A stretch of 55,585 nt of DNA from Chthonomonadaceae bacterium (GTDB taxonomy: Bacteria; Armatimonadota; Chthonomonadetes; Chthonomonadales; Chthonomonadaceae): positions 1-55,585 of the forward strand of contig DAIDHN010000026.1 of NCBI GenBank assembly GCA_027459665.1. Direction: 5' to 3'. The notes below the pieces were generated by a model, which ran no database searches, was not told the DNA's origin, and saw only the letters and a list, made by a program, of their open reading frames with translations. The position numbers and the translations under genes are program-made. Positions 1 to 55,585 of this stretch are shown piece by piece (the first letter of the stretch is position 1; every line of letters starts with the position of its first letter).

Positions 1-344
1 GTGGAATGGAAACTAGTCGGAAATGCTTCCGGACAGGTAGTACACCTGCGCTTTTAACCGCACCATTGTGGAATGGAAACTCAGGCGAATCTTCTCAAGC
101 GGGGTCATATCCCCGCCTTTTAACCGCACCATTGTGGAATGGAAACTTCTGCCCCTTGAATTTTTCAGTATCGAACGGGGCTCTTTTAACCGCACCATTG
201 TGGAATGGAAACTAATGGCGGCGTTTATGATGATATCATGGATATCATCTTTTAACCGCACCATTGTGGAATGGAAACCACAGATCTTCGAGGAGCGATT
301 CCCAGGCAGCGCTCCTTTTAACCGCACCATTGTGGAATGGAAAC
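1..344 (+). CRISPR. CRISPR array, leader-distal end, truncated by window edge
   Basis: Five identical 30-bp repeats lie at 51-80, 117-146, 183-212, 249-278 and 315-344, plus the last 13 bp of a sixth at 1-13. Each begins CTTTTAACCGCACC and ends GGAATGGAAAC. The spacers are 14-50 (37 bp), 81-116, 147-182, 213-248 and 279-314 (36 bp each), all different. Repeats ending in GAAAC are usually read in this orientation, so the leader should lie to the left of the window and the oldest spacers are seen here. No cas gene is in the window, so the subtype is open; a 30-bp repeat ending in GGAAAC recalls type I-B or III repeats. Short open frames across the array (13-330 and others) are repeat artefacts. 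Confidence 0.97.
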
Positions 345-471
345 TTTCCCGCAGCCTGCTGATCGCCTTTTGAATGACTTGTCAGCATATGGAACTTTTG
401 CCAGTGCCCCCTGGTTATGCATAGCATGCAGTGAAAACCTGCGCATACCTGTATAGTCAGTGGAGGGAAAA

Positions 472-2742
472 TTGGGAAAGCGTACTGCAGCGGCAGCGGC
501 CTGGATGATTTTGTCTGTTCATGTGCTGTGTGCCTCTCCCCTGCCAGGCGCCCCGCACAGGGCGTACTGGCTGAATGTGCAGAACCTGAACTACAGCCGG
601 CTGCTGGCCGCTTCTGCACTGGAAGGCATAGTGAACCGCAGCGGGCCTGCTCTTATGCTGCAAACTGGCAGCCTCTTCTGGTCATGGCCGCAGGCAGATG
701 CACACTGGATCAGCTACTACACGGCAAAGGGATTTCAGTTTCACCAGCTGCCTTCGCTGCAGCAGGCAGTTCGGCAGTTCCGCAGCGATATACAGGGAGT
801 AGTGCTGTACGACCCGGCTCAGGATGGATGCCGTTACGCAGCCTGCACCCTTGCCGCGCTGCAAAACAGCATCCCGGTTACATCGGCCCTGCAAAAACAA
901 CTGCCGGCTCTGCCGGTAACAGCCGATCTGCGAAGCAAATGGAAAAGCAGCGCGGAGGCATATCGGTGGGCCGTGAAAAACCTGCTGCCGCGGTGCAGCA
1001 AAAAAATCTGCTATTCGGTTGGCAGAAGCCATGCCGGAACCAGCCTGGGAGGAGACGGCTCTGTTGCAGTGGGGCTGGATTACGCGTTTTACCGGCGGGC
1101 CTTTTTCTTCAATCTTTCTCCAAACCGCACCCCCGCATACGGCTATCCCGGCTACCCGCAGCAGGCGCAGGAATTTAACCGCATACTCGACAGCCTGCCA
1201 AAACCAGCCGCCGTGTATGGCTGGGCTGAACCAGAACCTGAATTTTGCAGGCGGGTGAGCCAAAACGGAGACTACATCGCTTGCTCTGCCGCACCCAACC
1301 TGAGCTTTCATGCCGCAGCAGGAAAAAAATACCCGCAGCTGGCAGCGCTGCTCCCGCGAAAGCACATTGCGGCGCCTCCGCTGCGCCCCCTCTGCTATAT
1401 CGATTTTGAAACCAACGAGGGCGATACACCCAAAATTGCAGCAGCATGGCAAATGGGGGCGTGGTTCAACCCGCAAAGAGGAAAAATACCCGTCAGCTGG
1501 GGGCTTACTGCCCTGCTGGCAAGAGATGCCCCAGCACTCTACCATGCCTATGCTGCCAGCGCAGCGAGCAATGATGGCTTTTTTTCGGGCGTGAGCGGAG
1601 GCGGATACTGTCTGCTCGACCTGCTGCCCGACCTGAATGCCTACGCACGGCATACCCGCAGAATGCTGCAGCTTTCGGGCGAGCGCGTGGCAGACGTTTG
1701 GGAAAGCCAGGGGGTGTTTCGCCCGAAACTGCTGCAGAAGTTTATCGAAGAAACAGGGCTGAAAGGCATTTCGCACTTTCCTGTGCCCGGCAGGGCAGGG
1801 GTGTATTACCTGCCTGACGGCGCCCCGGTGATACTGCCCGATACCTCGCTGTTTTACTACCAGTCCACCGACCCTGCCGCCTTTGCACAGCACATTCGGC
1901 AGCTTGCCGCCGCCATGCCGCGCCCCTGCTTTATAGAATGCTACGGAAATTTGGGGGCAAATGCGCCTGCGTTTTATTACAGCACAATGCAGAACCTGGG
2001 AACCGGTTTCTGCGCGGCAACACTGGCACAAATGGTGCATTTGGCGCGAGAGGCAGGTGCGGTTACGCTGCAGGGCATCCCTGTGCTGTGCGAAGAGGGG
2101 CAGCCTGTGCCTGCAGTAATTACGCTGCGCAACCAGGGCGGCATGCCGGCGCCTGTTCGCCTTGCCCTGCATCTGCCCGCAGGCTGGCGCTTTGAAATGC
2201 AGGGCAGTCTGCCCGCTGTTTTGCAGCCTCACACCAGCATTGCACGCACGCTGCTGCTGTTTGCAGGCCCAAAAGGCGGCATGCTCACCGCATCCAGCGG
2301 CGCAGTGCAGCTAAGTGAACAGGTGCAAACCGGGGTGACCAGCTGGCAAAACCCCTGCAGCAGTCCGCAGCAGTGGCATGCAGAGTCTGGCGTTGAGTCG
2401 GCACAGGTTTCACTGGCAAACGGGCATGTAAGGTTCACCTGCCCCGAAAAAACTGCCTATGCCCCTGCCGAGCTTGCAGTGCCGAAAAGCTTTCGAGGGC
2501 GCGGCTGGCTGGCAGTGCATGTGCTGCATGCAACAGGGCAGTGGTCGCTCAAGGTTCGTTTGAGAAAGACAGGGCAGGATGTTGCACTGCTGGCAGACAA
2601 TTCGCGCACGGGCTGGTTTTATGCACCGCTGCCAGATACCCCGGCATGGCAGGACGCGAGCAGTTTTGTGGTACGCTTTTTTGTGATTGGGGCAGGTGCG
2701 CATGCAGATGCAGCAGGCATTCGCCTTGTGCAGCAGCGCTGA
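472..2742 (+). CDS. secreted GxGYxYP-family protein (putative glycoside hydrolase)
   Basis: A 756-aa exported protein. A TTG at 472 is chosen because GGAGGG (462-467) sits 4-5 nt before it; a GTG at 460 in the same frame overlaps that site. The N-terminus has a basic residue pair, an Ala-rich hydrophobic stretch and a likely signal-peptidase site near LCAS. The body resembles the GxGYxYP N and C domains, which are predicted glycoside-hydrolase-like (TIM-barrel) domains of unknown activity. The name-giving motif is seen as SGGGYCLL near residue 376, so the usual YP is degenerate. Around residues 540-620 there is a beta-rich, NEW3-like segment, followed by a carbohydrate-binding-like tail. It is followed after 15 nt by the GH31 gene, so the two are probably co-transcribed. 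Substrate unknown. Confidence 0.8.
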   Translation: MGKRTAAAAAWMILSVHVLCASPLPGAPHRAYWLNVQNLNYSRLLAASALEGIVNRSGPALMLQTGSLFWSWPQADAHWISYYTAKGFQFHQLPSLQQAVRQFRSDIQGVVLYDPAQDGCRYAACTLAALQNSIPVTSALQKQLPALPVTADLRSKWKSSAEAYRWAVKNLLPRCSKKICYSVGRSHAGTSLGGDGSVAVGLDYAFYRRAFFFNLSPNRTPAYGYPGYPQQAQEFNRILDSLPKPAAVYGWAEPEPEFCRRVSQNGDYIACSAAPNLSFHAAAGKKYPQLAALLPRKHIAAPPLRPLCYIDFETNEGDTPKIAAAWQMGAWFNPQRGKIPVSWGLTALLARDAPALYHAYAASAASNDGFFSGVSGGGYCLLDLLPDLNAYARHTRRMLQLSGERVADVWESQGVFRPKLLQKFIEETGLKGISHFPVPGRAGVYYLPDGAPVILPDTSLFYYQSTDPAAFAQHIRQLAAAMPRPCFIECYGNLGANAPAFYYSTMQNLGTGFCAATLAQMVHLAREAGAVTLQGIPVLCEEGQPVPAVITLRNQGGMPAPVRLALHLPAGWRFEMQGSLPAVLQPHTSIARTLLLFAGPKGGMLTASSGAVQLSEQVQTGVTSWQNPCSSPQQWHAESGVESAQVSLANGHVRFTCPEKTAYAPAELAVPKSFRGRGWLAVHVLHATGQWSLKVRLRKTGQDVALLADNSRTGWFYAPLPDTPAWQDASSFVVRFFVIGAGAHADAAGIRLVQQR

Positions 2743-2757
2743 AAGGAGACAAATAGA

Positions 2758-5508
2758 GTGCTACAAAACAAAACCACGCGCCGCCGCTTTTTGGCTTCTG
2801 CCACGGCTGTACCGCTGGCGGGCATAATGCAGCAAAGCACGGCTGTGCTGCCGGCAGAGGCAGCGGAGACCGCTGTTGTCGAGGTGAAACTTGCCTTGCC
2901 GAAAGGCAGTTTGCACCTGATTTTCTACACCCCCCGCACGGTGCGGGTGCTTTTTACCCCGCACAAAGCCCCCCGGCCGCTGCCAGATTTTGCCCTGGCG
3001 CGCCATGCTGAAAAAATAAATGCCCATCTGGCTGAAAACAGCCGGCATATACTGGTGAAAACACCCCATATGCAGGTAGAGGTGGAAAAAGCGACTGGCA
3101 GGTGCCGTTTTCTGAATGCAGAGGGCAGGCCGCTGCTGGAAGAGACAGAGGGTGCTGGCAGAAAACTTACTCCCGTGCAGTTTCAGGGCAAAGAGCTGCT
3201 GGAAGTGGAACAGCATTTTGTGCTGAACAGGCACGATGCCTTTTACGGGCTGGGGCAGCATCAGCAGGGCGTTATGAACTACTCACCCGGCCAGGTACAC
3301 CTGGCGCAAAGCAATATGCATGTGGCCGTGCCTGTGCTGCTCTGTTCGGCTGGCTATGGCATTTTTTGGAACAACCCGGCCCGCACCGATGTATTGCTGG
3401 GCGCAGATGCTATGCAGCCAGTGCCCGCGGCCAATCTTTTGAACGGCGGAAAACCGGGCGGGCTTGCAGCGCAGTACTTTGAGGGGCAGAACTTTGATAC
3501 GCTTAAAACAGAGCGAATAGACCCGCAAATTCAGTTTGATTTCGCTGCCAGTCCGCCGCAGGGCATGAAGCCAGACAACTTTTCTGTGCGGTGGACAGGT
3601 GAGCTGACAGCAGACAGCAGCGGGGAGTATCTGCTGCAAACCGTTTCGGATGACGGTGCACGCCTCTGGCTGAACAACAATCTGCTGATAGACAACTGGC
3701 ATGTTCAGCCTGCCTCTGCCGTCTCTGCCGCCGTGACGCTGCAGGCAGGGGTGCGCTACCCGCTGCGCATAGAGTATTTTCAGGCAGGCGGCGATGCAGT
3801 AATGCAGCTCAACTGGAGCCTGCCTGAAAAAACCTCGCAGCTTGTCTGGAAGTCAGATGCAGGCGCCCGCACCGATTACTTTTTTATGGCAGGCCCAGCA
3901 CTTGATGACGTGATCGCAGAGTACAGGCTGCTTACCGGCCCTGCCCCTATGCTGGGGCGCTGGAGCTGGGGGTTTTGGCAGTGCAAAAACCGCTACGAAA
4001 CGCAGGAAGAGATACTGGGCGTGGCGGCAGAATACCGTTCGCTCAAAATTCCCATAGACGGCATTGTGCAGGACTGGTTTTACTGGTCTCCCTACCCATG
4101 GGGTTCCAATCGTTTCGACCCAGTGCGCTACCCGAATCCGCATGAAATGATAGAGGCGCTGCACAGCGAAAACATTCATTTTATGATCAGCGTATGGGCA
4201 AAGTTTCACCCCGGCTCTGGCAACTACAACCGGCTTGCCGCTGCCAATGCACTGCTCTCCTCGCAGTGCACAGACCGGTATTACGATGCGTTTCTGCCAG
4301 AGGCCGCCCGAATATACTGGGAAGACATGCGGGCGCAGCTTTTCAGGCTGGGGGTGGATGCCTGGTGGCTGGATGCTTCTGAACCCGAATTGTGCGGCCA
4401 GTGGGGAGAGTTTGCCGGCACGGCTACTGCCGCCGGGCCGGGCAGAGAAGTGTACAATGCCTATCCGCTCATGCATACCGGGGCGGTGTACCAGGGCCAG
4501 CGGGAAACAGATGCACGCAAACGGGTGATGATACTCACACGCTCGGCATGGGCGGGGCAGCAGAGGCATGCCGCCATTACCTGGTCGGGAGACATCAACG
4601 GCGACTGGGGCACTTTTGCGCGGCAGATACCTGCGGGCCTCAATTTTTGCATGAGCGGCATTCCCGGCTGGAATACAGACATTGGCGGGTACATCAGCGG
4701 CAATCCCGCCGACCCAGCCTATGCGCAGCTGTTTGTGCGCTGGTTTCAATTTGGCAGCTTCTGCCCTCTTTTTCGGGTACACGGAGTGAATTACGGCAAG
4801 GAAATGTGGAAGTTTGGCCCGCGCTTTATGCCGATTCTGGTGAAGTACAACCACCTGCGCTACCGTTTGCTGCCCTATATTTACTCTGTCGCCTGGATGG
4901 TAAGCAGCGCAGGCTATACCATGATGCGCGCACTGGTGTTCGATTTTCAGCATGACCCGCATACCTGGCGCATTGCAGACCAGTATCTGTTTGGCCCCGG
5001 CATAATGGTGTGCCCTGTTACGCAGCAAGATGCTGAATCGCGTTCGGTTTACCTGCCTGATGGATGCAGCTGGTTTGATTTTTGGACTGGTGAAAGAATG
5101 GCAGGCGGGCGCACAATACAGGCAAAAGCCCCTTTGCACACGCTTCCCCTGTATGTGCGCGCCGGCTCTATTGTGCCTATGGGAAGAGTGGTGCAGCATG
5201 CCGGCGAATCGCCCGATCCGCTGGAAATACGCATCTACCCTGGCGCCGATGCAGAGTTTGCTTTGTATGAAGACGAAGGGGATGGGTACGAGTATGAAAA
5301 GGGCGCTTTTTCGCTGATACGCCTTGTTTGGAAAGAGGCAGAACGCCTGCTGCTGATAGAGAAACGGCAGGGCAGTTTTTCTGGCATGCAGCATGCACGC
5401 CAGTTTCATATTGTGCTGGTGCGTGCAGGGCATGCAGCGGGGCTGGAAGAGGCTGCTCCCGACAGGGTGGTGGATTACGGGGGCGCTTCTATGGAAATCA
5501 GACTGTAG
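2758..5508 (+). CDS. Tat-exported GH31 alpha-glycosidase with PA14 insert
   Basis: A 916-aa retaining alpha-glycosidase (alpha-glucosidase/alpha-xylosidase class). The GTG start at 2758 is preceded by AAAGGAG at 2742-2748, which runs on from the upstream stop. The N-terminus carries a twin-arginine motif (TRRRFLAS, residues 7-14) and a hydrophobic stretch. GH31 N-terminal beta-sandwich: about residues 40-220. PA14 domain (glycan-binding, with WTGELTADSSGEY and DDGARLWLN): about 235-370. The (beta/alpha)8 barrel follows, with WWLDASEPE (nucleophile D539) and WSGDINGDW (acid/base D612). C-terminal beta domains end with the YEDEGDGYEYEKG type motif. The PA14 insertion recalls GH31 enzymes acting on branched glycans; substrate cannot be read from sequence. 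It is probably folded before export and released or kept in the periplasm. Confidence 0.93.
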   Translation: MLQNKTTRRRFLASATAVPLAGIMQQSTAVLPAEAAETAVVEVKLALPKGSLHLIFYTPRTVRVLFTPHKAPRPLPDFALARHAEKINAHLAENSRHILVKTPHMQVEVEKATGRCRFLNAEGRPLLEETEGAGRKLTPVQFQGKELLEVEQHFVLNRHDAFYGLGQHQQGVMNYSPGQVHLAQSNMHVAVPVLLCSAGYGIFWNNPARTDVLLGADAMQPVPAANLLNGGKPGGLAAQYFEGQNFDTLKTERIDPQIQFDFAASPPQGMKPDNFSVRWTGELTADSSGEYLLQTVSDDGARLWLNNNLLIDNWHVQPASAVSAAVTLQAGVRYPLRIEYFQAGGDAVMQLNWSLPEKTSQLVWKSDAGARTDYFFMAGPALDDVIAEYRLLTGPAPMLGRWSWGFWQCKNRYETQEEILGVAAEYRSLKIPIDGIVQDWFYWSPYPWGSNRFDPVRYPNPHEMIEALHSENIHFMISVWAKFHPGSGNYNRLAAANALLSSQCTDRYYDAFLPEAARIYWEDMRAQLFRLGVDAWWLDASEPELCGQWGEFAGTATAAGPGREVYNAYPLMHTGAVYQGQRETDARKRVMILTRSAWAGQQRHAAITWSGDINGDWGTFARQIPAGLNFCMSGIPGWNTDIGGYISGNPADPAYAQLFVRWFQFGSFCPLFRVHGVNYGKEMWKFGPRFMPILVKYNHLRYRLLPYIYSVAWMVSSAGYTMMRALVFDFQHDPHTWRIADQYLFGPGIMVCPVTQQDAESRSVYLPDGCSWFDFWTGERMAGGRTIQAKAPLHTLPLYVRAGSIVPMGRVVQHAGESPDPLEIRIYPGADAEFALYEDEGDGYEYEKGAFSLIRLVWKEAERLLLIEKRQGSFSGMQHARQFHIVLVRAGHAAGLEEAAPDRVVDYGGASMEIRL

Positions 5509-5515
5509 CGCTTGT

Positions 5516-5548
5516 GCTGCAGGGAAGGCGTAAAGCCTTCCCTGCAGC
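5516..5548. terminator. bidirectional hairpin terminator between convergent genes
   Basis: A perfect 14-bp stem (5516-5529 with 5535-5548) closes on a 5-nt loop GTAAA, 8 nt after the GH31 stop and 9 nt before the stop of the minus-strand propeller gene. There is no clear U tract on either strand. An outer pairing GCTTGTGC (5510-5517) with GCACAAGC (5562-5569) overlaps the main stem by two bases and could form an alternative or extended structure. Confidence 0.7.
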
Positions 5549-5556
5549 AGGCTGCC

Positions 5557-8500
5557 TTATGGCACAAGCACAAAGACACCGCCGCTGAATGACCCCCCCG
5601 CGAAGTTGATGCTTACGCGCATCTGCTTCAACCCTGCGCTGATGGAAGCAGGGAAGGTGAAGGTGATTCTGGTAGAACCCCCGATATTCAGGCTGGAGGT
5701 GTTGAGCGTGATGGAAGTTGCCTTTACGCCGCCCAGAGTGGCAGAAACGGGGGTAAGACCATGCACGGGCGCAACATTGGCTAGTACAAAAGCATACACT
5801 GTAATGGTAGAAGGGTTTTTTTGTATGCTGAGCGGCCTCAGGCTGATTTGGGGCAGTGCAATAGGCAGGGTCAGGGTGTTTGAGGTGTTGACTACATTGG
5901 GGTCAAACACACTGATGTTTGCCTGCCCTGCCTGCGTTACATCGGCAGCCGGCACAGAAGCAGTGAGCGCAGTAGAACTGACATAGGTGGTGGAGAGTGC
6001 TCCGCCGTTCCATTGCACTTGGTCGCCTGGGTTGAAGTGTGCGCCATTTACAGTGAGTGTAAATGCACCTCCGTTCAGATCGGCTGCTGCCGGGCTGAGC
6101 GAAGAGAGCGAGAGCAGGTTAACAAGGTCTGCCTGCCATGCGCCGCGGCCAAAGGTGCTTATGGTAAGCAGGCCGTGGCCGTTGTTGCTGCCTGTTCCGC
6201 GGTCTGCATGCATCTCATCGGCTTCTGCATTGGGCAGCCCTGAACCTGTGTTGAGGTTGTACCAGTTCTGGCCGCCGTCTACTGTATAATATGCCCCCAG
6301 GTCTGTGCCCATGTAGAACACGTTGGAGGGGTCATAGGGGTTGCGGGCAATGGCAAGGCCGCTTATACCGGGCAAAACGTTGCTGCCGCTTCCCTTCAGC
6401 GCCTGCCAGGCCGGAGTGGCTGCCTGGGTGTTTGTGCAGAGTGCGGCGCTGCCCAGTGAACCGCTGCCGGCAACCAGAATGTTGTATGGGTTGTATGAGA
6501 GTACGCTGATAGAGTTTACGGTTGTAAACTTGCCCTGGTCTATCTCCCTCCACGTCTGCCCGCTGTTGGCGCTCATGTAAAGTTTGCCGTCTGTGCCGCC
6601 CGTGTAGAGTACGCTGCTGTTGGAGGGCGCTACTGCAATGGCTTCTAAGGGGTTGTTAGAGAGTTTCTGGCCGCCCAGATCTACCTGCCAGGAACCCAGG
6701 CTGGCATCGTATCGGTACAGGTAGTTTGTTGCTGTGTAGACTACGCCTCCCTGCTCAGGGTCGCGCTGCAGAGGGGTGACGAATGGCTGAAATTCTCCTC
6801 CGCCGATGAGAGGGCGGATCAATGTTCTGGTATTCCAGTAGTTTGTAGTCATGCCTACAAAGTTGTATTCGGCGCTGGCAAACTGTGTGGCAGGGTTTTG
6901 CGCATCTATTGCACAGCCGTTGCCGTCTCCGCCAAGCACCATCTGCCATGCACTCGGGTTGGTTTGCGAGGCATTGCCGCCTACATTGGTGCTTCCTGTG
7001 CCGTTGTCTTGAGAACCTCCCATCACCCACCCATCCTGAGCCGCATTTATGTCTATGTGGTAGAACTGTGTGATATCGAGACTGGAGTTGAGCGAGGTTG
7101 CTGCAATGCTTGTGGGGGTGAGGGTAATGGCATAGATACCGCCATCGTTGCCAATCAGAAACTGGTTGCTTTGGCCAGGCACCGGAATGAGGTCGTGCTG
7201 ATCGGTGTGGGCAATGTCATTGCCCGAATAGGTGTGGAGCGCCGATATCCACTGTGGTGCGGCAAATGTAGGGAAATATGTGAGGTTATATGCTACAAAA
7301 ATATCCTTCAGGCCAACAGCAAGCGCATCCTTGCCATTATAAGAGAAACATTTAACGTAAAAGTCGTACCACTGCTGGTTCCATATGCTGCTGCCGGTGC
7401 CGTCTGTCATGCTGCCCAGATTGCCTGTCACGTCTATCCAGGTGCTGCCTGCATCGCCCGAATACCATATCTTGTGGTGGTCGCCGTCAAACACATACAC
7501 TCCCTTTGGGTTGACGGCCGAAGGAGCTACGCTGATTCCTCCCGCTGAGCTTCCAAACGGGTTGCTTGCAGGCGGCGCAACAGCGGTCCAGGTTACTCCA
7601 TCATCTGCCGATTTCCACACGCCGCCACCGAAGTTGCCTGCGGCCCAGAGCAGCGGGTAGCTGCCGCTTACAAGCGGGCTGGCCTCTACATCCTGGTATG
7701 TGCCTCTGGTAGAGATTACCTCTGTCCAGGTGGAGCCGCCATCTGTAGAGCGGTATACGCCGCCAAAAAAGGGCAGGCCGGTAGCAACCAGAATGTTGTT
7801 GTGATTTACCGGGTCGACGAGTATTTTGTTTACTGTGTTGTGCGAGAAAACTCCCGATCCCTGGTTTGTCCAGGTAGCGCCTCCATCTGTAGACTTCATC
7901 AGTCCGAAAGGCAGGGTGCCGTAAACTATGTCTCCTGTGCCCACATACACATCATGGTTGGTGGGGTCTACAGCAACGCTTGCGGTATTGAGTGCCGGCC
8001 ACTGGTCAGATAGCGGCTGCCAGTTGATTCCGCCGTCTGTCGTTTTCCATGCCCCCCCGCCTGCCGATGCGATGTACATGGTTCCTGTGGTAAGCGGGTC
8101 TGCTGCAATGCCATTGATGCGCCCCGATACATTGGTTGGCCCGGCTCCAAAAGCGCCTGGGCCTGTACCGAAGATGTTGTTGGTAGCGAAGTTTTGCGGC
8201 CCCAGGCTAAGCAGCGTATTGTTAAAAATCCCTCCAGGGGGTGGACCAAATCCCGCTCCGCCTCCACCGCCTGGAGGTGCGCCAAGCGGCTGAAATTGCA
8301 GGTGCATGGGGCCGGCAGGCATTTTCATTTTCTGCAGTATGGCATTTTGGTACGCCTGGTAATTGATCGAGTCGGCTCCATTGCTGCGCATAAGAATCTG
8401 CTGCGCAAGCATTCTGAGCTGATTGCCTTCTGACCGTGGAATAAGCAAATGCTGCGGAACAAGTGGATGGGCAATCTTGAACAGGGAACCGCCCAGCAGC

Positions 8501-8631
8501 TGCTTCAAAACGGAGAGGCGCAAGAGCGGAACGGGGGGAGCGGGCTGCTGTGCCTTCACTTCCGATGCTGCAACAGAACAAATGCATGCACAAAGTGCAG
8601 CAAGTGTGCTGTGCTTTCTGAAAAATGCCAT
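5557..8631 (-). CDS. secreted BNR/sortilin-like beta-propeller protein with TIG domain
   Basis: A 1024-aa exported protein. The ATG at 8631 is chosen over an in-frame ATG at 8661 because AAAGGGAG lies 6 nt before it. The first 30 residues form a signal peptide (MAFFRKHSTL start, hydrophobic core, AxA-like end). Repeated blades carry the BNR/Asp-box pattern S-x-D-x-G-x-T-W (KTTDGGINW, KSTDGGATW, RSTDGGSTW, KSADDGVTW, YSGDAGSTW, TVDGGQNW), as in VPS10/sortilin and GH74-like propellers. They cover about residues 160-830. An IPT/TIG immunoglobulin-like domain follows at about 840-930, and the tail is beta-rich. No catalytic residues of a known hydrolase can be assigned, so binding or adhesion is as likely as catalysis. 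It is convergent with the GH31 gene and has its own upstream region. Confidence 0.85.
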   Translation of the reverse strand: MAFFRKHSTLAALCACICSVAASEVKAQQPAPPVPLLRLSVLKQLLGGSLFKIAHPLVPQHLLIPRSEGNQLRMLAQQILMRSNGADSINYQAYQNAILQKMKMPAGPMHLQFQPLGAPPGGGGGAGFGPPPGGIFNNTLLSLGPQNFATNNIFGTGPGAFGAGPTNVSGRINGIAADPLTTGTMYIASAGGGAWKTTDGGINWQPLSDQWPALNTASVAVDPTNHDVYVGTGDIVYGTLPFGLMKSTDGGATWTNQGSGVFSHNTVNKILVDPVNHNNILVATGLPFFGGVYRSTDGGSTWTEVISTRGTYQDVEASPLVSGSYPLLWAAGNFGGGVWKSADDGVTWTAVAPPASNPFGSSAGGISVAPSAVNPKGVYVFDGDHHKIWYSGDAGSTWIDVTGNLGSMTDGTGSSIWNQQWYDFYVKCFSYNGKDALAVGLKDIFVAYNLTYFPTFAAPQWISALHTYSGNDIAHTDQHDLIPVPGQSNQFLIGNDGGIYAITLTPTSIAATSLNSSLDITQFYHIDINAAQDGWVMGGSQDNGTGSTNVGGNASQTNPSAWQMVLGGDGNGCAIDAQNPATQFASAEYNFVGMTTNYWNTRTLIRPLIGGGEFQPFVTPLQRDPEQGGVVYTATNYLYRYDASLGSWQVDLGGQKLSNNPLEAIAVAPSNSSVLYTGGTDGKLYMSANSGQTWREIDQGKFTTVNSISVLSYNPYNILVAGSGSLGSAALCTNTQAATPAWQALKGSGSNVLPGISGLAIARNPYDPSNVFYMGTDLGAYYTVDGGQNWYNLNTGSGLPNAEADEMHADRGTGSNNGHGLLTISTFGRGAWQADLVNLLSLSSLSPAAADLNGGAFTLTVNGAHFNPGDQVQWNGGALSTTYVSSTALTASVPAADVTQAGQANISVFDPNVVNTSNTLTLPIALPQISLRPLSIQKNPSTITVYAFVLANVAPVHGLTPVSATLGGVKATSITLNTSSLNIGGSTRITFTFPASISAGLKQMRVSINFAGGSFSGGVFVLVP

Positions 8632-8842
8632 AGTGATCTCCCTTTTGTGAGAAAAGTGCATTGGCCAGCCATACTGCTTATTGGCACGGCTATTGCTAAC
8701 AAGAATGTAGTTTTTTGCTTTACTGATACTGCAGAAATTGCTGTATTATCAGTATAACATGACTCTGTGAGAGCAAGAATAGGTAAATTTAACAGGTTGA
8801 AGGGGTGAGAAAGAATTATGACCTGTGGAATGGTGCATGGTT
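8632..8842. promoter_or_regulatory. upstream region of the propeller gene with inverted repeat
   Basis: This AT-rich stretch separates the propeller gene start from the end of the FAD oxidoreductase gene. TACTGATA (8721-8728) and TATCAGTA (8747-8754) form 8-bp inverted arms 18 nt apart. On the minus strand TATACT overlaps one arm, which would suit an operator at a -10 box. No convincing -35 box was found at the right spacing. Confidence 0.3.
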
Positions 8843-10360
8843 TTATGAACGAGTGCGGTTTTTCAGGTATGCTCCCAGCCCGACAAGCGCTATGCCCAAT
8901 GCTCCCAGCGCTGCCGCTTCCTGTACAGGGCGGACGCGGCGCACCCACAATTTCAGCCCCTTTGCTGCCAGAGGCTGTTCTGAAACCGTTTCATACCAGC
9001 GCTGGGCGGCATGCTGACTTGCCATGGTGAGGCTGGGGTAGATATGTATCAGGCTGGCAATTTCCTGTACGGGCCTCCCTTTTTGCATGGCATATATCCA
9101 TTCTTGCAGCAGCTCTCCGGCGCGGGGGCCAAGTATGTGCACTCCCAGTATTTTGCCGGTAACCGGGTGCGCCAGCACTTTTACCCTGCCAACTGCCTCA
9201 CAGTCTGTAATTGCGCGGTCATCCTGCGTAAACGGCTGCTGATACACCCGGTATTTTTTGCCCTGCTGCCGGGCTTCCTCTTCGGTAAGGCCTACTGAGG
9301 CCATTTCAGGCTCGGTGAAGAGTGCGCGGGGAACCGTGCGAAAGTTTGCCCTCACGGGAATTTTCAGCAGGATGCTGCTCACGGCTGTCTTGGCCTCATA
9401 CTCTGCCATGTGCGAGTATTGTCTGCTGCCTGTAATGTCTCCACACGCATAAATGTGGGGGGCAGAGGTGCGCAAAAAGGAATCTGCAGGCACGCGGTGA
9501 GGCTCTGTCTTCACTACGGCTGCTTTCAGGTTGAGGCCCTCGGTGTTGGGCAGGCGGCCAGTGCAAATGAGAAGTTTTTCGGCCTGCAGGGTGTGCGCTG
9601 CACCGTTTTGCTGCAGGGTAAGCAGGCATTCTCCATTTTGGTTCTCCACCTGCACAGGGGTTGCATTGCACAGAATTTGCATTCCTTCAGAGCGCAGTAT
9701 TTCGGTAAGCTCTGCTGTAAGTTCTGCGTCTTCACGGGGAAGCAGGCGGCTGTTGCGCTGTACCAGCGTTACTCTGCTGCCCAGTCGCATCATGGCCTGC
9801 GCCATTTCTACTCCTGTCGGGCCGCCGCCTAACACTATGAGCGAGGCAGGTATCTCTTTCAGCTCAAACAGGGTGCGGTTGGTAAGGTATTCCACTTCAT
9901 TCAGCCCGGGCAGACTGGGCAGCGCCGGCCTGGAACCTGTGGCAAGAATAAAGTACTGTGCGCTCACGCTGCTACCATTGAGCAGAAGCGTGTGGGGGGT
10001 TGTAAAGCGGGCGCTGCCGTACTTTACTTCTACCCCAAACTTTTTCAGCATGGTCATGGTATCGTTTGCTTCACGCACATCCAGAACGCTCTGCCGCACC
10101 CAGTCCATCACATGCCTTGTCTCTTCTATCGATACTTCTACTGCGGGCAGGCCCATCCTGCCGGCAGTGCGCATTGTGTGCGCTGTGTGCGCGGCATGCA
10201 GCAGCGCCTTGCTGGGTACGCAGCCGGTGTAGAGGCACTCTCCGCCAATTCTGTCTTTTTCTATCAGCAGCGTTTTCAGCTTCAGGCCGCCTGCCATAAC
10301 TGATGAAACAATGCCTGCCGCCCCGCCGCCTATCACTATCAGATCAAAGTCGTATTTCAT
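8843..10360 (-). CDS. FAD-dependent pyridine nucleotide-disulfide oxidoreductase (mercuric reductase/Lpd-like)
   Basis: A 505-aa flavoprotein of the dihydrolipoamide dehydrogenase/mercuric reductase superfamily. The ATG at 10360 overlaps the ArsS stop as ATGA, with GGGGGAG just upstream; an earlier in-frame ATG would run 36 nt into arsS. FAD-binding GGGAAG is at residues 11-16. The redox-active disulfide is C42/C47 in GGECLYTGCVPSK. The NAD(P)H-binding segment has VLGGGPTGVEMA, the second FAD motif is YACGDITG, and the C-terminal dimerisation motif HIYPSLT replaces the usual HAHPT. A final hydrophobic helix (about the last 25 residues) suggests membrane attachment. There is no heavy-metal-binding N-terminal domain, so true mercury reduction is unlikely. 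Such enzymes often sit beside arsS-type genes, so a redox role in arsenic/selenium chemistry is inferred. Confidence 0.9.
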   Translation of the reverse strand: MKYDFDLIVIGGGAAGIVSSVMAGGLKLKTLLIEKDRIGGECLYTGCVPSKALLHAAHTAHTMRTAGRMGLPAVEVSIEETRHVMDWVRQSVLDVREANDTMTMLKKFGVEVKYGSARFTTPHTLLLNGSSVSAQYFILATGSRPALPSLPGLNEVEYLTNRTLFELKEIPASLIVLGGGPTGVEMAQAMMRLGSRVTLVQRNSRLLPREDAELTAELTEILRSEGMQILCNATPVQVENQNGECLLTLQQNGAAHTLQAEKLLICTGRLPNTEGLNLKAAVVKTEPHRVPADSFLRTSAPHIYACGDITGSRQYSHMAEYEAKTAVSSILLKIPVRANFRTVPRALFTEPEMASVGLTEEEARQQGKKYRVYQQPFTQDDRAITDCEAVGRVKVLAHPVTGKILGVHILGPRAGELLQEWIYAMQKGRPVQEIASLIHIYPSLTMASQHAAQRWYETVSEQPLAAKGLKLWVRRVRPVQEAAALGALGIALVGLGAYLKNRTRS

Positions 10361-11343
10361 GCCACTCCCCCGGTTTGTATAATTGCGCCGCCGCACGAAG
10401 AGCCGCAGCCTGCGGTGCAGCCAAAGCAGTGCTCTCCGGTTGCAATGCGCCTTCCCTGCAGCATCTCTTCGGTTAAATGCTCAAGCCGCATTGTTTCACC
10501 GCCGGCAGGCAGTTCCAGCATCTGGTTGAAGTCACAATCGTACAGTTTGCCGTCCCAGCCTACGTTCAGGGTGCTGCGGCACATCAACCCCGGCAGTGCA
10601 GCCGGGTTGAAGCTCTGTTTCAGTTTTTTGAGATAGCGCGCTTCGTTGCCCGACTGCTGCAGCCAGTGCAGAAACCTTGAAATCGGCATATTGGTCAGGG
10701 TGTAGAGGTGGTTGAATTTGAGCTGGTATCTCTGCAGCAGCTCCCGTTTGAATTCCTGTTCCAATGCTTCCTGGGCAGGGGGGAAGAATGCGCCTGCGGG
10801 GTTGTATACCAGGTTAAGAAGCAGGTTTGTGTCTTCCTGGCCATAGCCTGCCTCATTCAGCCTTCTCATTGCCTGCAGGCTCTGGGCAAACACCCCGCGG
10901 CCTCTTTGCGCATCTGTTTGCTGTTGTAAAAAGTAGGGCAGCGAAGCGATTACCTCCATGCCCAGGCTGCTGAAAAACTGGGGCAGGTCTTCGCAGCCGG
11001 GGGTAAACTGCACTGTGAAATTGTGGCGAACCATTACATGCATTCCCATTTGCACTGCTTCTGTTGCGAGCAGGCGAAAATAGGGGTTCAGTTCCGGGGC
11101 GCCTCCGGTTATATCCAGTGTCTCAAAGTGAAATGCATGCAGTGCATGAATTACCTGATCTATGGTTTCACGGTTCATGCTTTCAGTTCGGTTTGGTCCT
11201 GCATCTACATGGCAGTGCTTGCATGCCTGGTTGCATACCTTGCCCATATTCACTTGCAGCGTTGTTGCCCGGTCTGAGTAGAGGCCGCTGAAGCCAAGTT
11301 CGGCAATTCTATTTTCAAAGGCATTGTCTGGGTGAGCGTTCAC
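10357..11343 (-). CDS. arsS: arsenosugar biosynthesis radical SAM protein ArsS
   Basis: A 328-aa radical SAM enzyme. The [4Fe-4S]/SAM motif is C37-x3-C41-x2-C44 (CNQACKHC), followed by HVDAGPNRTE, typical of the ArsS family (DUF3641 C-terminal half). The C-terminus is cysteine-rich (CFGCTAGCGSSCGG), fitting extra iron-sulfur ligands. ArsS proteins are linked to adding a deoxyadenosyl group from SAM to a methylated arsenical on the way to arsenosugars. The GTG at 11343 overlaps the upstream stop as GTGA; an in-frame ATG at 11502 would overlap the upstream gene by over 160 nt and adds non-homologous sequence. It is coupled on both sides, to the AhpD-like gene and to the FAD oxidoreductase. The methyltransferase ArsM expected in the pathway is not in the window. 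Confidence 0.9.
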   Translation of the reverse strand: MNAHPDNAFENRIAELGFSGLYSDRATTLQVNMGKVCNQACKHCHVDAGPNRTESMNRETIDQVIHALHAFHFETLDITGGAPELNPYFRLLATEAVQMGMHVMVRHNFTVQFTPGCEDLPQFFSSLGMEVIASLPYFLQQQTDAQRGRGVFAQSLQAMRRLNEAGYGQEDTNLLLNLVYNPAGAFFPPAQEALEQEFKRELLQRYQLKFNHLYTLTNMPISRFLHWLQQSGNEARYLKKLKQSFNPAALPGLMCRSTLNVGWDGKLYDCDFNQMLELPAGGETMRLEHLTEEMLQGRRIATGEHCFGCTAGCGSSCGGAIIQTGGVA

Positions 11344-11669
11344 AGAGAGAGTTTCTCCACTACCCGCCTCGCCTGCAGGCCGTGTATCAGGGTGGCGCCG
11401 CCGCGTATTGCCGCTGCGACATGGATTGCTTCTGTCATCTGTTCCATGTTCGAACCGGCATCCAGGCAGGTTTGTGTATAAGAGTCGATGCAGTAGGGGC
11501 ATGGAATAGCATGTGCTACTGCAAGCCCAATGAGCGCCTTTTCCCGTTTGGTAAGCGCCCCTTCCTGCAGTACTGCATCGTACCAGTGCATAAAGGCTGT
11601 AAACAGTTCCGGCCGTTCGCGTGATATTTCCTGAAACCTGTCCAGGTCTTCTTCATCGTAGTAAGCCAT
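11340..11669 (-). CDS. AhpD/carboxymuconolactone decarboxylase-like protein of the arsenosugar cluster
   Basis: A 109-aa all-helical protein of the AhpD-like fold, matching the small peroxidase-like proteins found next to arsS. The redox motif C57-P-Y-C60 lies in AIPCPYCIDSYTQ, followed by an alanine/histidine helix (EAIHVAAAIRGG) that supplies the proton-relay His in the family. The ATG at 11669 has GAGAGG 6 nt upstream. It is the first gene of the minus-strand operon with arsS and the FAD oxidoreductase, and is divergent from the two glycosyltransferase genes. Its biochemical role is not established; a thiol peroxidase or reductive partner function is inferred from the CxxC motif. Confidence 0.88.
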   Translation of the reverse strand: MAYYDEEDLDRFQEISRERPELFTAFMHWYDAVLQEGALTKREKALIGLAVAHAIPCPYCIDSYTQTCLDAGSNMEQMTEAIHVAAAIRGGATLIHGLQARRVVEKLSL

Positions 11670-11727
11670 AAAAAACCTCTCTGGTGGTGTATTGTTATAT
11701 TATTCGAGTATCACAGAGGAAATTTCC
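11670..11727. promoter_or_regulatory. divergent promoter region of the arsenosugar cluster
   Basis: Only 58 bp separate the AhpD-like start (minus) from the TTG start of the glycosyltransferase (plus). The centre is AT-rich (TTGTTATATTATTCG on plus), so overlapping -10 boxes for both directions are likely. No clear operator dyad or -35 pair was identified. Shared control of both arms is inferred from the layout. Confidence 0.4.
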
Positions 11728-12411
11728 TTGTCTTTTCTATATACACCGCCGGCAGTTGTTTTAATGACAAAGGTTCCGCGTGCAGGAGAAGTAAAAACTC
11801 GTCTTGTTCCGCCGCTTACCCCGCAAATGGCGGCAGAACTTGCCAGCTGCTTTTTACAAGACCGCATTGCAGCTCTTTCCTGCCTGCCTGGCATGCATTA
11901 CTGTGCAGTTGCTGGCATGGATGCTTTTGACAGGCAAAACTGGCTGCCTGATGAGTGGCGCTGTTTTGCACAGCGCGGCGGCGGTCTGGGCGCGCGCATG
12001 AACCATGCACTTGGTTTGCCCTGCCGTGATGGCCGCACCCCTGTGCTGCTTACCGGTACAGATTTGCCCACACTGCCGCTGGAGTATATAGAGGATGCAT
12101 TGAATGTGCTGGGTGCCGGCAAGGCCGATGTTGCCCTGACTCCTACAGCAGATGGCGGGTTTTGCGCTGTTGGCCTGCGTACACCCTGCCCCGGGCTGAT
12201 GCATTCTGTGCAGTTTAGTACCACGCATGCACTGGCAGGCATACTGCGCAATGCCGAAAACCTGGGCTTGCGTTCGTATCTTACCCCTGCCTGGTATGAC
12301 ATAGATACTCCAGCTGATCTGATGCGCCTGCGCCAGGAACTTTGCGCCAGTGCTTCTGCCCGCAGGCTGGCCCAGCATACCTGGAACTGGATATGCAGCA
12401 ATGCAGCTTAG
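11728..12411 (+). CDS. TIGR04282-type glycosyltransferase (DUF2064) of the arsenosugar cluster
   Basis: A 227-aa nucleotide-sugar transferase-like protein. The TTG at 11728 is chosen because AGAGGA lies 7 nt upstream; an in-frame TTG at 11692 has no such site. The N-terminal motif LMTKVPRAGEVKTRLVP and the central TGTDLPTLP with LTPTADGGF are the signature of the family named for arsenosugar clusters. It overlaps the next gene by 11 nt, so the two are translated together. The two glycosyltransferases are thought to supply or modify the sugar moiety; the exact step is not known from sequence. Confidence 0.88.
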   Translation: MSFLYTPPAVVLMTKVPRAGEVKTRLVPPLTPQMAAELASCFLQDRIAALSCLPGMHYCAVAGMDAFDRQNWLPDEWRCFAQRGGGLGARMNHALGLPCRDGRTPVLLTGTDLPTLPLEYIEDALNVLGAGKADVALTPTADGGFCAVGLRTPCPGLMHSVQFSTTHALAGILRNAENLGLRSYLTPAWYDIDTPADLMRLRQELCASASARRLAQHTWNWICSNAA

Positions 12412-13090
12412 CGTGATTGTGCCTGTTTTGAATGAGGAAGCCGCCCTGGCTGCCACCTTGCGAAACGTGGCCGACTGTTTGCCGGGCTGTGAGGTGATTG
12501 CAGCAGACGGCGGCAGCACGGATGGTACGCGCCGTGTGGTAGAGCAGTGCAGCGTACCTGTTTGCTGGCTGGAGGCCCCCAGGGGTAGGGGCAGCCAGAT
12601 GAATGCCGGTGCGAAACTGGCAAAGGGAGATGTGCTGCTGTTTTTGCATGCCGATACCCGTTTGCCCGCCAACGCACTGCAGCTGATAGAAAATGCGCTG
12701 CAAAACCCTGCCGTGCCCGGCGGATTTTTTCGCATTGCGTTTGAACCCGCTAACGCGCTTGCCAGGCTGTATGCACAGCTGTACAACTGGCGAAGCCGCC
12801 TGAAAATCTGCTACGGCGATGCTGCCCTGTTTGTTCGCAGGGAGTGCTTTGAGCAGCTGGGCGGCTATCATGCCGACCTGATTATGGAAGACATAGAACT
12901 GGTTTTGCGGCTGCGCAAAATGGGGCCGCTGGCCTACCTTCGCGAGGGAACGGTATCTACTTCCTCACGGCGCTTTTCCAATACCCGCAGCGGCCTGAAA
13001 ATGCTGATGGTCTGGTTTTTTCTGCATATTTTAATGGCGCTGGGCGCGCCGCAGAAAACCATGGCCAGGTTTTACCCTGAAGTGCGGTGA
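12401..13090 (+). CDS. TIGR04283-type family 2 glycosyltransferase of the arsenosugar cluster
   Basis: A 229-aa GT-A fold glycosyltransferase. It opens with MQLSVIVPVLNEE, carries the nucleotide-binding DGGSTDGT and the metal-binding HADTR (DxD-like), and has the GGFFRIAFEP and MEDIEL segments typical of the family. A C-terminal hydrophobic stretch (MLMVWFFLHILMALG) suggests membrane contact. The ATG at 12401 overlaps the upstream gene by 11 nt; a longer in-frame start at 12350 would overlap by over 60 nt. Its 3' end overlaps the convergent GNAT-like gene by 19 nt, with no terminator between. Role in arsenosugar or related glycan transfer is inferred from family and neighbours. Confidence 0.88.
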   Translation: MQLSVIVPVLNEEAALAATLRNVADCLPGCEVIAADGGSTDGTRRVVEQCSVPVCWLEAPRGRGSQMNAGAKLAKGDVLLFLHADTRLPANALQLIENALQNPAVPGGFFRIAFEPANALARLYAQLYNWRSRLKICYGDAALFVRRECFEQLGGYHADLIMEDIELVLRLRKMGPLAYLREGTVSTSSRRFSNTRSGLKMLMVWFFLHILMALGAPQKTMARFYPEVR

Positions 13091-13656
13091 ATGCCTGCAT
13101 GCTGGCTGCCCCAGAACGTATGACTGGTATGAAACCGCAAAAAGTAACGCTTTTCGTTTTCTATTTCACAGGTTTTCACTATTTCTGCGCCCATGCGCTG
13201 GTAAAAGCGCAGTATTCTGCCGGCTGTGGTGGCATAGGCTGTGGTGATGCCCTGGCAGCGCAGGTCTTGAAAAACCGATCTCCAAAAGGCAAATCTGCTT
13301 TCCATGCAGTATTCTCCCACAGAAAAAAAGGTGAGAAATTCAGAGGTATCAGGGCCGGGGCTTGCAATGGAAAAACCATAGCCGGCTGACTGCAGCAGAG
13401 ATGTATTATGGTTTACTGCCAGCGCTGTGACCAGCTGCCCGGTAGATTCGCGGCGCAGAATGTATATTTGCTGGCAGGCATAGGGCAGGCTGACTGCCAG
13501 GCGCTGGCGGCGGTCATCCCATTTCCAGAGCTTGCGAATAAGCAGATTGCCTTCTGCGCGGGTAAACGCCTGGTAAAACGCCTTTTCATACTCTTCTACT
13601 TCCTCGGGGCGCTCACTGTTTAGCAAACAGAGGCGCAAGTCTGCTGTGAGTTTCAT
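13072..13656 (-). CDS. GNAT-like N-acyltransferase, last gene of the serC-P450 operon
   Basis: A 194-aa protein with the outline of a GNAT acyltransferase: a beta strand with an acceptor-facing segment, and near the C-terminus GITTAYATTAGRILRFYQRMGAE, which matches the last GNAT motif (helix, then Tyr-rich turn with FYxRMGA). A clear acetyl-CoA pyrophosphate loop (RxxGxA) was not seen, so activity is uncertain. The ATG at 13656 overlaps the P450 stop as ATGA, with GGAGG 7-8 nt upstream. As part of the operon it could acylate a product of the P450. The 3' end runs 19 nt into the opposite glycosyltransferase gene. Confidence 0.6.
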   Translation of the reverse strand: MKLTADLRLCLLNSERPEEVEEYEKAFYQAFTRAEGNLLIRKLWKWDDRRQRLAVSLPYACQQIYILRRESTGQLVTALAVNHNTSLLQSAGYGFSIASPGPDTSEFLTFFSVGEYCMESRFAFWRSVFQDLRCQGITTAYATTAGRILRFYQRMGAEIVKTCEIENEKRYFLRFHTSHTFWGSQHAGIHRTSG

Positions 13657-15005
13657 GCCAGTTCCTCCAGGTGCAGGCAAATCTCTCTTTCGGGGGCCAG
13701 TGTGATTTGCGCGCGAATGCCAATGGGCTGATTGTCTGAGGGGGTAAGGCGCACACTGCTGCCCAAAACTGCGAGAAAAGTCATGAGTTCATACATGGCA
13801 AACTGGGCGCCGATGCACACATGCTTGCCCACTGCAAACGGCAGAAACGCGTGAGGGTCGTAGACGCTGCCGGGGGCAAATCTTTCGGGAACAAAGCAGC
13901 CGGGAGACTTCCAGTATTCTTCTGAGCGGTGTATGCCGTAAATCGATATGATCAGCACATCCCGCGGGTAAATGTGCTTGCCGCCTATTTCATCGCTTTC
14001 AATACATTCTCTGGCCATGTTGTACACAGGCGGGTAAAGGCGCAGTGTTTCGTTGATAATCTGGCGGGTAAAGGGCATTTTCTCCAGGTCTTCCATCTCT
14101 GGCAGCCTGCCGTTCAGCACTGTGCGGCACTCTTCCTGCCATTTTTGCTGCGCTTCAATATCTCTGGCCAGCAAATGCAGCGCCCATGCCAGCGCGGTGG
14201 CCGTGGTTTCAAAACCAGATACAAACAGTGTTTTAGTTTCATCTAGCAGCGCCTGATTGTCTAGCGGTTCTGCTGTGTTTGGGTCTTGAGCCTGCAAGAG
14301 AGCATGCAGCATATCGGGCGCTGAGGTTTGTGCGGAATGTTGTCTTCTGCGAATGTGCGGCTGCAAATAGTCGTCCAGTATTGCGCGGGTGCGGTACATT
14401 TTTCTATCGGCGGGCGAGGGCGCCCAATGGGGCAGCCAGGAGGTGTTGCGTCTGCGCACCAGGTAGAGGGTTTCCCGAACGGCTTTTCCAAAACGCTCTG
14501 CCTCGCTGTCTTCCATCTCTACCGAGAGAAGCGTTCTGGCAATGGTAGAGAGCGCAAGGCGCTGGGTTTCCTGCACTATGGGCAGCGGGCTGCCGGTTTT
14601 TTGCATTGCATTCCACCGCACCAGTGCATCTGCTGCTGCCGCTCTGGATGCCTCTACCACTCTCTCCATGGTTTTTTTGCCAAACGCAGGCAGCACCTGT
14701 CGGCGGTGTTTCAGCCAGTGTTCTCCATCGGTAGAGAGCAGCCCCTCGCCAATCACTGCGCTGCCTGTGCGATAGTGGTAGCTTCTCTGGTAGGCGTTGT
14801 GGCGGGTAACCAGCACCTGGCGCGCATATTCGGGGTGTGCAATGGCTGCAAAAGGCCGATGCAGTACTCTAAAGCGTGCAATGCCTCCATGCTGCCATGC
14901 CAGTTCTGCCGGAAACAGGTGCGGTATCTCTGCCATTGCCCTGGCGCTGCCCATGAGCCAGTGCTGCCGGCGGCTGTCTGCTGTTTTCAATTTTTGCTCT
15001 GTCAT
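13653..15005 (-). CDS. cytochrome P450
   Basis: A 450-aa soluble-type cytochrome P450. The I-helix oxygen-activation motif is VSGFETTATALAW, the K-helix ExxR is in INETLRLYPP, and the heme loop FAVGKHVCIG holds the thiolate ligand C397. No N-terminal membrane anchor is seen, so a cytosolic monooxygenase fed by separate redox partners is expected; none is encoded beside it. Overall layout (WSHHR-like KHRRQVLPAF in helix C, AGxET-like SGFETT) recalls the CYP102/CYP110-like fatty-acid or terpenoid hydroxylases, but substrate cannot be assigned. The ATG at 15005 overlaps the upstream stop as ATGA. It lies between an E2-like acyltransferase and a GNAT-like gene, pointing to a biosynthetic role. 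Confidence 0.93.
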   Translation of the reverse strand: MTEQKLKTADSRRQHWLMGSARAMAEIPHLFPAELAWQHGGIARFRVLHRPFAAIAHPEYARQVLVTRHNAYQRSYHYRTGSAVIGEGLLSTDGEHWLKHRRQVLPAFGKKTMERVVEASRAAAADALVRWNAMQKTGSPLPIVQETQRLALSTIARTLLSVEMEDSEAERFGKAVRETLYLVRRRNTSWLPHWAPSPADRKMYRTRAILDDYLQPHIRRRQHSAQTSAPDMLHALLQAQDPNTAEPLDNQALLDETKTLFVSGFETTATALAWALHLLARDIEAQQKWQEECRTVLNGRLPEMEDLEKMPFTRQIINETLRLYPPVYNMARECIESDEIGGKHIYPRDVLIISIYGIHRSEEYWKSPGCFVPERFAPGSVYDPHAFLPFAVGKHVCIGAQFAMYELMTFLAVLGSSVRLTPSDNQPIGIRAQITLAPEREICLHLEELA

Positions 15006-15847
15006 AGTTCTCGTTCTCTGCGCAGGCAGATGGTTTCCTGTATAAATCTCTCATCCAGGCCATGCGCTGTTTCAACCAGTTCTGTAAACCGCCTTGCAAA
15101 TTTGGCCATTGCCATGCCGTCGATTACCTCGTGATTTGCCCCCGCGGCCATGCACAAAAATTTTCTGCTCACTGCCATGCCGCCGCTTCCCATAGAGAGA
15201 CGTTCTATCAGACTGCCTGCAGAGAGGGTGAGCGTGTAAATTTGCGTTGGAAAGGCGAAAAAAGGCCGATTCAGCCCCTGCACCTGTAAATTGGTGAGGC
15301 CGATAACGCCGTGATACCTGCGAAGCAGCAGAGGGTCTTTTTTGATGCGGTGCGCCTGTATGCTGCGCACAATACCGGGGTAGGCAGCCATTTTTCTGCG
15401 CTGCTGCACCAGTGCATCTGCTTCCAGGCTGCTTTTGCAAGCCTGCCTCAGTTCCATATTGCAGCAGGCCATGCTCTGGTTTTCTGCGCTGCGAAAAATG
15501 TAGCCCACTGGTATGCGGCCTGTGCCTCGCACCAGCTTTTCTATTACCGTGCCTACATCTATATGTGAAAACGTGATGAGGTTTTTACCCCGGCGGTAGG
15601 TAACTACTTCGGGATGTTCTGATGCGGCCAGCGCAAGGCAGTGTATGAGAAATGCATGGGGCGAAACGGCCATGCCTGTTTTTCGGCGGTATTCAGATAT
15701 ACGCTGCTGCGCCAGGGTGAAATCTACTTCAGCGCTGCCATACACGGTGTGCTCGCGATGCTGCTGCAGCAGGGTGACAATGGCATTGCGAACCACTGGC
15801 CAGGGGCGTGAAGTGTAAAGCATGCTGCTGTCTGCAACAGGTGTCAC
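15002..15847 (-). CDS. stand-alone 2-oxoacid dehydrogenase E2-type acyltransferase domain
   Basis: A 281-aa protein matching the catalytic (chloramphenicol acetyltransferase-like) domain of E2 acyltransferases. The active-site motif HxxxDG is H239-EVI-D243-G. There is no lipoyl domain or subunit-binding domain, and no E1 or E3 gene is near, so it is not a classic dehydrogenase-complex core; a stand-alone CoA-dependent acyltransferase is more likely. The GTG at 15847 is chosen: it overlaps the serC stop as GTGA and has GGGAGG 8 nt upstream; an ATG at 15862 also exists. Coupled translation with serC and the P450 suggests one pathway in which an amine or alcohol is acylated. Confidence 0.75.
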   Translation of the reverse strand: MTPVADSSMLYTSRPWPVVRNAIVTLLQQHREHTVYGSAEVDFTLAQQRISEYRRKTGMAVSPHAFLIHCLALAASEHPEVVTYRRGKNLITFSHIDVGTVIEKLVRGTGRIPVGYIFRSAENQSMACCNMELRQACKSSLEADALVQQRRKMAAYPGIVRSIQAHRIKKDPLLLRRYHGVIGLTNLQVQGLNRPFFAFPTQIYTLTLSAGSLIERLSMGSGGMAVSRKFLCMAAGANHEVIDGMAMAKFARRFTELVETAHGLDERFIQETICLRREREL

Positions 15848-17004
15848 TGCTCTGCCTCCCATGCGCAGGTGCGCTGATACTCATGCAGAAACTGAACCAG
15901 GTCTTCTACCGCTTCCTGCGTCATGCCATTGTACAGCGAGGCCCGTATGCCGCCCAGCATTCTATGCCCTGTCAGGCCAACAAAGCCTGCCGCTTCTGCC
16001 TGTGCAAGAAAATGGGCATCATGCCGGGGAGAAGGCAGACGGAAGGTGACATTCATCAGCGACCTGCTTTGCGGCTCTGCATGGCAGGTGTAAAACCCTC
16101 CGCTCTTTTCCAGTGCGTCATACAGCGTTTGCGCCTTGTGCGCATTGATGCGGTGCATGGCATTTAGGCCGCCAATTTCGTGCCTGAGCCAGCGGGTAAC
16201 CAGATTGACTACGTAGATGGCGAAAACCGGCGGGGTATTGTAATTGGAGCGGTGCTGCGCAAACACCGAGTAATCTAGAACGGCAGGCAGGCTGGGCGGC
16301 CGGTTTTTGATTACGTCGTCGTGCACTACTGCAATGGTTACTCCTGATGGCCCCAGGTTTTTTTGGGCATGGGCATACACCAGCGCATAGTCATGTATGT
16401 TGAAAGGGCGGCTGAGAAAGTCGGAAGACATATCGCATACGCGCGGCACTTCCGGCAGGCCGGGCAGGTAGTGAAACTGCAGGCCCTCTACTGTTTCGTT
16501 AGATACATAGTGCAGGCAGGGCGCATTGGGCAAGAGAACAAGTTCATCGGCATTTGGCACACGGTTTGCCCGTGATGCAGAAAACCGCCATGCTTCTTCA
16601 ACTTTGCCCTCCTTGCGCGCCTCGCAAAGCGCCTTGTCGCTCCAGTAGCCGCAGGTAATGTAGCTGGCGGCATCTGTTTTGCCGCGCAGCATATGCATGG
16701 CCGCCATGCTGAACTGCATGGTGCCTCCGCCCTGAAGAAACAGCACATGATATTCGGCAGGGATGGAGAGGAGGCAGCGGATGTTTTCTTCGGCTTCGTC
16801 AAGCACATTGCGAAACCAGCTGGAACGGTGGCTTACCCCCAGCAGAGAAATGCCTGCGCCGGGCGCTTCTATGAGGCTCTGCTGCGCCTGGGCAAGCACG
16901 CTGTCTGGCAAAACCCCCGGGCCGCCGGAAAAATTGTGCCGATCTGAAAAAGAGCTGGCTATCAGGCGGGTAAATACATTCCTTTGTGCTGTATCCAAAG
17001 TCAC
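15844..17004 (-). CDS. serC: phosphoserine aminotransferase (SerC-like)
   Basis: A 386-aa PLP-dependent class V aminotransferase. It has NFSGGPGVLP near the N-terminus (family NFSAGP), the substrate-binding SHRSSWF, QGGGTMQF for the cofactor phosphate, and the PLP Schiff-base lysine K215 in AHAQKNLGPSG. SerC makes 3-phosphoserine from 3-phosphohydroxypyruvate and glutamate, and also acts in some organisms in pyridoxine synthesis. The GTG start at 17004 has AAGGGAA about 11 nt upstream, rather far. It is first in an operon with an acyltransferase, P450 and GNAT-like gene instead of serA, so it could be a paralogue devoted to another amino transfer. Compare with any second serC in the genome. 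Confidence 0.88.
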   Translation of the reverse strand: MTLDTAQRNVFTRLIASSFSDRHNFSGGPGVLPDSVLAQAQQSLIEAPGAGISLLGVSHRSSWFRNVLDEAEENIRCLLSIPAEYHVLFLQGGGTMQFSMAAMHMLRGKTDAASYITCGYWSDKALCEARKEGKVEEAWRFSASRANRVPNADELVLLPNAPCLHYVSNETVEGLQFHYLPGLPEVPRVCDMSSDFLSRPFNIHDYALVYAHAQKNLGPSGVTIAVVHDDVIKNRPPSLPAVLDYSVFAQHRSNYNTPPVFAIYVVNLVTRWLRHEIGGLNAMHRINAHKAQTLYDALEKSGGFYTCHAEPQSRSLMNVTFRLPSPRHDAHFLAQAEAAGFVGLTGHRMLGGIRASLYNGMTQEAVEDLVQFLHEYQRTCAWEAEQ

Positions 17005-17041
17005 CGTTTATTTTCCCTTTCATGCATATGCAGTTGTGTTT

Positions 17042-17084
17042 ATTATAGCCGTTTGGCCTGGGTGTTGCCTGTGAACTGTTTCAC
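17042..17084 (-). promoter_or_regulatory. candidate promoter and operator of the serC operon
   Basis: On the minus strand a perfect TATAAT lies at 17047-17042, about 38 nt before the GTG start of serC. The -35 region is poor. A 14-bp dyad, GTGAA-CTGT-TTCAC at 17071-17084, lies just upstream of where the -35 box should be, so an activator or repressor site is plausible. Confidence 0.4.
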
Positions 17085-17167
17085 AATGAGTGAGCAAATT
17101 ATGTTTCTGCAGAGCCTGACTGAGGCATGTTTTAGATGCGGCGGTATTTGCATGCAGGGCAGAGTGA

Positions 17168-17196
17168 TTGACAAACTCTGTACAAACTGTCATGAT
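17168..17196 (+). promoter_or_regulatory. sigma-70-type promoter of the GH5 gene
   Basis: TTGACA (17168-17173), a perfect -35 box, is followed after exactly 17 nt by CATGAT (17191-17196), a fair -10 box. The start codon of the GH5 gene is 37 nt further on, with GGAGG at 17221-17225. Confidence 0.6.
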
Positions 17197-17233
17197 AGCA
17201 AAAGAACCATTGTGCTTACTGGAGGATAGAAAA

Positions 17234-18343
17234 ATGCATATACACAGCAAAAAAGAATGCCTCACTTTTGCAAGAGGATGTATAGCGGCCGGAGCGCTGA
17301 TGCTGATTGCTGCCCAAACGGCAGTACTGGCTGCACCACTGCCGCTGCATGTGGCGGGCAGCCAGATTTTGAACAGCAGGAATGAACCTGTGCTGCTGCG
17401 TGGAGTAGACTGTGCCAGCATGGAGTGGACAAGCGACGGGCAGGGACATATTTTGACGACGGTTGCTACAGCCATAAAAAACTGGCATGCCAATATCATT
17501 CGCCTGCCGCTCTCGCAGGACAGGTGGTTTGGCAAAGGCCCGGAGCAAACAGACGGCGGGGCTGCGTACCGTGCCCTGGTTGCGCGCATTGTAAAACGCA
17601 TCTCCTCGCTCAACAGCTATGTCATACTCGACGACCACTGGTCTGACGAGGATGTATGGGGTAAGCACATTGGGCAGCACAAGATGCCAGACCGCAACAG
17701 CATTGTTTTCTGGAAGAGTTTTGCAGCGGTATACAAAAACAACCCGGCAGTGATTTTTGATCTCTACAATGAACCCTTTCACATAAGCTGGAAAACATGG
17801 CGTGATGGCGGCGAAGTAACAGAGACAAATAAAAGAACCGGCGCTTCAATCAGCTATTTTGCAGTGGGTCTGCAAACTCTGCTGAACACCGTGCGTAGCA
17901 CAGGTGCAAAAAATGTGGTTTTGGCTGGCGGGTTGAACTGGGCCTATGATATGAGCGGCATTTTGAATGGATACGCCCTTTCTGACCCAACCGGCAGCGG
18001 GGTGATTTATGCAAACCATGATTACCCGTTCAAGGGAGATACCGTGAAGCAGTGGATTGCAGAAATGAAGGCCGCTACCGCCAAGGTGCCGGTGATAGTG
18101 AGCGAGTTTGGCACAGGCCCGACTGACAAAGGCGCTGCAGGCAACAAGTGGATTTTGGAAACCCTGAATGCCATGCAGAAATACCACTGGAACTGGACAG
18201 CCTGGGACATGCATCCCTCTGCCAGCCCCGACCTGATTTTGAACTGGCAATACATACCTACCCCCTATTTTGGAGTGTTTGTAAAGGATGCACTGGCCGG
18301 CAAGCTTCCTCCTTATATCCCAGCCGACAGTGCGGGCAAATAA
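17234..18343 (+). CDS. secreted GH5 family glycoside hydrolase (cellulase/mannanase-like)
   Basis: A 369-aa exported (beta/alpha)8 enzyme. The ATG at 17234 has GGAGG 8 nt upstream. A signal peptide covers about residues 1-38 (basic start, long Ala/Leu core, VLAAPL). GH5 hallmarks: NIIRLPLSQDRW, YVILDDHWSD, the acid/base E180 in DLYNEPF, NHDYPF, and the nucleophile E291 in VIVSEFGTG, then WTAWDM. The family hydrolyses beta-1,4-glucans, mannans and related polymers with retention; subfamily cannot be told here. It is followed after 15 nt by an NAD(P)-binding protein gene and has its own promoter. Export by the type II secretion system encoded downstream is plausible. Confidence 0.92.
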   Translation: MHIHSKKECLTFARGCIAAGALMLIAAQTAVLAAPLPLHVAGSQILNSRNEPVLLRGVDCASMEWTSDGQGHILTTVATAIKNWHANIIRLPLSQDRWFGKGPEQTDGGAAYRALVARIVKRISSLNSYVILDDHWSDEDVWGKHIGQHKMPDRNSIVFWKSFAAVYKNNPAVIFDLYNEPFHISWKTWRDGGEVTETNKRTGASISYFAVGLQTLLNTVRSTGAKNVVLAGGLNWAYDMSGILNGYALSDPTGSGVIYANHDYPFKGDTVKQWIAEMKAATAKVPVIVSEFGTGPTDKGAAGNKWILETLNAMQKYHWNWTAWDMHPSASPDLILNWQYIPTPYFGVFVKDALAGKLPPYIPADSAGK

Positions 18344-18358
18344 ACAGGGGAGCAGTGC

Positions 18359-18994
18359 ATGAAAATAGTAGTATTTGGCGCTAGCGGCGGCACGGGCAGA
18401 GAGTTGGTTCAGCAGGGAATACAGGCAGGACATGAGGTGACAGCGTTTGTGCGTTCTGCCGATTCCCTTGCCGGCATTGCTCCAGTGCGAATTATAGAGG
18501 GCGATGCCCGCAAGGCCGAAGATGTAAAGCCCGCTTTAGAGGGGCAGGATGCCTGCCTCTCTGCCCTGGGCGCACGCGACCTCAAGACTGATGACCTTTT
18601 GGAAACCGCCATACAGCATATTCTGGCTGGCATGCACGAACATGGGGTAGAGCGCCTGGTGGTGCTGGGCGCGGCCGGCGCTCTGCACAATTCGATGAGG
18701 TTTCAGACTGTTGGACGCAAAATTATGTTTTGGGCAGTCAAGGCTACTTTTTTGCGCAACCCGTTTCGCGATGCCGCCGCCCAGGAACGGCTGATAGAAG
18801 CCAGCAGTGTGAACTACACCGTGGTGCATCCCCCCCGGCTTACCACTGAGCCAGGGAAAAACGCCTGGCGCGAAGAGAGACAGGGCCTGCCGCCAGGAGG
18901 CATGCAGATAGCGCGCGCCGATGTTGCGGCGTATATGCTGTATGTACTGCCGAAACCTGAGTATTATCGAACCGGCCCATATGTTGCAAACTGA
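18359..18994 (+). CDS. NmrA-like NAD(P)-binding oxidoreductase
   Basis: A 211-aa atypical short-chain dehydrogenase-type protein. The dinucleotide-binding motif GASGGTG is at residues 7-13 after MKIVVF; the strand pattern continues with VTAFVRSAD and ACLSALGA. It lacks the YxxxK catalytic pair of classic SDR enzymes, like NmrA-type redox sensors and flavin reductase-like proteins; VNYTVVHPPRLT is typical of this class. The ATG at 18359 has AGGGGAG about 7 nt upstream and follows the GH5 stop by 15 nt, so it is likely co-transcribed. Function may be NADP(H)-dependent reduction or sensing and is otherwise unknown. Confidence 0.82.
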   Translation: MKIVVFGASGGTGRELVQQGIQAGHEVTAFVRSADSLAGIAPVRIIEGDARKAEDVKPALEGQDACLSALGARDLKTDDLLETAIQHILAGMHEHGVERLVVLGAAGALHNSMRFQTVGRKIMFWAVKATFLRNPFRDAAAQERLIEASSVNYTVVHPPRLTTEPGKNAWREERQGLPPGGMQIARADVAAYMLYVLPKPEYYRTGPYVAN

Positions 18995-19066
18995 AGAATA
19001 TCTTGCTTCTGCACTGCGCAATGGTGTAAAACCGGCGCGCTGTTTGAAGCCCCCGGAGGAAGAGCT

Positions 19067-20170
19067 GTGAAGAGTGCGAACAAAGTGTTGGCGGCGCTGC
19101 TGGCGGGCATGCTGTTTTTTGCTGCGCTGTCAGCCTGCTTTGCTGCGCCGGTGCGCCCGCCTCTGATAGGTGCGTACTATTTTGATGGATGGGCAGATAC
19201 TACTGCCGCCAACTTTCATATGAATGGCCTGACAGGTAAATTTGCCCGGCGGGAACCCCTGAGCGGCTGGTACGACAATTCTGCCAGACTGGTGCATCAG
19301 CAAATAGAGTGGGCTGCCCGCGCCAGGATAAACTTTTTTATGTTCGATTGGTTCAATACCGCCCATGACCCTGCCCCTACAGATCAGACCATTAATTCTG
19401 CACTGCATTTTTTTCAGGCCGATCGTCATAAAATGGGGATGAAGTACGCATTGCTGTATGTGAACAACGGCCCGTTTTCTATTTCCCCCGCTGCCTGGAA
19501 GGCGCAGTGCAGAGACTGGGTGACAAACTATTTCAAAAGTGCATTTTATCAAACCATACAGGGCAAGCCTCTGCTTGCAGTTTTTAGCCCCGGCGACATG
19601 GAGAAGACGTGGGGCAGCCCGGCAAAGACGGCAGAAGCATGGCAGCAGCTGCAGACCATTGCGCACAAAGCCGGTCTGCCAGGGGTTTATGTGGCAGCCT
19701 GCACACTGCCAGGGCCGAAATACGGCTGGCCAGACCTGAACCGCACTGTGCAGGAAGGTTATGATGCGTTTACCGGATACAATTATCCCGGGGTTGCGGG
19801 CACGGTAAAAGGCTCTAACCCGTATTCTCTTTTGTATAATGGCAGCCTGGATATATTCAATATGTTTGCACACGATGGCAGGCGCCCATTTTTGCCAGTT
19901 ATTATGACGGGGTGGGACCCGCGCCCCTGGCATGAAACCGATTTCTGGTATCGCCGCAGCCCGCAGGAGTTTGCGCGCCTGGTACAGGCGGGGCTGAACT
20001 GGTGGCAGCAAAATCCGGGGGTGAGGGTAGAAAAGAACAGACCTGTTCTGCTGGTGGAAGCATGGAACGAGCTGGGGGAGGGGAGCTATATACTGCCTAC
20101 CCAAAAAAACGGTTTCAGCTACCTGAATGCTCTGCGCAAAGCAGTGGACAGCTGGAAGCCAAAGCCCTGA
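19067..20170 (+). CDS. secreted GH99-like / WbsX-type protein
   Basis: A 367-aa exported protein of the glycoside hydrolase family 71/99-like group. The GTG at 19067 has GGAGGA 6 nt upstream. A signal peptide spans about residues 1-27 (MLFFAALSACFAAP). Conserved features are GAYYFDGW at the first strand, FFMFDWFN, a late GWDPRPWHE, and the C-terminal EAWNELGEGSYILPT, which is typical of WbsX/GH99-like domains and holds likely acidic catalytic residues. Known GH99 enzymes cut alpha-mannosidic linkages; here the substrate is not known. The 72 bp before it contain nothing recognisable. It could be read from the GH5 promoter. Confidence 0.85.
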   Translation: MKSANKVLAALLAGMLFFAALSACFAAPVRPPLIGAYYFDGWADTTAANFHMNGLTGKFARREPLSGWYDNSARLVHQQIEWAARARINFFMFDWFNTAHDPAPTDQTINSALHFFQADRHKMGMKYALLYVNNGPFSISPAAWKAQCRDWVTNYFKSAFYQTIQGKPLLAVFSPGDMEKTWGSPAKTAEAWQQLQTIAHKAGLPGVYVAACTLPGPKYGWPDLNRTVQEGYDAFTGYNYPGVAGTVKGSNPYSLLYNGSLDIFNMFAHDGRRPFLPVIMTGWDPRPWHETDFWYRRSPQEFARLVQAGLNWWQQNPGVRVEKNRPVLLVEAWNELGEGSYILPTQKNGFSYLNALRKAVDSWKPKP

Positions 20171-20180
20171 ACCGCCTGCC

Positions 20181-20212
20181 CGTACAGAATTTGCGCCTGC
20201 TCGATCTGTACG
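20181..20212 (+). terminator. weak hairpin after the GH99-like gene
   Basis: CGTACAGA (20181-20188) pairs with TCTGTACG (20205-20212) across a 16-nt loop, 11 nt after the stop codon. No U tract follows, so a terminator is only tentative. Confidence 0.3.
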
Positions 20213-20266
20213 CATCTGTTCTATGCTCTGCACAGCCAATGAGAGGTATGCCCTGGTCTACTTTTG

Positions 20267-20296
20267 TTGACGCCCATTCGTATCCCGTTGTATAAT
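20267..20296 (+). promoter_or_regulatory. strong sigma-70-type promoter of the Nudix-ubiX-ubiA operon
   Basis: TTGACG (20267-20272) is followed after 18 nt by a perfect TATAAT (20291-20296). The predicted start point lies about 65 nt before the GTG of the Nudix gene, leaving a short AT-rich 5' leader without obvious riboswitch structure. Confidence 0.75.
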
Positions 20297-20368
20297 GCAG
20301 AACAGAAGTATTGTACAGCATAAAATGATTTGTAGGGAAAATAAACTGCAAAACGAGGAATTGCAAGG

Positions 20369-20974
20369 GTGAGCGGGGAGACATTGTTTGAAGTTCAGCA
20401 GCAGTGGGGAATGCAGCCGGTACAGCTTACCGCGCTGCGTTCTGCTGTTCTGCCGGAGGATATTCCCATCACTTCGGTACACATTGTGGCATTGTACGGG
20501 GGCAGGGTTCTGGTGGTGTGCGACAGGAGAGGCCTGTTTGGCTACCCCGGCGGTAGGCTGGAACCTGCCGAGTCGTGGGAAGCCGCGCTCGACAGGGAAT
20601 TGTATGAAGAGGCAGCGGCACACCTCAATCCGGGATACCATCTGTTTGCCACTATGCGCATAGAATGCCTTGCGCGCATTCCGGGCAAGGTCTACGCTTA
20701 TCCGCCGGTTACATGCATGGGGTTTTATGCCGGTACTGTGCGCTCTCTGGAACCCATTCGCCGCGACCCCGCCGGCATAGTGGCCAGCCGCTCGCTGTTT
20801 ACTCTGGAAGACTGCCGGCGCAACATGCAAACCCATGACCTTATTTTGCTGCGCGAAGGGCTGATTGCACTGGCACGCAACCCCCAAACCCGCCGCCAGG
20901 CAGCCCGCTTTCTTCGTTGTGAAGATGTGGAACTGGGTTCTGTGCTGCGGGCAATGCGCGAAGAGCATCTCTGA
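20369..20974 (+). CDS. Nudix hydrolase
   Basis: A 201-aa Nudix-fold protein. The Nudix box G-x5-E-x7-REUxEE begins at G62 and includes R76-E77-L78-Y79-E80-E81, giving the metal-binding glutamates; the usual Gly near its end is Ala83. The GTG start at 20369 has GAGGA 9 nt upstream. The family hydrolyses nucleoside diphosphates linked to another group; the substrate here is unknown. Its stop overlaps the ubiX start as TGATG. Because it is coupled to a flavin prenyltransferase and a prenyltransferase, a role in handling prenyl diphosphates or nucleotides for quinone synthesis can be suggested, but this is inference. Confidence 0.88.
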   Translation: MSGETLFEVQQQWGMQPVQLTALRSAVLPEDIPITSVHIVALYGGRVLVVCDRRGLFGYPGGRLEPAESWEAALDRELYEEAAAHLNPGYHLFATMRIECLARIPGKVYAYPPVTCMGFYAGTVRSLEPIRRDPAGIVASRSLFTLEDCRRNMQTHDLILLREGLIALARNPQTRRQAARFLRCEDVELGSVLRAMREEHL

Positions 20975-21591
20975 TGCAGACAGCACATACCACCGGCCGC
21001 CTTGTGGTGGCAGTTACCGGCGCGAGCGGGGCGCCCTATGCCATACGGTTTTTGCAGCAGGCAGCGCTTTTGTATAGTGAAATTTACCTGATGCTTACCG
21101 AGCAGGCGCTGCAGGTAATTGGGGTGGAAACCGGCATTGGCATAACCCAGAGTAATTTTAGTGCAGAGAAGCTGCTGGGCTTTTCATGCCCCGGGCTGCA
21201 TTTGCTGGGGAGTAAAAACTATTTTACCCCTCCTGCCAGCGGCTCGTTTCGGCATGACGGCATGGTGATAGTGCCCTGTTCGATGGGCACTGCAGCGCGC
21301 ATTGCCAGCGGGATAAGCGATGACCTTATTACGCGTGCGGCAGATGTGTGCCTGAAAGAGCGCCGCCCTCTCATTCTGGTGCCCCGCGAAACCCCCTGGA
21401 ACCTGATTCACCTGCGCAATTTTACGCAGCTTGCAGAAGCAGGGGCTACTGTGCTGCCGGCGGCGCCGGGGTTTTATCATCATCCGCAAACCGTGCAAGA
21501 CCTGGTAGATTTTGTGGTGGCGCGCATTTTGAATCAGCTTGGGCAGGAACAGAAGCTTCTGCCCGAATGGCAGCGCCCCCGGGAGGAATGA
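20974..21591 (+). CDS. ubiX: flavin prenyltransferase UbiX (MqnM-like)
   Basis: A 205-aa flavoprotein. It has the FMN-binding GASGAPYAIR near residues 16-25, the VIVPCSMGTAARIASGISDDLITRAADV block and LVPRETPWNLIHLRN, all diagnostic of UbiX/Pad1. UbiX joins a dimethylallyl group to FMN to make prenylated FMN, the cofactor of UbiD-type decarboxylases. The ATG at 20974 overlaps the Nudix stop as TGATG, and the stop overlaps the next gene the same way. Next to a UbiA-type transferase it suggests the decarboxylation/prenylation steps of menaquinone synthesis; the partner UbiD is not in the window. Confidence 0.95.
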   Translation: MQTAHTTGRLVVAVTGASGAPYAIRFLQQAALLYSEIYLMLTEQALQVIGVETGIGITQSNFSAEKLLGFSCPGLHLLGSKNYFTPPASGSFRHDGMVIVPCSMGTAARIASGISDDLITRAADVCLKERRPLILVPRETPWNLIHLRNFTQLAEAGATVLPAAPGFYHHPQTVQDLVDFVVARILNQLGQEQKLLPEWQRPREE

Positions 21592-22466
21592 TGCGTGCTT
21601 TGCTGAAGCGCATTAAAATGCTGCTGGAAATGATTCGGTTTGAACACACGATATTCGCTTTGCCTTTTGCACTCATTGGCATGCTGTTTGCTGCCAGGGA
21701 AGAACCAGGAGGCATTGCGGCCGCCACTGTGTTCTGGATTCTTGCAGCAATGGCAGGTGCACGCAGCGCTGCCATGAGTTTTAACCGGCTGGCCGATCAC
21801 TCGCTGGATGCCGCCAATCCACGCACTGCACAGAGGCATCTGCCTGCCGGCTTGCTTTCGCGGGGACAGGTAACGTTTTTTTTGCTGGCTGCCATCGCCC
21901 TCTTCGAACTGGCTGCATGGCAGCTCAATCCTCTCTGCCTGAAACTTTCTCCCATTGCACTGCTCATTGTGCTGGGGTACTCATATACCAAGCGATTCAC
22001 AGCTCTCTGTCATTTTGTGCTGGGTCTGGGCACTGGCATTGCCCCTATTGGGGCGTGGATAGCGGTGCGCGGCTCTCTGGCGCTGCCTCCGCTGCTGCTG
22101 GGGCTGGCCGTGCTGCTCTGGATTGGCGGCTTCGACATTATTTATGCCCTGCAGGATTATGAACACGACCGTACCAACCCCCGCATGCATTCGCTGCCCA
22201 AGCTGATAGGAAAGGCGCATGCCCTAACGCTTTCACGCATTATGCACTGCTGCATGCTTTGTGTGCTGCTGCTGGCAGGGAGCCTGATGCACGTGGGAGT
22301 TTTGTATTATGTGGGCGTGATAGTGGCCGCTCTGCTGATAGCCTGGGAACAGAGCATGGTGAAACCAAATGATTTGCGCAGGGTGAACCTGGCTTTCTTT
22401 ACCCTCAACGGCTGGATCAGCGTGAGCTTGTTTGTATTTGTTTTGCTCGACGGACTGGTGCATTAG
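21591..22466 (+). CDS. UbiA-type aromatic prenyltransferase (4-hydroxybenzoate/MqnP-like)
   Basis: A 291-aa integral membrane prenyltransferase with about eight or nine hydrophobic helices. The first Asp-rich motif is N-RLA-D-HSL-D, the second D-YEH-D in YALQDYEHDR; both bind Mg-prenyl diphosphate. The ATG at 21591 overlaps the ubiX stop as TGATG, with GGGAGG 4 nt upstream; an ATG one codon earlier is too close to that site. UbiA/MqnP attaches a polyprenyl chain to an aromatic ring. Together with UbiX, and without other ubi genes, the futalosine menaquinone route (MqnP) is favoured over ubiquinone. A hairpin follows 9 nt after the stop. Confidence 0.92.
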   Translation: MRALLKRIKMLLEMIRFEHTIFALPFALIGMLFAAREEPGGIAAATVFWILAAMAGARSAAMSFNRLADHSLDAANPRTAQRHLPAGLLSRGQVTFFLLAAIALFELAAWQLNPLCLKLSPIALLIVLGYSYTKRFTALCHFVLGLGTGIAPIGAWIAVRGSLALPPLLLGLAVLLWIGGFDIIYALQDYEHDRTNPRMHSLPKLIGKAHALTLSRIMHCCMLCVLLLAGSLMHVGVLYYVGVIVAALLIAWEQSMVKPNDLRRVNLAFFTLNGWISVSLFVFVLLDGLVH

Positions 22467-22469
22467 CAT

Positions 22470-22502
22470 AAAAAAGCGGGAGAGAGTTTTGCTCTCTCCC
22501 GC
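22470..22502. terminator. intrinsic terminator, best on minus strand (end of T2SS operon)
   Basis: GCGGGAGAGAG (22476-22486) pairs perfectly with CTCTCTCCCGC (22492-22502) over a 5-nt loop. Six A residues at 22470-22475 become a U6 tract for minus-strand transcripts, so this is a classic Rho-independent terminator 16 nt after the gspD stop. For the convergent ubiA gene the same hairpin lacks a U tract and would act more weakly. Confidence 0.9.
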
Positions 22503-22518
22503 CTGCTGCCGGTCGCAG

Positions 22519-25470
22519 CTATTTGCCCGTATTTGCCGGCGCCGTTTTCTTTTGGCCGGGCGAGGCTGTTCCTTTTTTGGGAGGCACAAGCTCGTTCAGA
22601 TTGGGCTGAAGCTGTGTAAGAACCGGCGTCTCTTTCACAATGTTGCCTCCTTCATTGCGGGTCATCTGGTCTGCCTGGTCGGTAGATGCCACGACATGAG
22701 GCGTCATGAAAATAACCAGTTCGGTACGGTTGTTTACATGCTCTCTTGAGCGGAAAAACTGCCCGATGAGCGGAATGTCGGAGAGCAGCGGAATTCTGTT
22801 GACGGTGTTGGTGGCGGTATCCTGAATCAAGCCGCCGATTGCCACTGTTTTTCCGCTTTGTATGGTGACTTCGGTATCTGCTGCCCGCTGATTGATGATG
22901 GGCACCTGGGTAGCAAACTGCCCTGTTCCGAGCGTTTCAAACTGCACCAGGTCGCTGGCAATGGTGTAAAGGTCTACAGAAACCATGCCCCCTGCAGTGA
23001 TGCGCGGCGTTACATCCAGCTGATAGCCCACCTGCGCGTTGATGATTTGCGCAGGAACAATTACCCCGTTGCTCACGGTAGGCGCGCCGCCGTAGTAGGG
23101 TATTTGCTGCGTTATGTCTATGTAGGCTTCCTGCCCATTAGAGGTAAATATGCGCGGTGTAGCCACCACTTTCACGCTGGTATCTGCTTCCAGGGCCTGC
23201 AGCAGCGCCGAGTAGCTGGCGCCGTTCAGAGAAAACTGCCCGCCTGCAGCAGTTGGGTCGAGCGTTGTGCCGTTGGTTCCGGCATTAAAGCCCTGCTGCG
23301 TGAGATTAATCTGGCCGTTTGCTGTGTTGGTATGGCCAAGCAAATTCTGAAACAGACCTGAAAGAGAGAAGCCCAGCTTCTGATCTTTAGTGAGCGTAAC
23401 CTGGGCCACTATGAGTTGAATGCTTACCTGGCGCGGCACAACATCAAGCTCTTCTATCAGTTTTTTTACGGCATCGTAGTTGTCGGGGGTAGTGGTAACA
23501 ATCAGGCTGTCTCCGGTCGGCGAGGCTGTTACGTACACATTGCTTTGCAGGTTGAGCAGGTTGGCATAGGTTCCGTTGCGTCCCCGGCCATACTGCGGGC
23601 CGCTGTTTGTACCCAGTGAACGGCTCTGCTGCCCAAAGCCGCCGAAGAATGGGCGGAAAAACTGGCGTGTGAGCGGGGTTGGCGTTCCGCCTGCTGTGGT
23701 TGTAGTGTCGGGCACAAAGCCGTTTGGCGTCATAACTCCCGGTATGTTCTGGCTGCCCGATGTGCTGTCTGGCGCATTGGGGGGGGCAGGAGGCGATGTG
23801 CTTCTGCCAAACGGGCTGTTGCTGGAGCTGAGGGAGCGGTTGATTTTCTGCGGCTGGTTTAGAACGCCCGTGCCGCCCGTGCCCCCGAAGTTGAAGAAGT
23901 TGTTGCCCTGCCCAAGGTTATTGTTTGTTCCAAATGCCTGGCTGAGCGCATAGGCTACATCAGATGCCTGTGCGTTTTTGAGAGGAAACACATAGGTAGT
24001 GGCCTCTGCCGGAACCGGGCGGTCGAGGTCATCTATGAGATTGTTGATGGTGCGCATTCTGTCGGAAGAAGCCGTGATGAATACAGAGTTTGTGCGCGGA
24101 TCGGCCACCACTTTGCCAAATGGGTCGGTGCTTTGGGTGTTTTGCTGGTTTTGATTTTGCTGCTGGTTGAAGAAAGCGAACCTGCCAAACACGCGGTTTT
24201 GAAAAGATGGCTGCCCATTGCCCTGCGATACTCCGCTGCCATATTGGTTGGAAAGCACTGTATTTACCAGGTCGGCCACGCTCGAGGCATCTGCGTAGAT
24301 GATTTTGCGTGTTATTGTAGAGAGCGGGTTGGTTTCGCCGCCATCCAGCCGGGCAATGATATCCTGGGCGACCCTGCGCTGGTTGTCTGCAGAGGCAACT
24401 ACAATAAGAGAGTTGGTTCGTGTATCTGCCACTGCGTACACCGAGGGGCGTGCAGTGGGCGCTGCCGGCATGCCGGGCGGCTGAAAGGGCTGGCCAGGTT
24501 TGGGTTTACTGGTAGAAGCGCCTGTGTTGCTCAGCTGCTTATAGATATCGTTGATGATGCTTGCCAGGTCGGACGCCTGGGCGCGCTGCAGCGGATAAAC
24601 GCGCAGCTGGGTTTTGTCGGATGCCTTGTCGAGTGCATGTGCAAGAGCAATAAAGCGCTGTACGTTGCTGGCAGTATCTGTGAGAATAATCGCATTGGTT
24701 TGAGCGCTTGCCACCAGGCTTGCCCCCTTGTTTACCAGCGGCTTGAGGTCTTTAGCAAGGGAAGTTGCGTCTACGTTGTCCAGCGGAATCACCTGGGTCA
24801 TCACCTGGTCTCGGGGGTCAACCGGAGTTACTCCGTTGTCGTTGATGCCGGGATTGAGAATGGGGGTGTTTTTGCCTGCTATGTCGAAGGGCACAATGTT
24901 GATTACATTGCCATTTTCCATTGCAGTAAATCCGCGTGCTGCCAGCACCTGCTGCAAAATCATAAACGCCTGATCGAGGGTGACTGGCGTTGGGTTGATG
25001 ATGGTCACATTGCCCGACAGCGAGGGGTCGGCTACCACGGTTTTATTGGCCATGCGTGCAAACAGGCTGAGCGCATCCATGATGTCGCTGCCATGAAACT
25101 CAAATGAGAAGCGCATGGCATTGGGCGAGATAGGCTGATGCATGCCAGGAAATGCCCCTGCAAATCGCGTAGGGGTGAAATGGTAGCTGGAGGGTGCGCC
25201 GGGGTGTTCGCCGAAGACAAATTTGCCTTTCGGGAATTTGCCCTGGAAGCGTGCACTGCGCTTCTGAAATTTAACATTTCCGGTTTTTTTGCCCTTTTGC
25301 GGCGCTGCAGGCGTGCTGGCCATGAGCGGGAGAGAGCAGAGCAGCGCTGCCAGGCAGAAAGGAGCTGCGGCAGCTGGGCGCAGCAGCGGGCGGGCGCCGG
25401 AAGCAGAATGCGCCAGAGGGGTATGTGTTGGCATAACAGGGCTTTCTTTTGGTTGTGTAGTGACTTGCAT
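22519..25470 (-). CDS. gspD: type II secretion system secretin GspD
   Basis: A 983-aa outer-membrane secretin. After a signal-peptide-like N-terminus (hydrophobic stretch around residues 35-50) comes an N0 domain (FSFEFHGSDIMDALSLFARM). Several N-domains follow with the repeating pattern PLxxAxAxDLA (VIPLDNVDATSLA, VYPLQRAQASDLA, VFPLKNAQASDVA). The C-terminal secretin domain has VKVVATPRIFTSNGQEAYIDI and the signature GGLIQDTATNTVNRIPLLSDIPLIG-type block near residues 880-915. Gln/Asn-rich and Gly/Pro-rich linkers interrupt the N-domains. The ATG at 25470 overlaps the upstream stop as TAATG, with GGAGG 6 nt before. It is the last gene of the operon. It forms the exit channel for folded periplasmic proteins; a pilus secretin (PilQ) is less likely given the gspK-type genes. 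Confidence 0.93.
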   Translation of the reverse strand: MQVTTQPKESPVMPTHTPLAHSASGARPLLRPAAAAPFCLAALLCSLPLMASTPAAPQKGKKTGNVKFQKRSARFQGKFPKGKFVFGEHPGAPSSYHFTPTRFAGAFPGMHQPISPNAMRFSFEFHGSDIMDALSLFARMANKTVVADPSLSGNVTIINPTPVTLDQAFMILQQVLAARGFTAMENGNVINIVPFDIAGKNTPILNPGINDNGVTPVDPRDQVMTQVIPLDNVDATSLAKDLKPLVNKGASLVASAQTNAIILTDTASNVQRFIALAHALDKASDKTQLRVYPLQRAQASDLASIINDIYKQLSNTGASTSKPKPGQPFQPPGMPAAPTARPSVYAVADTRTNSLIVVASADNQRRVAQDIIARLDGGETNPLSTITRKIIYADASSVADLVNTVLSNQYGSGVSQGNGQPSFQNRVFGRFAFFNQQQNQNQQNTQSTDPFGKVVADPRTNSVFITASSDRMRTINNLIDDLDRPVPAEATTYVFPLKNAQASDVAYALSQAFGTNNNLGQGNNFFNFGGTGGTGVLNQPQKINRSLSSSNSPFGRSTSPPAPPNAPDSTSGSQNIPGVMTPNGFVPDTTTTAGGTPTPLTRQFFRPFFGGFGQQSRSLGTNSGPQYGRGRNGTYANLLNLQSNVYVTASPTGDSLIVTTTPDNYDAVKKLIEELDVVPRQVSIQLIVAQVTLTKDQKLGFSLSGLFQNLLGHTNTANGQINLTQQGFNAGTNGTTLDPTAAGGQFSLNGASYSALLQALEADTSVKVVATPRIFTSNGQEAYIDITQQIPYYGGAPTVSNGVIVPAQIINAQVGYQLDVTPRITAGGMVSVDLYTIASDLVQFETLGTGQFATQVPIINQRAADTEVTIQSGKTVAIGGLIQDTATNTVNRIPLLSDIPLIGQFFRSREHVNNRTELVIFMTPHVVASTDQADQMTRNEGGNIVKETPVLTQLQPNLNELVPPKKGTASPGQKKTAPANTGK

Positions 25471-26246
25471 TATTTTCCTCCGCGCATTTTTCTGAAGCGC
25501 TGCATGAACCTTTTGGCCATTGCGGGGTTGAAGCCAGGTATGCCAGCCGGGTTGAACCCGCCCATGCTCATGCCGCCGGGAAAGACCATTGCTTTCCCCG
25601 GCATTGCGGGGGCAGGCGCTCCTGGCGCCGGCTGGGCAGGTGCGCCCGGTTTGGCTGCTGCTGCACTGGGAGGAGCGTTGAGGGGAATCGGGTTGATGGC
25701 ATCAGAGAGGGCAAGCATGCGGGGTCTGCCGTCGAGCAGTATTTCCACCTGCTGCGGAGAGATGCGTACAATGCGCCCCCCCAGGAAGAAGCCGCCCTGC
25801 TTCACCCACTGCCCCGGATGCACGGAGGGGTTTTCCAGCAAAGCTTCCATTCGGCCTCCAAATTGCACATTGCCTGTATAGCTCCAGCCCGCCAGCGGGT
25901 CTATGGGCATAGGCAGCACGTGCGGCATCACAATGACCGGTTTGACCGTTGGTGCAGGAGGGATGGGGGGAGAAAACAGGGTGCCTCGTATGCTTTTCTG
26001 GTAATAGCTGAAGGCCGGGTAGTCTGCTGCCTTTGCAGCCTCTGCAGTTTTGACTGCGGGGGCGGCAGCGGCCGCGGACGGCGCAGGCGCATGGGAAGTT
26101 CCTTGAGAGTGAGCAAGCGTTACGCCCGCCAGTGCAACTGCTGCGAGCGGCAAGACAACGGCAAAGCCAATGCGTTTCTCCTGCACGGGAGATGCATTGC
26201 CTGAAATGCCAAAAAGAGGCAGGCCCGCAGATGGTGAATTATGCAT
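25470..26246 (-). CDS. GspC/PilP-like inner-membrane component
   Basis: A 258-aa protein with one membrane segment near residues 26-45, a long Ala/Pro-rich periplasmic linker, and a small beta domain (about residues 115-195: WSYTGNVQFGGRMEALLENP ... GGRIVRISPQQVEILLDG) like the homology region of GspC or the PilP domain. The tail is again Pro/Ala/Gly-rich. The ATG at 26246 has GGAGG 8 nt upstream and overlaps the PilO-like gene by 8 nt. Position between the PilO-like gene and the secretin is that of PilP in pilus operons and fits a link between inner-membrane platform and secretin. Sequence similarity is weak, so the name rests mostly on context. Confidence 0.7.
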   Translation of the reverse strand: MHNSPSAGLPLFGISGNASPVQEKRIGFAVVLPLAAVALAGVTLAHSQGTSHAPAPSAAAAAPAVKTAEAAKAADYPAFSYYQKSIRGTLFSPPIPPAPTVKPVIVMPHVLPMPIDPLAGWSYTGNVQFGGRMEALLENPSVHPGQWVKQGGFFLGGRIVRISPQQVEILLDGRPRMLALSDAINPIPLNAPPSAAAAKPGAPAQPAPGAPAPAMPGKAMVFPGGMSMGGFNPAGIPGFNPAMAKRFMQRFRKMRGGK

Positions 26247-26805
26247 GACTGATTCCTCCTGTAGAAGAGACATTGGTGGTGAAAGCGCTTACCTGGGCGG
26301 TGATATTCACCATGCCGGGATGCCGGTTGTCTGTAGAGACATCCAGGCGGTCGATGACAAATCGGTTTGCAGGGTTTTCGAGCAGGTAGAGAAAATGCAG
26401 TGTGTCTGGATGAAATGGAGCGCTAAACTGCATTTGTATGGGCACCTGCAGCGCCTGCCCTGCCCCTACCAGCACCGGCTGCAGCGGCCGCAGCGATGAT
26501 ATGTGTACAGATGCCTTGTCAGCCTGTTTCATGAGCGTGTTTATCATGGCTGGCACCAGTTGATCGGGTGCAGATTTTTGTGCAAGTTTTTGAATTTGGG
26601 GTGTGAGTACATCCTCCTGCCTGCCCAGCGCCAGGTACTGCGTTACTCCGTCGTGGTATTTTTTTGTAGCAACAGCATAAGGGTAAACAGGGCCGGCTGT
26701 TGTGCCCAGTGGTTTGCTTGAAGGGGCTGTGACTTCCATGATGACAGCTGCTGCCACAATGAGTAACATGAGGAGTACAAGATTTTTTTCTCTTTTAGTG
26801 CGCAT
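26239..26805 (-). CDS. PilO/GspM-like inner-membrane component
   Basis: A 188-aa bitopic protein: short basic cytoplasmic tail (MRTKREKN), one membrane helix at about residues 9-25, then a periplasmic coiled region and a ferredoxin-like fold domain (VPIQMQFSAPFHPDTLHFLYLLE) as in PilO and GspM. The ATG at 26805 has GGAG 9 nt upstream and overlaps the PilM-PilN gene by 11 nt; an earlier in-frame ATG adds seven residues. In the family it pairs with PilN or GspL to form the assembly platform. The name is supported by topology and position more than by strong sequence identity. Confidence 0.78.
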   Translation of the reverse strand: MRTKREKNLVLLMLLIVAAAVIMEVTAPSSKPLGTTAGPVYPYAVATKKYHDGVTQYLALGRQEDVLTPQIQKLAQKSAPDQLVPAMINTLMKQADKASVHISSLRPLQPVLVGAGQALQVPIQMQFSAPFHPDTLHFLYLLENPANRFVIDRLDVSTDNRHPGMVNITAQVSAFTTNVSSTGGISHA

Positions 26806-28570
26806 TTGAGGCAGTCTCCTTTGCAAGCTGGCAAGTAATTACAAACCCTGTAACCATGCGTGTGATTACACTGGAAGCGCCTGCGGTTTTGGCTGGTTGA
26901 GCCGGCGCCGAAGGGGGGGCGGCTCCCGGATGCGGAGGGCCGCCGGGCAGAATGACATGAGCGCCTGCGGGCAGAGGAGAAGCGGCAGGGTTTGCTGCCA
27001 TTTGGGGCGGTGCTCCTGGTGGAAAATGAAAACCGCCTGGCGGGAATTTGCCTTGAAAATGCGGGAATGCACCCTGGTTTTGCCCTGCCGGGAATTGGAA
27101 GGCAGGAGGAGGGGGCGGCAGCGGCGGAAGGCTGCCCAGTGAAACCGCTGCCGGCATTGTTTCGCGTACATCGCCTAAAAAGGTGAGCCTTGAATTGTGC
27201 ATGATGTGTGAAGACTGCAGCGAGAGCAGAAGAGTTGTAACCAGCTGCGGGTCGGAGGCACTGCCGCGCAGGGTAATCTGCCTGCCGCGCTGAAACGTAA
27301 GCCCTTCGAGCCATATTTTGTTGGTAGTGGGCATGGCTTTTGAGATGGCCGTCAGCACATTGACCACCGGGTGACCGGGCTGCAGCCCGTTGTTGAGAGC
27401 ATCTGCCAAAGACTGAACAGCGGCTTCCTCTGTCTGGCGCTGCTTCAGTCTGGGCTGCAGCTCACGCCATTTTTTATTTGCATCTATGGTGTTCTGCTCT
27501 TGTATGCTTTGCTCATGCAGGTAGTTTTGCACCTGCATGATGAGTGCAGACAGCACCACTACTCCGAGCAGCGCAAAGATGGCGTTGCGTCTTGAGCGCG
27601 CTGCTTTTTGACGCTGTGAAACGTGGTCTTCAGGAATCAGGTTGAGTGAACACCTCGACTGCGCTCCGGCATTGAGGCACATGCCTATGGCTGTGGCATA
27701 CGCGGCCAGACCGGGGTCGGAGGGGCTGAGGCAGCCTTCCTGAAGCAGGTTAACCTCTTTTTCCAGCATTCCCTGCAGCTGCGAAAGCGTTTCCCCCGGT
27801 CGTGCCAGCACAGGGCCTGTGATCCAGAGTTTTTCCACCTGGCTGCCGCGCTGTTCGTTTTGATAGGCTGTGATTGTGCGGTCGGCTTCACGGGCAAGCG
27901 CGCCGGCAAAGTTTTCGGCTGACGACAGGGTAGAGGCTCTGGTAAAAAGCGTTTCTCCCTCTCTAGTAACCGCTACATCCAGCGCCTCTTCATTCACGCA
28001 GAACAGCGCCTGCGGGGCAGACGAAACGGGCAGCAATTCTGCCAGCGCCAGCGATGAAAGCGACAGCCTTGCCAGCTGAAGGCCAGCCTGTGTGAAAGCA
28101 GCAAGCACATCCTGCACCAATTCGCGCCGCACTGCTGCCAGCATAACGGGTGCCATTCCGTCTGCTCCAATTTGCGTGTGCATGTGGCTGCTCAGCACCA
28201 CTTCTTCCACTGGGTAGGGCAGCAGCTGCTGTGCCTCAAATGCCAGCATTCCCCGCAGTTCTTCGGGCGGGGCAGGCGGCACCTGCAGTATGCGCACCGT
28301 AGCGAGACGGCGCGGCAGGCAGGCGGCCACCTGTTTGCCTGTAATACCGGCATTTTGCAGTGCGCTTTGCAGTGCAGCAACAAGATACGAGCGGTTTCCG
28401 CCGCTGTTGGTCCAGAAGGCAGCATCCAGCGGCGCCGTGCCGCGGCGGGTAATCTGGCAGTCGGCTGGGTTTCGGCTGCGCGCCATTTCAATTGCCCGCA
28501 CCTCATGGAAGCCAATATCCAGAGCGATGTGCACAGATGGTGTTTGTGTTGCAGATTTGATACTTGCCAA
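26795..28570 (-). CDS. PilM-PilN fusion (GspL-like assembly platform protein)
   Basis: A 591-aa protein joining two usually separate parts. Residues about 10-320 resemble PilM, an actin-like cytoplasmic ATP-binding protein (IALDIGFHEVRAIEM at the phosphate loop; ACLPRRLATVRILQVP; EAQQLLPYP). A membrane helix (ALLGVVVLSALIMQV, about 330-350) and a coiled segment lead into a PilN-like periplasmic domain (WLEGLTFQRGRQITLRGSA). The last 110 residues are Pro/Gly/Ala-rich with a final hydrophobic stretch. Such a PilM-PilN fusion is the architecture of GspL. The TTG start at 28570 has AGGAG 6 nt upstream, overlapping the gspK stop region. It is presumed to couple the GspE ATPase to the platform. Confidence 0.87.
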   Translation of the reverse strand: MASIKSATQTPSVHIALDIGFHEVRAIEMARSRNPADCQITRRGTAPLDAAFWTNSGGNRSYLVAALQSALQNAGITGKQVAACLPRRLATVRILQVPPAPPEELRGMLAFEAQQLLPYPVEEVVLSSHMHTQIGADGMAPVMLAAVRRELVQDVLAAFTQAGLQLARLSLSSLALAELLPVSSAPQALFCVNEEALDVAVTREGETLFTRASTLSSAENFAGALAREADRTITAYQNEQRGSQVEKLWITGPVLARPGETLSQLQGMLEKEVNLLQEGCLSPSDPGLAAYATAIGMCLNAGAQSRCSLNLIPEDHVSQRQKAARSRRNAIFALLGVVVLSALIMQVQNYLHEQSIQEQNTIDANKKWRELQPRLKQRQTEEAAVQSLADALNNGLQPGHPVVNVLTAISKAMPTTNKIWLEGLTFQRGRQITLRGSASDPQLVTTLLLSLQSSHIMHNSRLTFLGDVRETMPAAVSLGSLPPLPPPPPAFQFPAGQNQGAFPHFQGKFPPGGFHFPPGAPPQMAANPAASPLPAGAHVILPGGPPHPGAAPPSAPAQPAKTAGASSVITRMVTGFVITCQLAKETASNAH

Positions 28571-28579
28571 GGGTTTCTC

Positions 28580-30397
28580 CTAGGGAACGTTGGAACCGGC
28601 ACTGCTGCCTGAACTGGAAGAAGAAGGCTGCGGCATGGGCAGAGTGGGCGGCGCTGTCCACTGCAGCCAGCCAGGCGCACTCTGTTCGGGCATCCATTGC
28701 AGAATCTGGGGGCCGTTTGGGGTGAGTTCTATCAGCGCGGAAACGGCATACACAGCCGGGCTGTTTGCAGTGCGCACCAGAATGCGCACTCGATAGGTAG
28801 AGCTTTTTGTGCTCAGCGAGCCGGCTACACTGCGAAACTCTGCGGCAGAAATGCCCTGCAGCGAGAAAAAATCATCCATGGTCTGAAACACGCTGCCCGA
28901 AGAACGGTACTGCAGAATAGCATCGAGAATGGTCATATCCATTCCTGGCACTGCAGCAAGCACCTCCTGCGGTGCGGTGTTGATGTCTACCAGATTGAGC
29001 AGGTAGGGGTTGCTGCTGGTGGTTACATTGTCGGCAACCTGCTGCATTACCTGCGGGGTAATGCCTCCCACCTTCATAAGGTCGGCAATGGTGGTAAAAG
29101 CCTGCTGTCCGCCGCCTGCAGCCGTTCCTGTACCCCCGGCTGTTCCGTTCCCGCCAGCTGCAGCTGCGCCCCCGGCTGTTCCGCTGCCTGCCGGGCCGGC
29201 GCCTCCTGCCGCTGCCTTCGGAGCAGCGCCCCCGGCGTTGTTTTGCGTGTTTGTGCTGCTAGTCTGCTGGTTTCGGTAGGCAACAATGGCATTTGCCTGG
29301 GTAGAAGTAAACCCTGCCTGCTGCAGCTGCTGAGCATTGGCTGTATTCACGTTTACACGCGGCAGGCCGTTGGCAGAGGTATTGCCGGTGCGTACTATGG
29401 TGGTGAACAGTTCTGAGAGAGGCAGCGTGCTTTGCTGATAAATGCTGGCAAACTGCTGTGCATTGGCAGCAGTATTGGCGCTGCCTGCACCTGCTCCGAC
29501 TGTCGTTCCGTTTGTTCCGCCTGCGCCTGGTGCTCCGCCCGGTCTGGGGCCGCCTCCCGGTCTGGGGCGTCCAACTCCCGGACCGCCTCCTCCCGGCCGC
29601 GGGCCTCCCCCGCCGCCTCCTGGTCTGGGGCCGCCTCCGCCTGGACGTGCCTGGCGGGTCATGCCGTATCCGCTGCCCGAACTGCCTGTGCCCGAACTGC
29701 TGCCGTTCTGACTCTGTGCGGCAAGGGCGGCAGGAGAAGCCGGCTGGCCAGAGGGGGTGCTGTAGAGCAGGGTGGGGGTCATGCCCTGCACCAGCAAAAG
29801 CTCGGAAACAGAATCGTAGCCTGCTCCCTTGTTGGCATACGGCTCTGGCAGGCTGCCGTAATACTGGTTTTCTGAAGCGGAACTGGTTTGCGAGGATGAG
29901 TTTGCTCCGCCTGCCGCTGCTGCGGCCGTTGTTCCAGCGCCGCCTGCAGCGCTTCCTGCAGAACCCCCTGTTCCTGTAGAACTGGCGGTGCGCCAGTCTA
30001 CAATAGCCTGCGCAAGGTTTGGGTCTTGCTGAAAGACGGGGAAGGTTTGCAGCGTGGCTGCCGAAACAGTATTGAGGTTGATGAGAGAGCCGGTATCTAC
30101 AACTTCCAGCTTTACCCAGCAGTCGCCTATCTGCCACCAGCCGTTGCTGTCGGCAGTGGGAGCAGGAGGCACAATGCCGTAGGTGCCGCCGTAGTTGCTG
30201 GTTTGCGAAAGGGCTGCCATAGCGTAGTTGAGCGCCCCCCTTGCTGCATAAAACCTTTGGGTTTGAGTTCTGTAATTTTCTGCTGCAAGTGCAGAATTAT
30301 GGGTTTGTACGCCAATGGTTACGGCCAGCAGTGTGAGTACGATCATGATGAAAAGCACAGGAACAAGGGCTTGCCCATGCGATTTGTTTCTGAGCAT
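28580..30397 (-). CDS. gspK: GspK-like minor pseudopilin with Gly/Pro-rich insert
   Basis: A 605-aa protein, about twice the usual GspK length. The N-terminus (MLRNKSHG/QALVPVLFIMIVL) is a prepilin leader with cleavage after G8 and, as normal for GspK, no Glu at +5. Both GspK-type helix-hairpin-helix regions are present (VDTGSLINLNTVSAATLQTFP; VDINTAPQEVLAAVPGMD), with a further copy (PRVNVNTANAQQLQQAGF). Between them lie long Gly/Ala/Ser/Pro tracts, including a repetitive RPGGGG stretch near residues 250-300. The ATG at 30397 overlaps the gspJ stop as TAATG, with GGAGGG 8 nt upstream. GspK is thought to cap the pseudopilus tip with GspI and GspJ. Confidence 0.88.
   Translation of the reverse strand: MLRNKSHGQALVPVLFIMIVLTLLAVTIGVQTHNSALAAENYRTQTQRFYAARGALNYAMAALSQTSNYGGTYGIVPPAPTADSNGWWQIGDCWVKLEVVDTGSLINLNTVSAATLQTFPVFQQDPNLAQAIVDWRTASSTGTGGSAGSAAGGAGTTAAAAAGGANSSSQTSSASENQYYGSLPEPYANKGAGYDSVSELLLVQGMTPTLLYSTPSGQPASPAALAAQSQNGSSSGTGSSGSGYGMTRQARPGGGGPRPGGGGGGPRPGGGGPGVGRPRPGGGPRPGGAPGAGGTNGTTVGAGAGSANTAANAQQFASIYQQSTLPLSELFTTIVRTGNTSANGLPRVNVNTANAQQLQQAGFTSTQANAIVAYRNQQTSSTNTQNNAGGAAPKAAAGGAGPAGSGTAGGAAAAGGNGTAGGTGTAAGGGQQAFTTIADLMKVGGITPQVMQQVADNVTTSSNPYLLNLVDINTAPQEVLAAVPGMDMTILDAILQYRSSGSVFQTMDDFFSLQGISAAEFRSVAGSLSTKSSTYRVRILVRTANSPAVYAVSALIELTPNGPQILQWMPEQSAPGWLQWTAPPTLPMPQPSSSSSGSSAGSNVP
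29536..29655 (-). repeat. imperfect tandem GC-rich repeats inside gspK
   Basis: Short units such as CCCGGTCTGGGG(C) and CCGCCTCC recur across this stretch and encode Pro-Arg-Pro-Gly-Gly-Gly-rich sequence. The unit length varies, so slippage or repeated in-frame duplication is the likely origin. Confidence 0.7.
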
Positions 30398-31338
30398 TAT
30401 GGCAACCCTCCTGTGCCTGAGCTGTTTGCTGTGCTGCTGCTGGTTTCTGCCTGCTGCGTGTTGGCCTCAAGCGGCATGGGGGCATTTACCGGCAGAATGC
30501 TGGTAAATGTTTCAGGCTGGCCCTGCGGCCCAGACAAGACAATGGTTGCTTTTACAAAAGGCGGAAGCTGCATATCGCCTGTTTGCGAGCTGCTGGAAGA
30601 GCTGCTGGAGGCGGCAGAAGAGCCTGCGTTTGATGCGCCTGTGGCTGATCCTGAGGAAGACTGCTGCTGTGCTGCCAGGTTTTGCTGATACAGCGGCTGT
30701 TCAAAGTCCCATTCCGTGCGCCATTCATTCTGGCTGGGGTCCCAAAACTGCAGGGTCAGCGACTGCACGTTGTGCAGAAGCACCCCGGGCGGCTGGCTGG
30801 GGTCGTTTTGCTGCGACATGCTGCTTTGCAGGGTTTGCAGGCTGGGCACATTGAGCGTTTGGCGCAGCAGGGTCTGGTCTGGCTGCAAGCTGTAGCGTAC
30901 CCAGAGTTCTCTGGACTGCGGCAGTGCAGTTTGCTGCGCGCTGTCTGCGGCAGTGCTGCTGCCAGATGGTTGTGATGGGCTGCCGAGCATTGGGTTCAGA
31001 TTGGGATCTGTGGTGGTGATTCTCCCTGTGAAAGTATCAAAGGTAAGCAGGCCGGGGTCGTACGATGAGAGCGGGCTGTTGGGGGCCTGTGCTGAAGTGC
31101 CCGCCAGAAACAGCGAATTGGGATCGGTGGTAGAGGCATAGGCAGCAGCCAGATCGTGTGCGAGAAAGCCAAATGCAGCCCGTACATCGCGGTCAGAGTC
31201 CTGGTATCCCCGAATGCGCTCGCTTGTGTTTGCAGTACTGGCCAGCACCATTCCCAATGTAGTGGTGATGATGGTGAATATGATCAGGGCTACCAGCGCC
31301 TCCAGCAGCGTGAAGCCTGTGCTGCTTCTATATGCCAC
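30397..31338 (-). CDS. gspJ: GspJ-like minor pseudopilin
   Basis: A 313-aa type IV pilin-like protein. The GTG at 31338 is chosen because GGGAGG lies 5 nt upstream and gives an 8-residue leader, with cleavage after G8 before FTLLEALVALIIF and Glu at +5 (E13). It overlaps the gspI stop by 11 nt. The long C-terminal globular part (GYQDSDRDVRAAFGFLAHDLAAA ... ELWVRYSLQPDQTLLRQT ... LTLQFWDPSQNEW) matches the GspJ pattern of a membrane-proximal helix and beta sheet domain. A serine/alanine-rich tract precedes the C-terminus. It is a minor pseudopilin, expected at the pseudopilus tip. Confidence 0.85.
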   Translation of the reverse strand: MAYRSSTGFTLLEALVALIIFTIITTTLGMVLASTANTSERIRGYQDSDRDVRAAFGFLAHDLAAAYASTTDPNSLFLAGTSAQAPNSPLSSYDPGLLTFDTFTGRITTTDPNLNPMLGSPSQPSGSSTAADSAQQTALPQSRELWVRYSLQPDQTLLRQTLNVPSLQTLQSSMSQQNDPSQPPGVLLHNVQSLTLQFWDPSQNEWRTEWDFEQPLYQQNLAAQQQSSSGSATGASNAGSSAASSSSSSSSQTGDMQLPPFVKATIVLSGPQGQPETFTSILPVNAPMPLEANTQQAETSSSTANSSGTGGLP

Positions 31339-31801
31339 TGCCGCCTCCCGAAGCACCAGAGCCTGCCGTGCCAGACCCTGAGGAGCTGGAAGAGCTGTTG
31401 GCCTGAGGGCTTGCCTGCTGTATTTGCTGGTTGTTTATCAGCCAGGTATTGAACTCTACCGAGTGCTGCTGCCCCGGCGTGCCCCACTGCACTGTAAGAT
31501 CAACCTGATACAGGCCAGTATAGTTGTCGGCAGTAATATTGTACTGGTAGGTGTAGTTTGGGTGATCGGGTGCGAAATTGCCCTGCTGCTGGTCTGCGGT
31601 AATGCCCCCGTTTGTTGCGGCCTGCAGTTCCAGCTGCGAAAGTTCCTGTTTGCCCAGCAGCGCTGCCATTTCTGTTCTGTGGGCAATATTTTCGGTGTTT
31701 ACTTCCTGCCCTACGGCATCGATGGCAGCGGCTACTCCTATGGCAAGCAGCACAATGGCCACCAGCATTTCTATGAGGGTAAACCCTTTATTCCTCTTCA
31801 T
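31328..31801 (-). CDS. gspI: GspI-like minor pseudopilin
   Basis: A 157-aa pilin-like protein with leader MKRNKG and cleavage after G6 before FTLIEMLVAIVLLAIGVAA; Glu at +5 is E11. The short beta-rich domain (YQYNITADNYTGLYQVDLTVQWGTPG) and length fit GspI. The tail is a Ser/Gly low-complexity run. The ATG at 31801 overlaps the gspH stop as ATGA. Position between gspH and gspJ agrees with the standard order G-H-I-J-K. Confidence 0.83.
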   Translation of the reverse strand: MKRNKGFTLIEMLVAIVLLAIGVAAAIDAVGQEVNTENIAHRTEMAALLGKQELSQLELQAATNGGITADQQQGNFAPDHPNYTYQYNITADNYTGLYQVDLTVQWGTPGQQHSVEFNTWLINNQQIQQASPQANSSSSSSGSGTAGSGASGGGSGI

Positions 31802-32337
31802 GGCGCCGCCTGTTCAGAGCCTGTCTGCTCTTTGTGCAGCTGCCCCGTGGCAGGCGAGAGATGCAGGGAGGCAGAATCGCCCCTGGTATCCTGCATCAGC
31901 AGCGTGGCAGCGTCTGAGGTGCCGTCTCCATGAAATGTGATTGAGTTGGCAGGTGCGCCTGCCGAGCCGTTTTGCTGCATGGCCTGCATTTCCACTGTAT
32001 TGCCCAGCAGGGCTTCCCGCTGCTGCGGGCCAGATTCAGCCTGAATTTGCTGCTGCTGCATCAGGGCCTGCGGTATGTCTTGCACAGGCAGCGGAGGCGG
32101 CAGCTGTGCTGTCAGAACGCCCTGTGCAGGGTTCACCTGTATCGTTACATCGGCATCCAGCGCAATGGCATTGCGATGCGCCCATGCGAAAAGGTTTTCT
32201 ACATCGGCGACATCGTTGTTGAAGCGCGCGCGGTCTACCATTCTGCTGTAGGCAGGCACAAGAATAGCTGCAGTGACCGCAATGATAATGATCACCACCA
32301 GCAGTTCTATCAGGGTAAAGGCGCGCGCCGAATGCAT
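31798..32337 (-). CDS. gspH: GspH-like minor pseudopilin
   Basis: A 179-aa pilin-like protein. Leader MHSARA ends with Ala instead of Gly before FTLIELLVVIIIIAVTAAI; Glu at +5 is E11. Prepilin peptidase tolerates Ala at -1 in some minor pilins, so it is probably processed. The C-terminal domain includes ANSITFHGDGTSDAATLLM, the typical FxxxGxs motif of GspH. The ATG at 32337 lies 3 nt after the gspG stop with AGGGA upstream. A Gln-rich insert precedes the conserved motif. Confidence 0.84.
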   Translation of the reverse strand: MHSARAFTLIELLVVIIIIAVTAAILVPAYSRMVDRARFNNDVADVENLFAWAHRNAIALDADVTIQVNPAQGVLTAQLPPPLPVQDIPQALMQQQQIQAESGPQQREALLGNTVEMQAMQQNGSAGAPANSITFHGDGTSDAATLLMQDTRGDSASLHLSPATGQLHKEQTGSEQAAP

Positions 32338-32340
32338 TGG

Positions 32341-32775
32341 TCAGTTTCCCTGCAGATTCCAGCTTTGCACATCATCCGATGTGTTTGGCTGTCCGTCTGG
32401 GCCGTCAGATGAGATGTCGTATTCGCGTCCGCTGGCTCCCGGTACAGTGTATACATACTGGTGTCCCCAGGGGTCGAGTGGAATGGAGGTAACGTTTTTG
32501 AGGTAGGGGCCATTCCATTTGCCTCGCGGGCTTGGGGGTGTGACCAGGTCGTTGAGCGAGGCCGGGTCTGTGCCCATGTCCAGTTTATACTGGTCTATGG
32601 CAGTTTCAAACGCCTTGATATTGGCGATGGCAGAAGATATTTTTGCATCTTTGATACGGCTGATAACATTGGGCACCACCACCGCTGCCAGTATGGCGAT
32701 GATGACCACCACCACCAGGATTTCGATGAGTGTGAAGCCTGCCTGCCAGTTTTTTCGGGTTCTGTTTGCAATCAT
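32341..32775 (-). CDS. gspG: major pseudopilin GspG
   Basis: A 144-aa pseudopilin. Leader MIANRTRKNWQAG is cut after G13 before FTLIEILVVVVIIAILAAVVVPN, with Glu at +5 (E18). The C-terminal half has the conserved GspG features SIPLDPWGHQYVYTVPG and DISSDGPDG, which form the calcium-binding beta hairpin region. The ATG at 32775 has GAGGAG 9 nt upstream; earlier in-frame ATGs would reach into gspF. GspG polymerises into the periplasmic pseudopilus that pushes substrates through the secretin. Confidence 0.95.
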   Translation of the reverse strand: MIANRTRKNWQAGFTLIEILVVVVIIAILAAVVVPNVISRIKDAKISSAIANIKAFETAIDQYKLDMGTDPASLNDLVTPPSPRGKWNGPYLKNVTSIPLDPWGHQYVYTVPGASGREYDISSDGPDGQPNTSDDVQSWNLQGN

Positions 32776-32788
32776 GAAAGTTTTCTCC

Positions 32789-34030
32789 TCAGTGTGTAAC
32801 CAGGTTGTTGGCCTGAAAGATAGGTAGTAAAATGGAGAGTACGACAAAGCCAATGAATCCGCCCATAAACAGCACCACCAGCGGTTCTATGAGACTGGTG
32901 AGGCGCCGCATGGCGTTGTCTACTTCAAAATCGAGGGTATCGGCAGTACGAAGAAGCATAGCAGGCAGCCGCCCGGTTTCCTCTCCTACAGCGGTCATAT
33001 GCAGCACTACGGGCAGAAAAGTGTCGGTTTTTTCCATGGCGGTATGCAGCATTTCGCCCTGTCTCACGCTGTTTCGCACCACCTGCATGGCAGCGGCTGC
33101 CGTTGAGCTTCCCAGTGCGCTGGATGCGATGTCCAGCGATTCCAGAATAGGCACGCCTCCTGCCAGCAGTGTGCCCAGTGTGCGCACCAGGCGGGCTGCC
33201 ACCACTTTTTGAATGACGGGGCCAAGTACAGGCAGTTTCATGCGTGTGCGGTCGAGTGAATCTGCGCCGCGTTTTGTGCGCACCCAGAAGCGTGTTCCGC
33301 CGACTGCTGCAGCAAGTGCAATCAGGATTTCCAGCCAGTATTTGCCAACAAAGCCTGAGATAAGCAGCAGGATTTTGGTGGGGAGGGGGAGCGAATTGCC
33401 CATGTCGTGAAAGATGCCTGAGAGTTTGGGCACCACGAATGTGAGCAGGAATGTGACCGCGCTGACTGCCACCACCATCAGCACCATAGGGTAGGTGAGA
33501 GCGGCCATAATCTGGCTGCGGCGCGTCTGTTCTTTCTCCATGAAGTCTGCCAGGCGCGTCATAACGTCGGGGAGCTGCCCTGAAACCTCTCCCGCCCGAA
33601 TCATGTTGACATAGAGAGAGGGGAACTGTCGGGGGTATTTTCTCAGTGCCTCCGAAAGCGGCTGTCCGGCGCGTACTTCCTTTTGCGCTGCCGTGAGCAG
33701 ATTGCGCATTCCTTCCTGTTCCATCTGTTCGATCAGCACAGAAAGCGCCCTGTCTATGGGCATGCCTGCATCCAGCATATCCGACATTTCACGCGTGAAG
33801 AGCAGCACCTGCATGCGCGGTACTTTTTCATTGGTGCGCGTAACTGTTTCCGTGCCGTTTTTACCGTTTTGGGCCGTCTCGCGGTCTTTGCCATTGGCAG
33901 GCGCTACGCGGGTAGGGTAGACACCCAGTGCGCGTACACGCATGGCGGCCTCGGTAGTATCTCTGGCGGATATGGTTCCTGTCACCGACTGTCCTGCTCC
34001 ATCACGGGCCTGATAAGTAAACTCCGGCAT
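32789..34030 (-). CDS. gspF: type II secretion inner-membrane platform protein GspF
   Basis: A 413-aa polytopic protein with the duplicated T2SSF domain (about residues 75-200 and 280-400), each with conserved FTREMSDMLDAGMPIDRALSVL or LVRTLGTLLAGGVPILESLD. Three or four membrane helices are seen near residues 170, 215 and 385. The N-terminal MPEFTYQARDGAGQSVTGTI block is typical. The ATG at 34030 has GAGGAG 5 nt upstream. It follows gspE by 14 nt and precedes gspG by 13 nt. It forms the platform contacted by the GspE ATPase. Confidence 0.95.
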   Translation of the reverse strand: MPEFTYQARDGAGQSVTGTISARDTTEAAMRVRALGVYPTRVAPANGKDRETAQNGKNGTETVTRTNEKVPRMQVLLFTREMSDMLDAGMPIDRALSVLIEQMEQEGMRNLLTAAQKEVRAGQPLSEALRKYPRQFPSLYVNMIRAGEVSGQLPDVMTRLADFMEKEQTRRSQIMAALTYPMVLMVVAVSAVTFLLTFVVPKLSGIFHDMGNSLPLPTKILLLISGFVGKYWLEILIALAAAVGGTRFWVRTKRGADSLDRTRMKLPVLGPVIQKVVAARLVRTLGTLLAGGVPILESLDIASSALGSSTAAAAMQVVRNSVRQGEMLHTAMEKTDTFLPVVLHMTAVGEETGRLPAMLLRTADTLDFEVDNAMRRLTSLIEPLVVLFMGGFIGFVVLSILLPIFQANNLVTH

Positions 34031-34044
34031 TTCTGCTCCTCGAA

Positions 34045-35751
34045 TTAAATGGAGAACTCTTCTCTCTGGCAAACGCGCAGTACTTCCTGAATAGTAGTTT
34101 CGCCCTGCAGCGCTTTCGCTCTTCCATCCTGCAGCATAGTGGTCATGTTTTGCGTTTGCTGCGCATACTGTTTCACTACCCCGGCAGGGTCGCGGCGTGT
34201 GATCATACCCCGAATAGTCTCATCGATTGTAAGCATTTCATAAATGCCGCTTCTTCCTCTAAACCCGCTGCCTCTGCATTCAGGGCATCCCACGCCCTGC
34301 TGCAGGGGATGTTTTTCCACTTCAGCGGGGTCTATTCCGATGTCGCGCAGTGATTCTGGCTTCTCCTCTACCGGCCTGCGGCAGCGGGGGCAGTTGATGC
34401 GCACCAGGCGCTGCGCCACCACGCCGATGAGCGATGAGGCAACCAGGTAGGGTTCGGCGCCCATGTCGAGCAGGCGGCTTACTGCACCTGCCGCGTCGTT
34501 TGTATGCAGGGTAGAGAATACCAGGTGGCCGGTAAGCGCCGCCTGTATGGCTATTTCAGCGGTTTCATGGTCTCTTATTTCACCCACCATGATTACATCG
34601 GGGTCTTGACGAACAATGCTTCTCAGCCCGTTTGCAAAAGTAAGCCCAATTTGCGGCTGCACCTGTATCTGGTTGACGCCGTTGAGCTGATATTCCACCG
34701 GGTCTTCTACCGTAATAATTTTCTTTTCGATGCTGTAGATTTCGCTGAGGGAGGCGTAGAGCGTGGTGGTTTTTCCGCTGCCGGTGGGGCCGGTTACCAG
34801 AATGATGCCGTGCGGCTCTTGAATGAGGCGTCTGAACTGATGAAACATACCGCGTTCCATGCCCAGTTCTGTGAGGCCGAGCATGGCGGTAGATTTATCT
34901 AGAATGCGCATTACCACTGCTTCGCCGTATACGGTGGGCACGGTAGAGACGCGCAAGTCTATTTGGCGGCCTGCCGCGCGTATTTTCATGCGCCCATCCT
35001 GCGGCAGTCTGCGTTCTGCAATGTTGAGGTCGGATAGAATTTTTACGCGGCTCACTACTGCCGAATGGTAGCGCCGGGGCGGTGCGCTTACTTCATGCAG
35101 CACGCCGTCTACCCTGTATCTAACGCGCAGTTCCTTGTCGAACGGTTCTATATGAATGTCGGAGGCCCTGTCTTGAATGGCCTGGTTGATGATGAGGTTC
35201 ACCATTTGGATCACCAGTTCTTCACGGGCCATTTTCTGCAGGTCGGCAATATCCAGGCTGTCTTCATCTTCCACTGCCCGCTCGGCATCCTGAACATCCT
35301 GAATAATGCGCGACATATATGCCTGTTCACACACGCGTCGAATTTCTGAGGCAAGCGCGAGCGCCGGGCAGATTTCCAGGCCGGTGAGCAGGTTGAGGTC
35401 ATCTGCAGCAATCACATCCAGCGGGTCTGCCATAGCAACGGTGAGCCGTCCTGTTTGTTTGCGCAGAGGCACCAAGTTGTGCCGCATGGCGAATTCTGAG
35501 GGCACCATTTCGAGGGCATCGGTGTCTGGGGGAGTTTCATTGAGGTCAATGAGGTCTACTTCCAGTTGTTTTGCGAGTGTTTGCAGCAGCCGGTTGTCTG
35601 TAAGAAACCGCATTCCCACCAGTATCTCCCCAATTCTTCTGCCGTCGCGAATGCGCATTTGTTCAGCCAGCGCCGCTTCCAGCTGATCTGCGGTGATTGC
35701 TCCTTCTTCTACCAGCATGGTTCCAAGTTGCATTCGTTTGAGTTTGAGCAT
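34045..35751 (-). CDS. gspE: type II secretion ATPase GspE
   Basis: A 568-aa hexameric AAA-type secretion ATPase. An N-terminal MshEN-type domain (about residues 5-150: LGTMLVEEGAIT, with the LxP-like turns) is followed by the RecA-like core. Walker A GPTGSGKTTT has K328, the Asp box ITVEDPVEYQ, Walker B IMVGEIRDHETAE and the His box TLHTND are all intact. A four-cysteine zinc motif (CPRC ... CPEC) lies in the C-terminal part. The ATG at 35751 is chosen; ribosome-site support is weak (AGAGAA), and a further in-frame ATG is seven codons in. The MshEN domain can bind c-di-GMP in homologues, so secretion might be c-di-GMP controlled. First gene of the operon. Confidence 0.94.
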   Translation of the reverse strand: MLKLKRMQLGTMLVEEGAITADQLEAALAEQMRIRDGRRIGEILVGMRFLTDNRLLQTLAKQLEVDLIDLNETPPDTDALEMVPSEFAMRHNLVPLRKQTGRLTVAMADPLDVIAADDLNLLTGLEICPALALASEIRRVCEQAYMSRIIQDVQDAERAVEDEDSLDIADLQKMAREELVIQMVNLIINQAIQDRASDIHIEPFDKELRVRYRVDGVLHEVSAPPRRYHSAVVSRVKILSDLNIAERRLPQDGRMKIRAAGRQIDLRVSTVPTVYGEAVVMRILDKSTAMLGLTELGMERGMFHQFRRLIQEPHGIILVTGPTGSGKTTTLYASLSEIYSIEKKIITVEDPVEYQLNGVNQIQVQPQIGLTFANGLRSIVRQDPDVIMVGEIRDHETAEIAIQAALTGHLVFSTLHTNDAAGAVSRLLDMGAEPYLVASSLIGVVAQRLVRINCPRCRRPVEEKPESLRDIGIDPAEVEKHPLQQGVGCPECRGSGFRGRSGIYEMLTIDETIRGMITRRDPAGVVKQYAQQTQNMTTMLQDGRAKALQGETTIQEVLRVCQREEFSI

Positions 35752-36024
35752 GGATTTTCTCTGCACGCTTTCTACAGTAAGGGGATTTTGGCACACACTA
35801 TTTGCCCTGTACAGCACTATAGACGCGTAGTTTGGCGCAGGGTTTCATGCTTCTTTCGCGATTGTGCGGCAAGGCGGCCTGCTGCGGCAAAACCGTTGTT
35901 ACCGAATGCCTTCAAGAATTGAAACAGCAGGCATTTGAAAGCGTCTAATGGCTATGCAGCAGGAAAAAGCGTTGTAAATGCCGAAAGCCTGCAGCAGTAA
36001 GCCTTTCGCGCCGCAGGAGAACGT
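35752..36024. promoter_or_regulatory. divergent region between the T2SS operon and the VWA gene
   Basis: This 273-bp gap must hold the promoters of both directions. On minus, TATAGT at 35821-35816 is a possible -10 box for gspE but its -35 region is poor. GGCATTT (35930-35936) and AAATGCC (35976-35982) are inverted 7-bp arms. No RNA gene was recognised. Confidence 0.3.
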
Positions 36025-36066
36025 ATGCTGTTTCGTGCCCTCTATTTGTCTGTTGCCGCCTCATGA
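36025..36066 (+). CDS. 13-codon leader ORF coupled to the VWA gene
   Basis: ATG at 36025 has AGGAG about 5 nt upstream, far better than the start of the following gene, which has none. The reading frame encodes MLFRALYLSVAAS and its TGA (36064-36066) overlaps the next ATG (36063-36065) as ATGA. A translated leader that delivers ribosomes to the VWA gene is the simplest reading. Whether the peptide has any function of its own is unknown. Confidence 0.45.
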   Translation: MLFRALYLSVAAS

Positions 36067-38429
36067 ACCCTATGCTTCGACATCTGCTATCGATTCCGGC
36101 TTCAGTAAAGCATTTGCAGTCGGCGCATTTGCTGTGGGCCACCCCCTGGTCTGCCTATGCTGCTGCGGGCTTTCTGCTGTTCTCGCTGCTCTGGTTTGGC
36201 GTTTTGTACTACCGCGACGGCAGCAGGCCCTCGTGGTGGGTGAAGGGGCCACTGCTTGTGCTGCGCATGCTGGCTCTTGCCGCCCTGCTGCTTATGCTGT
36301 TTCAGCCCGTACTGCGCCTTCAGCAAATCAGCCGGGTCGCCCCCTCTGTGGCAGTGCTGGTAGATACCTCTCAATCTATGAACCGGCCAGACCCCCGCCT
36401 GCCCAGCGCTTTTGCCGCACGCGAGGCAGCAGGCACGGGGCTTGCAGAGGGGCAGATACCCTCGCTTACCCGCCTGCAGCGCGCCAATGCGCTGCTCAAT
36501 CATTCGGGGCTGTTGAAGCAGCTGAGTGCAAAATACCAGGTGCATATATACACCTTTGCAGGGCATTCGCATTCCGTGCCCCTTCCGCCTTCTTCTGCAA
36601 AAAGAAGCCGCTACCGGTTTGACCTGTCTGCTGCAAGCCCCGGCGACTCTACCCAGATTGGCGGCGCACTGCAGCAGATGACTCAAGACCTGGCCGGGCA
36701 GCCTGCTGCCGGTGCAATTGTGCTGAGCGATGGAGGCAGCAATCTGGGGCCAGACCCCCTTGCCGCTGCCTCGGAGGCGCGCGCGGCAGGCATTCCGGTT
36801 TCTACGCTGGGGCTGGGCGACCCTACGCCCACCAAAGATGTTGCCGTTATCAGCGTGCTTGCCGACGACAGCGTGCGCGTAGACAATGTGGTTACTTTGT
36901 ATGCAGAGCTGCAGCAGCGCGGCTATGCAGGCAAAACCATTGCCGTAACCCTGCTGCGCAACGGCAGGCCCTACCTGCAGAAAATGGTGCGGCTTGCCCC
37001 CGACAACCAGAAGCAGGAGGTTCGCTTCAATTACATACCTCACAAGGCCGGCAGATATGTAATGACCGTGCAGGCGGCTGCCCAGCCCCAGGAAGTGACG
37101 CTTACCAACAACAGGCGCTCGCTGGTGCAGACCGTGATCAAGAAAAGACTGCGTATTCTCTACATAGAGAACCGGCCCCGGTGGGAGTACCGCTATCTGC
37201 GCAGCGCAATACTGCGCGATACTGCACTGCGCTTTGCCTGCCTGCTGCTGAAAGGGGACAATGCTGCATCGGGCGGGGAGGGGAATCTGCCTGTTACGCA
37301 TTTTCCCAACAATGAGAAAACGCTTTTTCAATACGACATTGTGATGCTGGGCGATGTGCCTGCCTCATACTTCACCCCCGACCAGCTCAATATGCTGCGC
37401 CGTTTTGTAGAAGATCGGGGCGGCAGCCTGCTGATACTGGCAGGAGAAAATCATATGCCCTTTGAGTATGCAGGCACCCCGCTTGAACCGGTGATACCGG
37501 TGGTGTTTGGCGCAACCCCAGACAATGTGGTTACAGACAGCCCGTTTCAGTGGAAGCTTACCCCCGAAGGAGAGCGCAGCCCCATTATGCAGCTCTCTGC
37601 CGACCCGGCAGCAAACGCGCAGATATGGGCTTCGCTGCCGGGCATGTACTGGTGCGCCGGGGTAGTGCGACCGCGGCCTGCGGCTACCGTGCTTGCGGTG
37701 AACCCCGCCCGCAGCAGCGCCTACGGGCCGTACCCTTTGGCGGTTATTCAGCCATTTGGAGCTGGCATGTGCTATGCAGAGCTGGCCGACAGCACCTGGG
37801 AATGGCGGGCAAAGGTGGGCGACAGGTACTTTTACCGTTACTGGGGGCAGGTGCTGCGCGCGCTTACGCCGCACGAGCTGCCGGGCAACAGCCGGTTTGT
37901 GCAGATAAATACCGACAGCACCGAGTACAGAATAGGGCAGAAAGTAACCGTGAGCGCCCGTCTGCTTGACCCTTACTATCACCCGGTAGTGGTGCCGCAG
38001 GCAACTGCCGTTCTTACCGGAACCGGGGGGCAGAGCAGCCAGGTGGCGCTGCGCGCCGCGCCGGGTTCTCCCGGTTTGTACACTGCTGTCATCCAGCCGG
38101 GCAGGGTGGGGCATTATTCCATTTTGCTCGCTTCTCCCCGCAATCCCAATGCCCATGCTTCTGCTGCGTTTGTGGTGGAGAGCCAGGCGCTGGAACAGCA
38201 GAAGCCGGAACTGGATGTACGCATGCTGCAAAAACTGGCCGCTGCCGGGGGGGGAAAGTACTACACGCCTGCTCAGATGCAGCAGTGGATGCATAGCCTG
38301 CACAAGCTGCCGCTTGTTATTCACCGGCAAACGGAAGTGCAGGTATGGGACTCGCCGCTTTTTCTACTGCTGTTTATTGTGCCGCTTACTCTGGAGTGGT
38401 TTGTGCGGAAGCGTCGCGGATTGCTGTAG
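36063..38429 (+). CDS. VWA-domain membrane protein with glutamine-amidotransferase-like region
   Basis: A 788-aa membrane protein. Two N-terminal helices (about residues 30-50 and 62-82) precede a von Willebrand factor A domain whose MIDAS motif is D101-T-S-Q-S, with IVLSDGGSNLGPDP completing the metal site. A beta-sandwich region (about 260-350) and a class-I glutamine amidotransferase-like fold region (LRILYIENRPRWEYRYLRSAL; FVEDRGGSLLILAGE) follow. An Ig-like segment and one last C-terminal helix (LFLLLFIVPLTLEWFVRK) complete it. This layout is known from uncharacterised bacterial proteins often near MoxR-type ATPases, but no moxR gene is here. It depends on the short leader for translation. 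Its end overlaps the opposite deacetylase gene by 44 nt. Confidence 0.82.
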   Translation: MNPMLRHLLSIPASVKHLQSAHLLWATPWSAYAAAGFLLFSLLWFGVLYYRDGSRPSWWVKGPLLVLRMLALAALLLMLFQPVLRLQQISRVAPSVAVLVDTSQSMNRPDPRLPSAFAAREAAGTGLAEGQIPSLTRLQRANALLNHSGLLKQLSAKYQVHIYTFAGHSHSVPLPPSSAKRSRYRFDLSAASPGDSTQIGGALQQMTQDLAGQPAAGAIVLSDGGSNLGPDPLAAASEARAAGIPVSTLGLGDPTPTKDVAVISVLADDSVRVDNVVTLYAELQQRGYAGKTIAVTLLRNGRPYLQKMVRLAPDNQKQEVRFNYIPHKAGRYVMTVQAAAQPQEVTLTNNRRSLVQTVIKKRLRILYIENRPRWEYRYLRSAILRDTALRFACLLLKGDNAASGGEGNLPVTHFPNNEKTLFQYDIVMLGDVPASYFTPDQLNMLRRFVEDRGGSLLILAGENHMPFEYAGTPLEPVIPVVFGATPDNVVTDSPFQWKLTPEGERSPIMQLSADPAANAQIWASLPGMYWCAGVVRPRPAATVLAVNPARSSAYGPYPLAVIQPFGAGMCYAELADSTWEWRAKVGDRYFYRYWGQVLRALTPHELPGNSRFVQINTDSTEYRIGQKVTVSARLLDPYYHPVVVPQATAVLTGTGGQSSQVALRAAPGSPGLYTAVIQPGRVGHYSILLASPRNPNAHASAAFVVESQALEQQKPELDVRMLQKLAAAGGGKYYTPAQMQQWMHSLHKLPLVIHRQTEVQVWDSPLFLLLFIVPLTLEWFVRKRRGLL

Positions 38430-39291
38430 AGTCGGTGGAGCGAAGCGGGTCGGTTTGTGCGCGTTCAAAGGCAAGCGCAGGTCTGCGCTGCCGCTGCGGC
38501 AGGTCGGCCAGCATGTGCGATACAGTGACCATGCGGTACCCCTGCTTTTGCAGCCCCTGCAGAATAGCGGGCAGGGCGCTGGCTGTGCCGGGGTAATCGT
38601 GCAGCAGGATAATAGAGCCGTTTTCCACCCTGTCGAGGGTGCGGTCGGCAATGAATGCCGGGGTAACCCGTGAACTGAAATCGCGGGAGGCTGTGTTGTA
38701 GCTTACTGTGATGTAGCCATGATTGCGAATTACTTTTAGCACGCGGTTGTTGTAATCCATGCCGGGGGGTCTCAGCAAATGCATGTGCTGCCCTGTTATG
38801 CGGCAGAAGGTGATATCGGCATCGTTGATTTCGTGGTGCAGCTCTTCGGGTGAGAGGGTGAGAAACCGCAGGTGCGTGCTAGAGTGGTCTCCCACCTCGT
38901 TGCCTTCCTGCAGCGTCTGTTTTACCAGCCAGGGCCATTTTGCCATGTTTTCGCCCACATCGAAAAAGGTGGCGTGCACATGAAAGCGCTGCAGGGTAGC
39001 GAGTATGGAGGGCAGGCTTTCGGGGTGCGGGCCGTCGTCGAAGGTGAGCGCCACCTCATGCAGCGCGCGGTTTCCGTGCAGCAGCAGAGCCTGGCTGGGT
39101 ATGTAGAGGTCGTCTCCGCGCCAGCGGTGATACCAGTACACCGGGTTGAAGGTTTGCCCCCATCCAATGGTTCTGTGTATGTTGTACCACCATGCCCATG
39201 AGAAAAGGCCGCACAGCAGCACAAGCAGCGCAACTCTCCCCTGCATGGTTTTGAGCAGCCAGCCTATTTTTGCACGGAGACGCGGTTTCAT
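38386..39291 (-). CDS. membrane-anchored polysaccharide deacetylase (NodB domain)
   Basis: A 301-aa protein with one N-terminal helix (about residues 20-36) and a NodB domain outside the cytoplasmic membrane. Motif 1 TFDDGPH holds D85/D86, motif 2 DHSSTH holds the zinc ligands H136 and H140, motif 3 LRPPGM and motif 5 ILLHD are present. Such enzymes remove N-acetyl groups from peptidoglycan, chitin-like or exopolysaccharide chains. The ATG at 39291 overlaps the ispDF stop as ATGA, with GGAG 9 nt upstream. Its stop lies 44 nt inside the convergent VWA gene, which may give antisense interference. Confidence 0.92.
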   Translation of the reverse strand: MKPRLRAKIGWLLKTMQGRVALLVLLCGLFSWAWWYNIHRTIGWGQTFNPVYWYHRWRGDDLYIPSQALLLHGNRALHEVALTFDDGPHPESLPSILATLQRFHVHATFFDVGENMAKWPWLVKQTLQEGNEVGDHSSTHLRFLTLSPEELHHEINDADITFCRITGQHMHLLRPPGMDYNNRVLKVIRNHGYITVSYNTASRDFSSRVTPAFIADRTLDRVENGSIILLHDYPGTASALPAILQGLQKQGYRMVTVSHMLADLPQRQRRPALAFERAQTDPLRSTDSTAIRDASAQTTPE

Positions 39292-40532
39292 TGAGCTGCT
39301 CTCCGTATCACGGCCACTGCAGATGCCTCAATCCCCTCGCGTCTTCCTACAAACCCCAATTTTTCCGATGTAGTCGCCTTGATGCTGATTCTGTTTGCCT
39401 CAAGCTGCAGGCATTGGCCAATGGCTTGCTGCATGGCGGCCCGGTGCGGCAGCAGCTTTGGCGCTTCTGCTGTCACAGTAGCATCTATATTCACGATTTC
39501 CCATCTGTTTTCGCGCAGTTTCTGGTGTACAGTTTTCAGCAGGCTGAGGCTTGAGATGTTGCGGTAGGCCGGGTCTGTGTTGGGAAACAGCATTCCTATA
39601 TCGCCGAGGCATGCTGCCCCCAGCAGCGCATCGCACAGTGCGTGCAGCAGCACATCGGCATCTGAGTGCCCTTCCAGCCCGCAGGGGTGTTCGATGGCTA
39701 TTCCACCCAGGTAGAGTGTGCGGCCGGCCTCCGGCGGGGCGAAGGCATGCACATCGTAGCCAAAGCCGGTGCGTATTTCTGCGGCTGCACCACCAAGCAG
39801 TCGTTCTGCCAGGGCTGTATCCTCCGGGCGGGTAATTTTGATGTTGAGAGGGTCTCCGGGTACAATGCGCACCGTTTCTCCCAGCGCTTCTATCAGCGAA
39901 GCCTCGTCGGTAGGTTCTGCGCTGTCAAATGGGAAGGCCTGGTATGCCCTTCGCAGCAGTTCTACTTTTGCGCCCTGCGGAGTTTGCACTGCGGTGAGGC
40001 CCTGCAGCGGCGGCTGGCCTTCTCTCTGCATGGTACGCGATATTGTCTGCTGCACGTTCCCCAGTTCGTCTGCGCGTTTTACCGTATCAGAGAGCGGCAG
40101 ACCCGGCACTGCGGCGCCTGCCTGGCTGGCTGCCTGCAGCACCCTGTCAATGAGCTCGGCAGAGACCAGCGGGCGGGCGGCATCATGCACCAGCACTATA
40201 TCCACCCATTCGGGCAGCGCCTCCAGCCCGCGCAAAACCGATTCCCACCGGGTAGCGCCCCCTGCCACCACAGCATGCACTTTGGAGAATGCCGCCGTCT
40301 CCATCAGCGCTCTTTCCTGCTCTTCGGGCGCGACAGAAAGCACAATGCAGCTGATGTGCGGGTGGTTTTGCAATGCGCTGAGGGTTCTGTGCAGCAGTGT
40401 GGCGCCAGCCAGCATGCTCCATATCTTGTTTTCTGTTCCCTTAAATCTTTTTCCCTGCCCTGCTGCGGGCACTATCGCTGCGGCGCGATACGTTTCCGGC
40501 AAATCCGCCGGGGGTGGAGTGGTTTGCCCCAT
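39288..40532 (-). CDS. ispDF: bifunctional IspD-IspF (MEP pathway)
   Basis: A 414-aa fusion enzyme of the non-mevalonate isoprenoid pathway. Residues about 15-235 are IspD (2-C-methyl-D-erythritol 4-phosphate cytidylyltransferase: IVPAAGQGKRF, LVHDAARPLV, TPQGAKVELL). Residues about 250-414 are IspF (2,4-cyclodiphosphate synthase: GFGYDVHAF metal site, GGIAIEHPCGLEGHSDADVLLHA, IGMLFPNTDP, KATTSEKLGFVGR). IspE, which works between them, is absent from the window. The ATG at 40532 overlaps yacL by 92 nt and has only a weak ribosome site; a TTG eleven codons in is an alternative. The product feeds the quinone side-chain synthesis noted at 20-22 kb. Confidence 0.95.
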   Translation of the reverse strand: MGQTTPPPADLPETYRAAAIVPAAGQGKRFKGTENKIWSMLAGATLLHRTLSALQNHPHISCIVLSVAPEEQERALMETAAFSKVHAVVAGGATRWESVLRGLEALPEWVDIVLVHDAARPLVSAELIDRVLQAASQAGAAVPGLPLSDTVKRADELGNVQQTISRTMQREGQPPLQGLTAVQTPQGAKVELLRRAYQAFPFDSAEPTDEASLIEALGETVRIVPGDPLNIKITRPEDTALAERLLGGAAAEIRTGFGYDVHAFAPPEAGRTLYLGGIAIEHPCGLEGHSDADVLLHALCDALLGAACLGDIGMLFPNTDPAYRNISSLSLLKTVHQKLRENRWEIVNIDATVTAEAPKLLPHRAAMQQAIGQCLQLEANRISIKATTSEKLGFVGRREGIEASAVAVIRRAAQ

Positions 40533-41685
40533 GCTCTTCTATGGTATCCCCTTCTTCTTCCGATCTGGTTCTTGCAAAAATCATTTTCCCCGCTACGGTT
40601 TGCAGTACGCTGGTAACCACCACGCTGCGTGTGCTGTTGAGGTAGCGTCTGCCGTCTTCCACCACAATCATGGTGCCGTCGTCCAGGTAGGCCACTCCCT
40701 GGTCTGCTTCCTTGCCTTCTTTCACAATGCCAACCACCATGCTTTCGCCTACCATCACTACGGGTTTGATGGCATTTGCCAGCTCATTTACATTCAGAAC
40801 CTGCACTCCCTGCAGCGCGGCCACCTTGTTGAGGTTGTAGTCGTTTGTTACGATCATTCCTCCCAGCGCTCTTGCAAGCTTTACAAGTTTTGTGTCTACC
40901 TCATCGTGCTGTGCTGCACGCTCCAGGGCTTTGTCCCACACACGCACTTTCAGCGGCAGGTCCTGCTGCATAATGTTTAGAATGTCCAGCCCTCGTCTGC
41001 CTCTGGCTCTTTTTAGTCCGTCTGCCGAGTCTGCAATGTGCTGCAGTTCATCAAGTACAAAACCGGGCACATACAGAATGCCTTCCAGAAACCCTGTTTT
41101 GCTTACGTCGGCAATGCGTCCATCTATAATCACATTGGTATCCAGAATTTTGCATCCTATGGTAGAGACTTCTTCGCCCTCCTGCTCTGCCTCCTTGCTG
41201 TTTTTCGCTCTGTTTCCCAGTGGAATGTCTTCTTTCATTCCCCAGAGCGCGCGAATGCCCAGGTAAAGCGATGCCACACTGAGCAGTGCTGCCAGGGTGA
41301 AGCCTGCAATGCCGAGCCTGAAAAAGATCAGCCAGAATGGTACAGAGATAAAGGCGCCTATGAGTGCGCCGAGAATGACGGCTATTTTGTCTCGTGCAGA
41401 CATTTTTTCCAGGGTATTGCCGGCTTCTACCAGTTTTTGGCCGCTGTAATTGCCAAGAATGGAACCGGAAAGCACCCCCAGTGCGCAGAGGGCAAAAGTA
41501 AGAAAGTTCATGTAGCCGGGCATTTGTGTCTGCATGGTTTTGAGCGGATCGAGCCATGCTGGCACAGTTTTGTGGGCAGAGAAATAGCTGTTGATGGTCA
41601 ACCCAAAAAACAGCCCCAAAGTTCCCAGTCCCAGGGCTACAATGAGGCTGAAAAGAGGTTTGAAACCTCTGCGGTATAAGTGCAT
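40441..41685 (-). CDS. yacL: PIN-TRAM membrane protein YacL
   Basis: A 414-aa protein with four N-terminal membrane helices (within residues 10-150), a PIN nuclease-like domain (about 175-300: ILDTNVIIDGRIADV, FVLDELQHIAD, VTNDYNLNKVA) and a C-terminal TRAM RNA-binding domain (about 305-370: VVMVGESMVVGIVKEGKEADQGVAYLDDGTMIVVEDG). The acidic PIN residues are kept, so RNase activity is possible. The yacL-ispD order is widespread in Firmicutes, Deinococcus and related phyla. The ATG at 41685 has AGGAG about 12 nt upstream. The last 30 residues are basic and overlap the start of ispDF. First gene of the yacL-ispDF-deacetylase operon. Confidence 0.92.
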   Translation of the reverse strand: MHLYRRGFKPLFSLIVALGLGTLGLFFGLTINSYFSAHKTVPAWLDPLKTMQTQMPGYMNFLTFALCALGVLSGSILGNYSGQKLVEAGNTLEKMSARDKIAVILGALIGAFISVPFWLIFFRLGIAGFTLAALLSVASLYLGIRALWGMKEDIPLGNRAKNSKEAEQEGEEVSTIGCKILDTNVIIDGRIADVSKTGFLEGILYVPGFVLDELQHIADSADGLKRARGRRGLDILNIMQQDLPLKVRVWDKALERAAQHDEVDTKLVKLARALGGMIVTNDYNLNKVAALQGVQVLNVNELANAIKPVVMVGESMVVGIVKEGKEADQGVAYLDDGTMIVVEDGRRYLNSTRSVVVTSVLQTVAGKMIFARTRSEEEGDTIEEHGANHSTPGGFAGNVSRRSDSARSRAGKKI

Positions 41686-41745
41686 AATGAGTGCGGCTCC
41701 TGGTAATAATTGCCCCCGGCAGGCAGCAAAAGCACTGACGGGCTT

Positions 41746-41774
41746 ACTATAAATAAACGTACCTGGCAGTACAA
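41746..41774 (-). promoter_or_regulatory. candidate promoter of the yacL operon
   Basis: On the minus strand TTGTAC (41774-41769) and TATAGT (41751-41746) are 17 nt apart, about 60 nt before the yacL start. A second, perfect TATAAT on minus lies at 41824-41819 but lacks a good -35 box. Confidence 0.45.
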
Positions 41775-41942
41775 TATTACGCCCGTGCAGCTGAATGATT
41801 TCTGCAAGAAGATGGTTTATTATACCCGTCTCTTTGCCGGGACTGAGGACGTTGTTCCTGCATTCTTACTGTCAAACAGTTTGAGGCAATATCGGGCAGC
41901 GGCAGCCCTCTGCGCCCCTCTTTCAGCGCCGACAGGCTGTTT

Positions 41943-42116
41943 CACCTCACCCCCTCGACCTGCTGTTGCACGGGGTTGAAACCCCGTGCTGATACGCCAA
42001 GCCCTCTTTGAGGGCTGCAGAGATGTGCTGTCAGCCTGCACCAGCCTTCTGGCCCCTCTTTCAGCGCCGTAAGGCGCGACCGGGAGAGGGGCAGGCCGAA
42101 AGGCCGGGGTGAGGTG
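41943..42116. mobile_element. MITE-like element, left copy, with 11-bp terminal inverted repeats
   Basis: CACCTCACCCC (41943-41953) and GGGGTGAGGTG (42106-42116) are perfect inverted ends of a 174-bp non-coding element. It contains a two-hairpin REP unit (41968-42015). Bases 41941-42074 match 55335-55468 with only three substitutions. A related end piece recurs at 42230-42262. No protein is encoded. The pair of copies brackets the 13-kb defence-like region. Confidence 0.7.
41968..42015 (+). repeat. REP element copy 1 (forward)
   Basis: First hairpin 41968-41989, with core ACGGGGTTGAAACCCCGT; linker GCTGATACGCCAA-like; second hairpin GCCCTC-TTT-GAGGGC (42001-42015). It pairs in inverted orientation with copy 2. 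Confidence 0.85.
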
Positions 42117-42171
42117 GCCTCACGCGCTGGCGGCAGTGGGCTTGCAGAGCGGCATGATGCATCGTGCATTT

Positions 42172-42219
42172 AGTCCACGCAGTGGACTTTTGCCTGTCAG
42201 AACGGGGTTTCAACCCCGT
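42172..42219 (-). repeat. REP element copy 2 (reverse)
   Basis: In reverse orientation: hairpin AGTCCAC-GCA-GTGGACT (42172-42188), linker, then hairpin ACGGGGTTTCAACCCCGT (42202-42219). With copy 1 it makes an inverted pair of about 250 bp, a REPIN-like arrangement. Confidence 0.85.
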
Positions 42220-42286
42220 GGCCGTAAGGCCGGGGTGAGGTTGCCTCACGCGCCGGCGGTAGAGAGAATGCAGAGCGGTTATGAGC

Positions 42287-43174
42287 CTAATAATCCGATT
42301 TGTTCCAGCGTTTCCAGTTATCCTTGATCAGTTTTCCTACGCCGTCAAGATCAGGAAAGATGAGTACAGGGGTAGTGCCGTAATTCGCAAGTTCGTCTGA
42401 TATGGCATCAATGCTTGACTCATCAATAAGAATCTGCTCAATGGCGCGATCCTGGCTGTTTCGCTTAAGTTCCAGTGCGAGAGAGTCGACTTCTGTGCCA
42501 AAAATAACGAAGCGGCTGCCCTGGGCATTTATTCTGCGGGAATAGTGGTCATATTCGAGAATGAGCGGCATTTTTGGCATGGGGAGTTTATTGCGCACGG
42601 TATCTTCCATTGGTAAGTATGCCATCTCCCATTCGTTCCAGTTATATTGCGTACACCGGTCTTCGGTGATGTGCTTTTGCCAGTCGCGCAGATGCTTATC
42701 TTCTGCAACACTATCTTTTAATTTGTCCTGCATTCGATCCCATTCGAGCACATATACACGTGGACTGCATGATTGATCGGTAGTTTGCAGTGCAAAATAC
42801 AGTGCGACCAGTGGCAGAACAGTCCAATCCAGAAGTCTGGTTGGTGCGCCATGGTGCTGCATCAGGAAATAGTCGTCCCAGTCCTTGTCCAACTGGTAAG
42901 ACGCCTTTTCCCTGAATTGCTCCGCCTCATGCTGAAAAAGGCGAAACTGCTGATATTCCTGGTAAATAACAGATTCCAGCGACTTCAGCCTGGAGAATGG
43001 TGCAGAGGGGCGGTAAAGCGCCGGCCGCAGGCTGGTTTGATATTCATGCGGTTCACCCCGAAACCACATTTCATCGCTGTTTCTCAAATTCCATGCATTC
43101 CGCAGATGCTGAATGACTTTCAAATATTCAAGAACAGATTTCACCGGATTGCTCAGATCACATGCCTCAGACAA
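42287..43174 (-). CDS. FRG-domain protein
   Basis: A 295-aa protein with the FRG domain (named for a conserved F/W-R-G motif). The motif is seen as MWFRGEP near residue 37, and QHHGAPTRLLDWTVLPLVALYFAL near residues 107-130 is the second conserved block. Function of the domain is unknown; FRG proteins are common in defence islands and phage-resistance loci. The TTG at 43174 has GGAGACAGG 4-9 nt upstream. It lies just inside the left MITE-like repeat, is divergent from the helicase gene and has lower GC than the upstream housekeeping genes. It could be an accessory effector of the neighbouring helicase-methylase-ATPase genes. Confidence 0.85.
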   Translation of the reverse strand: MSEACDLSNPVKSVLEYLKVIQHLRNAWNLRNSDEMWFRGEPHEYQTSLRPALYRPSAPFSRLKSLESVIYQEYQQFRLFQHEAEQFREKASYQLDKDWDDYFLMQHHGAPTRLLDWTVLPLVALYFALQTTDQSCSPRVYVLEWDRMQDKLKDSVAEDKHLRDWQKHITEDRCTQYNWNEWEMAYLPMEDTVRNKLPMPKMPLILEYDHYSRRINAQGSRFVIFGTEVDSLALELKRNSQDRAIEQILIDESSIDAISDELANYGTTPVLIFPDLDGVGKLIKDNWKRWNKSDY

Positions 43175-43629
43175 AGTACCTGTCTCCTCTCCAGTTTATT
43201 TGCATGCAGCTGTTTGTCTCTGTGAATAGAGATGAAAAAGTATTTATTAATGATGCAAAAAACTTCAGTTTTCGCTGGCAGAATGTGGTTATGCATACAC
43301 TGCCGCTCTTTCTGATGCAGATTTTTATAATTATCAATATTGTTGATGCAGTATGGCAGGACGAAAGTTTTGTGAATTATGCTGCGCCTTTGAGTTTCTG
43401 CTCTATTATTGCAGATAATGTGTATATACCTGCAATCATGCATTGCTTGTGGTGCCATCTTGTTTCTGTTTGCTGGCAGGTATGTGCTGCCATCATCCCA
43501 TTCAGGCGATACAGCCTGAGAACCTGCCTGAAATAACCTTTCAACGGCTAAAATATCTTATCACAACAGGGTAAATACAATCAAACTGTTCACTTGCACA
43601 GTGAGCGGTACTACAAAGCGAGGGTGTTA
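43175..43629. promoter_or_regulatory. AT-rich divergent region between FRG and helicase genes
   Basis: This 455-bp stretch is clearly more AT-rich than its surroundings. Open frames in it lack ribosome sites and protein-like composition. It must contain promoters for both flanking genes; TAAAAT and TACAAT occur upstream of the helicase but without good -35 boxes. No repeat or RNA gene was recognised. Confidence 0.3.
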
Positions 43630-46600
43630 ATGAAACTGGAGGAACTGCAAGCGAATGCGATCGTTAAAGGGGTTGTGCAGGACCAGCTCGTCACAGTAAT
43701 TGGCGTGATCTGGCATGGCAGTGCGGCTATAGAACTTACGTACAAAACTGCGGACGGGCGACCGGCGGCGATTGTGTTGTACCGTACCGATGAAGAACGG
43801 CTAAGCCTTGCCCAGGAGGGCCTGCCATGGAGCTTCGATAGCAACGGTTCTAAGTTTCGCCTGGTAGCGGAGGCCAACCGAATTCACCTCGCTTACCTGT
43901 TTGACCCTGTTCTGGCCGTTCATACATCGCAGGTTGAGCCGCTCCCGCATCAAATTACGGCAGTGTACGAGGAGATGTTGACAAGGCAGCCACTTCGGTT
44001 CCTTCTCGCCGATGATCCAGGCGCTGGCAAGACCATCATGGCGGGCTTATTAATACGCGAGCTTATCGTGCGCGGCGACCTTCAGCGCTGCCTCATTGTA
44101 TGCCCCGGTTCATTAGCCGAACAGTGGCAGGATGAACTGCACCGCCGGTTTCAGCTTAAATTCGATATCGCCACCAACGACCAATTAGAAGCTGCACACA
44201 CTGGTAACTGGTTCATTGAGCACAATCTAGTAATAGCTCGACTAGATAAATTAAGCCGTAACACCGATCTCCAGGAGAAGTTGAAGGCACCCGATGCGTT
44301 CTGGGACCTTGTGGTGTGTGATGAAGCGCACAAGTTGTCGGCCACTCAATTCGGTGACGAGGTGAAGTATACAAAGCGATACCAATTGGGTCAGCTGCTT
44401 TCGAGGGTAACTCGGCACTACCTGTTAATGACCGCTACTCCACATAACGGCAAAGACATCGATTTTCAACTCTTCATGGCGCTGCTGGATGGTGATAGAT
44501 TTGAGGGCCGCCACCGTGACGGTGCGCATACGGTAGACGCATCCGATATGATACGAAGGATGGTGAAGGAAGACCTGCTGCGCTTTGATGCAACACCGCT
44601 ATTCCCCGAACGGCGCGCCTACACTGTGCCGTACAAGCTCACGGATGGTGAGGCGGCCCTCTACAAAGAGGTCACGGAATACGTTAAAGAAGAGTACAAT
44701 CGAGCCGAAAAGCTGCAAAACAAGAGCCGCACCGGGACCATTGGCTTTGCACTCACCATACTGCAGCGCAGATTGGCGTCCTCGCCCGAAGCCATACTTA
44801 CATCACTTATCAATAGGCGCGAAAAGCTGGAGCGGAAGCTGCGCGAAACACAGCTATTGCACCGAGGTGGGCAGGCTGCTGAACGCCAGGTTGTATCAAA
44901 CCAGACATTGGCCGACGACGATATTGATGAACTGGATGACGTTACTGAAACGGAGATGGACCAGGTTGAAAACGAGGTTCTGTACCAGGCAACCGCAGCA
45001 AACACCATTGCAGAACTTAAAATCGAAATTGAGACCCTGAAGAAATTGGAGGGGATGGCCGCCGCGGTACGGCGGTCCGGAGAGGACAGAAAGTGGTCTG
45101 AACTCTCAACGTTACTCAACGATATATTCACTCCTAATGGATTCGCCGCACAGGTAGGCGAAGGTCGCGCATCCTACGGCAACGAGATTAAACCCGTTTT
45201 TGCTCCCACGCAAAAGCTGGTAATTTTTACCGAACACCGAGATACTCTGCGTTACTTACATGAACGCATCAGCACCCATACGGGCAGGGCGGATGCGATT
45301 GTAGAAATACATGGTAGTATGGGGCGCGAGGCCAGGATGGCTGCCCAAGAGGCATTCCGACACGACCCCAACGTGCGAATACTGCTCGCTACGGATGCCG
45401 CAGGGGAGGGGATTAATCTTCAACGCGCGCACCTGATGGTAAATTACGACCTTCCATGGAACCCCAATCGACTGGAACAGCGCTTTGGGCGAATCCATCG
45501 CATTGGACAAACCGAGGTATGCCACTTGTGGAATTTGGTTGCGGATGAGACCCGCGAAGGTGAGGTCTACAGAGCACTGTTTGAAAAGCTGGAAGAGGCA
45601 CGTAGCGCGTTGGGCGGCCGTGTTTACGACGTGCTGGGCGATATGGTATTCGATGGCAAACCGTTGCGCGATCTCCTGCTAGAGGCAATTCGCTACGGCG
45701 AGCGCCCCGAGGTACGCATGCGTCTTTCACAGGCGGTCGCAAACGCGTTAGATCGTGGTCGTCTCCAGTCCCTGCTAAACAACCGCGCCATTGCCCATGA
45801 CGTCATGAACGCCGAGCGGGTATTTAACATTCGCAGGGAGATGGAGCGCGCTGAGGCTCGCAGGCTGCAGCCTCACTACATCGAGTCATTTTTCCTGGAG
45901 GCCCTTTCGGTACTTGGCGGCAGCTGCCGCAGGAGGGAATCACGGCGGTATGAGGTTACCCACGTGCCGGCGGTCATCCGTGAGCGAGACCGTCAAATCG
46001 GCTTCGGCGAGCCAGTGCTTAGCAAATACGAGCGCATCGCATTCGACAAATCGATGGTGGCTGCCCAGCCGCCAGCAGCATTTATCTACCCAGGACACCC
46101 TCTGCTTAACTCCATGCTGGATCTCATTTTGGAACAGAACAGATCACTGCTAAAACAGGGCACAGTGTTGGTAGATGATGCCGATTACGGTACAGAGCCA
46201 AGAGTGCTTTTCATACTGCAGCACGATGTTCAAGATGGTAGTACGACGCGTAGCGGGGACATGCGAACAATATCCCGCCGGATGGTTTTTGTGGAGATAC
46301 AACGCGACGGTGCTACCCGCCACCTCTCCTATGCGCCGTATTTGGACTACCGGCCACTGGCCGAATCTGAGCCAACGGCCCTTGAGATTGCCAGCAGCCC
46401 TTTGTGCCAGTGGATTAATCGCAACATGGAGCGGACGGCACTGACACACTGTATTGAGCACCTGGTGCCTGCTCACCTAAGTGAGGTGCGCGAACGAAGG
46501 CTGGGGCTGCTCGAGAAGACCGAGGCAGCCGTTAAAGAGCGTCTCACCCGCGAAATCACCTATTGGGATCATCGCGCAGAGGTGCTACGGAATGAAGAGT

Positions 46601-47199
46601 ACTCTGGGCGCAGCAACGCGCACCTCAACTCTGGGGAGGCTCGCAAGCGAGCGGACCAGCTTCAGGAGCGAATGAAACAGCGGCTGGCAGCTATTCAACA
46701 GGAGAAGCAGCTCACCGCCCGGTCACCGCAGGTAATCGGTGGGTTGTTGGTGGTGCCCGCGGGACTCGTTGCGCAACTAATGGGTACGCCGGCGCCCACG
46801 GGCATGCCCGTTGAAACTGCAGAATCGGCCAGGCGTGCGCGAGAGATTGTAATGAAAGTGGAACGTGAACTTGGCTTCGAGCCCGAGGATCGTGAGACGG
46901 ATCGACTTGGCTATGACTTGGAAAGCAGCATACCGGGCACAGGCCGATTGCGATTCATTGAGGTCAAGGGCCGAGATGCCTCGGCTGAAACCATCACAGT
47001 GACCTGCAATGAGGTACTTACCGCGCTCAACAAGCCGGACGATTACATCCTAGCCATTGTGCTGTTCTATGGCGACAAACATACCGTTCACTATGTACGG
47101 CGGCCATTCACACGCCAACCAGACTTTGGCGTCACTACCATGGAGTATCGGTTAAATGGCGCAGAGGGCCTGCTTCCACGCGCCACGGTTCCCTGTTAG
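43630..47199 (+). CDS. SNF2-type helicase with DUF3883-like C-terminus (Hma-type helicase)
   Basis: A 1189-aa superfamily 2 helicase. The ATG at 43630 has GAGGG 7 nt upstream; a TTG at 43594 in frame lacks one. Walker A is DDPGAGKT (K134), Walker B VVCDEAH (D231), motif III MTATPHNG, and the C-terminal RecA domain has LLATDAAGEGINLQ and QRFGRIHRIGQ, all intact. A coiled middle region lies at about residues 360-460. The last 90 residues (GFEPEDRETDRLGYDLES ... RFIEVKGR) match DUF3883, which resembles a PD-(D/E)xK nuclease core with E-x-K. With the DUF1156 methylase and DUF499 ATPase downstream it forms the known Hma (helicase-methylase-ATPase) set. It faces the other two genes instead of running with them. 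Codon use differs from the secretion genes. Confidence 0.9.
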   Translation: MKLEELQANAIVKGVVQDQLVTVIGVIWHGSAAIELTYKTADGRPAAIVLYRTDEERLSLAQEGLPWSFDSNGSKFRLVAEANRIHLAYLFDPVLAVHTSQVEPLPHQITAVYEEMLTRQPLRFLLADDPGAGKTIMAGLLIRELIVRGDLQRCLIVCPGSLAEQWQDELHRRFQLKFDIATNDQLEAAHTGNWFIEHNLVIARLDKLSRNTDLQEKLKAPDAFWDLVVCDEAHKLSATQFGDEVKYTKRYQLGQLLSRVTRHYLLMTATPHNGKDIDFQLFMALLDGDRFEGRHRDGAHTVDASDMIRRMVKEDLLRFDATPLFPERRAYTVPYKLTDGEAALYKEVTEYVKEEYNRAEKLQNKSRTGTIGFALTILQRRLASSPEAILTSLINRREKLERKLRETQLLHRGGQAAERQVVSNQTLADDDIDELDDVTETEMDQVENEVLYQATAANTIAELKIEIETLKKLEGMAAAVRRSGEDRKWSELSTLLNDIFTPNGFAAQVGEGRASYGNEIKPVFAPTQKLVIFTEHRDTLRYLHERISTHTGRADAIVEIHGSMGREARMAAQEAFRHDPNVRILLATDAAGEGINLQRAHLMVNYDLPWNPNRLEQRFGRIHRIGQTEVCHLWNLVADETREGEVYRALFEKLEEARSALGGRVYDVLGDMVFDGKPLRDLLLEAIRYGERPEVRMRLSQAVANALDRGRLQSLLNNRAIAHDVMNAERVFNIRREMERAEARRLQPHYIESFFLEALSVLGGSCRRRESRRYEVTHVPAVIRERDRQIGFGEPVLSKYERIAFDKSMVAAQPPAAFIYPGHPLLNSMLDLILEQNRSLLKQGTVLVDDADYGTEPRVLFILQHDVQDGSTTRSGDMRTISRRMVFVEIQRDGATRHLSYAPYLDYRPLAESEPTALEIASSPLCQWINRNMERTALTHCIEHLVPAHLSEVRERRLGLLEKTEAAVKERLTREITYWDHRAEVLRNEEYSGRSNAHLNSGEARKRADQLQERMKQRLAAIQQEKQLTARSPQVIGGLLVVPAGLVAQLMGTPAPTGMPVETAESARRAREIVMKVERELGFEPEDRETDRLGYDLESSIPGTGRLRFIEVKGRDASAETITVTCNEVLTALNKPDDYILAIVLFYGDKHTVHYVRRPFTRQPDFGVTTMEYRLNGAEGLLPRATVPC

Positions 47200-47351
47200 C
47201 CAAGCGAAGTCGCGATAAGCGCAGTGACTCTTAAGTCAGCAGGTAGGGATAATTACTCCGCAGCATAAATCACGCATAATTCCCGCTGTACATCGTGTAC
47301 CACTCCTTTTGTGCTGCCGACACTGTTTATTCGCCAACGAGGATACGACCT

Positions 47352-47777
47352 ATGCCAAGTTCGCATACCGAAGTGTATGTCCATTTTGTCTGGACGACCC
47401 AAAACAGGCAGCCCATTATCACGACAGATTATGAAGAACCGCTCTACAAATTCATTCGTTCGCGCTGCCAGAAAATGCAGGCACACATAACTGCCATTGG
47501 CGGCATGCCAGACCATGTCCACCTGCTCATAAGAATGCCGCCGTCATTGTCAATTTCCCAGGTTGCACAAGATATAAAGGGCAGTTCCAGCCACTTTGTC
47601 GCACATGCACTGGGGCAACGCGATTTCCGCTGGCAAGGCGCATACGGAGCATTCAGCGTCGGGAAGAATGCGTTAGAGTCCGTTACCTATTACATCGAGA
47701 ATCAAAAAATCCACCATGGCGCGCACACGATTCATCGTGATTGGGAACCCGCTGACGTTATTGACAACCCGTCCTAA
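47352..47777 (+). CDS. Y1 transposase, IS200/RAYT-like (REP-associated tyrosine transposase)
   Basis: A 141-aa HUH single-strand transposase. The metal-binding HUH motif is H55-V-H57 in GGMPDHVHLLI, and the nucleophile is probably Y114 in YYIENQKIHH. The length and motifs fit the Y1_Tnp family, which includes IS200 TnpA and RAYT proteins that mobilise REP sequences. The ATG at 47352 has GAGGA 8 nt upstream. No tnpB gene accompanies it. REP elements 3-7 start 56 bp after its stop, which is the hallmark of a RAYT rather than a plain IS200. A dyad TGACT-CTTA-AGTCA lies upstream near 47223. It sits between the helicase and methylase genes. Confidence 0.9.
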   Translation: MPSSHTEVYVHFVWTTQNRQPIITTDYEEPLYKFIRSRCQKMQAHITAIGGMPDHVHLLIRMPPSLSISQVAQDIKGSSSHFVAHALGQRDFRWQGAYGAFSVGKNALESVTYYIENQKIHHGAHTIHRDWEPADVIDNPS

Positions 47778-47832
47778 CTGGCACCTGGTATTGGGTTGCC
47801 CTTCGCACGGCGATTCACACACGGGGTTGTAC

Positions 47833-47882
47833 GCACGGGGTTGAAACCCCGTGCTGATACGCGAAGCCCGCACAAGCGGGCT
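47833..47882 (+). repeat. REP element copy 3 (forward)
   Basis: Hairpin 47833-47854 with core ACGGGGTTGAAACCCCGT, linker CTGATACGCGA, hairpin AGCCCGC-ACAA-GCGGGCT (47865-47882). It is the first REP after the transposase. Confidence 0.9.
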
Positions 47883-48001
47883 GCCGGAGGGCGCGCTGAT
47901 CGAAGGGTACGCGGGCAATGGGATGTGGGTGCGTCCGCACGCTCGGCGATTTTCGCCTATTGGGTTGCCCTTCGCACGGCGATTCACACACGGGATTGTA
48001 C

Positions 48002-48050
48002 GCACGGGGTTAAACCCCGTGCTGATACGCGAAGCCCGCACAAGCGGGCT
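48002..48050 (+). repeat. REP element copy 4 (forward)
   Basis: Same as copy 3 but one base shorter in the first loop; hairpins 48002-48022 and 48033-48050. It forms an inverted pair with copy 5. Confidence 0.9.
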
Positions 48051-48166
48051 GCCAGAGGGCGCGCTGATCGGAGGGTATGCGGCTATTGGCGTTTGCGCGA
48101 ATGAATGCACCGTGGTCCACACGCGAATCGGCCAATTACGAGTACACCGAGCAGGCTATTGCATTT

Positions 48167-48215
48167 AGCCCACAACGTGGGCTTTTGCGTATCAGAACGG
48201 GGTTTCAACCCCGTT
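48167..48215 (-). repeat. REP element copy 5 (reverse)
   Basis: Reverse orientation: AGCCCAC-AAC-GTGGGCT (48167-48183), linker, then AACGGGGTT-TC-AACCCCGTT (48196-48215). The second stem differs from that of copy 4 by compensated bases, so the hairpin itself seems to be conserved. Confidence 0.9.
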
Positions 48216-48356
48216 CGCAAATAACGCCGTTCGCAAACAACCCCGTTCGTGCACCGCCGCGTTCGAAATCAACCCCGTTTGTTGGCGATTGCATTTGTGA
48301 TCAACCGCGCCCAACAACCCCCCGCCCCGTTCACCGCCAACCCCGGCTGTCACCAA
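48209..48356 (-). repeat. decaying 16-bp tandem array joined to REP copy 5
   Basis: Units resembling CCCCGTTCGCAAACAA start at 48209, 48225, 48241, 48257, 48273 and 48289, then after a 20-bp unit at 48325 and 48341. Agreement with the consensus fades away from the REP. The first unit overlaps the CCCCGTT arm of the REP hairpin. Confidence 0.75.
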
Positions 48357-48475
48357 CCGCAAATATCCGAGTGCGCACCTGCGTGGGTTGAATGCGTGCC
48401 AAGGCGGTTTCAATGGGTTTTTTCGCATTGCATTATGCGTACCCGCTTGTACACATTGCGTTTGTGATCGCGGGG

Positions 48476-48546
48476 GTGAACGCACGGGGTTGTCCACGCG
48501 GGGATGGTACACACGGGGGTGTACGCACGGGGGTGTACGCACGGGG
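48476..48546 (+). repeat. 14-bp tandem array joined to REP copy 6
   Basis: Five units ending in CGGGG occupy 48476-48489, 48490-48502/3, 48503-48518, 48519-48532 and 48533-48546. The last two are identical (GTGTACGCACGGGG). The array runs straight into the ACGGGG arm of REP copy 6 and mirrors the array of copy 5. Confidence 0.8.
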
Positions 48547-48588
48547 GTGAAACCCCGTACTGATACGCGAAGCCCGCACGAGCGGGCT
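48541..48588 (+). repeat. REP element copy 6 (forward)
   Basis: Hairpin ACGGGG-GTGAAA-CCCCGT (48541-48558), linker, hairpin AGCCCGC-ACGA-GCGGGCT (48571-48588). It pairs in inverted orientation with copy 7 about 120 bp away. Confidence 0.9.
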
Positions 48589-48708
48589 GCCAGACGGTGC
48601 TCAAGTCGGGGGGCTATGCGGGTAATGGGGCGTGCGTGAAGAAACCGACCCGGCACCAGACGCACACCAGCCGACTACGACGCGCAGGCCCGGCAGGCTA
48701 TTGCATCT

Positions 48709-48757
48709 AGCCCACAACGTGGGCTTTTGCATATCAGAACGGGGTTTCAACCCCGTT
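48709..48757 (-). repeat. REP element copy 7 (reverse)
   Basis: AGCCCAC-AAC-GTGGGCT (48709-48725), linker, then AACGGGGTT-TC-AACCCCGTT (48738-48757). Degenerate CCGTTCG units follow up to the methylase stop at 48845. Confidence 0.9.
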
Positions 48758-48844
48758 CGCATGCATCTCCGTTCGGTCACCGCCCCGTTCGCAAACAACG
48801 CCATCCCCGCACCCAGAGCGGCAACAACCCGATCGGGGTGGTTC

Positions 48845-51718
48845 CTACACCTCCATCGCGCCTTGTGGATTTGCCGAGGGCTCTTCCTTCGCAAGCCTGG
48901 CGATCTCCTGCCAGCTCTGAATGAGTTCGTTGTACCATTGCCCCTCTTTTGATTGGCCCCCGCGTTCGCAGAGAAGATATAAACGGTAGGGCAGCTCCTT
49001 TGCGAGCACGCAGGCAGGGCCAAGCGCCTTCATGACCTCGGCGGCGGCGGTCTCACCGCGTTCGAGAGCGTGCACAAGCTGGTGCAATGCTTCCCAAACT
49101 GTTACCGCACCGTGATTGCCGATATCATCAAGTGGGCGGAGTTCGTTGGGCTGCAGCAGGCGTACTTTGCCGTGTACGGCCTCCGCGATGCCGGCGTTGA
49201 CCATGACCTCCACGCTGACGTTTTTCGCCTTGGAGAGCGTCTCCGCTTCGCCGTACAGCCCGGCATCGAAACCGTGCTGCCTAAACCAGTTGAGCGCCCA
49301 AATGGTGCCGGGGTCGAAATCCGACTCCTGCTCGCCCAGCACCTCATCCAGTTCGCGGTTGATGACCCGCAGCACATCCCCCACGGTGAGAGGGGATCCA
49401 TTGGTATCAATCACCTGACGGTAACGGCTGTAAACCGCCATGCCTGGGCCAATCGCTGCCTGCTGCATGTCTACCGGCGCGATACCGCCCTGCTGCAGGT
49501 CGCGGATGGCGCTGCACATCTCCCGCTTCAGCGCCAGCTGAAACTCACGCCGCGTGGCTATAGGCAGGTCCGCTGCACGGCGGTGACAGACCAGCACAAT
49601 GCTGGAGGCAAGAGCATTAGTTCCCATGCCGATCATTCGATTGGACATTTCTGTACGCATGGGCCATGTGCCTGTAATGCCAAGCCCCGCACTGATCACC
49701 GCATCCAGAAAGGTCTCCCAGCCCGTGCTGCCCGTGGCGCCGTCACCGTCCGTTTTGCTCTGCTTGAACGCGTAATAGATAGTTATGGGGAATGCCGGGT
49801 GCGCCTGGATGGCGAGGTTGGCCATGGCATCCCTCATGCCCGCCAGAAAAAACTGTTCTGCACCCTTTTTACCGCCATGCCGGAACGGCGTCGCCACCAG
49901 CTCTTCATCCTTCGGCACGGCGACTGTGGCAAGCAGGCTGGGGAATATATCACGAAGGGACCGACGCAACCAGACGTAGAGAAAATCAGAAAGATCTGCG
50001 TAGCCGATGTTATCGTAATAAGGCGGATCCGTAGAAACGACCTTGTTTATACTTACGTGCTGAGATTGTGCTGCCGCCTGATTTGCAGTGCCCATTTCGG
50101 TAAACTTATGGCCACCGATGAACTTCGGCACCCAGCCCAGCATTCCGGCCCAACCGCCTGAAGAGTCACTGCAAGGGTTTGCCTCAGCAAAATCCCATGT
50201 CATTGGGATCGCCTGTCTACCGAACGTGTTCCTTATTAACTCTCTCGAGCCATGCCACGTGCAAATCGATGACCAATAGTCCGCGCACTTGTCAACGGCG
50301 AAGGCGAGGTAGGTTGCAACGGCATCCCCGTACGCCGCTGCCCCGCTGCCGCCATCCTCGAGCCGCACGCCGTCGTCAGCAAGGCCGGCAGCAACGGCAT
50401 CGCGCACGGCACGGTCCCGCGCCTCACTCACGAGCATACTGAACGTGTTAAGCGCGGTAAGCTGCCTCGGCGTGAAGAGATCATCCCAGTAAAGCATGCC
50501 GTATTCCTGTACTCGAAATCCTAGCGCCCTCGCCGGTAAAGCTGAGGAATGTTCTTTCTCTTCTAGCGGTATATTGATTGCGTTTGCCAGATCACTGTCT
50601 GAACCAAGGTAAATCCGTCCGCCATCACCATCCAAAACCATTGCAAGCATGCACGAACCCAGCCTCTTCGCCTTTCCCTCCTCTCGTACATAGTCGAAAG
50701 ATATGGGTGTACCTGAAAGGAGGCAGCTGAAACCACCATTTTTACCAGATGTTTTTGTACCCGAATTTGCGTTCAGGCTAGCGGGTGGTTTGCCCACTTT
50801 TACCTCGAAGCGGTATCCATCGTTCTCTTTCACCGGCTCGACGTACGCCTCTTTACCCGGTTTGGTAGAGAGCATAAAAGTAGCAGCGAGAGGTACATCG
50901 ACATGCCGAAAAGCCGGGTTTGGGCTTTTTACGGTGCGCGCCCAGAGCCAGGCAATCACGGTGAGGCTCCGCCCCACATACCTCTTTAGGTCGGGGCGGG
51001 TTTTCGCCATCTCCTCGGTAATCGTCACCGTGGGGTAGAGGTGACCAATGCGCCGCTGCGCCTCCTCACGCATCCAGCTGCCATAGTAGCGAACATCGTC
51101 GGCCAGCCCCTGCGCGCCGTTCCAGGTGATCATACCGCACTTTCCCTCGGCGGCAGGGTTCACAGCCGCTCTGTTGGCAAATCGCGGTGGAATCTCGATC
51201 ATCGCCTTATTAATGAGAACTGCCACAGGGTTAAGGTCGCTGGCATAGGCCTGCAGCCCAAGCCGCTGCGCCTCCAGCGGAATGCTGCCGCCGCCGGCAA
51301 ACGGGTCGTGCAAGGCTGGGACGTTTGAAGGATTGAAGAGCGTAGCCGCATCCGGATGGTTTGCGTTATCGCGGCAAGCCCGCTGCCAGCTCCGCACGAT
51401 CTCGGCATGCGCTCGTGCCAGCAGCTTTTCATTGTTGCTGTTCTCCCACACCACCAGCTCCTCCAGCAACCGAAAAAGCCTCTCCCGTTCCACCTCCTGC
51501 TCCCTCGCCGTGGGAAACTCGTCCGGGCAGGCACTGGGGTCATCCACCATCTGCGCAAAGATGACCGCGCGGGCAGTAGCGAGCGGCCGCCGCGCCCACC
51601 AGAGATGGAGGGTACTGGGATGGCCGTGCCGAATCGATTTCTCGCGAACCGAAGCTTCGTTGATCGCCTTGAGCGGCAGCGATACCTCAATCAGCTTCTT
51701 ACGGGCTATAGTGGTCAT
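48845..51718 (-). CDS. DUF1156 adenine-specific DNA methylase (Hma-type methylase)
   Basis: A 957-aa predicted N6-adenine DNA methyltransferase. The N-terminal DUF1156 region has VREKSIRHGHPSTLHLWWARRPLA. SAM-binding motif I is DPFAGGGS (residues 138-145) and the catalytic motif is D564-P-P-Y in STDPPYYDNIGY. So the order is I before IV, as in amino-methyltransferases of the gamma/beta type, with a large insert between. No restriction nuclease domain is fused. The ATG at 51718 has GGGAG 5-6 nt upstream. It lies 74 nt downstream of the ATPase gene in the same direction, so the two form one operon. With the helicase it makes the Hma set. A role in marking self DNA is inferred. Confidence 0.92.
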   Translation of the reverse strand: MTTIARKKLIEVSLPLKAINEASVREKSIRHGHPSTLHLWWARRPLATARAVIFAQMVDDPSACPDEFPTAREQEVERERLFRLLEELVVWENSNNEKLLARAHAEIVRSWQRACRDNANHPDAATLFNPSNVPALHDPFAGGGSIPLEAQRLGLQAYASDLNPVAVLINKAMIEIPPRFANRAAVNPAAEGKCGMITWNGAQGLADDVRYYGSWMREEAQRRIGHLYPTVTITEEMAKTRPDLKRYVGRSLTVIAWLWARTVKSPNPAFRHVDVPLAATFMLSTKPGKEAYVEPVKENDGYRFEVKVGKPPASLNANSGTKTSGKNGGFSCLLSGTPISFDYVREEGKAKRLGSCMLAMVLDGDGGRIYLGSDSDLANAINIPLEEKEHSSALPARALGFRVQEYGMLYWDDLFTPRQLTALNTFSMLVSEARDRAVRDAVAAGLADDGVRLEDGGSGAAAYGDAVATYLAFAVDKCADYWSSICTWHGSRELIRNTFGRQAIPMTWDFAEANPCSDSSGGWAGMLGWVPKFIGGHKFTEMGTANQAAAQSQHVSINKVVSTDPPYYDNIGYADLSDFLYVWLRRSLRDIFPSLLATVAVPKDEELVATPFRHGGKKGAEQFFLAGMRDAMANLAIQAHPAFPITIYYAFKQSKTDGDGATGSTGWETFLDAVISAGLGITGTWPMRTEMSNRMIGMGTNALASSIVLVCHRRAADLPIATRREFQLALKREMCSAIRDLQQGGIAPVDMQQAAIGPGMAVYSRYRQVIDTNGSPLTVGDVLRVINRELDEVLGEQESDFDPGTIWALNWFRQHGFDAGLYGEAETLSKAKNVSVEVMVNAGIAEAVHGKVRLLQPNELRPLDDIGNHGAVTVWEALHQLVHALERGETAAAEVMKALGPACVLAKELPYRLYLLCERGGQSKEGQWYNELIQSWQEIARLAKEEPSANPQGAMEV

Positions 51719-51792
51719 GAGGACTCCCAAATGAGGATTGACCGACCTGCAGCTTGGTCGGAAATAACAACAAACTGGCGCACCAGTGCTGC

Positions 51793-54700
51793 CTATTCGA
51801 AGCCTTGCGTTTTAAACTTAAGGTCGCGGCTGTTCTGGGTGACGATGCGCACAAGTTTGTCGGGTACGCCCGCCGGCGCTTCCACATCAATCTCGAGGGT
51901 CACCGTTACTTTCGCGCCTAACAGGCCAGATAGGTGCGCGATAATCTCGTCGGCTATGCGCGATGCGTCGCGCCCGGCCCGTTCCGCGTCCAGCTGCACG
52001 GTGCCATGGAACCGTGTTGGGGTACGCGGCGCAGCAGGGGCTGGCGCCGCATAGGGCGCTCCCGGCAGACGCATCGGCGGCAGTTGACCAACATTAGAAG
52101 GGGCCATAGCTTCGATTGATGCAAACCCGGGTGACTCCGTACCCTCGGTGGCAATGAAATCAGGCTGCATGGCTCGGGCTGCCGCCTCGGTGAGCAATTG
52201 CTCTCTGGCTGCCTCGGCCTTCACAACCAGTCCACCGGAGTCGGCCGTAATCACGTGATGTTCGCCCGCACGCAGCCCCAGATACCTTCGCGTGACCTCT
52301 TCGAACCCCTCGGCGAATGCAAAGGTGTCGGCTTCCCACGTGAGCAGCGCCACGCCATCGGTTACTGCCTTTGCCACGGCTTGCGGTCCTATTAGTCGGG
52401 GCAAGTAGAGATAGCGCGCAAAATCGTCGATCAGCTGCGAAAGCGCAACGTGTCGCCCGTCATTGTCGCGCCACAGCGGGATCTCGTCAAGACTGCGCCG
52501 CAGGACAATGGCGCCTAGCTCGGCTGCTAGCAGGTCTTCGCTTTTTAATTTTCGGTAGACGCGTTCCGCCAGTGTGTCACCGCCGCTCACTTTCATCGCC
52601 TGCCACTCCACTTTAGCGCGCGGATTATCCTGGCCAGGTACCAATAGCCATTGGTAAACCTCTGGCAGCATCGCATCAACCCGTGAATTGGCCTCGCCGC
52701 ACTGCTTTGTGGCCTGTTTACTCTGTTGCGCGGTGAGATTAAACCGTTCGGGATCGTCAGCAATCGTCTTCCACGCCAGGTAATCACACACATGCGCGAA
52801 AATACCTTCCAGTTTTGCTCTATCCGCAGCCAGAAATACGAGCGTGTTTTGGTAAAGGCGCGCACCGGTGCCGCGGGTCTCTAATAGTCCCTTTGCAGTC
52901 TCCATCGCACTGCTTTCGGTATCCTTGGCGTACTCCGCGTCTGGCGGCAGCACCACTAACCGGACCTCGCGCTCGTCCGCCACGTCGCCGCTCGACTTTG
53001 GCGCGCAATGGACGGCGGCGAACTGTCCACGCTGTTTCGCCGCTGTGCGCAACCGTGCCTCCAGGTCTTCATAGACGGCAGGCTGGTTGCGCCTAATCTG
53101 AGCGGCCAATTCTTCGGCCGTCCGCCTGATAGAGGGGCTGGTATCAAACCAGTAGCGATTGTTATCGCTATAGAGGTGAGTAGCCTTGCCCGTAATTCGG
53201 CGCAACGCATCACCAAAGGTCGCAGGTGGCTCGCCAGGCATAACTGTTCCAAGTTTAATCTGCACATCGGCCAGGCCCTTGTTTGCCGCACCGGTAGTGG
53301 GCGCAGAGCCTAGAAACACCGTTCGAGCGGCACGCCGACATGCCTCCAGCTTGCCCAGACTGGAGACTTCGCTATCGATGGTCGCCGGCAGCGAGTCGCG
53401 GCCGTCCACCTCCTTTGCAATCACCGCATGCCACTCATCGGGCAGATACCGGCAGAGCTCAAACTGAACCTGCTTCTCGCTCACCGGAATTGTGCAAGGC
53501 ATGATAAGTGGATTGTGATCGCCAGAGACCCACAACTCATGAATAACAGATGCCATGAGCCGCAACACGCCTCGGGTGCGCTGAAATCGGGGAAGCGCGG
53601 ACCAGTCCCCGTAGAGTCGTTCAAACACCTCTGGGTGAATGGGATAGGCCGCAATAATTCGCTTCTCGTAATCTGTGGTTTGGCACTCCGGCGGAAACTC
53701 ACCGCGATTGCTCGTGTAGAGTTCATAGAATGCCCGTGCAACGACATCACGCAGTTTGAAATTCTCGGCTTCAACAATGGGATCAAACAGGCGCCGTCTT
53801 ACAATCTCAAACCCCTCTTCCGCGGTGGCGGGCCGCCACGACGAGTCCAGGCGCCCCACCACATTTCGCAGCCGATCTAACGCTGCCCTGCCGCGCTGAC
53901 CACCAACCTCGATGTCAGCGGTCTCAACGTGAGACATTAGCCCCGTATCGCTCGCCGGAAGGCTCACCAACAGCACGCAATTACTCGTAAGCTTTACAGC
54001 CTCGGTAAGCGCCTGCGCGAAGGTGAATTGGGTTTCGAACGTGCCGCCAGGCAGACCGGGTTCATCATGAAGTTGACGGGCGTAAGCCACCCATTCGTCA
54101 ATCAGAATCACCGCAGGGCCGTACGTGTTCAGTAGGACCCTCAGGTTGTCACCCGGGTTCGTAGCATTCTCATCGTCTTTTTCAATGACAGCATAGGCCT
54201 CAGCGCCGCCTAGCTGCCAGGCAAGCTCACCCCAAAGCGTTCGCACCTTGATACCGCCGGGCTTGGCATCCGGGTTGCCGGGTGAAATCTTGTTCCCTAC
54301 CAGCACCACACGCTTTGCCCGGGGAAGTTCATCCACACAGGCGTCGCGTAGGATCTCATCTAAACCTGCAAGCTGCGAAGGTGACCCACCATGCGCCGCA
54401 TGGAACACCGCGAGCATTGAGTGGGTTTTGCCCCCACCAAAATTGGTCTGCAGCTGCACCACCGGGTCGCCGCCGGATTGGCCGGCCAGTCGCCGCACGG
54501 TAGAGACCAACAACCGCTTAAGGCTGTCGGTAAGGTAGGTCCGTCTGAAAAACTCCGCTGGCTCGCGGTATTCGGGCGTACCCTCGCCCAGGTAGACCTG
54601 CCAGAGGTCCGCGGCAAATTCCGCCTGCTGAAACATGCCGTCCATCACATCCTGGTGTGGTGTAATGACATCCCGCCATGCCGGCAGTTTCTTCGCCAGC

Positions 54701-55179
54701 GCGCTCTCCACAGCCGCCGACTGTTTGCGCATTTCGCTTCGCGTCTCTTCCTCATAGCGCTGGCGCAGCAGTTCCTTCTTCATCTTTGCTACTTCCGCGG
54801 CCTCGGGGGCAGAAACAGCGTTGAGCAGCCTTTCGACAGAGTCGAGGGCGCGGTAGGCATCATCTTTCGTGAACTGTTTCTGGTGCGCCCAGTCGTTTCG
54901 AGTAGTGCGGAGTTCCGAGACAATGCTTCGTTCACCGTGGCCCAGCGTCTGATTGAACACGGAATTCCACTGATCCCATAGGAGCCGGAGGAGCGCTTGC
55001 GCATCCAGATGCGGCTTATCATCCGGTCCCCAGTCAACATCACGTGCCCACTGCTCGGTGCACGAAGTAATCCAGTAATTACCATACTTTGCCGATAGCT
55101 CCCGCTCGACGAACGGCAAAAGCCCATTCCGCAGAAGTTCCAGCGCTTTGCCTACGCGTTCAACATTCGATTGTGCCAT
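51793..55179 (-). CDS. DUF499 AAA+ ATPase with N-terminal HEPN domain (Hma-type ATPase)
   Basis: A 1128-aa P-loop protein. Residues about 1-120 match the Swt1-type HEPN domain, with the RNase-like motif R94-NDWA-H99 (Rx4H). The DUF499 ATPase core has Walker A FGGGKTH (K251) and Walker B VILIDEW (D361-E362). The C-terminal 150 residues are beta-rich and end in a DUF499-typical segment, after a Pro/Ala-rich linker near residues 1050-1075. The ATG at 55179 has a weak upstream AGGA; no better start is seen. The upstream region is AT-rich and has TTGACA on minus at 55267-55262, but no well-spaced -10 box. First gene of the ATPase-methylase operon. It may sense invading DNA and use the HEPN part as an RNase; this is inference. 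Confidence 0.9.
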   Translation of the reverse strand: MAQSNVERVGKALELLRNGLLPFVERELSAKYGNYWITSCTEQWARDVDWGPDDKPHLDAQALLRLLWDQWNSVFNQTLGHGERSIVSELRTTRNDWAHQKQFTKDDAYRALDSVERLLNAVSAPEAAEVAKMKKELLRQRYEEETRSEMRKQSAAVESALAKKLPAWRDVITPHQDVMDGMFQQAEFAADLWQVYLGEGTPEYREPAEFFRRTYLTDSLKRLLVSTVRRLAGQSGGDPVVQLQTNFGGGKTHSMLAVFHAAHGGSPSQLAGLDEILRDACVDELPRAKRVVLVGNKISPGNPDAKPGGIKVRTLWGELAWQLGGAEAYAVIEKDDENATNPGDNLRVLLNTYGPAVILIDEWVAYARQLHDEPGLPGGTFETQFTFAQALTEAVKLTSNCVLLVSLPASDTGLMSHVETADIEVGGQRGRAALDRLRNVVGRLDSSWRPATAEEGFEIVRRRLFDPIVEAENFKLRDVVARAFYELYTSNRGEFPPECQTTDYEKRIIAAYPIHPEVFERLYGDWSALPRFQRTRGVLRLMASVIHELWVSGDHNPLIMPCTIPVSEKQVQFELCRYLPDEWHAVIAKEVDGRDSLPATIDSEVSSLGKLEACRRAARTVFLGSAPTTGAANKGLADVQIKLGTVMPGEPPATFGDALRRITGKATHLYSDNNRYWFDTSPSIRRTAEELAAQIRRNQPAVYEDLEARLRTAAKQRGQFAAVHCAPKSSGDVADEREVRLVVLPPDAEYAKDTESSAMETAKGLLETRGTGARLYQNTLVFLAADRAKLEGIFAHVCDYLAWKTIADDPERFNLTAQQSKQATKQCGEANSRVDAMLPEVYQWLLVPGQDNPRAKVEWQAMKVSGGDTLAERVYRKLKSEDLLAAELGAIVLRRSLDEIPLWRDNDGRHVALSQLIDDFARYLYLPRLIGPQAVAKAVTDGVALLTWEADTFAFAEGFEEVTRRYLGLRAGEHHVITADSGGLVVKAEAAREQLLTEAAARAMQPDFIATEGTESPGFASIEAMAPSNVGQLPPMRLPGAPYAAPAPAAPRTPTRFHGTVQLDAERAGRDASRIADEIIAHLSGLLGAKVTVTLEIDVEAPAGVPDKLVRIVTQNSRDLKFKTQGFE

Positions 55180-55336
55180 TGTAGAGAAACTGTCCTGTTT
55201 ACGGAACTGTTTTTTTGATATTATTACTCTAGCACATTGTGTACAGTATAAATAACACATCTGTCAAAAAAACCAATTTGTAACGTATGTGGCCGCAGGG
55301 CCTTTTTCTCCGGTATGACGTCTCTGGTTAGCAGTT

Positions 55337-55480
55337 CACCTCACCCCCTCGACCTGCTGTTGCACGGGGTTGAAACCCCGTGCTGATACGCCAAGCCCTC
55401 TGCGAGGGCTGCAGAGATGTGCTGCCAGCCTGCACCAGCCTTCTGGCCCCTCTTTCAGCGCCGTAAGGTCGGGGTGAGGT
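55337..55480. mobile_element. MITE-like element, right copy
   Basis: It starts with the same CACCTCACCCC (55337-55347) and ends with GGGGTGAGGT (55471-55480). Compared with the left copy it lacks about 30 bp near the right end. 55335-55468 matches 41941-42074 at 131 of 134 positions, in the same orientation. Confidence 0.7.
55362..55409 (+). repeat. REP element copy 8 (forward)
   Basis: Hairpin 55362-55383 with the ACGGGGTTGAAACCCCGT core and hairpin GCCCTC-TGC-GAGGGC (55395-55409). It is the REP core of the right MITE-like copy. No reverse partner is seen before the window ends. Confidence 0.88.
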
Positions 55481-55551
55481 TGTCTTGCAGGATTCATGCC
55501 GCCGGCTAGCGAATGTGCAGGTGTATACCCGTTTGGGGGAGGAGAACGCGC

Positions 55552-55585
55552 ATGACCGCCTGGCCGACTGGTACCATTACCCTGC
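55552..55585 (+). CDS. possible start of a gene cut by the window edge
   Basis: ATG at 55552 follows a strong GGGGGAGGAG (55535-55544) by 7 nt and opens MTAWPTGTITL before the window ends. An alternative frame is open from 55467 to the end and encodes protein-like residues (NAHDRLADWYHYP), in which the same purines would be codons. Only eleven codons can be seen, so no product can be named. Confidence 0.35.
   Translation, partial: MTAWPTGTITL

Follow-up and report, generated by a model that had tools for sequence, protein, structure and literature searches.

A TnpA_Y1 subclass 1.2 transposase and its probable two-hairpin REPs and REPINs in an Armatimonadota genome

REP and REPIN systems have so far been tied to class 2 transposases, the RAYTs. 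The sister subclass 1.2 has been set aside as one without IS ends or REPs. The window analyzed here (55,585 nucleotides) is the entire contig C26 of an Armatimonadota genome (G000; 3.67 Mb, 99.9% complete, 118 contigs). Its family is probably Chthonomonadaceae, as the tnpA catalogued under that name comes from G007, a genome of the same family. It carries the gene of a 141-aa HUH transposase followed by a cluster of hairpin repeats, which a preliminary description read as a RAYT-like transposase with its own REPs in REPIN pairs. Is the enzyme a RAYT, and are the repeats its own? Very probably, the locus unites the transposase gene and the clustered end repeats of a family of small single-strand mobile elements whose enzymes belong to TnpA_Y1 subclass 1.2; the REPs would be the ends, and the REPINs gene-less pairs that TnpA would move in trans. 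Judged from the sequences, the best reading is a REP/REPIN system that belongs to a lineage of single-strand transposases other than the RAYTs; it would work as a RAYT–REPIN system does but is not a member of that group. The RAYT label is wrong in descent and right in the way of working. The preliminary description knew of no such system in this background; a literature search that included the exact hairpin strings also found no prior description, with subscription papers mostly outside its reach.

Class of the transposase

The gene was characterized with profiles, a tree and a predicted fold.
47352 to 47777, forward strand: tnpA, intact gene of a 141-aa TnpA_Y1 subclass 1.2 transposase with the motifs DHVH, WQ and YIENQKIHH

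PF01797 identified the protein as a Y1/HUH transposase (E 3.7e-30), in agreement with the preliminary description. DHVH and Y114 were intact. The protein passed the NCBIfam model for IS200/IS605 transposases (NF033573, 91.7 versus 55 bits) and failed that for REP-associated tyrosine transposases (NF047646, REP_Tyr_transpos, 42.6 bits versus a cut-off of 80). RAYTs have a tyrosine followed by NP(L/V)(R/K)xG (PMC2817692). The window protein reads YIENQKIHH, that is Y---Q--HH, and the RAYT motif Y---NP was absent. Its nearest solved-structure sequences were IS200/IS605 transposases, with no TnpA_REP among the matches. The predicted monomer (pLDDT 91) matched IS200/IS605 TnpA with hairpin DNA at Z 14–15 and the TnpA_REP structure 4er8 at Z 11.6.

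In a tree of 103 proteins, TnpA fell in subclass 1.2 (89 rows), sister to IS200/IS605, and RAYT-like proteins formed a third group. The eight IS200/IS605 references stood on one side (support 92), subclass 1.2 on the other (89) and class 2 apart (SH-aLRT 99); the tree came from a quick search method, the 89/92 support is moderate and class 2 has long branches. RAYT membership was rejected on the missing Y---NP, the score below the NF047646 cut-off and the position outside class 2. As far as its sequence tells, the protein is on the IS200/IS605 side in descent, in class 1, subclass 1.2, and it has the Y---Q--HH, the WQ and the short length of that subclass.

Quentin et al. 2018 described subclass 1.2 as mostly from Cyanobacteria and Bacteroidetes, without REPs and generally without terminal hairpins (PMC6006769). 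Their automatic REP search required a GT[AG]G tag (PMC6006769), and the window REP family does not carry it. A placement in an IS200 clade that does not act on REPs had been named as grounds against the preliminary reading. The protein is indeed in a clade so described, but the bracketed genes, covariance-model matches and copy counts given below contradict the description.

REPs in the window and in the genome

Eight REPs were located in the window. All were matched by the covariance model R1 (see below).
41964 to 42024 (41970), forward strand: left-end type, resident subfamily (AGCCCTC/GAGGGCT, TGTTGC before)
42164 to 42225 (42192–42219), reverse strand: right-end type, resident subfamily (AGTCCAC/GTGGACT)
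47829 to 47889 (47835), forward strand: left-end type, island subfamily (inner hairpin AGCCCGC/GCGGGCT)
47997 to 48057 (48003), forward strand: left-end type, island subfamily, REPIN partner of 48159–48220
48159 to 48220 (48187), reverse strand: right-end type, island subfamily (AGCCCAC/GTGGGCT)
48535 to 48595 (48541), forward strand: left-end type, island subfamily, partner of 48701–48762
48701 to 48762 (48729), reverse strand: right-end type, island subfamily
55358 to 55418 (55364), forward strand: left-end type, resident subfamily, eighth copy

The seven copies of the preliminary list, five of them at 47835–48729 behind tnpA, were all recovered; the list was incomplete by the copy at 55364(+). 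All eight were two-hairpin units, each made of an ACGGGG..CCCCGT hairpin, a linker of the CTGATACGC or CTGACAGGC type and a second hairpin, as had been proposed. Six lay in three inverted pairs, the same pairs (1/2, 4/5 and 6/7) named before. Folded as single strands, the copies each formed two hairpins (z −3.3 to −7.4), and the resident pair at 41964–42225 (about 260 bp), modeled as one strand, formed one long hairpin (z −8.0). The compensating bases reported between forward and reverse second stems were also found: in the 47.8–48.8 kb cluster, AGCCCGC/GCGGGCT of the forward copies is replaced by AGCCCAC/GTGGGCT in the reverse copies, a compensated change. Inverted pairing, the one-hairpin fold and dispersal in the genome agree with the definition of REPINs. 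The feet of the hairpins were TGTTGC, TATGCC and GTACGC; the GT[AG]G tag of RAYT REPs was not among them. An Rfam scan of 41.5–55.6 kb matched no family at E 1. A second repeat (GGCCGAAAGGCCGGGGTGAGG..) was interleaved with the REPs and formed mosaics with them at 42094–42278 of the window and in many REP flanks of the genome.

A count of the 28-nt REP core gave 30 matches genome-wide versus 0 for a reversed-pattern control. With the independent covariance-model matches, this indicated that the REPs were not due to chance. As 14 of the 30 copies were within 250 bp of a contig end (0.5 expected), the count is a minimum. The genome total was about 35, the majority resembling the ends of a second, bracketed tnpA on contig C24. 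Read by eye from the listed sequences, the resident subfamily counted 16 left and 13 right ends; a partial copy and the five island copies made up the rest. Left ends had the form ACGGGGTTGAAACCCCGT-G-CTGAYACGCC-AAGCCCTC..GAGGGCT, usually with TGTTGC in front. Right ends, on the other strand, had the form ACGGGGTTGAAACCCCGT-T-CTGACAGGCA-AAAGTCCAC..GTGGACT with TATGCC in front. The five island REPs had a different inner hairpin and were found only at 47.8–48.8 kb, beside the window tnpA.

The genome held two Y1 genes, the window tnpA and the C24 tnpA (70% identical), in keeping with the low genomic copy number of subclass 1.2. The C24 tnpA had a left end (131) on one side and an inverted right end (864) on the other, giving an element of about 735 bp, and R1 matches bracketed it at 133–177(+) and 817–862(−). 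The C24 copy is an autonomous element. Therefore, the REPs are transposon ends, and the REPINs are gene-less elements. The RAYT trait of a gene flanked by two inverted REPs was thus seen at C24. The window tnpA has REPs downstream and is not bracketed: a full-model scan with filters off gave no credible left end upstream of it (best 4.0 bits).

An imperfect direct repeat (about 46 bp; 64–112 and 873–920) flanked the C24 element (L032). The source of this repeat is the 3′-terminal part of the upstream gene, and it is far longer than usual target duplications.

Ends, boundaries and copy numbers in relatives

Eighty relatives from about fifteen phyla were compared, nearly all with Y---Q--HH. Inverted repeats between the upstream and downstream flanks (score ≥14) bracketed tnpA in 53 of 77 relatives, compared with 14/308 crossed flanks and 1/64 far flanks at the same score. 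Bracketing was found in both branches of the subclass, 1.2a (29/47) and 1.2b (24/30). The arms of 1.2a shared a plan of outer hairpin (TGAA-type loop), linker like GGCAACAACGGCACAA and inner hairpin AGNCNNC-CTNC-GNNGNCT. Their stems covaried, with changes on both sides in 9 of 12 pairs, in arms that had been picked for having hairpins. The covariance model R1 was built from 31 arms of other genomes, none from G000. It recovered all eight window REPs (21.5–31.7 bits, E 1.4e-4 to 1.7e-7), and its matches bracketed tnpA in G046, G034, G036 and G035.

On contig C10 of G035 (L120), three tandem REPINs with a 128-bp period stood on either side of tnpA, like the E. coli REPtron. The 1.2b genes (Verrucomicrobiota, Planctomycetota, Bacteroidota and others) had two- or three-hairpin ends of different sequence (L073, L102, L088, L105, L112, L087, L094 and L098), some GGTAG-tagged and some of the form CCCCGTAGGGG..ATATCAATAGAAA.

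Boundaries were read from 54 ends at 32 sites in G046, where most copies were inverted pairs of roughly 130–160 bp. Conservation was high up to position −5 (GCCCG, 70–98% per position), faded at −6 and all but vanished farther out. The flanks outside the TGCCCG next to the outer hairpin were mutually unrelated. By their sequence, such sharp boundaries fit discrete transposition units, not duplication of longer segments.

REP numbers were then compared with the presence of tnpA. In every one of the 17 genomes from other phyla that have a 1.2a tnpA (Chloroflexota, Cyanobacteriota, Gemmatimonadota, Thermomicrobiota and Poribacteria; 8 of the 17 gave R1 no arm), R1 counted between 4 and at least 150 copies. 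Five genomes from other branches of subclass 1.2 had 0 R1 copies. Among 251 Armatimonadota genomes, at least 10 copies were found in 20 of the 32 that have a strong tnpA versus 19 of the 219 others (p = 3e-11), and by family in 13/14 versus 5/30 (p = 2e-6); these p-values are guides only, as species are not independent, the highest counts are lower bounds and the tally by family was put together manually from listed rows. Twelve of the 32 tnpA genomes had fewer than 10 R1 matches, partly because their ends diverge from R1; G000 itself scores 0 under the strict R1 filter.

The expectation that copy number follows the transposase thus held overall, and a strict one-to-one presence was rejected, as 13 of the 172 genomes without any A3-detected tnpA kept at least 10 copies. 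REPs at the same density without the transposase had been named as a possible refutation. Some genomes do keep REPs without the transposase, yet the overall association is strong. Some of the 13 held only other, class-2-like Y1 genes. G001 had 16 REPs of its own type and no detected Y1 transposase, and in G164 a fragment of a truncated tnpA lay close to a REP. The repeats appear to last longer than the enzyme, leaving remnant populations in genomes that lack the gene.

In G049 (contig C49, L181) and G062, another arrangement was observed: the top G049 REPs are in the opposite order, with outer hairpins a few nucleotides apart in mid-unit, resembling a joint of right end and left end. No subclass 1.2 tnpA was found in G049.

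Proposed mechanism, alternatives and defense-island setting

In a full element, of which this genome has one copy (on C24), tnpA lies between a left end made of outer hairpin, linker and inner hairpin and a right end with these parts in inverse order. REPINs would be left–right end pairs minus the gene, a kind of MITE, each able as one strand to fold into a single long hairpin. Most likely, TnpA binds to the hairpins of the ends when the DNA is single-stranded; it would cleave near the foot of the outer hairpin and would move its own gene and, in trans, the gene-less pairs. Such a mode of action is known for IS200/IS605 and proposed for RAYTs (PMC8266576). The genome has two tnpA genes and also two REP subfamilies, which are told apart by their inner hairpins; the C24 ends correspond to the resident subfamily. 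We infer the binding, the cleavage chemistry, the strand specificity and the assignment of TnpA to a subfamily.

The system resembles RAYT/TnpA_REP of E. coli, Pseudomonas and Stenotrophomonas in having a Y1 transposase gene among many palindromic repeats, a gene-specific REP subfamily and inverted pairs that fold as one hairpin. It is unlike them in its subclass 1.2 Y---Q--HH, two-hairpin REPs and lack of GTAG, whereas RAYTs are class 2 with Y---NP. A genuine class 2 RAYT with its REP/REPIN family would fit the multi-copy inverted pairs, the cluster adjoining the gene, the REPINs on both sides of tnpA in G035 and the fold match to 4er8. It is very improbable, given the missing NP motif, the score below the REP_Tyr_transpos cut-off, the lack of TnpA_REP among the solved-structure sequence matches, the tree, the absent GTAG tag and the two hairpins per REP. 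Of the preliminary reading, the REPIN-like architecture and the multi-copy repeats belonging to a Y1 transposase stand, and the RAYT-like descent does not (motif, NF047646, tree, no GTAG). An ordinary subclass 1.1 (IS200/IS605) insertion sequence, accompanied by a few copies that are decayed or miniature, is also unlikely, though less so; the NF033573 score and the closest solved structures speak for it. IS608, ISDra2 and IS200 share with the window family the fold, the HUH and Y motifs, a short core-only protein and hairpin-bearing ends. Against this, the window family is a sister clade of subclass 1.1 and not inside it. IS200/IS605 elements lack terminal inverted repeats, but the C24 element and its relatives have mutually inverted two-hairpin ends. 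The genome has only two copies of tnpA versus about 35 REPs, gene-less pairs dominate, and the examined stretch of the window showed no tnpB.

Host-maintained palindromes (terminators, supercoiling or mRNA-stability elements), to which tnpA is only secondarily near, would explain the many copies without subclass 1.2 tnpA in G033, G049, G060, G071, G089, G096, G103, G115, G121, G182, G224, G226 and G240. We consider this quite improbable, since ends bracket tnpA across phyla, the association is strong at genome and family level, element boundaries are sharp, and the truncated tnpA of G164 fits enzyme loss with persisting repeats. A spread of the repeats without transposition, in longer segments that were duplicated or exchanged by homologous recombination, could have produced the tandem arrays at 47.8–48.8 kb and on contig C2 of G020 and the 134-bp repeats around the Hma island described below. 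The 32 G046 sites, where conservation stops at TGCCCG just outside the outer hairpin between unrelated flanks, make such a spread hardly credible.

The preferred reading, a subclass 1.2 element family with REPs as ends, was also compared with two published groups. Subclass 1.2 (PMC6006769) agrees in Y---Q--HH, WQ, length, low copy number and clade, and differs in that the present family has REPs and terminal hairpins and occurs in many more phyla. TIRYTs/TIRtrons (Di Nocera et al. 2013, PMC3733652) likewise have a Y1 gene with inverted terminal repeats, some of them self-complementary and multi-copy; unlike the window protein, most of their transposases are of class 2.1 and carry HTH-like domains at the C-terminus, and the repeat sequences differ (PMC3733652).

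Data from several phyla support the link of two-hairpin REPs with subclass 1.2 in branch 1.2a, and the link is plausible for the subclass as a whole. With less confidence than for the locus itself, we think it probable that all of subclass 1.2 is a further REP-associated single-strand transposase lineage, apart from RAYTs and with its own two- or three-hairpin REPs. Much of the stock of two-hairpin intergenic repeats in Armatimonadota, Chloroflexota, Gemmatimonadota, Cyanobacteriota and, with other sequences, Bacteroidota and the Planctomycetota–Verrucomicrobiota group would then stem from this lineage, and in some genomes its repeats would bracket defense cassettes. If subclass 1.2 genes have cognate two-hairpin REPs in tens to more than 100 copies, REPIN formation extends to, or re-arose in, the IS200/IS605 side. 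Abundant repeats that have lacked an explanation, in phyla with hardly any description of REPs, would then have a named origin, and defined protein–DNA pairs would be at hand for testing how the tie between a transposase and its own repeats comes about.

REP-flanked defense cassettes were seen in two cases, which make no rule. On contig C46 of G020 (L262, 3784–7013), an AbiLi/AbiLii-like pair (PADLOC) had two-hairpin REPINs on both sides. This 2.8-kb block was missing at the orthologous place in G025 (contig C4, L278), a region without REPs. The comparison gave no base-exact junction, the insertion being a 2.8-kb block in diverged intergenic DNA.

The other case is the setting of the window locus, whose genes below are context outside the element.
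41941 to 42074, forward strand: left boundary of the Hma island, a 134-bp direct repeat containing a left-end REP of the resident subfamily, 98% identical to 55335–55468
43594 to 47199, forward strand: hmaA, helicase of the Hma defense system (PDLC00659, 1625 bits)
48845 to 51730, reverse strand: hmaB, DNA-adenine methylase (defense-system profile)
51793 to 55260, reverse strand: hmaC, AAA+ ATPase (defense-system profile)
55335 to 55468, forward strand: right boundary of the Hma island, a 134-bp direct repeat containing a left-end REP of the resident subfamily, 98% identical to 41941–42074

The window tnpA and five REPs sit between hmaA and hmaB. Because the inner hairpin of these REPs differs from the resident one, their sequences suggest that they came in with the island. 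Between the 134-bp repeats (41941–55468), HmaA, HmaB and HmaC are complete and accompanied by an FRG-domain gene (PDC-S15), as if the whole island were bracketed by REPs.
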